Program-made: the position numbers and the translations under genes | Notes under the pieces: generated by a model | The model's database searches: none | What the model was told of the DNA's origin: nothing | The model's input: only the letters and a program-made list of their open reading frames with translations | From: a virus | Strand: one strand, 5' to 3' | IMG/VR virus record: IMGVR_UViG_3300023181_000044 | Location: 1-43,349 of that record | DNA length: 43,349 nucleotides | Shown here: positions 1-43,349 of the stretch, piece after piece | How the letters are laid out: each line of letters begins with the position of its first letter | How positions within the stretch are numbered: position 1 is the first letter of the stretch

Positions 1-703
1 AGAATGTTTGCGATGTGATTGTATTGGCTGCAACCGATCCGAAATTGATATTTTGTGTTTTTTTGATAACGTTTGACGGCGGCGTGTAAGTTGTTGGCAC
101 GAAGCTCAAATTTCTATCGTCAATTTCCAATTTAGGTTCTCCAATCCAGATTTCAGAAAACCCTTGAATTTCGTTAGACCATTTGTGAACAAACTGAAAA
201 TTAACTTCATCTCCAAGTTGAACCGCTCCGATATTTGCAGCGAACACGTACCATTTATTTCTTAATAAATTTGTAGTGTCTGGATTTTCGTCGGCTTCGT
301 CTGGTAAGGTTATTACCATTTCCCGACTTGGAATAATGGTGCCGTTTACCGACACTCTGACTAAAACCTGAATAGCCCTATACTGAGTATTGTTCTGATT
401 TTGCCGAATAGGAATGCTTAAAATTAACTGATGCCCTCCCGTAATTGGTACGGTTTTATCAATCACAGTTTTCAAAGAATCCCCAAAATCAAAAACTAAA
501 TCAGCCGAACTGTTATTATTCGCCAATGCATTTAAGCTATAAATACATTTAGTTCCGTAAAAAGGATTTACACTAGAATAAACAACACTGCTGTTTTCTG
601 TTCCTGTGAAATTTATCGTGGCTAAGTCCTGGAATGTTGCGCCAAAAGGAAGTAAATTTCTGTTAGCGATAGTCCTGAAATTCTGTATTAATTGTCCTTG
701 CAT
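1..703 (-). CDS. Tail/tail-tip protein, C-terminus cut by window edge
   Basis: An open frame begins with ATG at 701-703 (MQGQLIQNFRTIANRNLLPF) and runs without a stop through position 2, so about 234 N-terminal residues are visible and the C-terminus lies outside the window. It follows the tail gene at 709-1224 by only 5 nt, so it is the next cistron of the late tail operon. The end of the visible part (NFGSVAANTITSQTF) resembles the beta-rich repeats of phage tail-tip or fibre proteins, but I recognise no named domain. The tail role is inferred from position. Confidence 0.7.
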   Translation of the reverse strand, partial: MQGQLIQNFRTIANRNLLPFGATFQDLATINFTGTENSSVVYSSVNPFYGTKCIYSLNALANNNSSADLVFDFGDSLKTVIDKTVPITGGHQLILSIPIRQNQNNTQYRAIQVLVRVSVNGTIIPSREMVITLPDEADENPDTTNLLRNKWYVFAANIGAVQLGDEVNFQFVHKWSNEIQGFSEIWIGEPKLEIDDRNLSFVPTTYTPPSNVIKKTQNINFGSVAANTITSQTF

Positions 704-708
704 GGTAA

Positions 709-1224
709 TTAGTCTTTTGCGTCGTAACGACCGTTTTTAATGTAAAAGTGCTGTCCTGTAGGATTAAAATAAGTCAACGTTTCAATGTATGCAACATCAG
801 CAACGGTCCTAACACACATCCTGATTATGTCGCCAGAAGCATTAACGGCATCAAACCTAAATACGTAAGGCAATTCTGTAACAGGATCTTCTCTATCGTC
901 TGGTAGGAATTCTGAATCTAAATTTATGCTTGCTAGCCTGTAAGGAGCAAGTCCGGAAGGAGTGCTATTTATTATACTGCCGGAAACAACAACCTCGTTC
1001 CCGATTCTTTTTAACCAAAGGTTCAATCCAACAGTTCCGGAAAATATATTCGGATTTGGTATTGCAGTAATGTTTTCCTGAATTAATAGACTATCGTTTA
1101 CAGGAAGCATATTTACGGACTTCAAAAGGCTTTCTTCGACCGTTGCGTGATTGGCTTTTAATACCTTTGGCGTGGCGTTTCTGATAAACGTCTGGATTTG
1201 CCCAAATATTACTGAATATTTCAT
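709..1224 (-). CDS. Putative tail-tip/fibre-associated protein
   Basis: 171 residues beginning MKYSVIFGQIQTFIRNATPK. A short helical N-terminal part is followed by a beta-rich C-terminal half with alternating hydrophobic and polar residues, ending FYIKNGRYDAKD, as is common in receptor-binding tips. It lies 3 nt downstream of the previous tail gene, in the late operon after the tape measure. No enzyme motif or signal peptide is seen. The structural assignment rests on operon position and composition; the family is not recognised. Confidence 0.6.
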   Translation of the reverse strand: MKYSVIFGQIQTFIRNATPKVLKANHATVEESLLKSVNMLPVNDSLLIQENITAIPNPNIFSGTVGLNLWLKRIGNEVVVSGSIINSTPSGLAPYRLASINLDSEFLPDDREDPVTELPYVFRFDAVNASGDIIRMCVRTVADVAYIETLTYFNPTGQHFYIKNGRYDAKD

Positions 1225-1227
1225 ATT

Positions 1228-2394
1228 TTAATTTGTAAAGTAATCATCTGATTCGTAATCATCATCATCGTAATCGCCGTCCGCTATGCTAAACTCCCAA
1301 TCAACAACATACTCACTTTGCCCGAAAGGAAACGAAAACAAACTTTCATCAAAAGTAATATAATATTCGCCGTTTTCATCAGCAGCGGCTTGATTTATTT
1401 CAAATGAATTATCTGTTACAACAACATCATCTTGCGTGAAAGTGTTCACAATTGAACCGTCAGAAACTTTCCTAATGTACAAATTACCAACACCTAATGT
1501 AATCGGGTAATTGAATTGTCCCTGAATTTGTGGAAGCAGTCCGGCTAACGTATAAACTCCGACAGGATAAATTGGTGTAAATGATAAAAGCGGTGCTATT
1601 TGTAGTGTTGGCGTGTAGGTATCCGATTCGTTTGGATAGCCTGAGAATTTGCCTTCGTAAAAGTTGCTGTTTCCTTCACGTTCTCCAAGTGATAATTGAT
1701 TGGCCGTATAACGAACGCCGTTTAAATAAAATCGTGGCGAACGAATCCATCTGGCAAGTGCTTTTTGGGCGTGGACTGAAACGTGTTCAAAAGTATATTC
1801 CGCCAATAACGATACCGTTGCGTTGCTGGAAACTGTATTGCCGGAATCTTGTAGGTACTTTTCGGTTTCTGTTTCATCTGTGAATTTATTGAACCAGCCT
1901 TTAACCCCAAACGACTGCATAAAATTAAAGTTAGTATAATCAACGCCATTGTTAATTCCGTAGCCTCTGTAGTCGATGCGCAACACCTCTTTTAGATTGT
2001 ACGCCACGTGGAAAGGATTGCTGTAAATAACAGCCGACCCCGTATTTTGCGATATTTTCAAGTAGCATTTACGGCCCCAATGCGGGTAAAAATCCCCAAT
2101 GTAAGCAAGTTCAACGGCTATATTCTGATAACCTGATTCGGAGTTTGAACCCTGATAAATGAAAACGTTGTTTGTGATGTCTTTGAGTACCTTATCGCAA
2201 CAATCGACCAATTCGGCTTTGTAGTCACCTCCGAAATTAATATCGGTATTGAAGTTGCTGGTTTGTTCGTAGGCTTCATTGGGCGCTATACATAAAAATG
2301 ACCAATCCAAAACTTCCGAAACCTTACTATCGCCTAAATTTTTAGCCTCTTCAAGCGTTGGTTTAAAGCATAAAACTGAGTTGTCAATTGTCAT
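1228..2394 (-). CDS. Putative distal tail protein
   Basis: 388 residues from the start MTIDNSVLCF at 2392-2394. An upstream in-frame ATG at 2424 is rejected, because the codons between lie in a terminator hairpin (2407-2438) and a TATATTTG promoter box (2399-2406). With the chosen start the mRNA would be nearly leaderless. The protein is beta-rich with many aromatics and has a very acidic C-terminus (a DDDDYESDDY stretch). It restarts the tail operon after the 2424-3896 insert. I recognise no named family; tail function is inferred from the flanking tail genes. Confidence 0.6.
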   Translation of the reverse strand: MTIDNSVLCFKPTLEEAKNLGDSKVSEVLDWSFLCIAPNEAYEQTSNFNTDINFGGDYKAELVDCCDKVLKDITNNVFIYQGSNSESGYQNIAVELAYIGDFYPHWGRKCYLKISQNTGSAVIYSNPFHVAYNLKEVLRIDYRGYGINNGVDYTNFNFMQSFGVKGWFNKFTDETETEKYLQDSGNTVSSNATVSLLAEYTFEHVSVHAQKALARWIRSPRFYLNGVRYTANQLSLGEREGNSNFYEGKFSGYPNESDTYTPTLQIAPLLSFTPIYPVGVYTLAGLLPQIQGQFNYPITLGVGNLYIRKVSDGSIVNTFTQDDVVVTDNSFEINQAAADENGEYYITFDESLFSFPFGQSEYVVDWEFSIADGDYDDDDYESDDYFTN

Positions 2395-2398
2395 AAGG

Positions 2399-2406
2399 CA
2401 AATATA
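2399..2406 (-). promoter_or_regulatory. -7 box TATATTTG, tail operon restart
   Basis: The minus-strand sequence TATATTTG matches the Bacteroidetes -7 consensus TAnnTTTG. It abuts the T-run of the terminator at 2407-2438 and lies 4 nt before the ATG of the 1228-2394 gene. No clear -33 box is seen. Confidence 0.55.
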
Positions 2407-2438
2407 ATAAAAAATCCTTACCATTACAGCAAGGATTT
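2407..2438 (-). terminator. Rho-independent terminator
   Basis: A perfect 8-bp stem AAATCCTT/AAGGATTT (412-419 and 431-438 of the 2 kb block) is followed on the minus strand by a T-rich tract. It overlaps the end of the 54-residue gene at 2424-2588 and closes the cassette 2424-3896. Confidence 0.7.
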
Positions 2439-2588
2439 AAAAGTGGTATTAAAAATGTAATATTGATGAAACTCTGATCCTTTTTTAAAAACTAAGGTTA
2501 TTTTAGGCGGTACGTATTTCCAAAGTTCTAAAACTCGTTTTCTTTTGATTTTGTTTTTATGGACTTTAAAATAATTTTGCCGCTTCAT
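2424..2588 (-). CDS. Small basic protein of moron-like cassette
   Basis: A 54-residue ORF, MKRQNYFKVHKNKIKRKRVL at the N-terminus, strongly basic, with a central VPPKITLVFKKG segment. Its ATG shares one base with the TGA of the 359-residue gene (TGATG), so translation is probably coupled. Its last codons lie within the terminator hairpin. No family is recognised. Composition suggests nucleic-acid binding, which is only an inference. Confidence 0.55.
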   Translation of the reverse strand: MKRQNYFKVHKNKIKRKRVLELWKYVPPKITLVFKKGSEFHQYYIFNTTFKSLL

Positions 2589-3667
2589 CAATCTACAATT
2601 TTAACGTTAAGTTTTTCTTCGGCTTCTTTTCGGGTTAGGGTTGGGATAGGTGTTGCCCATATGCCGTCAAACATTATGCAGTACCCATAATTCATTAACC
2701 TGATTGGGTTTTCAAGCAGGTATGTATCGCTATTCATTGTAAACGTTTTCTGGACGTGAGGATCTTTTAAGTCGTTCCTGAGTGGCTCTTTGACCATTAC
2801 ACCACCAATAAGCCCTCTTTTAATCGCCTCGTTTTTTAAGGCTTCGGTAATCTCTGATGTTGTGGCGGGTCTTAAATCATCTCTGCCTGGCCAACTCCAA
2901 ATGTCAATCCATTCTTTACCTTTGAAAAAGCCTCTAACCTGGTTATTGCCTAAATATTCAAATAAACTTCCGTTTTTAACAGTAGACTTATACCACTTCC
3001 CATCAACCAACTCAACAGGCTTTTCTTCAACAGGATTGCCAACGTGCTGAAAAGTTCCTTCAATAGGTGTAATTTTTAATTCCCGCCCAATACAATCCCT
3101 TTGCGAAATCAATTCTTTTTGCTCCATTAGCAAATTGTAAATCTTATCGATTTTCTCAATAGTTTCTGCGCCGTCTTTTCCGAAAAGAAATTCGGCACGT
3201 GATTCGCATTCTGTTTTAGTAATTTCCTCTTTAGGCATTATCTCTGATAGTTTGATGATTGGGAGGTTTTTCCATGTTGCTTTCGTTGCGCCACCCCATT
3301 CTTCTTTTTTAAAATATTTGTAATAGAAATTTGCGGACGCTGTAGGTATGGATTTATCCTCAGGAAACGCCTCTTTCAAAACATCCCTAAGCAAATCCAG
3401 ATTATCACAATCCTTTTCTATTTGATGCGTTCCGTGACGAACGGCCTCAACTGCTGCTTTAAACGGCATTTTAGCATAATCTTTCATTAAGTCGATAACC
3501 TTTGAAAACGCAAGTCCATTTGCTTTGAACTTAAGATAGCCTGATATTATTCCTTCCTTAGTTACTTTCTCGAAGGTCATTTCTTTAGGACTTAATGAAA
3601 CTATATCGTCTTTGTATAGTTTAATGATGCTTCCGTCCGATTGTGTTAGTCTAAAATAGTTTTTCAT
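2588..3667 (-). CDS. Hypothetical protein of moron-like cassette
   Basis: 359 residues beginning MKNYFRLTQSDGSIIKLYKD. The middle contains GKWYKSTVKNGSLFEYLGNN and a tryptophan-rich EWIDIWSWPGRDDLRPAT stretch, which together look like a small beta domain. The C-terminus has a predicted helical KEAEEKLNVK tail. There is no signal peptide, membrane segment or catalytic motif I can name. It lies between two tail genes yet is bracketed by terminators, so it is more likely an accessory gene than a structural one. Function unknown. Confidence 0.7.
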   Translation of the reverse strand: MKNYFRLTQSDGSIIKLYKDDIVSLSPKEMTFEKVTKEGIISGYLKFKANGLAFSKVIDLMKDYAKMPFKAAVEAVRHGTHQIEKDCDNLDLLRDVLKEAFPEDKSIPTASANFYYKYFKKEEWGGATKATWKNLPIIKLSEIMPKEEITKTECESRAEFLFGKDGAETIEKIDKIYNLLMEQKELISQRDCIGRELKITPIEGTFQHVGNPVEEKPVELVDGKWYKSTVKNGSLFEYLGNNQVRGFFKGKEWIDIWSWPGRDDLRPATTSEITEALKNEAIKRGLIGGVMVKEPLRNDLKDPHVQKTFTMNSDTYLLENPIRLMNYGYCIMFDGIWATPIPTLTRKEAEEKLNVKIVD

Positions 3668-3671
3668 AATG

Positions 3672-3896
3672 TTATTTTTTAGTGGTTAATTTTTTAGTTT
3701 CATATCCCAGTGCTTTTGATCCTTGAACTTTTATATTTTGCCCTCTAGCAGACGTTACAAAAGTAGGTTCGTGTAATTCTAAATTAAACCCTTTAGACTT
3801 AGACATAAATCGACACAAAGCCTTTCCTATTTGTTCTTCAGAATTTGCTTTCTCATCGTCTATCCAAAACTCGCCTTCATAGTAAGTAATATCCAT
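3672..3896 (-). CDS. Hypothetical protein, first gene of moron-like cassette
   Basis: 74 residues beginning MDITYYEGEFWIDDEKANSE, with a charged C-terminus. It ends 4 nt before the next gene and starts just downstream of a terminator-like hairpin (3920-3950), so it seems to head a separate three-gene unit. No recognised family. Confidence 0.6.
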   Translation of the reverse strand: MDITYYEGEFWIDDEKANSEEQIGKALCRFMSKSKGFNLELHEPTFVTSARGQNIKVQGSKALGYETKKLTTKK

Positions 3897-3919
3897 AATC
3901 CTAATTATTTATAAAACGC

Positions 3920-3950
3920 GAAAACCCGACAAATTAGAGGTTCGTCGGGT
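3920..3950 (-). terminator. Terminator after the tail gene 4048-6786
   Basis: A 7-bp stem ACCCGAC/GTCGGGT (3924-3930 and 3944-3950) with a 13-nt loop is followed on the minus strand by TTTT and then GC-containing sequence, so the U-tract is weak. It separates the large tail gene from the 2424-3896 cassette. Confidence 0.5.
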
Positions 3951-4047
3951 CACGGTTTCAGAAGTTAAACTATTAATTCAACTCTGTATATCGTACAATT
4001 GGAATCCCTCTAATATTCCGCTTGTTATGTTTCAGTAGACAATATTA

Positions 4048-6786
4048 CTAAACATTTTCCAATGCCGCAACAAAATCAACAACATTTGTATATGTGTTGC
4101 CGTTTATTGTTACTTTTTGGTAGGGTTGTGGCTTGTTAAGTAAGATATTTTTTACATCGAATAACGAAACTAATCCGTATTCAGATACATTAAATCTAAA
4201 TTCACCGTAAGGCGTACCGTTAATCAGTACAAATTCGCCCGATCTTTCAACGGCAATGAAATCAGGTTCATTTTTACGCCAGCCTATTATTTTTAAAAAA
4301 CCGCCTCGGATATTGTACTCGGACTTCTTAATAAATATTTTCTCAATTCCGTTAGGCGTTTGAACCCGAATAAACCCGAATTCCGTTTCCTGTAAGCGTT
4401 CCAACTCAACAACCTCTTGCAAAGTTGCCGATACGGTCGTATTTATTAATTCAGGTCTTAAAACCGCTGTTTTCAATGACGAAACAGGGATTTCTTCATT
4501 TTCCTGATAAAATCGTTCGTTTCTGAACTTAGTCCTGGCAAGTCCGTTGTTTTTAAATGATGTTGTGCGAATGATTCCGGTCGGATCATACATTGCAGCC
4601 GCGGCTAACCAACTTTCCCATTCAATAATATTCCTGCGTGGCGAATGAAGCAAGTTTCCAAAGTTATCACCGTTCTGGATGTTCTCAACTATCATTTCTT
4701 CATCGGTCCTGTTCACAAATGAAACGCCTGTGATTGTGAATTGAAAAACCACATAACTTTCGCTATCCACTAAAACGCCTGTTGTAATTGGCTGCAACAC
4801 CAAAACAGTATTTGAAATACTCAGAACCCGAAAAGTACCGCCATTGATTGTGTCGGACAATATGAAAAAGTCCTGACCAACTGAAACGCCTATCGTGTCC
4901 CACGCAAATGATGTGTTGTTTGAATCGGTTGAAGTGTTGAGCAATTCCAAATTTCCGTTAGCCGTACGCATCAATAAAATAGCACCGTAACGCCTAATGG
5001 TCCCAGGCTCCAATGGAACAATATCGTAAACAAATACTTTAGTATCATTTTCCAAAGATGTAGTGTTTTTGGTGTTCACACCGTCCCGCCTTGCCTTTTC
5101 TCCCGCAAATGGATCGCGAATGATATTTAACTCAATCTCTTTGGTGTTTAGAGTTCTATCGCTTGGCAATGATTTCTGTTGGTCGGTATGTATCGCATCT
5201 GTTGTATTCTTTTCGTTGTCGCCTTGCTCGTAAGTGGAATATCCGAACTCAAACGTATTTACCGCATATTCATCGTCTTTAGTTTCGGTAAAGTCAACCG
5301 GATACGCTTGTAAAAACCCGCCCATATCGTAACTCCTGAAAAAATCATCGTAATGCTGAATTTTTACACCAGAATTCGCCAATTGATACCAGAAATTTAC
5401 TTCTTTTAAATCGTCATAAATCTTTTTGAAGTCAATCAAAAACGGTTTGTCTATGAATTGACGAATCCCGTATCCATTAAAAGCTATTTGGTCGTAATAT
5501 TTACCGCCAGGTTCAAATTCAGGAATCGAAACAGCTTGACCATTGATTGATTTAACCGCCTGTTTGAACAAATCGCCGTATCGAACGCCTGAAATAACGC
5601 TGTCAAATGCGGTTTGCGTTGCTGTGATTTGGAATGTAGACTTTTGAACTGACCAACTCGTGCGGGTGTTTAATGTAGTACCGTTTGAAACGTCCTGAAA
5701 TATTACCGAAACGCCACTACTCAAAAGCACGGACAGGAATTCACCGAAATTGTAACCGCTGCTATCTGTTTCCCCTAAATGCTCAGTATCCCAAGATAAT
5801 GCCCAAATAATCGAAATGCAGTAGTCCTTTGGGCAATCCGGTAAGTCCATATCCAAGGTAGGCGGTAAGTGGAAATTCTGGTTTGTGCGCCCGTACAATG
5901 ACTTTTTATATATTTCCTGATTCCAAATTGCGCTGTCCGGCGTAAGTTCATAAGGATCTAAAGAGCAAAGCGCATACACCCTGATAAAGCACTCTGATTG
6001 ATCCGTTGATGCAGGAAACGAAACCCTGTAAAAGAAGTCGATATCTAAATCGAAATGTATTTTTACATTGGTTAGGTTGGTTTGCGCCCGAATGTACTTG
6101 AACTGTCGTCCGGCCGCTTGTGCATCACCAAAACCGCCTAATGCTTCGAAAGGAACTAACGAATCCTCAATGCCAACCGTCGTTAAATAAGTCGCCAAAT
6201 TGAAATAAATACTACCTCCGGCCAATAATAGATAACTTTGTCTTTGCTCCCAAACACTAACACCTGTAACGGGTTTTGCCTTTAAAAGCATTTTAATCGG
6301 TTGCAGCGGATCAATTGGCTTTCCGGAAATGTCCTTATTGGAATAAACATCGATTTGAGTAGTTTCCCGGCGTTTTATTTTTGCTCTTTCGGTATTCTGT
6401 ACCACTTGGCATTTAATAGCGTCTTTGCCGATTTCGGCACCGATAAAATCCAACGCCCCGACCGTTTTGAAAGTCGAACCTTCCTCAACCTCAAACTCAA
6501 TATCTGCGTTCCAACCGTATTTCTTATTGTACAATTCCAACCATTCAAAACCCATTGTCATTTCCATAACAACAGTACCATCCGGCAAAACCTGTTCCTG
6601 TTCAGCAGGGTCGAAAAAACCCCTGATAAATTTAATATCAGTTGTTTCACTTGCAAATGAAATATTCATCCCGTAACCTTCACGTTCATTTGTGATTACC
6701 ATTCCGGCATCGGCTTGCATCGGCTCTGTAATCCTTATGCGGCCGGGTTGCTCTTCATTCTTGAAATTTAAGTGGAATATTTTCAT
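4048..6786 (-). CDS. Large tail-tip (tail spike/hub-like) protein
   Basis: 912 residues from MKIFHLNFKNEEQPGRIRIT, with the start at 6784-6786 overlapping the tape measure TGA as ATGA; an ATG further upstream would overlap more and is less likely. Directly after the tape measure gene this position usually encodes distal tail or tail-hub/tail-lysin proteins. The protein is beta-rich throughout, and I see no protease or glycosidase motif. It is the largest protein downstream of the tape measure. The role is inferred from synteny, not homology. Confidence 0.7.
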   Translation of the reverse strand: MKIFHLNFKNEEQPGRIRITEPMQADAGMVITNEREGYGMNISFASETTDIKFIRGFFDPAEQEQVLPDGTVVMEMTMGFEWLELYNKKYGWNADIEFEVEEGSTFKTVGALDFIGAEIGKDAIKCQVVQNTERAKIKRRETTQIDVYSNKDISGKPIDPLQPIKMLLKAKPVTGVSVWEQRQSYLLLAGGSIYFNLATYLTTVGIEDSLVPFEALGGFGDAQAAGRQFKYIRAQTNLTNVKIHFDLDIDFFYRVSFPASTDQSECFIRVYALCSLDPYELTPDSAIWNQEIYKKSLYGRTNQNFHLPPTLDMDLPDCPKDYCISIIWALSWDTEHLGETDSSGYNFGEFLSVLLSSGVSVIFQDVSNGTTLNTRTSWSVQKSTFQITATQTAFDSVISGVRYGDLFKQAVKSINGQAVSIPEFEPGGKYYDQIAFNGYGIRQFIDKPFLIDFKKIYDDLKEVNFWYQLANSGVKIQHYDDFFRSYDMGGFLQAYPVDFTETKDDEYAVNTFEFGYSTYEQGDNEKNTTDAIHTDQQKSLPSDRTLNTKEIELNIIRDPFAGEKARRDGVNTKNTTSLENDTKVFVYDIVPLEPGTIRRYGAILLMRTANGNLELLNTSTDSNNTSFAWDTIGVSVGQDFFILSDTINGGTFRVLSISNTVLVLQPITTGVLVDSESYVVFQFTITGVSFVNRTDEEMIVENIQNGDNFGNLLHSPRRNIIEWESWLAAAAMYDPTGIIRTTSFKNNGLARTKFRNERFYQENEEIPVSSLKTAVLRPELINTTVSATLQEVVELERLQETEFGFIRVQTPNGIEKIFIKKSEYNIRGGFLKIIGWRKNEPDFIAVERSGEFVLINGTPYGEFRFNVSEYGLVSLFDVKNILLNKPQPYQKVTINGNTYTNVVDFVAALENV

Positions 6787-9700
6787 GTGAATATTTGTCT
6801 GATATTTCTGGCGGCGCAATTGGCTTTATACAATTTTTTATTGTTTACGATGATGTAAGATTTCATTTCACCGTCTGAAATTTCCATGCCGCCAACTGGT
6901 TTACTATCAATGCTGTTTTTAACGCCATTCAAAGCGGATAACAATTGCGTATTGTCATTGTTCAAAGTGATATTTGGACTCGCCGAAATTCCGTTATTGC
7001 TCAAAATATTATTCAGTCCATTATCGAACATTAACGCCTTACTTTTTTCATGGGTTAAAATCTTATCGCCTTTTTCCAACATTCTTAAATTGGCTCCTTT
7101 TTTTGATCCGGTGCTTTTAATATTTCCGTGTTTGTCTGTATGGATTTCAGGGCCACGTTCATCTACCCAAGCATAACCGCCCGGAGCGTTGTCCGTACCT
7201 TTGAAAAATGAAGGCGGCTGCGCTGCGTTAATTGCTGCCAATTGCGTTGCTCCCACTGCGGCGGCGAATATAGACAATGCAATACCAGCATAAATGTTTT
7301 TAGCCGTTGCCAATGCGCTAATAATCGCTTGCGCTGTATTAATAATTACGTTGAAAACAGCAATCTCTTTGGCAGCTTGCGCTTCACGCCTTTGTAATTG
7401 TTTTCTCTTTTCATCGTAGTCCCTTTCGACTTGCTCTTTTGCCGCTGCTGATTCCCCTGCGAATAAAATAGCAACATTCTTTTCCTTTTCCAATCTTTCG
7501 TAAGCAGCGTCGAAATTTTCCTGACTTGCGCTACTGATTAGATTAAACGCCTCTTGAAACGCTTCTGTAATTGCTAAGGCGGTAGCGGCTCCATTTTCAC
7601 CAAAGCCTTCAATTTCATCATTTAGTATTTTAAATATTGTAGGCGCTCCGGCATCGGAAAAGAAACCTTCTGAAAAGCCTTTTATATAATCAGCAATTGT
7701 TTTTTTAGATTCTTCTAATAATTTTTTATTGTATTCTTCTTCAGTTTCTAACTGCTTCTTTTTAAATTCCTCCCAATCATTGACTAATTTATCCAATTCT
7801 TCGGTCGGCAAATATCTTTCGGCAAAACCTGAACCGTCATTGTTTCCCGTTAATCTACCGTTTTTTTCTCGATCTTCACGAAAAGCATCATTACGATCAG
7901 TTTGTATTTTTAAAATTCGGTCTTGATGTTCTTTTTCTGCCTTTTCTTGGGCGGTTCTGAAATTATTTGCGTCAATAGCTTGTAAATCTTTTGATTTTGC
8001 GTGTAAACGAATATTCTCTAAAAATTGTTGCGTAGCGATTGCGATTTCTTTATCAGCAATCATCTGGCTTAAAGCTATTTTATCATCTGCATATTTCGCT
8101 TCGTCTTCTAATCTGGTTTCGATTAAAAACTTTTGACGCTCCAAATCTGAAATCCTGCGAGCTGATGCGTTTTTAAGCAGTTCTTCTCTAAGTTTTTCTA
8201 ATGCTTTACGCTCTTTATCGGTTAGATCAATGTTGGTTTTTGTATTTTTTTGAATATTAGCGTTTAAAACTTTATTAATTGCGTCTAATTGACCAGCGGA
8301 TCCGTAAGCGTCATTGTTAGCCACTTTTATAAGTTGGTATAGTTTAAGTCTTTCTTCAGTAGTCAGTTTTTCAGTGGTATATCTTTTTAGCAAAGAATCC
8401 CTTAAAGCATTGTTATCTGCTAACTCCTTTTCTATTATTGGCTTTCTGATTTGAGCCTGTGCTTTAGCTCCGTCACCCAAGGCCTGTAAAGCATCCAATT
8501 CCTGAGTGTACAATGAAGTTCTATAAGATTGCAAATCTTCTTTACGCAATTCTGAGTCCGATTTAATTGCTTTATTTATACTGTTAAGCATATTCGCAAA
8601 ACCATTAGTAGACCTTGCGAAAAGTCTTGATATTGTGCCGTCCCCGTCGTTTAGTTCCCGGATAAATTCTTTCCACTCATTTGTTAATCTGTTTTGAGAA
8701 GCGGCAAGCGTATCGATGTTTTTAATAGTATCTAAGTTATAGGTTCTTCCCAATTCCCTAGCCATTTCCGGCAATATTTCAGCCGATAAAATCTTTCCGT
8801 CTTTCATTAACTTTGCGAAAGACGCTTCAGTAACTTTTAATTCCGGATGCAATTTTTGATATGCCCTTGTTGCTATTCCAACCGCTCCGGGCAATGCATC
8901 GCCTAATTGACCTCTTAGTTCTTCTGCTTGTAGGGTTCCTTTTGACATCATTTGTCCTAACGCTATAAACGCCCTGTCTTGGTTTTCTATAGAAAGTCCT
9001 AATACAGAACCAGCTTTAGTAAAAGTTGAAAAAATATCTTCAATCTCTTTTACCGCCAGTTTATTAGACGCAGAAACATAAAATTTAGTATAAGCAGATT
9101 GTAATGCATTTATTTCCGCTCCGTTCGCCGCCGCTGTTTGTGATATAAATTCCTGCGCTCTCGCGTATTCGGCAGTGGTTCCTGTAACTTGCTTTAATGC
9201 CAAATCCAAAGATTGCTGAGCTTTTACATTTTCGTATATATTGGTTGTGATAGCAGCAATAGCGGCAACTCCGGTTACTAACCCAAACGCTCCAACCAAA
9301 TCCTTTAATCCTAATATAGCTGCCCTTGGATAATTACCTACGTTTCTATTAAACCTGCCGACAGCTCGATCCGCAAGTAAAACACGCCTGTTAAGATTAT
9401 CAAATTCTCTTTGAGCGGCTCTTATCTGCGCATTACTTGCCGTTTGGCTTGCGATTAAATCCTGTAGGGTTCTGGCTGCTCTAGCCTGTTGAGCAGATAA
9501 TCTTTGATACGCACCTGCTAATGTAGAGTTTATAACAGCTGACTGTCTAGCATTTCGGTTTAATATACCCTGATTTACGGCTTCCTCTGCGGTTTGCTGG
9601 GTTCTTTGTCTTTGAACGGCAGCAGCAGAAGTATATTGACGCTGTAATCCTGCTAATGCGTTTTGTTGCGCCAATAACTGTTGGGTAAGTGCGTTTTGAG

Positions 9701-9854
9701 CGTTTCCGCTTGCTCCTGGAGTATTTTGCCCAGACATTAATTGGTTGAGTTTTTTAACATTCTCAATACTCGTTAAAACAAGGGCATTCCCTTCTTTTAG
9801 ATCGGCCAAAGCGTTCGGGGAAAGGAAATCAATAAAACCGTCGTTATTTGCCAT
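6783..9854 (-). CDS. Tail tape measure protein
   Basis: 1023 residues. The N-terminal 200 residues are Gln/Ala-rich coiled coil. A tape-measure domain follows at about 210-400, including LRGQLGDALPGAVGIATRAY. A long Lys/Glu coiled coil fills the middle. Near 860-905 there is a hydrophobic segment (IINTAQAIISALATA to AAAVGATQLAAINAAQ), then a Gly/Pro-rich FFKGTDNAPGGYAWVDERGP motif common in Bacteroidetes phage tape measures. It sets tail length and acts in DNA ejection. The length predicts a long non-contractile tail. Neighbours: chaperone-like ORFs upstream, tail tip downstream. Confidence 0.92.
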   Translation of the reverse strand: MANNDGFIDFLSPNALADLKEGNALVLTSIENVKKLNQLMSGQNTPGASGNAQNALTQQLLAQQNALAGLQRQYTSAAAVQRQRTQQTAEEAVNQGILNRNARQSAVINSTLAGAYQRLSAQQARAARTLQDLIASQTASNAQIRAAQREFDNLNRRVLLADRAVGRFNRNVGNYPRAAILGLKDLVGAFGLVTGVAAIAAITTNIYENVKAQQSLDLALKQVTGTTAEYARAQEFISQTAAANGAEINALQSAYTKFYVSASNKLAVKEIEDIFSTFTKAGSVLGLSIENQDRAFIALGQMMSKGTLQAEELRGQLGDALPGAVGIATRAYQKLHPELKVTEASFAKLMKDGKILSAEILPEMARELGRTYNLDTIKNIDTLAASQNRLTNEWKEFIRELNDGDGTISRLFARSTNGFANMLNSINKAIKSDSELRKEDLQSYRTSLYTQELDALQALGDGAKAQAQIRKPIIEKELADNNALRDSLLKRYTTEKLTTEERLKLYQLIKVANNDAYGSAGQLDAINKVLNANIQKNTKTNIDLTDKERKALEKLREELLKNASARRISDLERQKFLIETRLEDEAKYADDKIALSQMIADKEIAIATQQFLENIRLHAKSKDLQAIDANNFRTAQEKAEKEHQDRILKIQTDRNDAFREDREKNGRLTGNNDGSGFAERYLPTEELDKLVNDWEEFKKKQLETEEEYNKKLLEESKKTIADYIKGFSEGFFSDAGAPTIFKILNDEIEGFGENGAATALAITEAFQEAFNLISSASQENFDAAYERLEKEKNVAILFAGESAAAKEQVERDYDEKRKQLQRREAQAAKEIAVFNVIINTAQAIISALATAKNIYAGIALSIFAAAVGATQLAAINAAQPPSFFKGTDNAPGGYAWVDERGPEIHTDKHGNIKSTGSKKGANLRMLEKGDKILTHEKSKALMFDNGLNNILSNNGISASPNITLNNDNTQLLSALNGVKNSIDSKPVGGMEISDGEMKSYIIVNNKKLYKANCAARNIRQIFT

Positions 9855-10512
9855 TTTTTAATTGTCTTAATTTTGCGTCCTCTGCCTTTTTATGTGCTAA
9901 TTTTACTAGTTCAACATATTTGGGCAGCATCATTTTTTCGTCTAAAGTACGTCCGTGAGATTCTTCCAAAGCAACTATATCGGCGTAATAATTGAAAACT
10001 ACTTCTTCGGATTCTTGTTGCAATTGAGTTAATTCAGTCGTTAAAATAGAAATTTCATCGTTTATAATGCCAATTTCTACGTTCATAACACGCTCAATCT
10101 CTTGCAGCGTGTCGCTTTCTAAATCGAAAGGACTGTCTAAAAATGAATTTATAGCATCAATTTGCTGTTTTCTAAAATCTACAAAAACCGGATGCATCCA
10201 TAAATTTTCAGGAGTTTTCCAAGTGAATTCAATTACAGACACAATAGAGTGTTTTTTTGCGTTTAAAACAGCTAACTCATTACGTATTTCTACATATCTA
10301 ACAGCATTCTTATTGTCTAGTTTAGCAAAAAAAACATCATAAATAGCCAAATACAGATTTTCCAACTGATCAGTACTAGCGGAAGGCTTAGGTCGCATTA
10401 ACTGAAAATTCTCAGTACTCCTAACGTCAAAAAAAGCTTTTGCCGGAAAAACATCGTAAGAATGATACTTACAAATCGGCTTATTTAAGTCTATTTTTAA
10501 TTTCTCTGACAA
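9844..10512 (-). CDS. Tail assembly protein upstream of tape measure
   Basis: 222 residues. The frame starts with TTG at 10510-10512 (MSEKLKIDLNKPICKYHSYD), overlapping the previous gene by 32 nt; I see no better ATG, so the start is uncertain. The protein is mainly helical, with coiled coil around residues 90-170 (ERVMNVEIGIINDEISILTT) and a Lys-rich tail. It overlaps the tape measure start by 11 nt. Position between tail tube and tape measure suits a tail assembly chaperone, but no named family is recognised. Confidence 0.65.
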   Translation of the reverse strand: MSEKLKIDLNKPICKYHSYDVFPAKAFFDVRSTENFQLMRPKPSASTDQLENLYLAIYDVFFAKLDNKNAVRYVEIRNELAVLNAKKHSIVSVIEFTWKTPENLWMHPVFVDFRKQQIDAINSFLDSPFDLESDTLQEIERVMNVEIGIINDEISILTTELTQLQQESEEVVFNYYADIVALEESHGRTLDEKMMLPKYVELVKLAHKKAEDAKLRQLKNGK

Positions 10513-10933
10513 AATTTGGCTGTATTTTTTCTTTTAGAAATAGATTGAAAGTGTTTTGGTTTAGTCCGGCAATATCGGTTCCATATTTACTGAATAATGA
10601 TCGTGCTTTTTGGTCACGGAATCCAAACAAATATTTCCCGGCGCTCGGTCTTTTTAAATAAGCGGAATTTATAAAATCTCCTGTCAGGATTAAATCTACA
10701 TCACCCCCCGCTAATGGATTCTGACGCTGTTTAAGCAATGAATAAGATCTGCTTCTATAAGTTCCAATTATCGAACTGTTCGGACGATCACCTCGCTTAA
10801 ATTCATTTTCCTTTAGCGTTACCAGATCGTCTTGGTACGGCACTATTTCCTTTTGCACTATTTCCCGGAGTGTCGTTATCGACAACAGGCTTTGCAACTT
10901 CTGTTGGAACTGTTTTGGCGATTGTCTGCTCAT
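10481..10933 (-). CDS. Putative tail assembly/completion protein, overlaps previous ORF
   Basis: 150 residues beginning MSRQSPKQFQQKLQSLLSIT, basic, with a C-terminal LFLKEKIQPNFVREIKNRLK helix. Its first 131 nt overlap the end of the 105-residue ORF in another frame, and its ATG sits on a run of eight A. Both reading frames look protein-like in the overlap. It may be translated independently or as a frameshift fusion with the upstream ORF. The middle (GGDVDLILTGDFINSAYLKR) resembles small phage neck/tail-completion proteins, but this is weak. Confidence 0.65.
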   Translation of the reverse strand: MSRQSPKQFQQKLQSLLSITTLREIVQKEIVPYQDDLVTLKENEFKRGDRPNSSIIGTYRSRSYSLLKQRQNPLAGGDVDLILTGDFINSAYLKRPSAGKYLFGFRDQKARSLFSKYGTDIAGLNQNTFNLFLKEKIQPNFVREIKNRLK

Positions 10934-11120
10934 TTTTTTTGTCTTTACATCCTTGGCACTCGCCGTCTTTATCCGGCCTGATTGCTTTTAGAAATTCATC
11001 AATCAAAACATCGTTTGTCTGGTTGGTGTTTTTCTTTATCCACTCCTTTTTTTTGGCGCACGATTGAGCTAAAAACCAATCGGCATCCGATCCGAATATT
11101 TGTACATTAAATATTGTCAT
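10803..11120 (-). CDS. Putative tail chaperone-like small protein
   Basis: 105 residues, MTIFNVQIFGSDADWFLAQS at the start, a short CQGCKDKK Cys pair near residue 55, and a low-complexity Ala/Asn/Lys tail. It lies downstream of the tail tube gene and before the tape measure, where siphophages encode tail assembly chaperones. The out-of-frame overlap with the next ORF at an A8 run is the classic place for programmed frameshifting. Assignment by position only. Confidence 0.55.
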   Translation of the reverse strand: MTIFNVQIFGSDADWFLAQSCAKKKEWIKKNTNQTNDVLIDEFLKAIRPDKDGECQGCKDKKNEQTIAKTVPTEVAKPVVDNDTPGNSAKGNSAVPRRSGNAKGK

Positions 11121-11152
11121 AATACTAATTTTTTACGTTGTTTCAAAGATAT

Positions 11153-11183
11153 TAAAAAAGCCGTTACGATATGCAACGGCTTT
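11153..11183 (-). terminator. Terminator after major tail protein
   Basis: A 9-bp stem AAAGCCGTT/AACGGCTTT (11157-11165 and 11175-11183) followed on the minus strand by TTTTT. It lies between the tail tube gene and the chaperone-like ORFs and probably lowers expression of downstream tail genes relative to tube protein. Confidence 0.75.
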
Positions 11184-11207
11184 AAACTTAATCTAACTCA
11201 AAATCTT

Positions 11208-12143
11208 TTAAGCTACCGGAGTAATCACTTCCGTTTGTCCTTCGTAAAAACGTGGTGAATTAACGCCCACTTTAGCCACATCTACCGGCGGTGTTGCCGT
11301 TGCGTCTGTTAAGTAAACTACTACCGGAGTAGAAGTTGTAAGCGTTGCGGTTGGCGTAATTTCCCACTCTTGCGTAGCCGGATCTTTAGTGACCGTTCCG
11401 TCAATAGGATCGGCAACTCCTGAAACCGTAATCCTGAAGTTGGCAGCCGCAAAACCTGAAATTGAATCTGTTGGGTTTCTCAACCAAGGTGTTTTTACGT
11501 AAATTGCGTTTTCTGAAACATCAGCGCGCCCAGTCATTGCAACGTCAACAATGTTGTTAATCTCCGTGTTCGGGTTAAAGTTCAGGTTCGTAAGGAAAAT
11601 TCCCTGCGTGTTGTACTGAAGCAAATCAACCATCTGGTACATGATGCGTGTTTGCTGAATAGCTGCATCTGTTGCGTCCTGAACGGTCAAAACTTCATAC
11701 ATTCCAACATTGAATCCTGAAATAGTTTGCCCGTCTTTCGATAAAGCTACTCTCAACGATCCGTCCTGAAAGATTTCAATAACCGAAGTATCATTGTACC
11801 CGGAGTTCATAAATGCGCCCGCATGCCATTCATACCCTTTTTTAAAGATACTCGTAACCACCGGCAATGCACGTGTAGTTACCGCCTGGATTTGCAGTGA
11901 ACTCGTTTCTGTTGTCGGATCTGCCGTTTCGGTCGTAACCCCGAATGCGCCGCTAAAGAATTTTGCAACGCCTTGTTGCACTAAATTGTTCCAATACGCC
12001 TTGTCAAAAGCGTCTGTAATCGGAGCGGACCAACCTAAAGGTAGTTTGATGTGTCCAATTTTTTGCCCCGGTGTAGCAATACAATTGCCAACTCCAATGT
12101 TTCCATTTTTACCGGAGCAGTCAATACCTATAACTGTTGCCAT
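11208..12143 (-). CDS. Major tail (tube) protein
   Basis: 311 residues beginning MATVIGIDCSGKNGNIGVGN. Residues 1-225 form a beta-rich core. From about 230 an Ig-like extension follows (FRITVSGVADPIDGTVTKDP, then ATLTTSTPVVVYLTDATATP), typical of decorated tail tubes. It follows the neck genes and precedes the chaperone-like and tape measure genes, the usual siphovirus order. A strong terminator directly after it fits high, separate expression. A sheath protein is unlikely at this length and without a second tube gene. Confidence 0.75.
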   Translation of the reverse strand: MATVIGIDCSGKNGNIGVGNCIATPGQKIGHIKLPLGWSAPITDAFDKAYWNNLVQQGVAKFFSGAFGVTTETADPTTETSSLQIQAVTTRALPVVTSIFKKGYEWHAGAFMNSGYNDTSVIEIFQDGSLRVALSKDGQTISGFNVGMYEVLTVQDATDAAIQQTRIMYQMVDLLQYNTQGIFLTNLNFNPNTEINNIVDVAMTGRADVSENAIYVKTPWLRNPTDSISGFAAANFRITVSGVADPIDGTVTKDPATQEWEITPTATLTTSTPVVVYLTDATATPPVDVAKVGVNSPRFYEGQTEVITPVA

Positions 12144-12157
12144 AATATTATTTGTTT

Positions 12158-12682
12158 TTAATAAAAGTTAATAGTGTTGATGCATTGAAAGTTTTCATTT
12201 AAAAGCAAGGTGCATTCTAAAATAATAACATTCCAATGATCGATAGTTTTTGTTTTTCCTTCCCGTTCGTATTCGCTGTAATTGGCTTCTCTATAAACTG
12301 AATATTTTCTTCCTTCCGGTTGTGTTACTCCTGACCTTTCGAGAGCCTTGATAACATTTTCCAATAACGGATTTAGAAAGTTTACAAATTCGGTATCCCA
12401 TACAATCGGGTTCATAGACGTTTTGTGTTCTGAACTTTTAGCAAGTATCAACTTAATGTCACGGGTTAAATCTCCCGCTTGCATTTCGTCTTTACTACCC
12501 TGTACCAACCAAATAAGCGGTGTTGTATTTCCGCTTTCCTGCTTCATGTACAAATTCAAATCATCCTGACCACCCCAATGATACTTAACCGGAATACTCG
12601 TTTCCCCTCTATTCACATCCGTATAAACCACATCAGGAATCTGGCTGAATATTTCCCTTAAAAGTGTTTCGACTACTATCAT
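12158..12682 (-). CDS. Putative tail terminator/neck protein
   Basis: 174 residues, MIVVETLLREIFSQIPDVVY at the start, helix followed by beta strands, with GGQDDLNLYMKQESGNTTPL and a conserved-looking STPLIWLVQG-type strand. It overlaps the previous gene by 4 nt (ATGA) and lies just before the tube gene, the usual place of tail terminator or head-tail joining proteins. Family not recognised; assignment by position and size. Confidence 0.55.
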   Translation of the reverse strand: MIVVETLLREIFSQIPDVVYTDVNRGETSIPVKYHWGGQDDLNLYMKQESGNTTPLIWLVQGSKDEMQAGDLTRDIKLILAKSSEHKTSMNPIVWDTEFVNFLNPLLENVIKALERSGVTQPEGRKYSVYREANYSEYEREGKTKTIDHWNVIILECTLLLNENFQCINTINFY

Positions 12683-13356
12683 AATCCTAACTGATTTTTA
12701 ACGTCGTAAACGTACAATTCGCAGTCCGGATAATCGGTAGCGTTTTCAGATAAGAACTGAAGCAAAGAAACATCGTTGTTGTTGTTTCCGAAATATCCGA
12801 CATAATATCCGTCGTATTGCGGAATACCAACGTGGTAAACATTGCCTACTCTTCGAGAACAGTCCGAACCCTGATACATTTCTAAAAACGAATTCCAAAC
12901 CGTTGTGTACTTTTGGGTTGAGTTCACGCCTCTTGCGTTTTTCGCCTCGGCTTTCACTTCCCCAACACCACTTTGATAAGAAACGTTTTCTTCCAGGTAA
13001 AAAGGGAAACAGTAATTAGCCAATACAGAACCTTTGTAAGTGCCTTCGGTAAAATATAATCCTTTCCATCGCTTTGCAACACCATCAACCGTATAATTAC
13101 ATCCGGTGATTAAATTACGCCACTTTGTCGGAACCGGATCTACTGCCGGAATTTCCGGGACAGCGGGTAATTTTCCGTTAACCAGAAAACTATCCATTTC
13201 CTGAAAGTTGGTCACTCCAAGTGTTTTGACTAATAACAAACGACACTTTTCATCGATGATTCTATTCAGAGCCGTTAAAGACTTTGAATTTGCTTCATCG
13301 AGATTGGAAACTTCAATCTTCCCGATAAAAAAAGTGTCGTCTATTAAATATGGCAT
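12679..13356 (-). CDS. Putative head-tail connector protein
   Basis: 225 residues beginning MPYLIDDTFFIGKIEVSNLD. A helical first third, including NSKSLTALNRIIDEKCRLLL, is followed by an aromatic-rich region (LANYCFPFYLEENVSYQSGV, YYVGYFGNNNNDVSLLQFLS). This composition and the place two genes after the capsid gene are typical of adaptor/connector proteins in Bacteroidetes phages. It is coupled by ATGA overlap to the following gene. No catalytic motif. Confidence 0.55.
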   Translation of the reverse strand: MPYLIDDTFFIGKIEVSNLDEANSKSLTALNRIIDEKCRLLLVKTLGVTNFQEMDSFLVNGKLPAVPEIPAVDPVPTKWRNLITGCNYTVDGVAKRWKGLYFTEGTYKGSVLANYCFPFYLEENVSYQSGVGEVKAEAKNARGVNSTQKYTTVWNSFLEMYQGSDCSRRVGNVYHVGIPQYDGYYVGYFGNNNNDVSLLQFLSENATDYPDCELYVYDVKNQLGL

Positions 13357-13360
13357 TGGG

Positions 13361-13714
13361 TTACTTTGCTAAAGGTGTTTTTTTACTTGCCGGAAGGTCA
13401 ATATCACGATCTCCGTCCAACACTTCTTGCGTCTGAATTTCAGTAAGCAAGTTTTCTGCTGAACTTCTTTCAACAACTTTGTTTTCCCAACCTGAAGCGA
13501 TCAGCCCCTTTTGCTCAAACAAAGCCGCAGTAGTGGGATGAACTTTGTCTTTTTCTCCTTCTTTGTAGTATTCATTCGCTTTCACGATTGTAACTTCTAC
13601 CAGGTCGAAATGACTGTTTCCTTTATACGCCGCCTGAGCTGCTTTTGTTTTGCCTTTTTCGGCTTCGCTCATTACGCTTTTTGTCGTAACGGCTTTCTCT
13701 TTTTCTTCTGCCAT
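13361..13714 (-). CDS. Small head protein after capsid
   Basis: 117 residues, highly charged and Ala/Lys/Glu-rich at the N-terminus, with EVTIVKANEYYKEGEKDKVH and PTTAALFEQKGLI in the middle. The segment resembles short domains found beside capsid genes in Bacteroidetes prophages, where a strand, YYKEGE and a turn precede an LFEQKG helix. It starts 12 nt after the capsid gene. It could be a decoration, stabilisation or connector protein; function not known. Confidence 0.6.
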   Translation of the reverse strand: MAEEKEKAVTTKSVMSEAEKGKTKAAQAAYKGNSHFDLVEVTIVKANEYYKEGEKDKVHPTTAALFEQKGLIASGWENKVVERSSAENLLTEIQTQEVLDGDRDIDLPASKKTPLAK

Positions 13715-13726
13715 GATGTAAATTTA

Positions 13727-15049
13727 TTAAGCGGTTGCGATTGCGGTTTTTGTCGCTGCAAATGTTGATTTGATGAAGGCGATTTTCTCGTTCTCATAAA
13801 TCCACAAGTGGTAACGGCTTTCCCCAATGATTGTGTACATATTCGATTCAAAATCAGAAACGATGTTGGCCGCTGTTGCGTTTCCAACAATACCTTGTCC
13901 GATTCTGATAGAGAATACTTTGTAAAGTTCCCGGTGCAATTTCTTCCAATCCCCAACAATGTAAGTTCCGGCAGGAACGGTAACACCGTCAGCAACTTCA
14001 ATCAATTTAACGCCAGAAACAGTTGTTCCGTCAGGCATTGCGAAAGGAGGGAACACATACTGTTTTGTTGTGTCCTTAGTCGCTCCCATTGCGTACATAT
14101 CACTTGAAGCGATAAGCGCAGCATTTGGCCTGTAACGTCCTTTCGATGCAATTTTGATTGCGTAAATCGCTGCCCTGATTGCATCGTAGTTGTTTGGCGT
14201 GTCTGTTGAAGCAGCCAATGATCCGGCAACAAAAGCAGGAGCGAAAGCAGCAACAGTTGTGAAAATATCACTTTGCACTGCGATATCGTGCTGATAAGCC
14301 AATTCGTTACGAATAATCGACATGATAAACGGAATATCGTCCAAAGCCTCTTCTGAGATTTTAGTACGTCCGGCCATTTTTCTCGCCTGGCTGTAACGCA
14401 ATACAAAAGAAACAGAAATAAGCGGTTTCAATGCGCCTTCTGCCGTGATTGCCATTGTACCTTCAGTCGGCTGTTTGTCCATGTAGGCAATAGTCGCTTT
14501 GTTGGTTGTACCGTTTGAAAGGTAGTTGATAATGTACTCTTCGGCACGAACATCGTCAGCGTAAGACGTTACTTGTTGGTAAACGTAACTGATAGGCGTT
14601 GCGTTCGGTTGAGAAATTGCGCCTGTGGTCATTGTAACCGGAGCTTTCACAATCATTTCCAACTCATAGGCATTGTTACCCATTGCTTTGGCTTGCTCTT
14701 TTACTTTAGGCAAGAATTCAACCAATCCTTTTTCGATAGCGTCAAGGATGTTGTTGTCAGCGTTGCCAGATCCGAAAAGCAAATTGCTTTCTTTGATTTG
14801 GGCAAGTTGTTCTTTGAGTTCTTTAAACTCAGCAGGATTTACACTTTGTTTCAATTCCAAAGCTTTTACCTGTACTTCGATTTCTGTTTTCTGACTTTCG
14901 GTAAGTTCGAGTTTCAAAGCGTCTTTTGCTTCTTTAATCGATGCTTCTAAAAGTCCTTTTTCGTGTGCGGCTTTTTTCTCGGCGTAATCGTCGAGCTGAG
15001 CCTCTGTGGACGCTTTTAGTTCAGCTTGTTTTAAATACTTAAATTCCAT
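13727..15049 (-). CDS. Major capsid protein, HK97 fold with delta domain
   Basis: 440 residues. Residues 1-95 are Lys/Glu/Ala coiled coil (SIKEAKDALKLELTESQKTE), the scaffold-like delta domain removed by the prohead protease. The rest matches HK97-fold capsids: TGAISQPNATPISYVYQQVT, then SYADDVRAEEYIINYLSNGT, an FIMSIIRNELAYQHDIAVQS spine-helix region, and late TYIVGDWKKLHRELYKVFSI strands. It sits 5 nt after the protease gene, in the order portal-protease-capsid. The cleavage site cannot be fixed from sequence alone. Confidence 0.9.
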   Translation of the reverse strand: MEFKYLKQAELKASTEAQLDDYAEKKAAHEKGLLEASIKEAKDALKLELTESQKTEIEVQVKALELKQSVNPAEFKELKEQLAQIKESNLLFGSGNADNNILDAIEKGLVEFLPKVKEQAKAMGNNAYELEMIVKAPVTMTTGAISQPNATPISYVYQQVTSYADDVRAEEYIINYLSNGTTNKATIAYMDKQPTEGTMAITAEGALKPLISVSFVLRYSQARKMAGRTKISEEALDDIPFIMSIIRNELAYQHDIAVQSDIFTTVAAFAPAFVAGSLAASTDTPNNYDAIRAAIYAIKIASKGRYRPNAALIASSDMYAMGATKDTTKQYVFPPFAMPDGTTVSGVKLIEVADGVTVPAGTYIVGDWKKLHRELYKVFSIRIGQGIVGNATAANIVSDFESNMYTIIGESRYHLWIYENEKIAFIKSTFAATKTAIATA

Positions 15050-15054
15050 GATTT

Positions 15055-15723
15055 TTAAAGGAAATTAGCGTTAGTAAATTGTTTCTGACTGCCTTTTAGC
15101 GGGTCTGTTTCATTTTCAGAGTGCTGTTGCGGCTCCAATATCATTGATTTTAATTCTTGTAATTTTGTTTCCAACAGTTTACCGTATTCGTCGGTATAGT
15201 TCCCAAATGACAATTTCAAAGTAAGAGTTTCAATTAACTCGGTTACGTCTGTATCTGATTTGATACCATGCAAAGGCGTATTGCTTACCGCCCCAAATAA
15301 CAAAGTACTGTACTCGAATTGTTTGATCTCGGCAAAATCCCTGCCGCCTTTGTCGTTTTTAGTGTATTTGCCAGATACCGCCATAAAACCGTGAGAGTGT
15401 TGCAAAGAACGTCCGTGTTCCTGGCTGAATTTATAATCAGCCAACAAGTCAATACCTACTTGTTTGTTCAGGTTTAATTGACTTTCTACGATCCCGGTTT
15501 TTGGATCTTTAGCGATTGGCAATCCGACAAACGTACTCATACCTTTCTGATGATCGATTAGGTGTACCTGTTTGCTCTCCGTCCACGTCTTTGACAAAGA
15601 ACCTGTCAGCAAACGGTCGTTATCGCTATCGTATTGGTCAAACTGCGTAATGCCGATAATAACGATTCCTTTTTCGGTCACGTCGTTAACGGTGGTTTTG
15701 AGGCTTTTTGTTATCTTGTTCAT
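15055..15723 (-). CDS. HK97-family prohead protease
   Basis: 222 residues. The herpesvirus-like (S78/U35-type) protease pattern is visible: VHLIDHQKGMSTFVG with candidate catalytic His58, RSLQHSHGFMAVSGKY with candidate Ser110, and an FEYSTLLFGAVSNTPL strand matching the family's late E-x-S motif. The C-terminal 60 residues are a polar tail. The protease matures the capsid by removing the delta domain encoded by the next gene. It starts 26 nt after the portal stop. Confidence 0.85.
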   Translation of the reverse strand: MNKITKSLKTTVNDVTEKGIVIIGITQFDQYDSDNDRLLTGSLSKTWTESKQVHLIDHQKGMSTFVGLPIAKDPKTGIVESQLNLNKQVGIDLLADYKFSQEHGRSLQHSHGFMAVSGKYTKNDKGGRDFAEIKQFEYSTLLFGAVSNTPLHGIKSDTDVTELIETLTLKLSFGNYTDEYGKLLETKLQELKSMILEPQQHSENETDPLKGSQKQFTNANFL

Positions 15724-15749
15724 CTTCTTTTGGTATAAATACGGTCTTT

Positions 15750-17018
15750 TCAGACTTTTTGACTTTCTTGTGTGTTTTGCTGTTGGGTGCTTGCGACTCT
15801 GTTTGCTGTTTCATAATTCAATTCTCTTAATTCCAAATCCAACATTTCATTAATCTGATCCATTGTGACCCCGGCTTTCATATAATTAAGCAGCGTTTCA
15901 GATTTTATTTTATCCGTTTCGGCTCGTTCTTTGGCGAAAACCTGCATGAATGGCAAATGTTCCCAATCAATTAGGATTGTTTTTTTTCTATAATCAAAAA
16001 AGTTTGCAAAAGAACCAAACCAATTGTTTCCTTTTGGCTGTAAACAGTAAGAAACGAATGCCCCTCTTGCCTTTTCCTGGTTCTCATACGTTCCGCTGTT
16101 AAACGCTTCTAAAACGTCTTTAGGGTGATTGTACATTGATCCTATTACAAAATAATCATTCAGATATGCATCATCAAGCTTTAAGGCCGCCATGTCTGAT
16201 ACAAATCTTTTAATATCTACCATGGACTTAATAGCATGAACTCTTTTACGCCCGTTCATTTTGCTTTCAATATCTCGCTTTTCCGTTTCACCCATCGGAA
16301 GCTGGTCTATGTTTTCAGGATCTTGTTTTCCCGCAACAATGAAATTACCTGAATACCTTAGGTTTATGTTTTTAGCGTCTAATGCAGCTTCAGAGTTCGC
16401 TATAACTTTATACAAAGCGTCTATTCTGCTATTGCCGCCAAACCAGTTCCCAACACCGTTGGTTAAGTCTGGGTTGTGAATTATGTATTTCCAAGGCAAA
16501 CTTTGAGCTGTTCCGTCAGCATATCGATATTCAATGTTAAACTTTTCAATTGTTTCAATTGTGTTTTTACTTAGAACAATCTTATCCTGATAAGTCAACA
16601 TTTCAGTAGGAAAATTCATCTTATGATTTTCCAAAACATATAATACATTGTCCTCTGTTACTATGCGGCTGTCGCAATAAACATAAGAATTACCTATCAT
16701 ATGCCAAAACATCCACGTCCACTTAAATAACTCCTCATCTTGAAACGGGTTCGGATGTTTAATCATATCAAGAAACGGATCCGGTATTGATTCTCCGTTT
16801 TCGTAAACATAAACCTTGCCTAAACTAAATAAATCACATTGTAAACAAACAACCTTTAAAAATGCTGGATTACTAAAAATAACTTTTAGCTTTTCAACAT
16901 CACTACTGATAGATTTAAAATTCGTGCTTCCGTTAATCTGATCGTTTACGTACATCACAACCTCGTCGAGCGTAGGAATTCCGAACGTCCTGGCGATTGT
17001 GTTCTGAAACCAATTCAT
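15750..17018 (-). CDS. Portal protein (HK97/SPP1-like)
   Basis: 422 residues beginning MNWFQNTIARTFGIPTLDEV. Portal features: FLKVVCLQCDLFSLGKVYVY, an IKHPNPFQDEELFKWTWMFW segment (the NP-N and F-W motifs of portal clip/wing regions), ALYKVIANSEAALDAKNINL, and a Gln-rich C-terminus. It forms the dodecameric DNA entry channel. The start codon overlaps the stop of a 30-codon leader ORF (TAATG) that contains a terminator, so its translation and transcription may be controlled by that leader. Confidence 0.88.
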   Translation of the reverse strand: MNWFQNTIARTFGIPTLDEVVMYVNDQINGSTNFKSISSDVEKLKVIFSNPAFLKVVCLQCDLFSLGKVYVYENGESIPDPFLDMIKHPNPFQDEELFKWTWMFWHMIGNSYVYCDSRIVTEDNVLYVLENHKMNFPTEMLTYQDKIVLSKNTIETIEKFNIEYRYADGTAQSLPWKYIIHNPDLTNGVGNWFGGNSRIDALYKVIANSEAALDAKNINLRYSGNFIVAGKQDPENIDQLPMGETEKRDIESKMNGRKRVHAIKSMVDIKRFVSDMAALKLDDAYLNDYFVIGSMYNHPKDVLEAFNSGTYENQEKARGAFVSYCLQPKGNNWFGSFANFFDYRKKTILIDWEHLPFMQVFAKERAETDKIKSETLLNYMKAGVTMDQINEMLDLELRELNYETANRVASTQQQNTQESQKV

Positions 17019-17110
17019 TATTTACCAAAGTAAAAAACCGCTGCCGACAATGAAGCCGGTAGCGGTAAATTAATATTGAATTGATCTCTCATACATTCGG
17101 GATGATGCAT
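17018..17110 (-). CDS. 30-residue leader peptide ORF of portal operon
   Basis: ATG at 17108-17110 opens a 30-codon frame (MHHPECMRDQFNINLPLPAS at the start) that ends TAA sharing bases with the portal ATG. The last third of the ORF runs through a GC-rich hairpin with a T-tract. A ribosome translating it would open the hairpin and arrive at the portal start. It may be only a coupling device rather than a functional peptide. Confidence 0.45.
   Translation of the reverse strand: MHHPECMRDQFNINLPLPASLSAAVFYFGK
17030..17066 (-). terminator. Attenuator-like terminator in portal leader
   Basis: A stem ACCGCT/AGCGGT (17037-17042 and 17061-17066), extended after a mismatch by CCG/CGG, is followed on the minus strand by six T. 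It lies between the promoter box at 17129 and the portal start at 17018, inside the 30-codon leader ORF, so it is an attenuator rather than an operon end. Confidence 0.65.
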
Positions 17111-17128
17111 CTTCACATCAGTTAAGGG

Positions 17129-17136
17129 CAAATATA
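17129..17136 (-). promoter_or_regulatory. -7 box TATATTTG, portal/head operon
   Basis: TATATTTG on the minus strand lies directly after the TerL stop codon and about 110 nt before the portal start. It matches TAnnTTTG. It would give a leader of roughly 100 nt containing the leader ORF and attenuator. Confidence 0.55.
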
Positions 17137-17137
17137 A

Positions 17138-18388
17138 TCAAATATTTTTAATTACGCCTAAATCGAATAATTTTTGTACAACATAGGCAATTTCGTCAAT
17201 ATGGTGATTATCCTGGTCTACAGGTTCTTCCTGGATCACTCCGAACTTATCTTTAGCATAACAGAAGTTCTCTTGTTCATACTCAATATTTTTACTGCAA
17301 TCGGTGTAAAATATATTCATTCCTTGCAGTGTTCCGATCCGGTCTAACAGCTTGCTTTTTCCACCAACAGCAACAGCGTACTCCCACCCAGCTTTTCTTA
17401 ACGCTTTAATTTTGTTTGGGCGGTTATTGTCGCAAACAACAACTGCATTTTTGCTCACGCCTAATCTGTTGAATTTCCAAGGCACTAAACCATCTTCATC
17501 AATTCCATTAATTTGATGCAATTCAGCAGGGGATAAATTGCGCCTAATTTCATTCTCGCTTGCGTAATTCAGTTCGTGAACGTAAAGATTACCATCGTGG
17601 TATTTTATTTCTCCTACCGCCCAAGGGTCAACCATTCCCCAATCCGAACCATAGTATTTGGTTTTGTCTATTTTTAAATATTCATCGTAAGGTATAGCCT
17701 TCCAATTGTAAATTCGTCCTTCTACCTGTCCCACTTCCCCCAGACCGTAAACCCGCCACATATTCGCCCAATATTGGTTTATTACAACTCCGCTGTCGTC
17801 GTAAATATCTGGATTAAAATCTCTATATCCTTTTTCTCGATACCTCAAGATTTCGCCTTTCTCTTCAGTACTTAAGAACTCATTATCTATAAATGTTAGT
17901 TTTATAAAATCGCAATCATCCCTGGTCATTACTTCGGTGTGAAACCAAAACTTTTTATTAGGATTGAAATCTATAATTACCCTCTTGGCTCTTGAAGTAA
18001 GCTCACGATAAGTGTCGAATTTCGATTTGTTGCCTTCGTTCACAAACATAATATCCGAACGCAATCCCTTTCCAATATCAACCTTATCGAGCCCTAGGAA
18101 TTTAATAAAACTGCCGTTAGGAAATCGGTAAAGCGTGCCGTCAGTAAAATATTCTTTCTTGAATAAGTTAAATGACTGCATTACCTTAACAAAGTCTTTA
18201 ATTACGGTAATCCGCATTTTAGACAATTCGTCAGAAGCTATGTAAATTTCTTTGTTTGGATTTCCTGAAGCGTGATTAATCAGAATTATTAAAATGGAAA
18301 TTGTCTTTCCTGCTCCCTGACCGCCTTGTATACCCCAAATCCGCTTTCTTAACGCCGATATCTTACGTAGTGCTGTCGTTGTCTGCAT
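17138..18388 (-). CDS. terL: Terminase large subunit
   Basis: 416 residues. ATPase: Walker A GGQGAGKT at 22-29, a non-canonical motif II (IMFVNEGN, 113-120), and DFNPNK at 140-145. RNase H-like nuclease: GSDWGMVDP with Asp249, VVCDNNRP with Asp320, and DNHHIDEI with Asp398 as likely metal ligands. It pumps DNA into proheads and cuts concatemers. The start overlaps TerS by 26 nt. It belongs to the group of large terminases common in Bacteroidetes siphophages. Confident on function. Confidence 0.93.
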   Translation of the reverse strand: MQTTTALRKISALRKRIWGIQGGQGAGKTISILIILINHASGNPNKEIYIASDELSKMRITVIKDFVKVMQSFNLFKKEYFTDGTLYRFPNGSFIKFLGLDKVDIGKGLRSDIMFVNEGNKSKFDTYRELTSRAKRVIIDFNPNKKFWFHTEVMTRDDCDFIKLTFIDNEFLSTEEKGEILRYREKGYRDFNPDIYDDSGVVINQYWANMWRVYGLGEVGQVEGRIYNWKAIPYDEYLKIDKTKYYGSDWGMVDPWAVGEIKYHDGNLYVHELNYASENEIRRNLSPAELHQINGIDEDGLVPWKFNRLGVSKNAVVVCDNNRPNKIKALRKAGWEYAVAVGGKSKLLDRIGTLQGMNIFYTDCSKNIEYEQENFCYAKDKFGVIQEEPVDQDNHHIDEIAYVVQKLFDLGVIKNI

Positions 18389-18746
18389 CTGATAACGGAT
18401 CGTTGTTTAGAACAGGTACATTTTGGTTTATGTTTTCGTTTACGGTTTTAGATCCGTTCAACCTGTGCGCTTCTTCATCGGTGCAAATAAGTTTCATTAA
18501 GGCGATTTGCAAGGCTGGCGCTTCGGCATCTTTCCACTTCTTTCGCATTTGAGATTTGGCAAAAACACGGTTTTTATCCAACATTCCTTTTAGTTCGTTA
18601 AGTTCGTTAGAATCAACCTGGAAAAAATCGTAGAATGTAGGCTTTGTTAGTGGCAATAACGAAACAATATCTTCGATGAAATATAAGTTTTCATCTTCGA
18701 TTAATTGCTTTGCGTCTGAGAATATTTTTTCTTTATCGTAGGCCAT
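18363..18746 (-). CDS. terS: Terminase small subunit
   Basis: 127 residues from MAYDKEKIFSDAKQLIEDEN (ATG 18744-18746). An in-frame TTG upstream is rejected because it would put the promoter box TATATTTG (18751-18758) inside the gene. Residues 20-45 (FIEDIVSLLPLTKPTFYDFF) form a helix-turn-helix typical of small terminases; the middle is a charged helix and the C-terminus is Asn/Asp-rich. It recognises phage DNA and delivers it to TerL, whose gene overlaps its end. It lacks an RBS spacer if the promoter call is right. Confidence 0.8.
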   Translation of the reverse strand: MAYDKEKIFSDAKQLIEDENLYFIEDIVSLLPLTKPTFYDFFQVDSNELNELKGMLDKNRVFAKSQMRKKWKDAEAPALQIALMKLICTDEEAHRLNGSKTVNENINQNVPVLNNDPLSDADNDSTT

Positions 18747-18750
18747 ACAG

Positions 18751-18758
18751 CAAATATA
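18751..18758 (-). promoter_or_regulatory. -7 box TATATTTG, terminase genes
   Basis: TATATTTG on the minus strand lies 4 nt before the TerS ATG, the same spacing as at 2399-2406. An AATTTGG element lies about 15 nt upstream as a possible -33 box. Confidence 0.5.
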
Positions 18759-18761
18759 CAA

Positions 18762-18923
18762 TTATTTTCTTTCCAAATTCACTACCCTTAAAAATTCATC
18801 ACTTCCGATTACTCTTAAAATCCAATGCGTTTGATCTCGTCCGGAAATGTAGACTTGTTTGCCTTGGTAGGTGAAAGGCGTTTCGTTGGATGGTATTTGG
18901 TTGGTAGGTCTGTTGATGTTCAT
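18762..18923 (-). CDS. Small hypothetical protein
   Basis: 53 residues, MNINRPTNQIPSNETPFTYQ at the start, then a short beta segment (KQVYISGRDQTHWILRVIGS) and a basic end. ATG overlaps the preceding TGA (ATGA), so it is coupled to the zinc-ribbon gene before it. Last gene of the primase operon. No recognised family. Confidence 0.6.
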   Translation of the reverse strand: MNINRPTNQIPSNETPFTYQGKQVYISGRDQTHWILRVIGSDEFLRVVNLERK

Positions 18924-19219
18924 TTGTAATCAGGTTCTCCGCACTCAATGCAGCTGTCGTTATTTTTGCAATTCAACCTATCGCAATGTTTGCATTTTAC
19001 TAATCCGTTATTTTCATCAACAAGGTGTCTATTTGATGTGAATTGTATCACGCCTTTTTGCTCCAACCATTGGACGTGTTTTGCGAGTAGTTCATCAATG
19101 CAATAAGCTGGGGAATCATTGAGTATTGGGTAAATAATATAATCATTCTGTTTGAGTTCAGGCAATTCTTTATCCAAATACTCCCGTGCGTTTTTTAGGT
19201 CTTTTTCTTGGTTTTTCAT
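18920..19219 (-). CDS. Small zinc-ribbon protein
   Basis: 99 residues from MKNQEKDLKNAREYLDKELP (ATG 19217-19219); longer frames would overlap the nuclease gene upstream. The C-terminus carries CKHCDRLNC then CIECGEPDYK, a likely four-cysteine zinc site. The first 70 residues are helical. It sits 13 nt after the VRR-NUC gene in the replication operon. It could be a DNA-binding accessory factor; function unknown. Confidence 0.6.
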   Translation of the reverse strand: MKNQEKDLKNAREYLDKELPELKQNDYIIYPILNDSPAYCIDELLAKHVQWLEQKGVIQFTSNRHLVDENNGLVKCKHCDRLNCKNNDSCIECGEPDYK

Positions 19220-19232
19220 TGTGTTATGATTT

Positions 19233-19547
19233 TTAAATATATCCGTTAATAATAAATTTGAAATGCTCCAAGGATCTGCAAATATGATATTCGTATCCAA
19301 GATTTTCTATTTTATTCTGGAATGTTACTTGATCTGTTTTTTGAAGTCCGTTTATAGTTTTGTTTTCGATAAATAAAACCGCCGACTTTAAAACAACGAT
19401 CAAGTCCGAAGCGCCTTTGCAAATCACAAAAGTTTTATCTTTGTAGGTTGCTTCATTTGGGACCGGGACAATAACCCCTAATCCTTTTCTTTCTAATTCG
19501 TTTCTGAACCATTGAATTTCTTCTATTTGTAAAGTATGCTCTGTCAT
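19233..19547 (-). CDS. VRR-NUC domain nuclease
   Basis: 104 residues, the size of a stand-alone phage VRR-NUC domain. The PD-(D/E)XK-type active site is visible: GASDLIVV with Asp48, FIENKT with Glu61 and Lys63, and a later QVTFQNKIENLGY with Gln73. Such nucleases act on branched or replicating DNA and often lie next to SF2 helicases or primases in phages. Here it follows the primase by 1 nt. Likely role: processing of replication or recombination intermediates. Confidence 0.8.
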   Translation of the reverse strand: MTEHTLQIEEIQWFRNELERKGLGVIVPVPNEATYKDKTFVICKGASDLIVVLKSAVLFIENKTINGLQKTDQVTFQNKIENLGYEYHICRSLEHFKFIINGYI

Positions 19548-19548
19548 A

Positions 19549-21900
19549 TTAAAACGGAATATCGTTATCTTCTTCTTTTGTCGGACCGTAGCTAATCCAA
19601 CGTGTTGAATGAGTTCTTCCGGACTGTGTATCTAATTTATAGTATTGACCAAAATTTTCAAGCCATTGAGTAAATTTTCTTTGACTAAGAAATTTCTTAT
19701 AGTCTTGGTATTCATTTGTAAATTTTATAAAGTACTCGGTTTTATCAAGTCTTATATTCATCGGTATATTTTCCGTGTCTGCGGACCATTCATAAAATTC
19801 GTAAGAAGTTTCCTTAATAAATTTCCTGACTTCCAAATTATTAAAATCGTGTTTTACCAATCCATTTTCTAAATAATACTGAACACAATTAATCATATAA
19901 TTATCAAAACGTAACCATTCATCTTCGGTCCAATCAGAAAAAAGCATGTGACCAAATTCGTCTAAAGGCGTATGTTTGAAATTAAAATATGCAGACATTT
20001 CAACCTCAAATTTTCTGCGCTCATGAGAACCGCCTAACCCTCCTAAAGTGTAATTTGTAGTGATTAATATTTTTGGAGACTTTTCCACGGGAATTGAAAT
20101 TGCATCTTGTCCTTTGTATTCTAAGGTAATACCCTCGGTTATTAGGGAAAATAAAGATTCGAATGAAAAGTTCTTTTTAACATCATCAAAAACCAAAATC
20201 TGTGTATCTGTGCTAACAGTTTGATACGGGAAAGACTTTGTAAATTCGAATGTTTTTCCATCAATAGAAGCTACCTTTTTCATGTTTTTTAAAGCATTCC
20301 AAAACAAACCCTTGCCAGATCCTCCGTTTGGATTTTCAGAAACAGTTTCGTCATTAAAAATAATTGCTTTATTGTTTGCAGAGGTTTTAAAAGAATGTAG
20401 CAAATACCCTATTACTGATTTAAATGAATTATATTTTTCTACCGACTTACCAGATATAAGCCAAATAAATTTTCTAAATTCTGCTAAGTGATGGTCAGAC
20501 TTTTTAAAATCACGGTTTATTATTTGACGTTTCCAAATATAACCGTCAACATCAATATAATCTATTTCTTCAACTTTGTCTTTTGTTATTTTAACAACGC
20601 AATTTTTGAAGTATAAATAACACTCGTTTATCGTATCTTCTTTTATTTTTACGTCAGTAGTCGATAGCATTGAAAGAAAGTCATTTTTAAAATATCCGGT
20701 ATTTGAAGCCATAAAATCGTATGGTCCATAACCAATATTTTCACGGTCCAAAATATCGTTTAAAACAAAATCTTTTATCCTTTTGTCATTGGTTTCTTCC
20801 AGAAGATTTTGCTCCTTTTTTATAAAAGTAAATGTGCTTGAATTTTCTGAAGGGTAGTATTTAAAGAAATTTTTTTGCTCCAACCAGAACTTAAATTTGT
20901 GAGTGCTTAGAACAATAGATCCTTTGTCGTTATAAAACCAAAATTCATCAACGTCCAGACTTTCTTTTAATTTTGAAATATCAACATCTTTGTGATGCTT
21001 TTCAATATCTTTTTTTGATTTTCCGGACCTGATCATTTTTTCTATTTTTTCTTTTGTAACGTGGTCCTCAAAATGCTTCGTGCCTGGTTGCGTAGATTTA
21101 GAATATGAACTTTTTATAATCGATTCAATTTCTTTTTCCTTGCCGCCGGAGTTGAACTTTAAGCACTCGTGAAGAGCATCGCTTTTAGATATACCAAAAT
21201 CATAAAATGCGCTTGCTAAAATATAAAGATTTGTGTTTTTTTTACCGATAGTCATTCCGTATTTCTTTTCCCACCAAACCAATAATTTTTCGATTATTTG
21301 ATTATCCGAGGTCATTCTAACAATAGGCTCATAAGTTCCTATATCCTCAATGTTAGGCTCTTCCATTTGTATCCAAACTGAGCTTTCGTGGTTTATGTAA
21401 ATATCCGGATCATAAGATTCAAAACAAAAACGAGAAACATCGCTTCCGGATTGGTCCCAATTTGGACTGTTATAATATTTTTCTAAAGACTCAAAATACG
21501 CTTTGTGATTCTTTGGATCATTAGGTATTTTAACTAAAACCTTTACGCCTTTTTCGCTTGGCGATATCCAAGTTGAAAAAACAAACTCATCTGACAATAT
21601 TGAATTTTTAAATGAATATGCTTCTTCAGAACTTTCAAATTTATCAAAGTCTAAAATTATTAAACCGGAATGCTCTATTAAACCAGAAGCGGAACGGGAC
21701 CGAAACTTTCCATTAAAACAAGTTCCCGGAAGTCTTGATTTATTTTTAGCATAATCAGCATCAGACATTTTTCGAAGCTGATCGACAATATCTTTTGATT
21801 TACCGGACCTAATGCGCTCCAAGCAATACAACACATTTTTTTGAAACGGATTGTTTGGTTCTGTTACTTTTTTGAATATACTTACGATTGGGTTTATCAT
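19549..21900 (-). CDS. Primase-helicase, BT4734-type N-terminus and SF3/D5-like helicase
   Basis: 783 residues from MINPIVSIFKKVTEPNNPFQ (21898-21900). A 20-codon in-frame extension exists but lies in the attenuator hairpin. Residues 1-180 match BT4734/VirE-N-like primase-polymerase domains, with the metal pair LDFDKF at 83-88. The helicase part has Walker A GGSGKG at 526-531, Walker B ILVFDDV at 568-574 and sensor ILITTN at 611-616. The C-terminus ends DNDIPF, like SSB tails. It probably primes and unwinds at the phage origin. Transcription is likely controlled by the leader at 21901-22003. Confidence 0.88.
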   Translation of the reverse strand: MINPIVSIFKKVTEPNNPFQKNVLYCLERIRSGKSKDIVDQLRKMSDADYAKNKSRLPGTCFNGKFRSRSASGLIEHSGLIILDFDKFESSEEAYSFKNSILSDEFVFSTWISPSEKGVKVLVKIPNDPKNHKAYFESLEKYYNSPNWDQSGSDVSRFCFESYDPDIYINHESSVWIQMEEPNIEDIGTYEPIVRMTSDNQIIEKLLVWWEKKYGMTIGKKNTNLYILASAFYDFGISKSDALHECLKFNSGGKEKEIESIIKSSYSKSTQPGTKHFEDHVTKEKIEKMIRSGKSKKDIEKHHKDVDISKLKESLDVDEFWFYNDKGSIVLSTHKFKFWLEQKNFFKYYPSENSSTFTFIKKEQNLLEETNDKRIKDFVLNDILDRENIGYGPYDFMASNTGYFKNDFLSMLSTTDVKIKEDTINECYLYFKNCVVKITKDKVEEIDYIDVDGYIWKRQIINRDFKKSDHHLAEFRKFIWLISGKSVEKYNSFKSVIGYLLHSFKTSANNKAIIFNDETVSENPNGGSGKGLFWNALKNMKKVASIDGKTFEFTKSFPYQTVSTDTQILVFDDVKKNFSFESLFSLITEGITLEYKGQDAISIPVEKSPKILITTNYTLGGLGGSHERRKFEVEMSAYFNFKHTPLDEFGHMLFSDWTEDEWLRFDNYMINCVQYYLENGLVKHDFNNLEVRKFIKETSYEFYEWSADTENIPMNIRLDKTEYFIKFTNEYQDYKKFLSQRKFTQWLENFGQYYKLDTQSGRTHSTRWISYGPTKEEDNDIPF

Positions 21901-22003
21901 AAATTGAAGTGTGTGTAAAAATACAAAACCCGCATAATCCATGAGCCTCTGACCTCTCATTTCATATACGGGTAGTATAATATTTTATTATTTCAGTCAG
22001 AGG
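21901..22003 (-). promoter_or_regulatory. Attenuator leader RNA of primase gene
   Basis: Six nt after the -7 box the transcript carries CCTCTGAC (plus 21996-22003). Downstream, a terminator hairpin (ACCCG...CGGGT, inner AUGAG/CUCAU) has the loop AGGUCAGAGG, whose GUCAGAGG (plus 21946-21953) is the exact 8-nt complement of the 5' element, followed by a U-rich tract and then the ATG. The two pairings give a pseudoknot or an antiterminator. The helicase leader has the same layout. Confidence 0.65.
21916..21973 (-). terminator. Terminator hairpin in primase leader
   Basis: The stem 21928-21932/21969-21973 (ACCCG/CGGGT) continues through UAUA/UAUG and, after an internal loop, AUGAG/CUCAU. It is followed on the minus strand by TTTTGTATTTTT. 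It lies upstream of the chosen primase start, so it would be an attenuator. Confidence 0.6.
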
Positions 22004-22008
22004 TATTG

Positions 22009-22016
22009 CAAATATA
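22009..22016 (-). promoter_or_regulatory. -7 box TATATTTG, primase operon
   Basis: TATATTTG on the minus strand, with a GTTG element about 18 nt upstream as a possible -33 box. It is 6 nt before the leader element CTCTGAC, the same spacing as in the helicase promoter. Confidence 0.6.
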
Positions 22017-22240
22017 GTCAAATCTTTTAAAATACAACGTGTTTTATATAAAAAAAGATATGACGCAGATAAAATACCAATGTTTATAGTACTTTACGAT
22101 TAAAATTACTCTAAAAGTGACGTATCTTTATCTTTTTTCATTTTTTATTTTCAAAAAAATCAATTTTACCAAAAACACGTTTTTTATATAGTAAGGGTTG
22201 AGTACTTTTTTACACACTAAAACACGCAAAATATTCTTAC
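22017..22240. other. AT-rich intergenic region with short repeats, possible origin
   Basis: No gene fits here. There are three copies of AAAACACG (22172-22179, 22219-22226, and inverted at 22038-22045) and a 13-nt direct repeat, CGT(G/T)TTTTATATA, at 22038-22050 and 22178-22190. The region lies between the helicase and primase genes and is very AT-rich, which suits a replication origin or operator cluster. No direct proof. Confidence 0.35.
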
Positions 22241-22274
22241 AAAAAAAGCCTAATAAATTAATTATTAGGCTTTT
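22241..22274 (-). terminator. Terminator after helicase gene
   Basis: A perfect 13-bp stem AAAAGCCTAATAA/TTATTAGGCTTTT with a 5-nt loop, followed on the minus strand by a seven-T run. It ends the single-gene helicase unit. Confidence 0.85.
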
Positions 22275-22293
22275 AAATAAATTTACAACTGTG

Positions 22294-23931
22294 TCACTTA
22301 TAGCACTTGGCTAATTTTTCTTTTGTTTTTTCTATAAGATAATTGTAAGTCCTGTGGGTTCCAAATTCAAATTGTGCGCTATGCCGATAATGTTTTTTGA
22401 AATATTCATGTATTTTGTGGTCTAAAGTTTTCATTCTGATCCTCATTTCGTATTTTTCTTTTGGGACCGAATTTAATTTCCAAAGATCAATATATTTATC
22501 TATGAGTATTTTGTAGTAATCATTTTTATTATTTGTGGTCCTTTTTACATATTCTGCTATTTTTCTACCGTCTGGAATAGGTATTTTAGAAACTAGCATT
22601 GTTTTCTTTTGCACCTGTTCTAATTCCTTTTCAATCGGACCTCCTGCGCTTTCTTCTTTTATAACGACATTTACATGACCACAGTCGGGACATTCATCTT
22701 TTGCACTTCCAATCCAATTATAACCGCATTTATCGCATTGTATTAATAATTCCTTTTTCTTTTTAGCAGGATGCAGACCAATGTTAAATATTTTAAGCCA
22801 ATCTATATCATCGGACCACTTACCTAAACGAGCTACATTGCCCCCAAGGTCAATCAAAATAAAATGATCCTTAAACATTCCTTCACGAACAGTCCTTGCG
22901 CCACGACCTACAATTTGATGCCATAAAGAAAGTGATTTTGTAGGCCTGTTGACTATTATACACTCTACTTCCCGAACATCGAACCCGGTCGTAAAAGTTC
23001 CCGTAGAAACTAATATTGCCCCTGCTGTATTTCTAAACCATTGTACGATTTCCTTTCTTTCAGAGGTATCGTTATTTACTGAATCATAAGAGCGAATAGG
23101 ATATTCTGAAAATGTATCAACCAATGAAATGTTTTGCTTTGTTGAAGCTGTGAAAATCATTGTTTTTTTACCAATTGCCTTTTCTTTATACTCTTCTAAA
23201 ACATTTAAATCATGCTTTACTGACTCTTCAGCAATCTCATTCTCGTCAAAATCATCGTTACCGGATGCTTCAAGTTTAGAATAATAATCGTAGCAATAAA
23301 CTACTTCATCAACCAAAGAACCCTCTTCAATCAATTGCTTTATCGGCGGTCCGATGTTTATAGAATCATAAGTTTCAGACATAAGGACCGGAGCTGACCA
23401 CTTTTCAACATGTTCGTTATAGCAGCATATTTCTCTGGCATCGTATCGTTTTTGGCAATATGAACATTCGTAGTAACTTATTCTCTTGTTTATTATAGGC
23501 GTTGCCGTAAACCCTACGCGCTTTGCTTTTCTAAATAATGCAAAGGATTTTACATGAACCTGTTCATGAGCTTCATCGATTATCAATAAATCAATATCGA
23601 TCTCTATTTTTCGGGACCAAATAGTCTGTGTCATTCCTACGAAAACATTTCCGGACCAATCTGGTTTTGATTTTTGCGTTATTTTTTCGCTTAATATTCC
23701 AAACTCTGCTAAAGTATCAGAAGTTTGGTTAACAAGTTCGTCACGATGGACCGAAACCAAAACTTTGCCCCCAGGGTTTCGGACTAGGTATTGCGTTATA
23801 AATTCTGACATTATAACCGTTTTACCAGATCCGGTTGCAGATTGATTTAAAACAGAATCGTAAAGTTCTATTTTTTCAAATGTTTCATTTACCATTTTAT
23901 TCTGGTAATGATATAATTCGTATTTCTTCAT
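22294..23931 (-). CDS. SF2 DEAD/DEAH-box helicase with zinc sites
   Basis: 545 residues. Motif I SATGSGKT at 31-38, motif II DEAH at 119-122, motif III TATP at 142-145, and motif VI QIVGRGAR at 339-346 define a RecG/UvsW/type III restriction-like SF2 helicase. Two cysteine clusters are visible: CSYCQKRY...CC near 156-170, inserted after motif III, and CDKCGYNW...CPDCG near 400-425. It probably acts in replication fork remodelling or recombination. It is transcribed alone, between its own attenuator leader and terminator. Confidence 0.9.
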   Translation of the reverse strand: MKKYELYHYQNKMVNETFEKIELYDSVLNQSATGSGKTVIMSEFITQYLVRNPGGKVLVSVHRDELVNQTSDTLAEFGILSEKITQKSKPDWSGNVFVGMTQTIWSRKIEIDIDLLIIDEAHEQVHVKSFALFRKAKRVGFTATPIINKRISYYECSYCQKRYDAREICCYNEHVEKWSAPVLMSETYDSINIGPPIKQLIEEGSLVDEVVYCYDYYSKLEASGNDDFDENEIAEESVKHDLNVLEEYKEKAIGKKTMIFTASTKQNISLVDTFSEYPIRSYDSVNNDTSERKEIVQWFRNTAGAILVSTGTFTTGFDVREVECIIVNRPTKSLSLWHQIVGRGARTVREGMFKDHFILIDLGGNVARLGKWSDDIDWLKIFNIGLHPAKKKKELLIQCDKCGYNWIGSAKDECPDCGHVNVVIKEESAGGPIEKELEQVQKKTMLVSKIPIPDGRKIAEYVKRTTNNKNDYYKILIDKYIDLWKLNSVPKEKYEMRIRMKTLDHKIHEYFKKHYRHSAQFEFGTHRTYNYLIEKTKEKLAKCYK

Positions 23932-24006
23932 AAATAAAAAAACTAATAAATTAAAAGTTCTGACGCTTATAATTTATTAGCCTATTGCTATTATTCACCG
24001 TCAGAG
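23932..24006 (-). promoter_or_regulatory. Attenuator leader RNA of helicase gene
   Basis: Six nt after the -7 box comes CTCTGACG (CGTCAGAG on plus, 23999-24006). Downstream a perfect 11-bp hairpin CTAATAAATTA/TAATTTATTAG (23970-23980 and 23943-23953) has the 7-nt complement CGTCAGA (plus 23959-23965) in its 16-nt loop, then TTTTTTTA, then the ATG. The design is the same as in the primase leader although the hairpin stems differ completely in sequence. Confidence 0.65.
23934..23980 (-). terminator. Terminator hairpin in helicase leader
   Basis: An 11-bp AT stem (23943-23953/23970-23980) followed by a seven-T run, ending only 5 nt before the helicase ATG. It would stop transcription before the gene unless opened or out-competed. 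Confidence 0.6.
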
Positions 24007-24012
24007 GAAATA

Positions 24013-24020
24013 TAAAGATA
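24013..24020 (-). promoter_or_regulatory. -7-like box TATCTTTA, helicase gene
   Basis: TATCTTTA fits TAnnTTTG except for the last base. It follows the T-run of the terminator at 24022-24059 and lies 6 nt before CTCTGAC, aligned with the primase promoter. Confidence 0.5.
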
Positions 24021-24021
24021 C

Positions 24022-24059
24022 AAAAAAAGCCGGAGAAATTTCTACAAAACTCCGGCTTT
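24022..24059 (-). terminator. Terminator of early recombination operon
   Basis: A perfect 10-bp stem AAAGCCGGAG/CTCCGGCTTT (24026-24035 and 24050-24059) and a seven-T run on the minus strand. It ends the operon that runs from 28301 to 24106. Confidence 0.85.
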
Positions 24060-24105
24060 CACCAAACCAAAATCAATTATGAAGTTGGAAAGGTAGGGAA
24101 AAATA

Positions 24106-24270
24106 TTAATAATTCATTGCGCTTTCGTAAATTTCAAACCCGCCCGATCTTGTAGGCTTCATGTAGTTATTTATAGTCTGTGTTACGTAGCTGACCGGAA
24201 GCCCTACACGCTTGGATATTTTAAGCATTTCAAAGCCGTGGTAGAATAAGTAAATTATTTCGGCTTGCAT
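24106..24270 (-). CDS. Small helix-turn-helix protein
   Basis: 54 residues. Residues 4-37 (LFYHGFEMLKISKRVGLPVS and YVTQTINNYM) read as a helix-turn-helix like those in sigma region 4 or resolvases, with a recognition helix around 30-38. ATG overlaps the stop of the DUF3127 gene (TAATG). Last gene of the early operon. It could be a small transcription regulator; its target is unknown. Confidence 0.65.
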   Translation of the reverse strand: MQAEIIYLFYHGFEMLKISKRVGLPVSYVTQTINNYMKPTRSGGFEIYESAMNY

Positions 24271-24635
24271 TAGAAGGGCATATCATCGTGTTCTTCTTCA
24301 GTATATGTCTGTCCGGTTGTCGATGTGTATCCGGAAGCCGCTGGTTCCGGAGCCTGAGCCGATCCGGTTTTCTGAACTCTCCAACCTTTAATCGAATTGA
24401 AGTATTTGGTTTCTCCCTGAGGATTTACCCATTCCCGACCGCCTAAATTAATGCTAACCGTTACTAAATCACCCGGTTGCAATTTATCAATTAAATCAAC
24501 TTTGTCTTGAACAAATTCAATCATAATTGATTGCGGGTATTGTTCTTCAGTTGTAATAACCAACTCACGTTTTACGAAACTTGCCGATACTTGTTGCTGC
24601 GGCCCAACTACTTTTACTCTGCCTGTGATTTCCAT
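24270..24635 (-). CDS. DUF3127 protein, SSB-like
   Basis: 121 residues. The strand pattern of an OB fold (MEITGRVKVVGPQQQVSASF, KRELVITTEEQYPQSIMIEF, LQPGDLVTVSINLGGREWVN) and the YFNSIKGWRVQ strand match the DUF3127 family found in Bacteroidetes and their phages. The C-terminus is a flexible region ending EEEHDDMPF, like the acidic tip of SSB proteins that recruits replication partners. Likely binds single-stranded DNA next to the annealing protein encoded upstream. Overlaps neighbours by one base on each side. Confidence 0.8.
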   Translation of the reverse strand: MEITGRVKVVGPQQQVSASFVKRELVITTEEQYPQSIMIEFVQDKVDLIDKLQPGDLVTVSINLGGREWVNPQGETKYFNSIKGWRVQKTGSAQAPEPAASGYTSTTGQTYTEEEHDDMPF

Positions 24636-25807
24636 TATAAATTATTTATTTGATTAATTGCCCACTTTTTAAACGCCTCGAATTTCTCCTGAATTTCTTT
24701 TGACGTTTCGTTGTTTACCTGAACGGATGGCAATTCAAATGAATTTACCCAAACGCTCAATTGTTTTTTTACCGGAGCTTTAGCGAGTTTATCCGCCTCT
24801 TTTTTCTCTGCATCGGCTTTTTGTTTAGCGGCTAATTCTATGGATTTATCCCTTGCATCGTTGATGTCAGAAATGATTTTCTCAAAATCAACATCAGATC
24901 CGTTAAAAACTTTATCACCATCTACTTGATAATTAAGTTGAGAGTTTTGAAACCCTTGTAGTGGAACTATAATATATCCTAATTTTTTAAGTCTTTCTTT
25001 TCTAACAGAATACCTAACATCTTTCTCTGCCTCAGCTTCTTTCCGTGCTTTTTCTTCAATCGCTGCCTGAGCTACTGCGGCTGCTTTTCGTTCTGCTAAA
25101 ATCTGCGCTTCTTTTTCTTCGGCTTCTTTTTTCAATCGCTCGTTTTCCAATCGTTGCGCTTCAATTCGTTCACGCTCGGCGGCGGCTTCTTTTTCGATTC
25201 TTTCAGCTTCCAACTTATCGGCCTCCAATTTTGCGGCGTGTGCGGCTTTTTTACTTGCCAAAAAGCTATCGAAAATGTCTTGCTCCAGGTTTCCTAAATC
25301 GTTTGGCAAAACATCAACGTAAGGTCGCAGTAATTCTTCACGTTCTAATTTCAAGGCGGCCAGTTTTTCCTTTTCTAAATTCTCGAAATACTTTTCAGCT
25401 TCCAAAAGTTTAGATTCCATTTGCTCGTTTTCGATAACTTCTTTGTTGTATATTGCATCAACGAAACGACCTCCAGCAAGATAAAAAGCCTTATTTGCCG
25501 TGTGCCAGGACTTCAGTCCCTGAGTCCGGTTCTTTACAATCTTTAAGCGTAATTCCTTGAAAGTCGGTAGGTTTTCAGAATTTACAGGCAGATTGATAAC
25601 GTCGATATAAGACGATTTTAACGCTTCTCTTTCTGCCAACGTAATACCCAATCCGCTAACCATTTCTTTAGCCTTTACAGGTTCGATTCCGAATATTTCC
25701 GGATCTACCGTACCAGACAATTCCAATTCCATTGGCGGTAATTCCGCTTGTGTTTCGTGTAAATCCCATTCGATTTGTTCTTCTCTTTTTTCTCTTGATA
25801 GTGACAT
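24635..25807 (-). CDS. Coiled-coil protein of the recombination operon
   Basis: 390 residues. The N-terminal third is globular, with LKSWHTANKAFYLAGGRFVD. Residues 125-265 are a long Glu/Lys/Ala coiled coil (KLEADKLEAERIEKEAAAER). A small C-terminal domain follows (RLKKLGYIIVPLQGFQNSQL). Proteins with this plan often sit between RecT-like annealing proteins and SSB genes in Bacteroidetes phages. It could organise nuclease or SSB partners. No enzymatic motif is visible; the exact family is not recognised. Confidence 0.7.
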   Translation of the reverse strand: MSLSREKREEQIEWDLHETQAELPPMELELSGTVDPEIFGIEPVKAKEMVSGLGITLAEREALKSSYIDVINLPVNSENLPTFKELRLKIVKNRTQGLKSWHTANKAFYLAGGRFVDAIYNKEVIENEQMESKLLEAEKYFENLEKEKLAALKLEREELLRPYVDVLPNDLGNLEQDIFDSFLASKKAAHAAKLEADKLEAERIEKEAAAERERIEAQRLENERLKKEAEEKEAQILAERKAAAVAQAAIEEKARKEAEAEKDVRYSVRKERLKKLGYIIVPLQGFQNSQLNYQVDGDKVFNGSDVDFEKIISDINDARDKSIELAAKQKADAEKKEADKLAKAPVKKQLSVWVNSFELPSVQVNNETSKEIQEKFEAFKKWAINQINNL

Positions 25808-25808
25808 T

Positions 25809-26489
25809 TTACTCTGATTTTGGTGTTAACTTATTTTTCAACTCAGCGGTGTATTTCGCCCATTCTTTTTGCTGTGGCTTGGATAGTCCTTTGAAAACTG
25901 CTTCTAATTCCGGTAAAGTTCCGCAAGCATCCAGCCGAATCAATGGACTTTCTTCTGGTTGTTCCACTTCAGTATGCGGAATATCAAAAGTGGTTTGTTC
26001 CGGTTCTGCGTTCATTTCTTCAGGCGTGTAAACCGGGCCGGAAAAAACATCAGGACAAAACCACTTTACGCCATTGGAAATTGCACGGGCAAATAGCATA
26101 TTTCGTGGAAACTTATCGATATTTTTTGTCTGTGCTTTTTTTGCTTCTTCAATTGAAAAACTGCTGTTTCCAATAAGTTCTTTGCCTTGGTAAAAGTCAA
26201 TCGAGCAGTTTGATTCGGTCATTTCTTTTACTTTGTAATCGTACTTTCCGGATCCCTTTACTGTTGAAGCGATAAGTCCGGCTCCGATTGTAGGTTTGCC
26301 TTGTATAATGTGAATCCCTGACATTGCGGCGAAAGGCGGTATTCCGATTTCCTGCCCGGCCTGTATTTTAACGAACGCTTGGCCCATTTGTTTAGCATCT
26401 GTAAACATTCCGCTCTCTGCGAAATTCTTTGCCATTGTCATAATTTCGCTGACAGGCATAATTTGAATTGTTCTAATTTCTGTACTCAT
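25809..26489 (-). CDS. RecT-like single-strand annealing protein
   Basis: 226 residues. The pattern AKNFAESGMFTDAKQMGQAF, IQAGQEIGIPPFAAMSGIHI, IQGKPTIGAGLIASTVKGSG, and PRNMLFARAISNGVKWFCPD is characteristic of RecT/Bet-superfamily proteins in Bacteroidetes phages: an LG-x-PP-type helix, then a G-K-P strand, then the R-x-x-MLxARA helix. It would anneal phage DNA ends during replication. It lies one base before the coiled-coil gene and with an SSB-like gene, as in other phage recombination modules. Confidence 0.7.
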   Translation of the reverse strand: MSTEIRTIQIMPVSEIMTMAKNFAESGMFTDAKQMGQAFVKIQAGQEIGIPPFAAMSGIHIIQGKPTIGAGLIASTVKGSGKYDYKVKEMTESNCSIDFYQGKELIGNSSFSIEEAKKAQTKNIDKFPRNMLFARAISNGVKWFCPDVFSGPVYTPEEMNAEPEQTTFDIPHTEVEQPEESPLIRLDACGTLPELEAVFKGLSKPQQKEWAKYTAELKNKLTPKSE

Positions 26490-26501
26490 AATAATTGATT
26501 T

Positions 26502-26750
26502 TTAAATTGAATATTGAGGCGTGTGGCAATTCTTGCAAACTAATACGCCGTTGTTGGTTGTTTTGAATTCGTGACCGTTTAAGCATACTAAAGGATAGTC
26601 GAAAACGTCCGAGTGTACAATATGCTTTTCTGGTGCTTCTGCGGCAATTTTCGGATAACCTTTTAATTTATCCAACTGAGCCGAAAATACTTTATCCTGA
26701 ATCACCTGAGCGCAGGATTTGGCTTGTTTTAATATTCTTACTTTTATCAT
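26502..26750 (-). CDS. Hypothetical zinc-finger protein
   Basis: 82 residues. Basic N-terminus (MIKVRILKQAKSCAQVIQDK), then a C-terminal pair CLNGHEF...CKNCH that could bind one zinc ion. Overlaps the next upstream gene by 4 nt. Function not known; likely an accessory factor in the early operon. Confidence 0.6.
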   Translation of the reverse strand: MIKVRILKQAKSCAQVIQDKVFSAQLDKLKGYPKIAAEAPEKHIVHSDVFDYPLVCLNGHEFKTTNNGVLVCKNCHTPQYSI

Positions 26751-26986
26751 AATTTCAAAAGTCTTAATTGGTTTTTCACATAAGCATTGTCCATCGTGTC
26801 GAATAAATCGATCAGGTTGTTCAATAGCTTTCTTCGGTTCTCTAAATTGGCGTGCAACTCACTTAAATACCACTCCATTTCTTCACTTTCAATTCGCTGG
26901 TTATCCTCTTTAAGATTGTCCCACGCTTCGAATAGATTGGCGGCTTTGAATTGCTCAGGGTCTGGTGTTAGGGTTGGGTCTGGCAT
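26747..26986 (-). CDS. Hypothetical helical protein
   Basis: 79 residues, MPDPTLTPDPEQFKAANLFE at the start, then acidic helices rich in Leu, Glu and Asn. Overlaps both neighbours (4 nt and 19 nt), so the operon is compact here. No family recognised. Confidence 0.55.
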   Translation of the reverse strand: MPDPTLTPDPEQFKAANLFEAWDNLKEDNQRIESEEMEWYLSELHANLENRRKLLNNLIDLFDTMDNAYVKNQLRLLKL

Positions 26987-27279
26987 GGCTTTTCTCTTTC
27001 GGTTAACATTGCGTCTGCCATTTGATAAGATAATTTTGCTATCATTGCCATTGTGTTCTTGGCGTGTACCTTTGCTTCTTCAATCTCTTTATCAGTGCTT
27101 TCGCTGAAAGGCCCAGATATTAGATAAGAGGTATACTCTAATGGATATCGCAACTGTCCATCATAATTTTTGGCATCAATAATTGTTTGCATTGCACTTT
27201 CTGCAATTGAATCTCTTAAACTAATTCCCGCCCAAACTGTTCCATAAGGGTCTACAAACGGATATCTATAATTTTCCAT
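26968..27279 (-). CDS. Hypothetical protein
   Basis: 103 residues, MENYRYPFVDPYGTVWAGIS at the start. The C-terminal half is helical (EEAKVHAKNTMAMIAKLSYQ). Four nt after the preceding gene. No membrane segment or motif that I recognise. Confidence 0.6.
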   Translation of the reverse strand: MENYRYPFVDPYGTVWAGISLRDSIAESAMQTIIDAKNYDGQLRYPLEYTSYLISGPFSESTDKEIEEAKVHAKNTMAMIAKLSYQMADAMLTEREKPCQTQP

Positions 27280-27283
27280 AACT

Positions 27284-27562
27284 CTATTTTTTTAATGCTT
27301 CCTTTTCGCAAGCGGTTTTAATTTCCAATCTGCCTTGTTGTATTGCTGCCAATACGTGTATGACATCTAAGCAAGGCTCAACAACTAAGTCAAGGTATTT
27401 GTTCAAACATTGCTCAACGGTCATAAAATGATACTCCTGGTCGGTCTTATAATCTTTAGGCAGATTAGTTTCCTTGTCTATTCTACTTTTTGAAACGGTG
27501 TGAATTAATGTGCAGCCGTTTCCGTCTGTGTTGATTTTGAAGTTTTGGTTTATTGTTATCAT
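27284..27562 (-). CDS. Hypothetical protein
   Basis: 92 residues. A beta N-terminus (MITINQNFKINTDGNGCTLI) is followed by YHFMTVEQCLNKYLDLVVEP and a helical end. ATG overlaps the preceding stop by 4 nt. It resembles small phage early proteins but no family can be named. Confidence 0.6.
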   Translation of the reverse strand: MITINQNFKINTDGNGCTLIHTVSKSRIDKETNLPKDYKTDQEYHFMTVEQCLNKYLDLVVEPCLDVIHVLAAIQQGRLEIKTACEKEALKK

Positions 27563-27852
27563 AACGTACTAGATTTATTAATTGATTCTTTTTGTGCTTT
27601 GTTTATTAACTCCGATTCTGTTTTATCATAAGTCGGCAATACATTCGATTTAACCGCAAATGTAATTGTCTTTGCGTGCTCCACTAAAAACGCTTTCAGG
27701 TCGTTGTAGTTCTTTTCTGTGAAGTTGTTGCGGGCAATATCCGCCTTGCAGTTCCTAAATGTTCCGTAAGAAATAAACATTGCTTTTGCAGCGGTTTGAT
27801 CGGATATTTTAGAGTCGGTGATTAATTGTATAATGTGGTCTTTGTAGTTCAT
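27559..27852 (-). CDS. Putative helix-turn-helix protein
   Basis: 97 residues. Residues 14-42 (SKISDQTAAKAMFISYGTFR) look like a helix-turn-helix, followed by basic residues and a helical C-terminus. It may be a phage regulator. Its 5' leader carries the GC-rich element AATCAGCGGCGGCT that is also found before the gene at 33225-33386, which suggests shared post-transcriptional control. Confidence 0.6.
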   Translation of the reverse strand: MNYKDHIIQLITDSKISDQTAAKAMFISYGTFRNCKADIARNNFTEKNYNDLKAFLVEHAKTITFAVKSNVLPTYDKTESELINKAQKESINKSSTL

Positions 27853-27886
27853 TTAAAAATGCGTATGCAGCCGCCGCTGATTAAGT

Positions 27887-28099
27887 TTAAAATGTCCGTT
27901 CTGATTCTGGTATTAGCATTGAAATTATAACGCTTTCGTAGTTATTTAAAAACTCAATTAGGAAATTACCGCCACAGCAATTGTCTAAAACCAAAATTGC
28001 TTTTTCTTTACTATAATTTTCTTTTGTAACATATTCGTTAAAAAGCTTTCCGGCTATTTTTTTACTCCAATATTGTATTTTTTCTTCGCTGAAATCCAT
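27887..28099 (-). CDS. Hypothetical protein
   Basis: 70 residues, MDFSEEKIQYWSKKIAGKLF at the start, with LDNCCGGNFLIEFLNNYESV in the middle. Helical, acidic, no recognised family. One base separates it from the first gene of the operon. Confidence 0.6.
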   Translation of the reverse strand: MDFSEEKIQYWSKKIAGKLFNEYVTKENYSKEKAILVLDNCCGGNFLIEFLNNYESVIISMLIPESERTF

Positions 28100-28100
28100 T

Positions 28101-28301
28101 TTAGTTATTTTTAAAAGTTTCGTAACTAATCCTGTTAATTTCTTTGGTGTAAAACTTTAAAACGTCCAATGTTTTAAAGTTTGGATTTTGTCCTATGAAA
28201 ATCATAAGTTCAGAACACGCAGCCGGAGCAATTGAAACTTTAGAATTTAGAGCTACTTTATTCATTGTATTTTTAGCGATTGTTGTTACTTCTGATTTCA
28301 T
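28101..28301 (-). CDS. Hypothetical protein, first gene of early operon
   Basis: 66 residues, MKSEVTTIAKNTMNKVALNS, with a small helical fold and a PACSELMIFIGQNPNFKTLD stretch. It is the first gene after the promoter at 28339-28346, so it is expected to be made early. Function unknown. Confidence 0.6.
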   Translation of the reverse strand: MKSEVTTIAKNTMNKVALNSKVSIAPAACSELMIFIGQNPNFKTLDVLKFYTKEINRISYETFKNN

Positions 28302-28338
28302 AATTCCTATTATTTAAATTGTTATTGTTATCTGAGTT

Positions 28339-28346
28339 CAAATATA
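28339..28346 (-). promoter_or_regulatory. Early promoter, -7 box TATATTTG (repeat copy 1)
   Basis: TATATTTG followed by AACTCAGATAACAA. The 23-nt block at 28325-28347 is identical to 33776-33798, so box and start region are duplicated. It drives the operon 28301-24106. Confidence 0.65.
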
Positions 28347-28416
28347 CATTACAAATCTGTCATGTAAAAATATAATCGACGAACTACACAAAATAACGTC
28401 ACAATGTATTATTAAG

Positions 28417-28446
28417 TAAGAAAATCCACCGATTAAAGTGGATTTT
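28417..28446 (-). terminator. Terminator after small lipoprotein gene
   Basis: A 9-bp stem AAAATCCAC/GTGGATTTT (28421-28429 and 28438-28446) with the T-containing sequence CTTACTT after it. It separates the accessory block from the early operon promoter. Confidence 0.65.
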
Positions 28447-28456
28447 GTGAGGTTAT

Positions 28457-28642
28457 TTAAAACTTTTTCAGGATTGAAGTATCTACTTCTATTAGGCGAT
28501 ACCGTTCGTTACCCATTACCCGTTCGTTTGTCAGTCTGTAATATTTGCCGTGCTGATCCTTTACAATTTCATTCTCTTTTTCCCTAGAGCATGAACAGGA
28601 CGCAAACAACATCGATAATCCAATAATTGATAGTTTTTCCAT
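28457..28642 (-). CDS. Small lipoprotein
   Basis: 61 residues. The N-terminus MEKLSIIGLSMLFASC has a hydrophobic stretch and a lipobox-like FAS-C with lipidated Cys16, followed by SCSREKENEIVKDQHGKYYR. It would be anchored in the inner or outer membrane of the host. It lies after a signal-peptide coiled-coil gene and a membrane coiled-coil gene, so the group may form an envelope complex. Function unknown: superinfection exclusion or lysis are both possible. Confidence 0.65.
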   Translation of the reverse strand: MEKLSIIGLSMLFASCSCSREKENEIVKDQHGKYYRLTNERVMGNERYRLIEVDTSILKKF

Positions 28643-28646
28643 AATA

Positions 28647-29033
28647 TCAAAATCTAATTAAGTTATAAGATACACCCGCACCAATGTAGGGTTTTGTTTT
28701 TCCGTCGTAGGTTGCCCCGGCTTGTATTCCGATTCCCCAAGGCTTAGGCTTCTTTTCTTTCAATACCGCATTATCAACCTGTAATTTCCCAAGTTCGTCA
28801 TACAGTCCCCGTAATTCGGAAGCAGTTTTCTCATTGTCAGCAATTACTTCTTTCAATCGCTTATCCTGGCTCTCAACAATCACAACGCAACTGTCAGCGG
28901 CTTTTATTAAATTGGATATTTGCTGCTTTTGGGATTTGTCGGTGTAGTACATTTCAATCAATCTTTTTTCGGTTGGTGGTTGGACTTGCGATAGCGCCGG
29001 GATCGTAAATAGGAGTAGGAGTAGTTTTTTCAT
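28647..29033 (-). CDS. Secreted coiled-coil protein with outer-membrane-like C-terminus
   Basis: 128 residues. Signal peptide 1-15 (MKKLLLLLFTIPALS), then coiled coil about 33-92 (EKRLIEMYYTDKSQKQQISN at its start), then GIGIQAGATYDGKTKPYIGA leading to SYNLIRF. The last strand ends in an aromatic residue, as in outer membrane proteins, but only one or two strands are present. It probably lies in the periplasm and touches the outer membrane. Overlaps the YopX gene by 4 nt. Confidence 0.65.
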   Translation of the reverse strand: MKKLLLLLFTIPALSQVQPPTEKRLIEMYYTDKSQKQQISNLIKAADSCVVIVESQDKRLKEVIADNEKTASELRGLYDELGKLQVDNAVLKEKKPKPWGIGIQAGATYDGKTKPYIGAGVSYNLIRF

Positions 29034-29383
29034 AATAATTCTGGGTTTTCGTGAATGTTACCGATAACTACTGCCCTGTATTTCCATTCCTGATTGGCAA
29101 TACCGTTGCTGCATAAATCAAATTGATATCTAATAAAGTCCGTGTCGAATTGAGCGGCATGCGGATGCCAAACAACTTTAACTATTCTGTCTTGACAGTC
29201 TAAAATATCCCCCTCATAAATATCCTTGCCGTTTTTGTCTTTTAAGCCAGTGAATTGCATAATATTTTTTTCGTTAGTCGGAATAGAATTTTCTTTCCAC
29301 CAAGCAACCCCGTTCCTGTCTACGTAATCAGGAGAAATCATTTGTTCTCCGTTAAATGCTCTAAATTTAATTTCTCTTTCCAT
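29030..29383 (-). CDS. YopX family protein
   Basis: 117 residues from MEREIKFRAFNGEQMISPDY (ATG 29381-29383, two nt after the previous stop; an upstream in-frame ATG would overlap the previous gene). The pattern KFRAFNGEQM, IMQFTGLKDKNGKDIYEGDI, and VVWHPHAAQF is the YopX domain found in many phages of Firmicutes and Bacteroidetes. Function of the family is unknown. It may bind nucleic acid or be a regulator. Confidence 0.85.
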   Translation of the reverse strand: MEREIKFRAFNGEQMISPDYVDRNGVAWWKENSIPTNEKNIMQFTGLKDKNGKDIYEGDILDCQDRIVKVVWHPHAAQFDTDFIRYQFDLCSNGIANQEWKYRAVVIGNIHENPELL

Positions 29384-29385
29384 AC

Positions 29386-29733
29386 CTACTCCCCTCTCTT
29401 TAACCAACGTTGAAAATCCTCACTATAAATAACCGAATCAGAAACTTCGATCACAGGTTTAATCTTAGCCGCTTTAATGACCTTTTTAGCGGATTTCACA
29501 TCCGATTCGCTGCTTTGTATAGCTGATGTGTTTTTGGTCAGGTTATCGGCTTGTTTTTTGCCGATCGCTTCCTTTACGATTTGTATTTCGGCCTCTTTGG
29601 TTTGGATTGCTTCAATCCTGGCGTATTTTTCGGAATAATGGCGATTTAAAAAGTAAGCAATTACAGCAATTGCCGCCACGCCTAAAATTAGCCATATCCA
29701 CCATCTTGGTAATTTGTCTTTTGTTTGTATCAT
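29386..29733 (-). CDS. Membrane-anchored coiled-coil protein (i-spanin-like)
   Basis: 115 residues. Transmembrane segment about 10-29 (RWWIWLILGVAAIAVIAYFL) and a Lys/Glu-rich periplasmic coiled coil to about residue 95. This plan is like an inner-membrane spanin, but the lysis cassette at 33905-35751 already has a clear spanin pair. It could instead work with the secreted coiled-coil protein at 28647-29033. Confidence 0.65.
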   Translation of the reverse strand: MIQTKDKLPRWWIWLILGVAAIAVIAYFLNRHYSEKYARIEAIQTKEAEIQIVKEAIGKKQADNLTKNTSAIQSSESDVKSAKKVIKAAKIKPVIEVSDSVIYSEDFQRWLKRGE

Positions 29734-29735
29734 TT

Positions 29736-29960
29736 TTATAATTTATTACAGATTAGTTTCATTGTGTTTATAGCGGCTCTTATGAAAAAGCCAATTGCCA
29801 GTCCGAAAATTGCCTGAAATATAGTCTCGCATATTTTCTCGTTTTCAGATTGAGGATGTATGTTCCATCCGAAATACCAATTATAAGATATAAACCAAAC
29901 AACCATAACCACGCATATAATTTCTATAATTTTAATTTGATTTAGTATTAGTTTTTTCAT
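29736..29960 (-). CDS. Small two-helix membrane protein
   Basis: 74 residues from MKKLILNQIKIIEIICVVMV (ATG 29958-29960). Further upstream ATGs lie within a strong hairpin and are rejected. Two hydrophobic helices (about 9-30 and 45-66) are connected by a polar loop; topology resembles small holins. It directly follows the structured RNA at 29980-30046, which may control its translation. Confidence 0.55.
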   Translation of the reverse strand: MKKLILNQIKIIEIICVVMVVWFISYNWYFGWNIHPQSENEKICETIFQAIFGLAIGFFIRAAINTMKLICNKL

Positions 29961-29979
29961 TTTTTTAAGTGTTAAATTA

Positions 29980-30046
29980 ACCCCGTCCATCAACTCTTGA
30001 AATTACCACATTTCGACCGTTATTACGGTTAAATCGTGGACGGGGT
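29980..30046 (-). ncRNA. Predicted three-way-junction RNA element
   Basis: A perfect 10-bp outer stem ACCCCGTCCA/TGGACGGGGT encloses two hairpins: ACCGT-AATA-ACGGT and GAAAT-GTGGTA-ATTTC. All three helices are perfect and GC-rich outside in an AT-rich genome. It lies between the genes at 30065-30460 and 29736-29960. It could be a cis-regulatory RNA or a stable spacer; it does not match hammerhead or purine riboswitch cores as far as I can see. Confidence 0.55.
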
Positions 30047-30064
30047 GTTTTGGTTTAGCTGCTT

Positions 30065-30460
30065 CTATTCGTCTTCCGAAATAAAATCCTCAATAGATGG
30101 TTTTGAATACCAATTTGAAATCACGCCGTTTTCTCCAATATGCAACTTTAAATAATCGCCATAAGACCCAGGTAATAATTTATTTGGCACGTAATCTTGT
30201 TCAATTGATAAAATGGTTTCGTAATTTTCATCAAGTAAATAATAAGATCCTTCATCGCATATTTTCATTTCTAAAGTGCCGGCTTCTCCTTTTGGCCAAT
30301 CCACAACAACACCTTTATCAATATCAATAATTGCATTCCACATATCGCCATTTCTTAATGGAAAATCATTAGGAATATCCTCTTCTCCATACCTTACGGC
30401 AACATCAACTTTTACAAACTTTATTTCTACTTCTTTTTCTACTTTAATGGTTGTCTTCAT
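30065..30460 (-). CDS. Hypothetical protein
   Basis: 131 residues from MKTTIKVEKEVEIKFVKVDV (ATG 30458-30460; a longer frame is less likely because it begins in an inverted repeat region). Two beta-rich halves: a hydrophobic/acidic one (YGEEDIPNDFPLRNGDMWNA) and GSYGDYLKLHIGENGVISNW. Looks like a small phage accessory protein. Possibly regulated by the inverted repeat upstream. Confidence 0.6.
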   Translation of the reverse strand: MKTTIKVEKEVEIKFVKVDVAVRYGEEDIPNDFPLRNGDMWNAIIDIDKGVVVDWPKGEAGTLEMKICDEGSYYLLDENYETILSIEQDYVPNKLLPGSYGDYLKLHIGENGVISNWYSKPSIEDFISEDE

Positions 30461-30497
30461 AATCTTTAAATTTAATTGGTTAATACTTTTGGTTTTA

Positions 30498-30524
30498 GTT
30501 AACATTAAAAATTTATGTGTTAAC
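30498..30524. promoter_or_regulatory. Inverted repeat, possible operator
   Basis: GTTAACA-N13-TGTTAAC, two perfect 7-nt half sites with centre spacing of about two helical turns, located between the genes at 30544-30696 and 30065-30460. It may bind a dimeric repressor. No T-tract, so not a terminator. Confidence 0.35.
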
Positions 30525-30543
30525 TGAATTGGTTTTTGTTTAC

Positions 30544-30696
30544 TTAACGGGCGGTTAGTCTAGGGTTATTGGTTTCAATCTCTTTTAAATGTGATAACAC
30601 TTTCGATGGTGACGTGTTCCAGATGGTAAGAACATATCCGAAAATATTTATCTTTAAAAAGTGCCTGCTTAATAGTCTGTGATCCTCTGCTGTCAT
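30544..30696 (-). CDS. Small hypothetical protein
   Basis: 50 residues, MTAEDHRLLSRHFLKINIFG, with basic and hydrophobic helices. Reading frame clear, ATG 30694-30696 lies 7 nt after the preceding gene. No recognised family. Confidence 0.5.
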   Translation of the reverse strand: MTAEDHRLLSRHFLKINIFGYVLTIWNTSPSKVLSHLKEIETNNPRLTAR

Positions 30697-30702
30697 GTCT
30701 AT

Positions 30703-30885
30703 TTAATTTAAAAATTTATAACCTTTTTTAACTGCTTTCGCTTCTTTTTCGGTATCGAAAAATATTTGTGATTTAGATATGGTTCCATAAGAATTAAAGC
30801 TAACTTCCACACCCCAACATCCCGACCATTTTTGCAAAAACGGCTTTGATAACACTTCTAAAACGTAACAATCTACTAAGTTCAT
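30703..30885 (-). CDS. Hypothetical protein
   Basis: 60 residues, MNLVDCYVLEVLSKPFLQKW, with strands in the middle (GCWGVEVSFNSYGTISKSQI) and a basic end. Part of a compact accessory operon. No recognised family. Confidence 0.55.
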   Translation of the reverse strand: MNLVDCYVLEVLSKPFLQKWSGCWGVEVSFNSYGTISKSQIFFDTEKEAKAVKKGYKFLN

Positions 30886-30916
30886 ATCTATTTAATTTTA
30901 CTCTTTTTGGGAGTGG

Positions 30917-31129
30917 TTAGTAATAGCTCATTTTTACAAAACTTTCGCCATTGGCATTAACGTCTTCAATCCTAAGATTTTCGCGCCAAAATTTCCCATA
31001 CTTTTTATTTATTTCAGCACGTGCTTTATCGTGAAATCCTTTAACTCCGTCATTCTCTAACTTAGAAGAAAGCTCTTTTAACTCTTTTGATATTTTCTTC
31101 GATTTATTTAAAAACTCGTTGTTTCTCAT
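30917..31129 (-). CDS. Hypothetical helical protein
   Basis: 70 residues, MRNNEFLNKSKKISKELKEL, charged helices, then EINKKYGKFWRENLRIEDVN. Two nt after the preceding gene. Function unknown. Confidence 0.55.
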   Translation of the reverse strand: MRNNEFLNKSKKISKELKELSSKLENDGVKGFHDKARAEINKKYGKFWRENLRIEDVNANGESFVKMSYY

Positions 31130-31131
31130 AA

Positions 31132-31350
31132 CTACAATTTTAAAGTTGATTTTTCTATGTACTCCGATTCCAAAAGTCTAAACTCGTGTGATGGTGCGAA
31201 ATACTGTCTGCCGTCTTTGAGTTGAATTATAATTACCTTGCTGCCAAATGATGGAACATTCTCTTTTACAAAAGTTCCTACATTTCCGCTAATCGAATGA
31301 ATCAGGGTTTTTCCTAAATAGTGGTGTAATACCGTTTTGGTTTGTTTCAT
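31132..31350 (-). CDS. Hypothetical protein
   Basis: 72 residues, MKQTKTVLHHYLGKTLIHSI, with a small SH3-like strand pattern (KVIIIQLKDGRQYFAPSHEF). Overlaps the preceding gene by 4 nt. Possibly a small beta-barrel nucleic-acid or protein binder. Confidence 0.55.
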   Translation of the reverse strand: MKQTKTVLHHYLGKTLIHSISGNVGTFVKENVPSFGSKVIIIQLKDGRQYFAPSHEFRLLESEYIEKSTLKL

Positions 31351-31766
31351 TGGAATATTTGGTTTTTGGCGGTTTGGGTTAGATTTAATGTGCCGAATTC
31401 AGCTAAATATTCAACAGTTCCGTTAAGCGAAACGTAATGGTTTGCTGCGCCTGCATCTAATTCTCCAAATAAAACTTTGTCTTTCGCCTCTTCAAACACG
31501 GATAATCTTTTTGAATAATTATCATAACCCCTGAAATCGTTTACAGGTTCACCCAAAACATTACCATATTCGTCAACAGGAACAAACATTCCAAGAGTTA
31601 GCGGTTGTGAAAGGAAATCAGCGTAATTTCTGATTTGTTTTAGTTTGTCTATTTCTGACATACACCAATCAAATTGTTCCATATCCATTGTAGAAGTTTC
31701 TGCTCTGTCATTGATAAACGAAACCATACTAATTAACTTCATTGGTTTTTCTTCTTGTGTGGTCAT
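31347..31766 (-). CDS. Hypothetical protein
   Basis: 139 residues, MTTQEEKPMKLISMVSFIND. It has EIDKLKQIRNYADFLSQPLT, then GMFVPVDEYGNVLGEP. Mixed alpha/beta without known motif. Start could also be MKLISMVSF at residue 9. A typical phage accessory gene. Confidence 0.6.
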   Translation of the reverse strand: MTTQEEKPMKLISMVSFINDRAETSTMDMEQFDWCMSEIDKLKQIRNYADFLSQPLTLGMFVPVDEYGNVLGEPVNDFRGYDNYSKRLSVFEEAKDKVLFGELDAGAANHYVSLNGTVEYLAEFGTLNLTQTAKNQIFQ

Positions 31767-31769
31767 TGC

Positions 31770-32213
31770 TTAAGGTTTTTCATTGGTTTCTGATAGTGAG
31801 GCGAGGGTTTTTGCAGCAATTTGTTTCATATCAATAAATGTATCAAAGTAGCTGTCGCCAGCGCTCATTTGGGTTATCTTTTTCAAAGCCCTTTTCATTT
31901 CCTCGAATTGGGTTAAGCGGGGTTCCCACGTTTCAATTCGGGTTTCCTTTATTTCATTGAAATCTGAATCTCTGAAAAACTCAGTTGGATATCGGCCCAA
32001 ACGCCACTTTTTATCGACTTCGGTATAGAAGCCTATATGCCAACTTGAATGCGTAAAAACCCAATAATTACCCGTTTTTCTTTCTGCCGCTTCTTTCGTT
32101 GTATTCTCCATGATGTCTGAAGGATCTAATTTACCAATCAAGCATCCTTTTGTGCAGCAAATATTTTGATTCCTGCAAATCTTGTCGGATGCATTGCATT
32201 TTTTGTATTTCAT
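31770..32213 (-). CDS. Hypothetical protein with Cys-rich N-terminus
   Basis: 147 residues. The first 25 residues contain five cysteines (CNASDKICRNQNICCTKGC), probably a metal site. The rest is NYWVFTHSSWHIGFYTEVDK, with a small aromatic-rich domain, and a helical C-terminus. No catalytic motif. Function unknown. Confidence 0.6.
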   Translation of the reverse strand: MKYKKCNASDKICRNQNICCTKGCLIGKLDPSDIMENTTKEAAERKTGNYWVFTHSSWHIGFYTEVDKKWRLGRYPTEFFRDSDFNEIKETRIETWEPRLTQFEEMKRALKKITQMSAGDSYFDTFIDMKQIAAKTLASLSETNEKP

Positions 32214-32250
32214 AATCTTATTTTTTATTTGTTAACTGTGTGGTTGGAGG

Positions 32251-32472
32251 TTAGTGTATAAACTCAAACCGAACTTTATGGTTAAATGAATCACCATTTC
32301 CTGATGCGTGAACCCCCCATTTCACTTCGTTTGATAAGTCCATAATTTCGGCGTATGAATCATCTTGAAAATAACATTCAAACTTTTCAGTTAAATGATT
32401 TTCTAAGTAATCATTCATAGTTTGTTTATTGTCGTAGTGCGGTTCTTCTGTTGACCAATTAAAATCTTCCAT
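32251..32472 (-). CDS. Hypothetical protein
   Basis: 73 residues, MEDFNWSTEEPHYDNKQTMN, acidic, with aromatic strands at the end (GNGDSFNHKVRFEFIH). It starts 2 nt after the preceding gene. No family known. Confidence 0.55.
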   Translation of the reverse strand: MEDFNWSTEEPHYDNKQTMNDYLENHLTEKFECYFQDDSYAEIMDLSNEVKWGVHASGNGDSFNHKVRFEFIH

Positions 32473-32474
32473 TC

Positions 32475-32996
32475 CTATTCAGTTTTTAAATTATTAGTTG
32501 ATAAAACAGCCCATCCTCTTGAAATTAGTTCTTCTGTTGATAGTCCGTTGAATGGAAGTAAATAGCCTTTTGAGCGTAGGAAGTCTACAATAATAGGTAC
32601 GTCCCAATAAAACAAATACCCGTCTAAATATTTGTTTTCTTCTGTGTTTTCAAACAAGCCTAATACTATTCTTTTTCCCAATCTCTGGTCAGGGTTGCAA
32701 TCTAAAATTTGCATTAATTCAATCGCATCTTCATCAGATATATCAGAAAGGGATTTTAAAAGTAAATGATAATCTTCTATGCCGTTACCGGAAATTATAA
32801 AGTCTGGTCTGTACAATACGCCAAATCCATTTCGTGTTGTGCAAACATTTTGGCCCCAATATTGTGCGAAGAATTTTTCTTTTAATTCTCGTAATTCAAA
32901 ACTTGTTTTTTGAGCCAATAAACCGCCGTCTATTTGATCCGATATTCTATTTTCATCGTATGACATAACCCTATAATTTTTGTGACGCCAAAGCAT
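32475..32996 (-). CDS. Hypothetical protein
   Basis: 173 residues if it starts at 32996, 163 if at MSYDENRISDQIDGG (ATG 32964-32966). The upstream start is 3 nt from the previous stop, so both are possible. Leu-rich helices (SDISDEDAIELMQILDCNPD) and aromatic segments (YLDGYLFYWDVPIIVDFLRS). No recognised family. The size makes it one of the larger accessory proteins. Confidence 0.6.
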   Translation of the reverse strand: MLWRHKNYRVMSYDENRISDQIDGGLLAQKTSFELRELKEKFFAQYWGQNVCTTRNGFGVLYRPDFIISGNGIEDYHLLLKSLSDISDEDAIELMQILDCNPDQRLGKRIVLGLFENTEENKYLDGYLFYWDVPIIVDFLRSKGYLLPFNGLSTEELISRGWAVLSTNNLKTE

Positions 32997-32999
32997 CGG

Positions 33000-33218
33000 T
33001 TAAAACGGAAGTCCGTTATTTAATGACTCTAAATTTTTTTTGTGATTCTCGATTGATAGATTAATTTTATCAAGTTCTTCGTCGGTTAATTTGCCAGAAC
33101 CGTTACAATATTCACAACCGCTTTGTACCGGACATTCTCCTAAACAATCTCCGTCTGGATGCGGGTGATTTGCGTGCTCTGCCGTCCATCCATTACCATT
33201 ACAAAATTTGCATTCCAT
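33000..33218 (-). CDS. DnaJ-type zinc-finger-like protein
   Basis: 72 residues. CKFCNGNGW at 3-11 and CEYCNGSG near 34-41 are two CxxCxGxG knuckles as in the DnaJ cysteine-rich domain. Between them lies a His/Pro/Cys stretch. The C-terminus is a helix ending NGLPF. Such single fingers often bind RNA or unfolded proteins in phages and plastids. Function inferred only from the motif. Confidence 0.7.
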   Translation of the reverse strand: MECKFCNGNGWTAEHANHPHPDGDCLGECPVQSGCEYCNGSGKLTDEELDKINLSIENHKKNLESLNNGLPF

Positions 33219-33224
33219 ATCCCT

Positions 33225-33386
33225 TTATTTAAGTTGTTTATCCCGGAGTTCTAAAAACTGCTCAGTAAGAACTTTTTTACCTAATTCCGCATTTCCTTTT
33301 CCGTGTCTTTCGTAATCTGCTTGCGAACATTGAATAGCTATTCTGTCCGTCTTTTTTTCTTTAGCGTCTTTTTTTGGTGCTGCCAT
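33225..33386 (-). CDS. Small basic protein
   Basis: 53 residues, Lys-rich (MAAPKKDAKEKKTDRIAIQC), then QADYERHGKGNAELGKKVLT. The leader holds the GC-rich element AATCAGCGGCGGCT that is shared with the 27559-27852 gene. Possibly a small nucleic-acid-binding protein. Confidence 0.55.
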   Translation of the reverse strand: MAAPKKDAKEKKTDRIAIQCSQADYERHGKGNAELGKKVLTEQFLELRDKQLK

Positions 33387-33420
33387 TTTGTTTTGCGTGA
33401 AGCCGCCGCTGATTTTATTG

Positions 33421-33609
33421 TTAATTTACTGAAGCTGAAAGACAATAATTATAATCATTTATATATGTTTTTGTGAGACTATTAGCGTCTTCCAATAACT
33501 GTCTTAATTCTGAAACATCATCCGTTTCTAAGGATATTTCGTATAAGTGTCTGGTATGTTCTATATTTAGAACAGATCTTACTAATTCAATCCAATTTTG
33601 TTTTTTCAT
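33421..33609 (-). CDS. Hypothetical protein
   Basis: 62 residues, MKKQNWIELVRSVLNIEHTR, helical, acidic C-terminal half. Second gene after the promoter at 33790-33797. No recognised family. Confidence 0.55.
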   Translation of the reverse strand: MKKQNWIELVRSVLNIEHTRHLYEISLETDDVSELRQLLEDANSLTKTYINDYNYCLSASVN

Positions 33610-33646
33610 GTTGCATAAAAGTTTTTAATAGCATATTTATAAAAAA

Positions 33647-33760
33647 TTATTTCCAAGTTCCAGGACACATACAAACGACCATTCCGAAAAGAAATGTAAC
33701 AACAATTAAAAATGATGCAGTTGCTTGTAAAAATTCTTTTGTTTCTGATGATAGTTTCAT
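33647..33760 (-). CDS. 37-residue single-pass membrane protein
   Basis: MKLSSETKEFLQATASFLIV then VVTFLFGMVVCMCPGTW forms one transmembrane helix (about 15-31). First gene after the promoter at 33790-33797, so expressed early. Similar tiny membrane proteins can modify the host envelope or inhibit superinfection; no evidence beyond topology. Confidence 0.55.
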   Translation of the reverse strand: MKLSSETKEFLQATASFLIVVTFLFGMVVCMCPGTWK

Positions 33761-33789
33761 AAAATCTTTTTTTAGTTGTTATCTGAGTT

Positions 33790-33797
33790 CAAATATA
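33790..33797 (-). promoter_or_regulatory. Promoter of accessory operon, -7 box TATATTTG (repeat copy 2)
   Basis: TATATTTG plus downstream AACTCAGATAACAA. A TTG element occurs 17 nt upstream of the box. The 23-nt core is identical to the early promoter at 28325-28347, which suggests that both operons are switched on at the same time. Confidence 0.65.
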
Positions 33798-33856
33798 CAC
33801 CTTTATTTCTATTGCAATGCATTTACATACATTTATTTCAAACTTTAACACATTCA

Positions 33857-33886
33857 AACAAAAAACGCCCCAATAAAGGAGCGTTT
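33857..33886 (-). terminator. Terminator after lysozyme gene
   Basis: A stem AAACGC(C)CC/GG(A)GCGTTT (33863-33871 and 33878-33886) with a 6-nt loop, followed by six T on the minus strand. It closes the lysis operon. Confidence 0.75.
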
Positions 33887-33904
33887 GTAAGAATAGTATT
33901 TAGA

Positions 33905-34348
33905 TTAAGATAAGTAAATATCAGCTTCTCTTTTCCTGCGATTGGTTAATCCTGGAATAACTTTACCTCCAGCTTTGTTCCACTTTAAGAACTGTTCACG
34001 AATTGCCGGGTCGTTCGGGTTTAAATTGACTTTTTTCAATAAAGTAGATTTTCTGTAATTACCCAACCCTACATTATAAGCGAATGAAACTAAAGCGTTG
34101 AATTTGTTTTGTCCTACCCAAGTGGTTGCTAAATCTACCGATGCAGCGAACTTATCAGCGGTCACCTGCAGTAAAACCATTGCGTGTGCCTTAGTGATTT
34201 TAGGGTCGGCCATTTTAACCCTTCTACCGTCAGGATAATAAGTGTTGCCATAGCCGATTGTAGGAATACCTACGCTGTCCTTGTAAGGAACTAACGACAA
34301 TCCCTCGAATGAAGCTATTAAGTCGTAACCGTTTTGATCTAATTTCAT
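33905..34348 (-). CDS. Endolysin, GH24 lysozyme (T4-type)
   Basis: 147 residues. The catalytic triad of phage lysozymes is in place: Glu15, Asp24 and Thr30 in FEGLSLVPYKDSVGIPTIGYG-type spacing (E-8-D-5-T). The family's NALVSFAYNVGLG stretch and the final PGLTNRRKREADIYL are present. No signal peptide, so release should depend on a holin. It cleaves peptidoglycan at the end of infection. It overlaps the small membrane gene before it by 4 nt. Confidence 0.93.
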   Translation of the reverse strand: MKLDQNGYDLIASFEGLSLVPYKDSVGIPTIGYGNTYYPDGRRVKMADPKITKAHAMVLLQVTADKFAASVDLATTWVGQNKFNALVSFAYNVGLGNYRKSTLLKKVNLNPNDPAIREQFLKWNKAGGKVIPGLTNRRKREADIYLS

Positions 34349-34470
34349 TTGTATTTCCTTTTCCTAATAAAATCCTGAATTACCCCAACGGCTATAAATA
34401 TAAAAAATCCGAATCCGATTAATGCAAATATACAAATTGGGATGAAATATGATAGTGTGATTTGGATCAT
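34345..34470 (-). CDS. 41-residue membrane protein of lysis cassette
   Basis: MIQITLSYFIPICIFALIGF and then GFFIFIAVGVIQD form one long hydrophobic segment, followed by a basic RKRKYK tail that would lie in the cytoplasm. ATG overlaps the o-spanin stop and its own TGA overlaps the lysozyme ATG (both ATGA), so it is translationally coupled on both sides. It could be the holin or an antiholin. Confidence 0.6.
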   Translation of the reverse strand: MIQITLSYFIPICIFALIGFGFFIFIAVGVIQDFIRKRKYK

Positions 34471-34673
34471 TCGCAGTATAGTTTGTCCTCGGATCTCTTA
34501 ACGAAACTCTCTGCGGCTTTTCTAGCCGATTCATTTACGGCCATTGTGAGGGAATCTTCTTTTACGACCTCTGGTATTTTTGAAACATACTTAACAGGCA
34601 AAACGCTTTCTGAACTTTTGCTACTACACAAAAGTAAAAACATACAAATAAGTATCAGCGGGTTGTTTTTCAT
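34467..34673 (-). CDS. Putative o-spanin lipoprotein
   Basis: 68 residues. N-terminal signal with LLL-C16 as lipobox (MKNNPLILICMFLLLCSSKS), then a mature part of about 52 residues with coiled-coil tendency (AVNESARKAAESFVKRSEDK). Its gene overlaps the end of the membrane coiled-coil gene by 4 nt, the typical Rz/Rz1 order. It would sit in the outer membrane and bind the i-spanin to fuse membranes at lysis. The lipobox is looser than the E. coli rule. Confidence 0.6.
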   Translation of the reverse strand: MKNNPLILICMFLLLCSSKSSESVLPVKYVSKIPEVVKEDSLTMAVNESARKAAESFVKRSEDKLYCE

Positions 34674-34984
34674 TTTTCCAATCTTTTTCTGTCCTCAATT
34701 CTCATACTGTCATTGTATTTTGTAGTTTTGTCAGCTAGCTTAATCATCATATAAGAAAGGGTTACGATTGTACTATCTTTCCTTCTTTCTCTAATTAACC
34801 AATCAGCTTCTTTTTTTTCATAAGAGGAAACTTGACCTTTTAATACATCAACAACGTCTTTACGTTCATTGAATAGAATAAGCCCGAGCAGCCCCAACAA
34901 ACAAAGTAAAACAACTAGGTTTTTGTTCTCTGGAGTTAGCTTAGCCCAACTTAACACAAATCCGCCAGCCTCGTTCAGAGCCAT
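34670..34984 (-). CDS. Putative i-spanin
   Basis: 104 residues. A transmembrane helix around 22-39 (NLVVLLCLLGLLGLILFNER) is followed by a charged coiled coil (VLKGQVSSYEKKEADWLIRE) to the end. This is the plan of an inner-membrane spanin, longer at the N-terminus than Rz. It precedes the lipoprotein gene and follows the holin candidate. Sequence homology not checked. Confidence 0.6.
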   Translation of the reverse strand: MALNEAGGFVLSWAKLTPENKNLVVLLCLLGLLGLILFNERKDVVDVLKGQVSSYEKKEADWLIRERRKDSTIVTLSYMMIKLADKTTKYNDSMRIEDRKRLEK

Positions 34985-35019
34985 ATATTCAAAGGTATGT
35001 TATTTGACAAATAGAAATG

Positions 35020-35106
35020 TTACACGATTTCCACTTCGATGTTGTTGATTTGGGATTGTTCGGTTGGCGTTGGCAACCATTGATCGTGCGTAATACTATC
35101 GCTCAT
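35020..35106 (-). CDS. 28-residue hypothetical peptide
   Basis: MSDSITHDQWLPTPTEQSQI and a short acidic end. It overlaps the end of the holin-like gene by 11 nt. Pro/Gln-rich and polar. Could be a translated small protein or chance. Confidence 0.35.
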   Translation of the reverse strand: MSDSITHDQWLPTPTEQSQINNIEVEIV

Positions 35107-35332
35107 ATTGTTTGTTTTCAATTTCAGCTTTCGTTTCCGCATTTTCTCCAACGCCTGTAACGACTTTGTCTTTTGCTAATAATCCGATACCGATAGTACC
35201 GAAAAAAGTAGCTGCCAATCCGACTATTTTAAGCCAGTTAGGAACTACTTCTAATTCTAATTGTTGAATCGCTGTTGGCACTAATCCAAGTGCGGTAACG
35301 ATTGATGCTAGGGTTGTTCTCCAGTTCTTCAT
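35096..35332 (-). CDS. Holin candidate
   Basis: 78 residues with two hydrophobic helices: about 7-22 (TLASIVTALGLVPTAI) and about 33-52 (WLKIVGLAATFFGTIGIGLL), then a charged tail (GENAETKAEIENKQYER). Size, topology and position before spanin and lysozyme genes fit a class II-type holin of Bacteroidetes phages. Overlaps the preceding gene by 4 nt. Confidence 0.65.
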   Translation of the reverse strand: MKNWRTTLASIVTALGLVPTAIQQLELEVVPNWLKIVGLAATFFGTIGIGLLAKDKVVTGVGENAETKAEIENKQYER

Positions 35333-35751
35333 TTCCTATATTTTTTAATTAACCAATATCCAAATTGCACAATCGGCAAAATGCAAATCACTAAGCAAAT
35401 ATAGAAAAGTATTTCCGATTCTGGAATAAACGCCCAAAGGATAAATGCTATCGGTGCGCCAACTGTTGACCAAAACACATCGCCCCATTGCTGTATTGCG
35501 TTAAAAACAACTTTCTGCATCCACTCGTATAGAAACGCTAAACAGAAAATACAAAAGGCGTAAATGAAGTATTTGATAGCTCCTAATTCGTAAAGCGTGG
35601 TCGGCATATCATTCCAAACCAACTGCGGTTCTTTGTGCGGCGTTGCGCCCCAATACATAAAGTCGTAAATAAAAGCAGTTCCGACTATTAAATGCAACAT
35701 TCCTTTTGATTGCCAGAATGTTTTTAGGATGTTTGATAGAAGTTGCTTCAT
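35329..35751 (-). CDS. Multi-pass membrane protein of lysis region
   Basis: 140 residues from MKQLLSNILKTFWQSKGMLH (ATG 35749-35751, overlapping the previous stop). At least three membrane helices: about 18-35, 60-80 (KYFIYAFCIFCLAFLYEW) and 95-130 (APIAFILWAFIPESEILFYI). Possibly a holin, antiholin, or superinfection-exclusion factor; not recognised. Confidence 0.6.
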   Translation of the reverse strand: MKQLLSNILKTFWQSKGMLHLIVGTAFIYDFMYWGATPHKEPQLVWNDMPTTLYELGAIKYFIYAFCIFCLAFLYEWMQKVVFNAIQQWGDVFWSTVGAPIAFILWAFIPESEILFYICLVICILPIVQFGYWLIKKYRK

Positions 35752-35752
35752 C

Positions 35753-36013
35753 CTATTTATTTTCAAATACGTGCCAAACCAACCCTGCAAAATCCTGAAC
35801 AGTTCCGATATAAACCAAATCGTATTCGTTTACTTCAACGCCCGTTCCGTAAACCTCAATCACACGGTCTTTAAGTTCGTTTGAATCATTGACTTTTGCC
35901 CAAAGTGTCGGGACTCCATTTTGCAACTGAGCGCACAAAATTTCTGCTCCCTCTGGCATTTTAATGGTTTGTTTGAAAGCTCCTGTAAGTGGATATTTAA
36001 AAATTGTTTTCAT
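35753..36013 (-). CDS. DUF7352 family protein
   Basis: 86 residues from MKTIFKYPLTGAFKQTIKMP (ATG 36011-36013). The pattern K-Y-PL...Q-I-MP-GAEIL-AQ-Q-G-PTLWA is typical of a small family often found in phages (DUF7352). Function unknown; the fold is probably a small beta barrel. The gene starts 3 nt after a CTTTG element, so its mRNA could be almost leaderless. It heads the lysis operon. Confidence 0.75.
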   Translation of the reverse strand: MKTIFKYPLTGAFKQTIKMPEGAEILCAQLQNGVPTLWAKVNDSNELKDRVIEVYGTGVEVNEYDLVYIGTVQDFAGLVWHVFENK

Positions 36014-36041
36014 AAGCAAAGTGTTTAGATTGTAAATGTAA

Positions 36042-36073
36042 TGAAAAAAGCCACACTTTACAATGTAGCTTTT
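36042..36073 (-). terminator. Terminator after tRNA-like RNA
   Basis: A stem AAAAGC(U)ACA/TGT(G)GCTTTT (36064-36073 and 36046-36055) followed by TTTTTTC on the minus strand. It starts 2 nt after the tRNA-like element and would define its 3' end. Confidence 0.65.
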
Positions 36074-36075
36074 AA

Positions 36076-36185
36076 TTGTCGTAAAGGAATCGAACCTTTG
36101 GGTGTAGCGTGAAACTTATGGTATTCCGGTTGTTTGTCCGGCTCACTCTCACTATGAATAGCGTTTACCACTCCGCCAACGACAA
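36076..36185 (-). tRNA. tRNA-like RNA of 110 nt, isotype undetermined
   Basis: On the minus strand, acceptor strands TTGTCGT and ACGACAA pair perfectly (7 bp). U8 and a D arm (GCG-GAGTGGTAAA-CGC with G18G19-like GG) follow. Near the 3' end is a canonical T arm AAAGG-TTCGATT-CCTTT. The 61 nt between D and T arms are too long for a normal anticodon plus variable arm. One fit is a 5-bp stem GGAAU/GUUUC with loop ACCAUAA (CAU anticodon, C33), leaving a 33-nt insertion. No CCA is encoded. Confidence 0.5.
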
Positions 36186-36187
36186 TA

Positions 36188-36195
36188 CAAATATA
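36188..36195 (-). promoter_or_regulatory. -7 box TATATTTG before tRNA-like RNA
   Basis: TATATTTG ends 2 nt before the 5' end of the acceptor stem and abuts the terminator at 36197-36230. Transcription would start inside or at the edge of the acceptor stem. Confidence 0.5.
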
Positions 36196-36196
36196 T

Positions 36197-36230
36197 AAAA
36201 AAATCCTTACTCGGTTAAAAGTAAGGATTT
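36197..36230 (-). terminator. Terminator upstream of tRNA-like unit
   Basis: A perfect 10-bp stem AAATCCTTAC/GTAAGGATTT (36201-36210 and 36221-36230) with a minus-strand T-run. It shields the tRNA-like gene from upstream transcription. Confidence 0.8.
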
Positions 36231-36251
36231 CACATGTTTAATTTCGTTCTT

Positions 36252-36305
36252 TTAATTGTAGTTGGTCGAGCCATTAATAACGCCGCCGTTTCTTTGATTT
36301 TTCAT
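36252..36305 (-). CDS. 17-residue mini-ORF between two terminators
   Basis: MKNQRNGGVINGSTNYN, ATG at 36303-36305, TAA at 36252-36254, isolated between the terminators at 36197-36230 and 36352-36385. Low confidence as a protein; the stretch could be a small RNA. Confidence 0.25.
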   Translation of the reverse strand: MKNQRNGGVINGSTNYN

Positions 36306-36351
36306 TTGCAAATGATTTTAGTGTTAAACTTTAAAGTGATTGTAAACATAA

Positions 36352-36385
36352 GAAAAAAAACCTCACTTTTTACAGCGAGGTTTTT
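36352..36385 (-). terminator. Terminator after 36413-36604 gene
   Basis: A stem AAAAACCTC/GAGGTTTTT (36356-36364 and 36377-36385) with T-runs on either strand. On the minus strand it closes the single-gene unit at 36413-36604; it could also act in the other direction. Confidence 0.75.
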
Positions 36386-36412
36386 ACGAAAGTGTAAATG
36401 CAAGTAAAATTA

Positions 36413-36604
36413 TTATAAATTATCTAAATGTTTGTAAGGTTTTCCTTCAAGAAAATTGATTAGCTTCTGCTTTGCGATTTCTTCAGTAACTCCGGCCATT
36501 GTTGTTTCGCATTCAAAAGGAGTAGTTGTAAAAGTTATTGCTTGCCAAAGTCTGCCGATTTTCTTTGTAGTAATTTCTCCGTAAGTAAATTTTTTATCTT
36601 CCAT
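36413..36604 (-). CDS. Hypothetical protein
   Basis: 63 residues, MEDKKFTYGEITTKKIGRLW, then beta strands with threonines and a helical VTEEIAKQKLINFLEGKPYK end. The TACATTTACACTTTC motif about 110 nt upstream also occurs in a variant form downstream of the gene, perhaps a promoter. Function unknown. Confidence 0.6.
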   Translation of the reverse strand: MEDKKFTYGEITTKKIGRLWQAITFTTTPFECETTMAGVTEEIAKQKLINFLEGKPYKHLDNL

Positions 36605-36728
36605 TTTTTGTTTTTAATTTAATTTCTGTCATATGTTTTTGGCTGATAAAATCTCTCCGATTTTGACACTGAACAAATATCCTTGCGAGGTTAAAAATAT
36701 TTATTATGAAAGTGTAAATGTAGGGAAA

Positions 36729-37367
36729 TTATTTTAAATTCACAGATTGAGGTATGTTTCTTTCTTTAGAACGCTCTTTCATTTGCCAATTGTAATCTAA
36801 TTCGTAATTATGTGAGTTTCCAATCAAGTCGTATTTGTCTTTACTAAAAGATATTTTTATAAAAGTCCTCATTCCTTCATCTTGATTTTCATTAACTTTA
36901 TGTATATTGAATTGATTAAGCCTTAAAAGCGTTTTGTTTGGGAAAGTCTTTTCATTGAAAGGCATTGCTTGTTCTTCCATTTCAGATAAACTTACTTTAT
37001 CGTCTAAGGTTAATTTAAAGTCTGAAAAATTAAATATGGTTGGCGATTTGTCAGACCAGATATAATTTATATCATCGGTTAAAAATCCATCTGAATGATA
37101 ACCTTGACGATTGAATGTTTTTTCTTTGTTTTGGTACTGATGCTTTACAGTTAAATAGCAATACGATTCTATGTATTTGTCTAATCCATATTCAGCAACA
37201 AAATGACAACAAACGCAGCCGATTATATCTTTAAGAAAACTTAATCTTTGTTCTACTTCAGGTTTTGATTCGCCTATCATTTTGATTGGCAAATATTGGT
37301 AAAACATCATTTCTAAGCATTCGACGTTTATTTCATCAAGTACTTTTGGCAGTTCTCCATATTTCAT
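36729..37367 (-). CDS. Putative 2OG-Fe(II) oxygenase
   Basis: 212 residues from MKYGELPKVLDEINVECLEM (ATG 37365-37367); an upstream frame would run through a terminator. The jelly-roll ligands can be read: GYHSDGF gives His91 and Asp93, FNIHKVNE gives His156, and MRTFIKIS gives Arg167, in the order HxD...H-x10-R of 2-oxoglutarate-dependent dioxygenases. A CVCCHF cysteine cluster at 51-56 is unexplained. Phage members modify nucleotides or proteins; target unknown. It forms a single-gene unit between terminators. Confidence 0.5.
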   Translation of the reverse strand: MKYGELPKVLDEINVECLEMMFYQYLPIKMIGESKPEVEQRLSFLKDIIGCVCCHFVAEYGLDKYIESYCYLTVKHQYQNKEKTFNRQGYHSDGFLTDDINYIWSDKSPTIFNFSDFKLTLDDKVSLSEMEEQAMPFNEKTFPNKTLLRLNQFNIHKVNENQDEGMRTFIKISFSKDKYDLIGNSHNYELDYNWQMKERSKERNIPQSVNLK

Positions 37368-37376
37368 AATATTATT

Positions 37377-37416
37377 AAATAGAAAATGCCCAAACTCGCT
37401 ACAAGAATGGGCATTT
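37377..37416 (-). terminator. Terminator after metallopeptidase gene
   Basis: A 9-bp stem AAATGCCCA/TGGGCATTT (37384-37392 and 37408-37416) followed by TTCTATTT on the minus strand. It rules out the longer start of the oxygenase gene. Confidence 0.75.
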
Positions 37417-37485
37417 ATCCAATTAAGTTGTTTCCTTAATTTTAACTGAAGTGGTAGCGACAAATCAGTTCAGCAAACATACAAA

Positions 37486-39264
37486 TTATTTCGGAATCTC
37501 AACCAATAAACTATTACTTTTTTCAGTTCGCCAACCATCTGAATTTTTGCCTTTCACAACGTATATCACGGTGCCTTTGAGTTTGTCGGCGGCATTGAAT
37601 GTTACGGTTATGAATGTGTTTGTAGTACTTGCCTGATAGTTTTCTTTTGTATTTCCTTTGAGTGAATTATCATCAATCTCAGGATTTTTGTACAAACTAT
37701 ATCCAACTGTTGAAAAATTAACCGGAATACTCCATTGCAGTTTAACCGATGTTTTTGTAAGCGATCCAGGTACGTATGATAAAATAGGCGCATTGCTTAC
37801 TTTTGGAACGGGCGGCACAAATGTAACTTTTACTTTTTGCTGCGCCCTACCGCCTTTTCCGTCCGTTACCGTAAGCATAAAATTACAGACCCGTGAAATT
37901 GTTGGGTAAACGTTCCATTTGTCACGCAAATAAAAGTTTCGGTAATTCAGTTTTGAAGGCAACACACTTGCGAACATTGAACCGGAAAAGTTTGTGGATT
38001 TCGGGATTGTATTGGCTATTACCGTTGGATCGATCTGGTCCCATTGGTAATATAATTCGTCACCGTCCGGATCGGTAGCGATTGCCGACAATGAAAATGG
38101 CGTGTCGAATTCAACAACTCTATCAATAGAGCTTGTAATAATTGGATTTCGATTGCCTGTGTTTATGCTGCCTAACGTAGTTTTTGACGCCAAAGTCTGT
38201 GCGATTTGGTCAATCGATCGACCGTGAAAAAACGGATAGGAATGCGCCTGTAAATTGTAATTTGCCCCAGCAATTCCTGCGTAACTCATAGCCGTGCATC
38301 CGCTGCCGGATTCCATATTTGCCACGCCAACACCTTTGTAACTGAATGTATGCGTTGCGCCCAATTGATGCCCGATTTCGTGAACAACAACATCGGTAAA
38401 GAAATACGGGTCGTTCATATTTGGAGTTGCTGAATAAGCGGAACCTTTCAAAGTTGGATTTGTAACCGTTCCAATGCCGCCAGCATTGCCGCCAACACCA
38501 ATAGTCAAAACGTGTCCGAGGTCGTAGTTTCCCGAACCGATTACTTTGTCAATAAATACCTGGCTTTGCCCTGTCCATTTATCCTGTGTTGTAAACGGGT
38601 CGTCAGCGTTCATACAAAGCAGTTTTTCATTCCCGACTACCAATTGACCCATTACACCGTTATTGGCTCTTAATTGCTTGTTTACGGCGGTCATTAATGT
38701 GTTCAAATACGCAAGTCCTTTCGCTTGTGTTAAGCCGATTTGCTTCATGCCTTCAAAATTTATAGCGATTGCCATTCGGACAACGGTTAAATCACCTCGA
38801 ACTACCGCAGCCTTTTGACTTACTTTTGCCCGATCTGTAAAATCAGATATAACCCGCCTTTCGTCAACATCACACGAAAACTCTCTTTTACTTTCAACCC
38901 GCCCTATTTTATAACCATTGCCGGCCGGACGTACAAACGTTTGCAATGAATCCTTAATTGTTGCCTCAATCCCTTCCTTTGAAACCGCAATGCTAATGGA
39001 ACGTCCGTCTTTATCAAAACCGTGGAAACTCCGAAGTCCGTATTTCTTTGCAATCTTATCATCAGCAAAGTTGAAATCTTCAATAAGTGCGTACTGCGAT
39101 AAATTCCCGGCGGCATCAGGAACGGTTGCTTTTTTAGCGTTCAGTTGTTTTGTTAACTTTGGTACATTAAGTCCGTAAAGCGTTTCTCCTGTTTTGGATT
39201 GTTGTTGTGTCCATTGCCCGAATGTTAGGATTGGGAAAAGTAGGAATATTAGTAGTTTTTTCAT
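37486..39264 (-). CDS. Secreted reprolysin-like metallopeptidase
   Basis: 592 residues. Signal peptide 1-17 (MKKLLIFLLFPILTFGQ). Propeptide-like region about 20-155. Peptidase M12B-like domain about 155-360 with zinc motif HEIGHQLGATH at 295-305 (Glu296 catalytic) and Met-turn CTAMSYAG at 323-330. Then a cadherin/Ig-like region (ATDPDGDELYYQWDQ) and an FN3-like C-terminal domain. The T9SS sorting domain usual for host homologues is missing. It would act outside the host cell or on the envelope. It overlaps the MazG-like gene by 4 nt. Confidence 0.85.
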   Translation of the reverse strand: MKKLLIFLLFPILTFGQWTQQQSKTGETLYGLNVPKLTKQLNAKKATVPDAAGNLSQYALIEDFNFADDKIAKKYGLRSFHGFDKDGRSISIAVSKEGIEATIKDSLQTFVRPAGNGYKIGRVESKREFSCDVDERRVISDFTDRAKVSQKAAVVRGDLTVVRMAIAINFEGMKQIGLTQAKGLAYLNTLMTAVNKQLRANNGVMGQLVVGNEKLLCMNADDPFTTQDKWTGQSQVFIDKVIGSGNYDLGHVLTIGVGGNAGGIGTVTNPTLKGSAYSATPNMNDPYFFTDVVVHEIGHQLGATHTFSYKGVGVANMESGSGCTAMSYAGIAGANYNLQAHSYPFFHGRSIDQIAQTLASKTTLGSINTGNRNPIITSSIDRVVEFDTPFSLSAIATDPDGDELYYQWDQIDPTVIANTIPKSTNFSGSMFASVLPSKLNYRNFYLRDKWNVYPTISRVCNFMLTVTDGKGGRAQQKVKVTFVPPVPKVSNAPILSYVPGSLTKTSVKLQWSIPVNFSTVGYSLYKNPEIDDNSLKGNTKENYQASTTNTFITVTFNAADKLKGTVIYVVKGKNSDGWRTEKSNSLLVEIPK

Positions 39265-39572
39265 ATTGTTTGTTTATCAGGATTAAACGCTTCTTCATCA
39301 AAAGGGCAACCAATTTCTGTTTTTGGTTTTGCTGTTGACCATCCATGATGAATCATAAACATTGCATAAATCAAAACATCTTTCGGATCACCTTTTTCAA
39401 TGTGGCGCATCAATTCAGATCGACATTCATCTTCCCAGTCCCTCGTATGCCATTCATCCGTCCAACCGTATTTTTGTTGGTTACGAATCATCTTTGCTTT
39501 TATCGCTTCGAAAGTAGTGCCTAATAATTGTTCGCTTACAGGCGATAGAATTTCTAAATTTGCGTTTTCCAT
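39261..39572 (-). CDS. MazG-like / NTP pyrophosphohydrolase-like phage protein
   Basis: 103 residues. The sequence KYGWTDEWHTRDWEDECRSE and then ELMRHIEKGDPKDVLIYAMF is a pattern of small phage proteins of the MazG-like all-alpha kind, with acidic residues (DWEDE, E-x-x-x-H) for metal. It may cleave non-canonical or alarmone nucleotides. The metal-binding EExxD pattern is not complete, so activity is uncertain. First gene of a two-gene operon with the metallopeptidase; promoter box at 39597-39604. Confidence 0.45.
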   Translation of the reverse strand: MENANLEILSPVSEQLLGTTFEAIKAKMIRNQQKYGWTDEWHTRDWEDECRSELMRHIEKGDPKDVLIYAMFMIHHGWSTAKPKTEIGCPFDEEAFNPDKQTI

Positions 39573-39596
39573 AATTCCAAGTATTTAATTAATCAT

Positions 39597-39604
39597 CAAA
39601 TGTA
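39597..39604 (-). promoter_or_regulatory. -7 box TACATTTG, metallopeptidase operon
   Basis: TACATTTG matches TAnnTTTG and follows closely after the T-run of the terminator at 39607-39635. The first gene starts 25 nt downstream. Confidence 0.6.
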
Positions 39605-39606
39605 AA

Positions 39607-39635
39607 GAAAAAATCCCGACTGTTAGGACGGGATT
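39607..39635 (-). terminator. Terminator after 39643-39945 gene
   Basis: A 7-bp stem AATCCCG/CGGGATT (39612-39618 and 39629-39635) with TTTTTTC after it on the minus strand. Confidence 0.75.
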
Positions 39636-39642
39636 AATTTGG

Positions 39643-39945
39643 TTATTCCTTAAATGATAAATTACAGAATGTTTTTCCGGAATCCGTCATTATATAATAC
39701 TTGCACTTTTGTTGCATGGGAAGCATTTTTCCAAATTCAGTAAACACAAAACCAAATATTTCATTTCCGGCCTTTATTTCTTCATCAGTTAATGTTGTTC
39801 CGATTTCTTTTCCTAAATGAGAAGAAAGAGCTTTATTGAAATCAGCTCCGGATCCTGTTTGTTCTCGTGAAATAAATGTGTAAACTTCACCTAATCCAAA
39901 ATTAGTTTCTACATCTTTTGGATCAATTTTTCTTAATGTGTACAT
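39643..39945 (-). CDS. Hypothetical protein
   Basis: 100 residues, MYTLRKIDPKDVETNFGLGE, with GFVFTEFGKMLPMQQKCKYY in the C-terminal part. Alpha/beta, soluble, no recognised family. It is followed by its own terminator; the 66-nt region before it contains a TTAGC...GCTAA hairpin without a clear T-tract. Confidence 0.6.
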   Translation of the reverse strand: MYTLRKIDPKDVETNFGLGEVYTFISREQTGSGADFNKALSSHLGKEIGTTLTDEEIKAGNEIFGFVFTEFGKMLPMQQKCKYYIMTDSGKTFCNLSFKE

Positions 39946-40011
39946 GTGTGTATGTGTATATATTTTGCCTACTCGTTAGCTTTTCGGCTTCCGCTAATTC
40001 AAACCTACAAA

Positions 40012-40440
40012 TTATTTCCTTTCCGGCAAACTAATCAGCAAAGAAATCATCAGTATCAAAAACACAACGCCGTAAATTGCCCAATACCAAAACATAGATT
40101 TCCAATAATAACCCCAAAGATTTTCGTAATACTCGCAAGTCATTGAACCAAATTCTGTTTTGGCGAAGTACAATAAAATTCCGTGAAATACATTGGCAAT
40201 CGCACTTGATATTAAAGCGTAAAATCCTACAACTGAAACGTAATATTCGGGTTTTGATATTTGGATAACCCCAATTGAATAAAGCCGCTTAAAAAGCAGC
40301 ATTACAATTGTCATACAAATCAATTCCCAATTTGCCTGAACCAAAACATAAATGTAATCCCAAACATCCGTATTAATAAAAATAGCGCCAATCGAAATGA
40401 TAAGCGCTATGATTAAAAATATCCTGAATAACCACCTCAT
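40012..40440 (-). CDS. Multi-pass membrane protein
   Basis: 142 residues with four hydrophobic helices: about 4-23 (LFRIFLIIALIISIGAIFIN), 38-52, 65-90 (VSVVGFYALISSAIANVFHG) and 115-138 (WYWAIYGVVFLILMISLLIS). Located after the tail-fibre-like genes and coupled (TAATG) to the 54-residue gene. It could be a holin-like or superinfection-exclusion protein. Not recognised. Confidence 0.65.
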   Translation of the reverse strand: MRWLFRIFLIIALIISIGAIFINTDVWDYIYVLVQANWELICMTIVMLLFKRLYSIGVIQISKPEYYVSVVGFYALISSAIANVFHGILLYFAKTEFGSMTCEYYENLWGYYWKSMFWYWAIYGVVFLILMISLLISLPERK

Positions 40441-40604
40441 TATTTTGTTCCTGTGTGTGGCGCAACAGGCGGGCCGATTTCGTAACCCTGTGCTTCAGCG
40501 GCTAATTTGAATTCATTGAACTTTGTAAGCGCATTGCCTGTTAATGGTTCTGAAACGGTTAACTGAGCTGTTTTAGCTAACGGCGGGTTGGTAGGTTGTG
40601 ACAT
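40440..40604 (-). CDS. Small Pro-rich protein after fibre genes
   Basis: 54 residues, MSQPTNPPLAKTAQLTVSEP, then KFNEFKLAAEAQGYEIGPPV. TAA overlaps the next ATG. Soluble, possibly a fibre accessory or chaperone; no family known. Confidence 0.55.
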   Translation of the reverse strand: MSQPTNPPLAKTAQLTVSEPLTGNALTKFNEFKLAAEAQGYEIGPPVAPHTGTK

Positions 40605-40622
40605 TGTATAAAAATTAATTGG

Positions 40623-41144
40623 TTACTTTTCTGTAATTAAAACATCTACCGGAGCACTTGGAACAACAACCGTTGCGGCGGCTAACAATTCCAAGCCTAA
40701 AACGGTTAAGGATGCCCGGGCAAATGTATTAACTGTAAATCCGGTCGTGCTGATAGCCGATATTCTCAAAAATTGATTTGTAGCTGATTGGTTTACCATA
40801 TTCGCCTGGATATTAGGCGTAACTGCGTAAGGAGTGGAGAACGTGACCGTGTACACTCCTGATGCGTTTGTAGTTCCGGAATATGGCGTTACTCTTTTGA
40901 ATGGCGCAATTACATTCAATTGCTTTGTGTTATTGTTGTGTACCAATATGCTGTCAGAAGATGTTCCTTTGGCGTGGTAATTCACTTTCAAACTTTCAAT
41001 TGTAGCATCGGTAAAGAAATATGAAACGGGATTTGTTCCAATTGGCCCTTCTTCTTGATTTTCACTGTATGATGCGAAAAAACAATAAATCACAAATATT
41101 CCGAGTAATGCCGCCATAGTTTTGGCAAAGTTTTGATATTCCAT
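40623..41144 (-). CDS. Membrane-anchored tail-fibre-like protein
   Basis: 173 residues. A hydrophobic segment at about 9-25 (TMAALLGIFVIYCFFAS) acts as signal anchor. The rest is beta-rich: TPYSGTTNASGVYTVTFSTP, AVTPNIQANMVNQSATNQFL, and STTGFTVNTFARASLTVLGL are like the C-terminal head (H-type lectin-like) domains of phage tail fibres. A membrane anchor on a fibre head is unexpected. Linked to the large fibre-like gene by a 10-nt gap. Confidence 0.7.
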   Translation of the reverse strand: MEYQNFAKTMAALLGIFVIYCFFASYSENQEEGPIGTNPVSYFFTDATIESLKVNYHAKGTSSDSILVHNNNTKQLNVIAPFKRVTPYSGTTNASGVYTVTFSTPYAVTPNIQANMVNQSATNQFLRISAISTTGFTVNTFARASLTVLGLELLAAATVVVPSAPVDVLITEK

Positions 41145-41154
41145 TTCTATAAAA

Positions 41155-42969
41155 TTAAGGAGTTAAAGTTGCTACAATTGAAAGCCAAACGTCTGATGTT
41201 CCCGCTTCTGAGTTTTTAATATAAATCATCGGCCCCGTTGTTACGTCTTTTGCTTGCACAACATGACCAACAGGAACGTTTGGATAAGCGGTATTTAAAG
41301 CGGCTTTGGTTAAGGCGACTGTTGATGTACTAATAGATCCGAGTTGTCCTAACGTCATTGCCTGATTACTCGCTGTTGCATCGGCAACCTCTACCTGTCC
41401 GGTTTTTAATATTTGCGCCCTTGTTGCTGTTGTCCCGCCAATATTTGATAAAAACCTGATTATTGGCGCTGCTGAAGAAGTGTTTCCGTTTGTGACATCC
41501 AAAGCCGACTGAGCGTCATTTGCTGCTCTTGTAATAGTGGTTGCGCTTGAATTACCTCCAACCATGTACGACGATAAATTAGCATTTGTCGAATTGCTTA
41601 TTGAGCCGCCCGTACCCATAAGAAAGTTAATTCCAGAAAACTGAAATCTATTCGTTCCGCTGGTTCTTACCAATATTGCGTTTGCATCATTAGTCCCAAT
41701 AACCATAGAAGCGCCAAACGAATCACCACCCTGTGAAATTTTAGTAGCTGCCACACCGTCAGTATAAGCAGTTGAAGCCGTTGAAGCCGTAGCGATTGCA
41801 CCCGTTGTAAAAGCGGTTGTCGCTATTGATGTATCGTTATCACCTGCTGTTGGTGTTGGCGCTTTTGGATCGCCTGTAAATGTTGGTGAATTTATTGGCG
41901 CAAACAATCCTATTGCCCAATCATAAACCGCCTTAGCCGTCAAATACAATGTATTGGAAGCCGTGTTTCCGGTCATTGTAGTGGCTTTGTTAGCAACGTC
42001 CTCTTTAAAAGCCAACGCATTATTTACAGCTGTCTTACTCGGAGCAACGGTTGTTGATGCCGTAAGGTTATTTTCTACTTTACCATTCGCCACCGCATCC
42101 CTCGCAGCCGTATAAGCCGCTGCAATTCCGATTACGGGTGTTGTTGTATTATTTGCTACGGTTGTTTCACCTGATACGCCTGTGACGTTTGTAACAGTTC
42201 CGTTGCCTTTTGCATTCCACGTTGCTTTTTCCGCAGCTGTTGTAAATTTATTCGTAGTTGCTGAATCTGAAATATCATCAGCATCTAAAGCAACAACGCC
42301 GGTTTGTCCGTTAACTGAATCGACTGCGCCGCCGCCTGATGAGAAGTTGTCAATCACCCATTGTCTACCAGCTGCTGTATCATTTTCGTAAGGTATTTTA
42401 AAAGACCTCTCTTCAAAAGCGGTTGCAGGATCAAAAGTTATGCTTGTCGTTCCGAAAAAACCCAAAGAGGTGTTTATGTATTTTATGTAAGTATCAGAAA
42501 AACCATCCCTACCCATTGCCAAGTTTGAATAACCTCCATCAAAAGATTGTTCAATTAAATGTTCGTTTGCAGAAATATAGGAATTGAACAATCCCGCAAC
42601 GGATCTGTATCCTGTATTGTATTCTGTGATTCTAAATCTGTAATCTGTGCCGAAATCTACTGTATCTCCATTTGCTAAAGTCTGCTGTAAATCCTGACTA
42701 CCGCCGCCAAAGCTATCTACCCAAGCCGACCCATCGTAATACTGATATTTTCCGAGCGTCACATCAATCACTTGCGTAAACATCGTAGGACTTGCAATAG
42801 CCTCTTTTTGCGTGGTTGTCATTCTCGGAATAAGCACACCGCCTGTTGTGGAATTTATGGAAATGTCCTGATTCACATAACCGTCAATCCTACTCGTTTT
42901 AATCCCGCCCGAAAATGGTGTTTGAGCAAATCCCGAAACAGCCAATAATAGCAATAAATATTTTTTCAT
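41155..42969 (-). CDS. Tail-fibre-like protein with Sec signal peptide
   Basis: 604 residues from MKKYLLLLLAVSGFAQ (ATG 42967-42969). Cleavage after FAQ is likely. Then GGVLIPRMTTTQKEAIASPT and YQYYDGSAWV, a motif common in flavobacterial secreted proteins and tail fibres. VNGQTGVVALDADDISDSAT and PTPTAGDNDTSIATTAFTTG are standard phage fibre repeats. Coiled-coil-like Ala/Thr/Ser repeats fill the rest. It lacks an intramolecular chaperone motif. The combination of fibre body and export signal is unusual. Confidence 0.8.
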   Translation of the reverse strand: MKKYLLLLLAVSGFAQTPFSGGIKTSRIDGYVNQDISINSTTGGVLIPRMTTTQKEAIASPTMFTQVIDVTLGKYQYYDGSAWVDSFGGGSQDLQQTLANGDTVDFGTDYRFRITEYNTGYRSVAGLFNSYISANEHLIEQSFDGGYSNLAMGRDGFSDTYIKYINTSLGFFGTTSITFDPATAFEERSFKIPYENDTAAGRQWVIDNFSSGGGAVDSVNGQTGVVALDADDISDSATTNKFTTAAEKATWNAKGNGTVTNVTGVSGETTVANNTTTPVIGIAAAYTAARDAVANGKVENNLTASTTVAPSKTAVNNALAFKEDVANKATTMTGNTASNTLYLTAKAVYDWAIGLFAPINSPTFTGDPKAPTPTAGDNDTSIATTAFTTGAIATASTASTAYTDGVAATKISQGGDSFGASMVIGTNDANAILVRTSGTNRFQFSGINFLMGTGGSISNSTNANLSSYMVGGNSSATTITRAANDAQSALDVTNGNTSSAAPIIRFLSNIGGTTATRAQILKTGQVEVADATASNQAMTLGQLGSISTSTVALTKAALNTAYPNVPVGHVVQAKDVTTGPMIYIKNSEAGTSDVWLSIVATLTP

Positions 42970-42970
42970 C

Positions 42971-43349
42971 TTAATAAAATCCTTCAATTGTTAATTTCAT
43001 ATCCACTTCTAAATCAGATCCGGTAATTGTGAGCGTTGTGCCTACTATGGAACGCTGGGACGGATAAATATGTGAGCCTTGTTCAATGTAGCAACTCATA
43101 ATTTTTAATCCAGCAGGAACCGTTATTGTGCCGCCTGGATATATTTGTTCGTAATACCACTCAGTTGATGAACCGGAGCCGCCAATAGTCCCTAAATTTA
43201 CCAATCCGTTACCGTCCGGTGTGTAATTCTCGTCATTTACCGTGATGCTAGTTACTGCGCCACCAGGCGGTACGTAATCCATCATTCCCGTATAGCGAAT
43301 TTCAATTAGCCTGGCAAGCAACGCCTGTTTTGAATTATACGTTTCAATT
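42971..43349 (-). CDS. Tail-fibre/baseplate-like protein, N-terminus cut by window edge
   Basis: The frame is open to the right edge (about 125 codons visible). Possible internal start MMDYVPPGG near 43285, but the upstream codons (YNSKQALLARLIEIRYTG) also look protein-like, so the gene probably continues outside. The motif ITVNDENYTPDGNGLVNLGT is a phage fibre-type G-x-V-x-L repeat; the C-terminal half is beta-rich. It ends 1 nt before the ATG of the next fibre gene. Confidence 0.6.
   Translation of the reverse strand, partial: IETYNSKQALLARLIEIRYTGMMDYVPPGGAVTSITVNDENYTPDGNGLVNLGTIGGSGSSTEWYYEQIYPGGTITVPAGLKIMSCYIEQGSHIYPSQRSIVGTTLTITGSDLEVDMKLTIEGFY

Follow-up and report, generated by a model that had tools for sequence, protein, structure and literature searches.

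The window analysed here, that is, the whole 43,349-base stretch of an IMG/VR virus record with phage portal and terminase genes (Pfam), carries three genes on its minus strand that are preceded by leaders of a common plan (Table 1). One is a primase-like replication gene with a BT4734-like N-terminal domain, whose phage homologs are annotated as DNA primase/helicase or VirE; the second is a DEAD/ResIII helicase gene; and the third encodes a 212-aa protein for which a Pfam search returned no matches. The primase most likely starts at the ATG at 21900, given that the longest ORF aligns with other primases only from residue 26 onwards; the start of that longer ORF, at 21960, falls within the leader hairpin. 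On the same strand, an AU-rich hairpin with a T7 tract (AAGCCTAATAATTAATTTATTAGGCTTTTTTT) lies 3' of the helicase gene (22236-22318) and looks like an ordinary terminator between helicase and primase. The gene at 37486-39264 (minus strand) encodes a protein of 592 aa that includes a reprolysin-like (M12B) metallopeptidase domain (Pfam PF13583, E=2.7e-16), and a DUF805b RNA (RF02914, 39.2 bits, E=9.5e-8) at 39966-39997 (minus strand) has a near-adjacent TAGGTTTG box upstream and a 100-aa ORF downstream.

Table 1. Leader elements of the window and the genes that they precede.
Feature	Position	Strand	Remarks
Primase-like replication gene, BT4734-like N-terminal domain	19549..21900	-	Pfam PF08800, E=2.9e-21; ATG 21900
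Primase leader, -7 box TATATTTG	22009..22016	-	RNA start expected ~5 nt downstream
Primase leader, 5' element (a) CCTCTGAC	21996..22003	-	
Primase leader, terminator-like hairpin	21929..21972	-	covariance-model match 21914-22016, E=2.6e-4
Primase leader, loop segment (a') GTCAGAGG	21946..21953	-	8-nt perfect complement of 5' element; preceded by AG in loop
Primase leader, U-rich tract	21917..21928	-	
DEAD/ResIII helicase gene	22294..23931	-	Pfam PF04851, E=9.1e-20
Helicase leader, -7-like box TATCTTTA	24013..24020	-	imperfect, 5/6 match to TAnnTTTG; 6 nt between box and CTCTGAC
Helicase leader, alternative box TATATTTC	24014-24007	-	also 5/6 to TAnnTTTG
Helicase leader, 5' element (a) CTCTGACG	23999..24006	-	CTCTGAC 24006-24000
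Helicase leader, hairpin, loop CGTCAGAA	23943..23980	-	14/15 pairs; covariance-model match 23929-24014, E=0.019
Helicase leader, loop segment (a') CGTCAGA	23959..23965	-	7-nt complement of element
Helicase leader, T7 tract	23936..23942	-	ATG at 23931
Gene of 212-aa protein downstream of third leader	36729..37367	-	no Pfam match
Third leader, whole	37481-37370	-	complete form, with hairpin 1
Third leader, -7 box TATGTTTG	37474..37481	-	
Third leader, 5' element TCGCTAC	37454..37460	-	sits in hairpin 1 loop
Third leader, hairpin 1 stem AACTGA / TTCAGTT	37470-37465 / 37450-37444	-	
Third leader, terminator-like hairpin	37384..37416	-	weak covariance-model match 37374-37481, E=0.89
Third leader, loop GTAGCGA	37402-37396	-	complement of TCGCTAC

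The initial annotation of this DNA had described the primase and helicase leaders as two copies of one architecture, and both are indeed found on the minus strand where it had placed them. As a pair the duplication is real, but the two leaders belong to a wide family with a third copy in the window, and in that family the 5' element is usually looped out by a hairpin of its own. Leaders built to the same plan from differing sequences are spread over many contigs of Bacteroidota phages, with 54 non-redundant examples. In most relatives a short hairpin opens the RNA and holds the 5' element in its loop (hairpin 1, e.g. GUAG-A-GUGGACG-CUAC), so that the core of the structure is a kissing pair of this loop and that of the terminator-like hairpin (hairpin 2). 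The primase and helicase leaders of the window are a reduced form, with a bare element of 7-8 nt. The primase hairpin, with a lower stem CCCGUAUA/UAUGCGGG and an upper stem AUGAG/CUCAU, retains the purine internal loop of the hairpin 2 module (UGAA/GGAU), hairpin 1 being lost or weakened. The helicase leader is the most reduced of the three, and where its RNA begins is uncertain, because the alternative box TATATTTC would place the start inside the 5' element.

In flavobacteria the -7 box lies at -12 to -5 and RNA starts ~5 nt past it (PMC9723704), which makes hairpin 1, or the bare element, the predicted 5' end of the RNA. Behind hairpin 1 follows an A-rich linker (consensus ATAAGAA) and then hairpin 2, whose stem is in many cases interrupted by a 4x4 internal loop and weak above it, with an upper stem of 3-4 bp. 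The internal loop is purine-rich, typically UGAN/NGAU, which we read from the sequence as tandem G-A, or GAGUA/GAAA, which by sequence resembles the bulged-G, sarcin-ricin type; GA stands on both strands of hairpin 2 in 36 of 54 leaders, against 13 in shuffles. Within the apical loop, the complement of the 5' element sits flush with the 3' arm in 53 of the 54, with 0-3 nt, mostly one, on its 5' side; in the unfiltered descriptor table, which tolerated gaps of up to 3, 40 of 43 abut the arm directly. As in an attenuator, the hairpin is followed immediately by a U-tract and the two stand between promoter and gene. Counted from where the U-tract begins after hairpin 2, the T fraction is 0.69-1.0 at positions 0-5 and 0.67-0.87 at positions 7-10, and the distance from the U-tract to the ATG is variable, mostly 8-38 nt.

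Pairing between the 5' element and the hairpin loop, which the initial annotation raised as a possibility, is supported by several lines of evidence. Within the window itself CTCTGAC occurs five times against 1.5 expected, which taken alone is weak support. The main support is comparative. Homologs of the window primase and helicase in IMG/VR have upstream regions that keep the same plan with unrelated letters (e.g. CTCTTCAC/GTGAAGAG, AGTGGTAG/CTACCACT and GTGGTCG/CGACCAC). A descriptor comprising a promoter, an element of at least 7 nt, a hairpin with the exact complement in its loop and a U-tract matched 61 times in 855 kb, compared with 4-6 times in dinucleotide shuffles. When a perfect promoter box was required, 45 matches in 855 kb stood against 0, 0 and 0 in the shuffles, the 45 including overlapping loci and amounting to 43 distinct sequences. 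Five descriptor matches look accidental (window +18969, L087 -9301, L094 -12499, L095 -14854 and L165 -8663); those in L087, L095 and L165 were removed before the statistics on the 54 leaders were compiled, and those in the window and L094 were never in that set.

Given that the descriptor itself selects for pairing, tests independent of pairing were added. A loop-blind scan of all viral contigs, in which the promoter, the hairpin 1 stem and AAGAA were required and the seven loop letters left free, found an exact 7-nt complement 38-46 nt downstream in 24 of 27 contigs, some of these 24 leaders being near-identical; of the remainder, L149 has one mismatch and two others resemble coding sequence. 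A covariance model that ignores the loop-loop pairing and contains no sequence from the window ranked the primase leader first and the helicase leader second in the window (E=2.6e-4 and E=0.019), and of its matches at E<0.05, the seven absent from the descriptor list all have a loop complement of 6-8 nt. Among primase upstream regions chosen by homology alone, the arrangement is present in 18 of 37 (shuffle mean 1.0, maximum 4), and in more distant primases (41-45% identity) in 1 of 22, which is the chance level. The leader is thus not essential to the primase gene, since some orthologs (19/37) are without it.

Covariation points the same way. In an alignment of 22 leaders, the structure as a whole has 107 two-sided changed cells, compared with 37 +/- 5 in shuffles. 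The loop-loop helix (alignment columns 24-30/81-87) is 96.1% paired with two-sided changes at five of seven pairs, a percentage that is partly selected because some of the 22 leaders came via the descriptor, which does not apply to the loop-blind set; sliding the pairing partner by a single column abolishes the signal. In the same alignment hairpin 1 is 96.6% paired and the upper stem of hairpin 2 93.9%, and the lower stem of hairpin 2 is less regular (68-78%), partly because its length varies. The pairing of element and loop is therefore clearly kept in homologous leaders, contrary to the outcome that the initial annotation had named as refuting its reading, and it is kept by compensatory change, as in a kissing loop or pseudoknot. 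Read from aligned sequences, the comparison shows two hairpins, their loop-loop pairing, compensatory evolution, the order promoter-leader-gene and a U-tract attached to the hairpin, and we regard the kissing-loop structure as almost certain.

The leaders precede genes for primase, helicase, HNH/NUMOD-like and GIY-YIG-like endonucleases and DNA methyltransferases, as well as for a RecD-like helicase, a ligase-like protein and small proteins of no named family, these names coming from sequence inspection except where the genes were annotated. Most of the scanned phage genomes have one to five leaders each. BLAST with the leader of phage mumin returned 48 records, of which 44 are cultured Flavobacterium phages with one copy each, upstream of a gene annotated as endonuclease; mumin6-4 has another leader before gp036, which itself precedes the helicase and primase genes. 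The canonical pattern, which covers the GUAGA type only, gave 25 leader-like matches in viral contigs and none in 400 Flavobacteriaceae or 396 Bacteroidota host genomes, so the family, found in phages and absent in its canonical pattern from the searched host chromosomes, is phage-borne. A covariance-model search of 301 Flavobacteriaceae genomes gave no matches but carries no weight, since only 13 of the thousands of candidates per genome were scored. In BLAST, one canonical leader had no match among phages, and another had none among plasmids. Two kissing-loop leaders (L178 and L179) lie ~750 nt apart on a contig that was binned into a Lacinutrix MAG and may be phage or chromosomal (G024:C22).

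In L014 (IMGVR 3300023106_000006, ~2900-3550, corresponding to window 21900-22010), whose helicase and primase are 99-100% identical to those of the window, a GIY-YIG-like endonuclease gene, apparently with a hairpin leader of its own, separates the primase from its promoter; the original primase leader is mostly gone and GTCAGAGGCT persists. In L020, L024 and L031 short ORFs that are endonuclease-like by inspection stand directly before the primase, those of L020 and L024 with a leader ahead of them, which suggests that insertions have occurred at this spot more than once.

The initial annotation further held that the shared sequence would couple helicase and primase expression. A similar element is indeed common to the two leaders in the window (CCTCTGAC) and in its closest relatives, where L005/L015 and L006/L016 share CTCTCTGA between helicase and primase. 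In more distant phages, however, each gene has its own loop, as in L010 (CCACTAC and CTCTTCAC at the two genes on one contig) and L011 (GTGGTCG and CATCTAC), and other genes carry the same kind of leader. The shared loop is therefore a feature of one clade, perhaps inherited from a common copy, and the coupling is not general. Pairing in trans between the two leaders was considered because both contain CTCTGAC and because the primase leader of L017 (~3890-4000) keeps its hairpin with the loop GTCAGAGAG after loss of the matching 5' element, a natural deletion; as a general mechanism it was rejected, given that most genomes use a different loop for each leader.

What the structure does can be proposed from its anatomy. 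The reading that we favour, at about even odds, is transcription attenuation, in which hairpin 2 would be an intrinsic terminator whose closure is helped by the kissing contact. The transcript would begin at or just before hairpin 1, or at the bare 7-8 nt element in the reduced form, and would continue through the A-rich linker, the terminator-shaped hairpin 2 with its purine-rich internal loop and the U-tract to the start codon. Hairpin 1 would fold first, and its loop would pair over ~7 nt with the loop of hairpin 2; this contact could form once the latter loop has left RNA polymerase and before the lower stem closes. It would then promote the closing of hairpin 2, a sign of effect that we infer, and so attenuate transcription into the gene. 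Expression would be low or timed unless the contact was broken or blocked by a phage or host protein, an altered polymerase or the rate of elongation, and the leader would probably serve to set the dosage or the timing of early replication genes and of endonuclease genes. Bacteroides use intrinsic terminators (PMC7366714). Against attenuation, the internal loop and weak upper stem make hairpin 2 unlike the simplest terminators; neither the primase nor the helicase leader was called by a generic sigma-70/terminator scan, a method ill-fitted to promoters of Bacteroidota and to stems that internal loops interrupt.

A role in translation or mRNA stability would fit the same anatomy. Here the U-rich stretch would be part of the start region instead of a terminator, and the leader would protect the 5' end, serve as a ribosome stand-by site or bind a repressor protein. 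With the flavobacterial box at -12 to -5 (PMC9723704), the predicted RNA begins with hairpin 1, the start codon is often merely ~10-20 nt behind hairpin 2, and homing endonuclease genes of T4 use 5' hairpins for translational control, according to the passages on those genes in PMC2988022; the same passages describe for seg43(25) of Aeromonas phage 25 a very stable hairpin just upstream of the ribosome site that does not sequester it. However, it is the hairpin and not the ATG that fixes the position of the U-tract, and the ATG can be 20-38 nt further on; a terminator requires such anchoring, a start region does not. A fixed U-tract with a variable distance to the ATG favours a terminator over a start region, and we therefore consider a post-transcriptional leader rather unlikely.

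Processive antitermination, by analogy with the put RNA of phage HK022, is a distinctly less probable reading, in which the leader would bind RNA polymerase and make it ignore the leader's own and later terminators. The position at the very start of transcripts, the elaborate conserved fold with its purine modules and A-rich linker, and the phage-borne distribution would all suit it, but the terminator-like hairpin and U-tract are integral to the structure, and what follows is in many cases a single short gene, for example of an endonuclease. The initial annotation had left the choice between a pseudoknot and an antiterminator; the former is favoured and the latter, as an exclusive alternative, disfavoured. 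In such a mutually exclusive switch the 5' element would act as an antiterminator or anti-hairpin strand and replace hairpin 2, and the nested fold of element and loop is indeed the minimum-energy structure for a longer primase fragment and for the helicase leader. Yet the complement is confined to the hairpin loop, flush on the 3' side in 53/54, most relatives hold the element in the loop of hairpin 1, and the geometry suits simultaneous pairing, which makes the switch very improbable. That the arrangement is a DNA-level inverted repeat (operator half-sites) or chance is barely credible: the two window leaders do have CTCTGAC in common, but elements elsewhere vary freely yet stay complementary, the stems covary too, and promoter, hairpin and U-tract follow one another in a constant order on a single strand.

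With no match in Rfam, the leader is probably an undescribed on/off or dosage control of viral replication and endonuclease genes. More tentatively, and well short of an even chance, the leaders may form a new class of phage regulatory RNA, in which a kissing-loop module on an intrinsic terminator would read a state specific to the phage or to infection (polymerase modification, an RNA-binding protein of the phage or the speed of elongation) and so time replication and homing-endonuclease genes across Bacteroidota phages, the loops having diversified such that leaders in one genome mostly avoid cross-pairing. Gene regulation of Bacteroidota phages is little known, and here a conserved, strongly covarying RNA missing from Rfam recurs at their replication and homing-endonuclease genes. 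Exact copies of one leader exist in 44 cultured Flavobacterium phage records, so its function is directly testable.

We could not match the architecture of this cis-acting leader RNA to any described one. None of the 4227 families of Rfam 15 reaches its gathering score on the leaders of the window or of 16 leader-bearing loci, and at E<=10 no family reaches its cut-off on two canonical leaders; a literature search did not find the element described, and a description in literature beyond that search is possible. The DUF805b RNA (RF02914) is likewise small and structured and sits where a phage transcript begins, but its Rfam model does not match the kissing-loop leaders. The put RNA of phage HK022, by binding RNA polymerase, carries it past terminators both in the RNA itself and further on. 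Compared by description only, put shares with our leaders the placement of a cis-acting structured RNA at a phage transcript start; in contrast, the leaders include a terminator-like hairpin, and the loops of their two hairpins pair with each other. A Shine-Dalgarno site is rarely used by flavobacterial genes, and the start codon of the kissing-loop leaders lies beyond the hairpin and its U-tract, so that sequestration of the kind found in T4 is not expected here. Homing endonuclease genes of the T4 family (I-TevI, segB, mobE, seg43(25)) resemble ours in having a structured 5' leader, and mobE and segF also have internal terminators, as the passages on these genes in PMC2988022 relate. The T4 hairpins sequester the ribosome site, with no loop-loop contact described in those passages (PMC2988022), whereas kissing-loop leaders also stand before replication genes. 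The other near precedent is the general class of attenuators with intrinsic terminators and riboswitch-type leaders, which equally have a promoter, a structured 5' leader and a terminator-shaped hairpin with a U-tract before the gene. Unlike these, the leaders described here are without an apparent leader peptide, alternative antiterminator strand or known ligand, and the apical loop of the terminator-like hairpin instead kisses a 5' hairpin. If the attenuation reading is true, a terminator controlled by loop-loop contact would be added to the known modes of phage gene timing.
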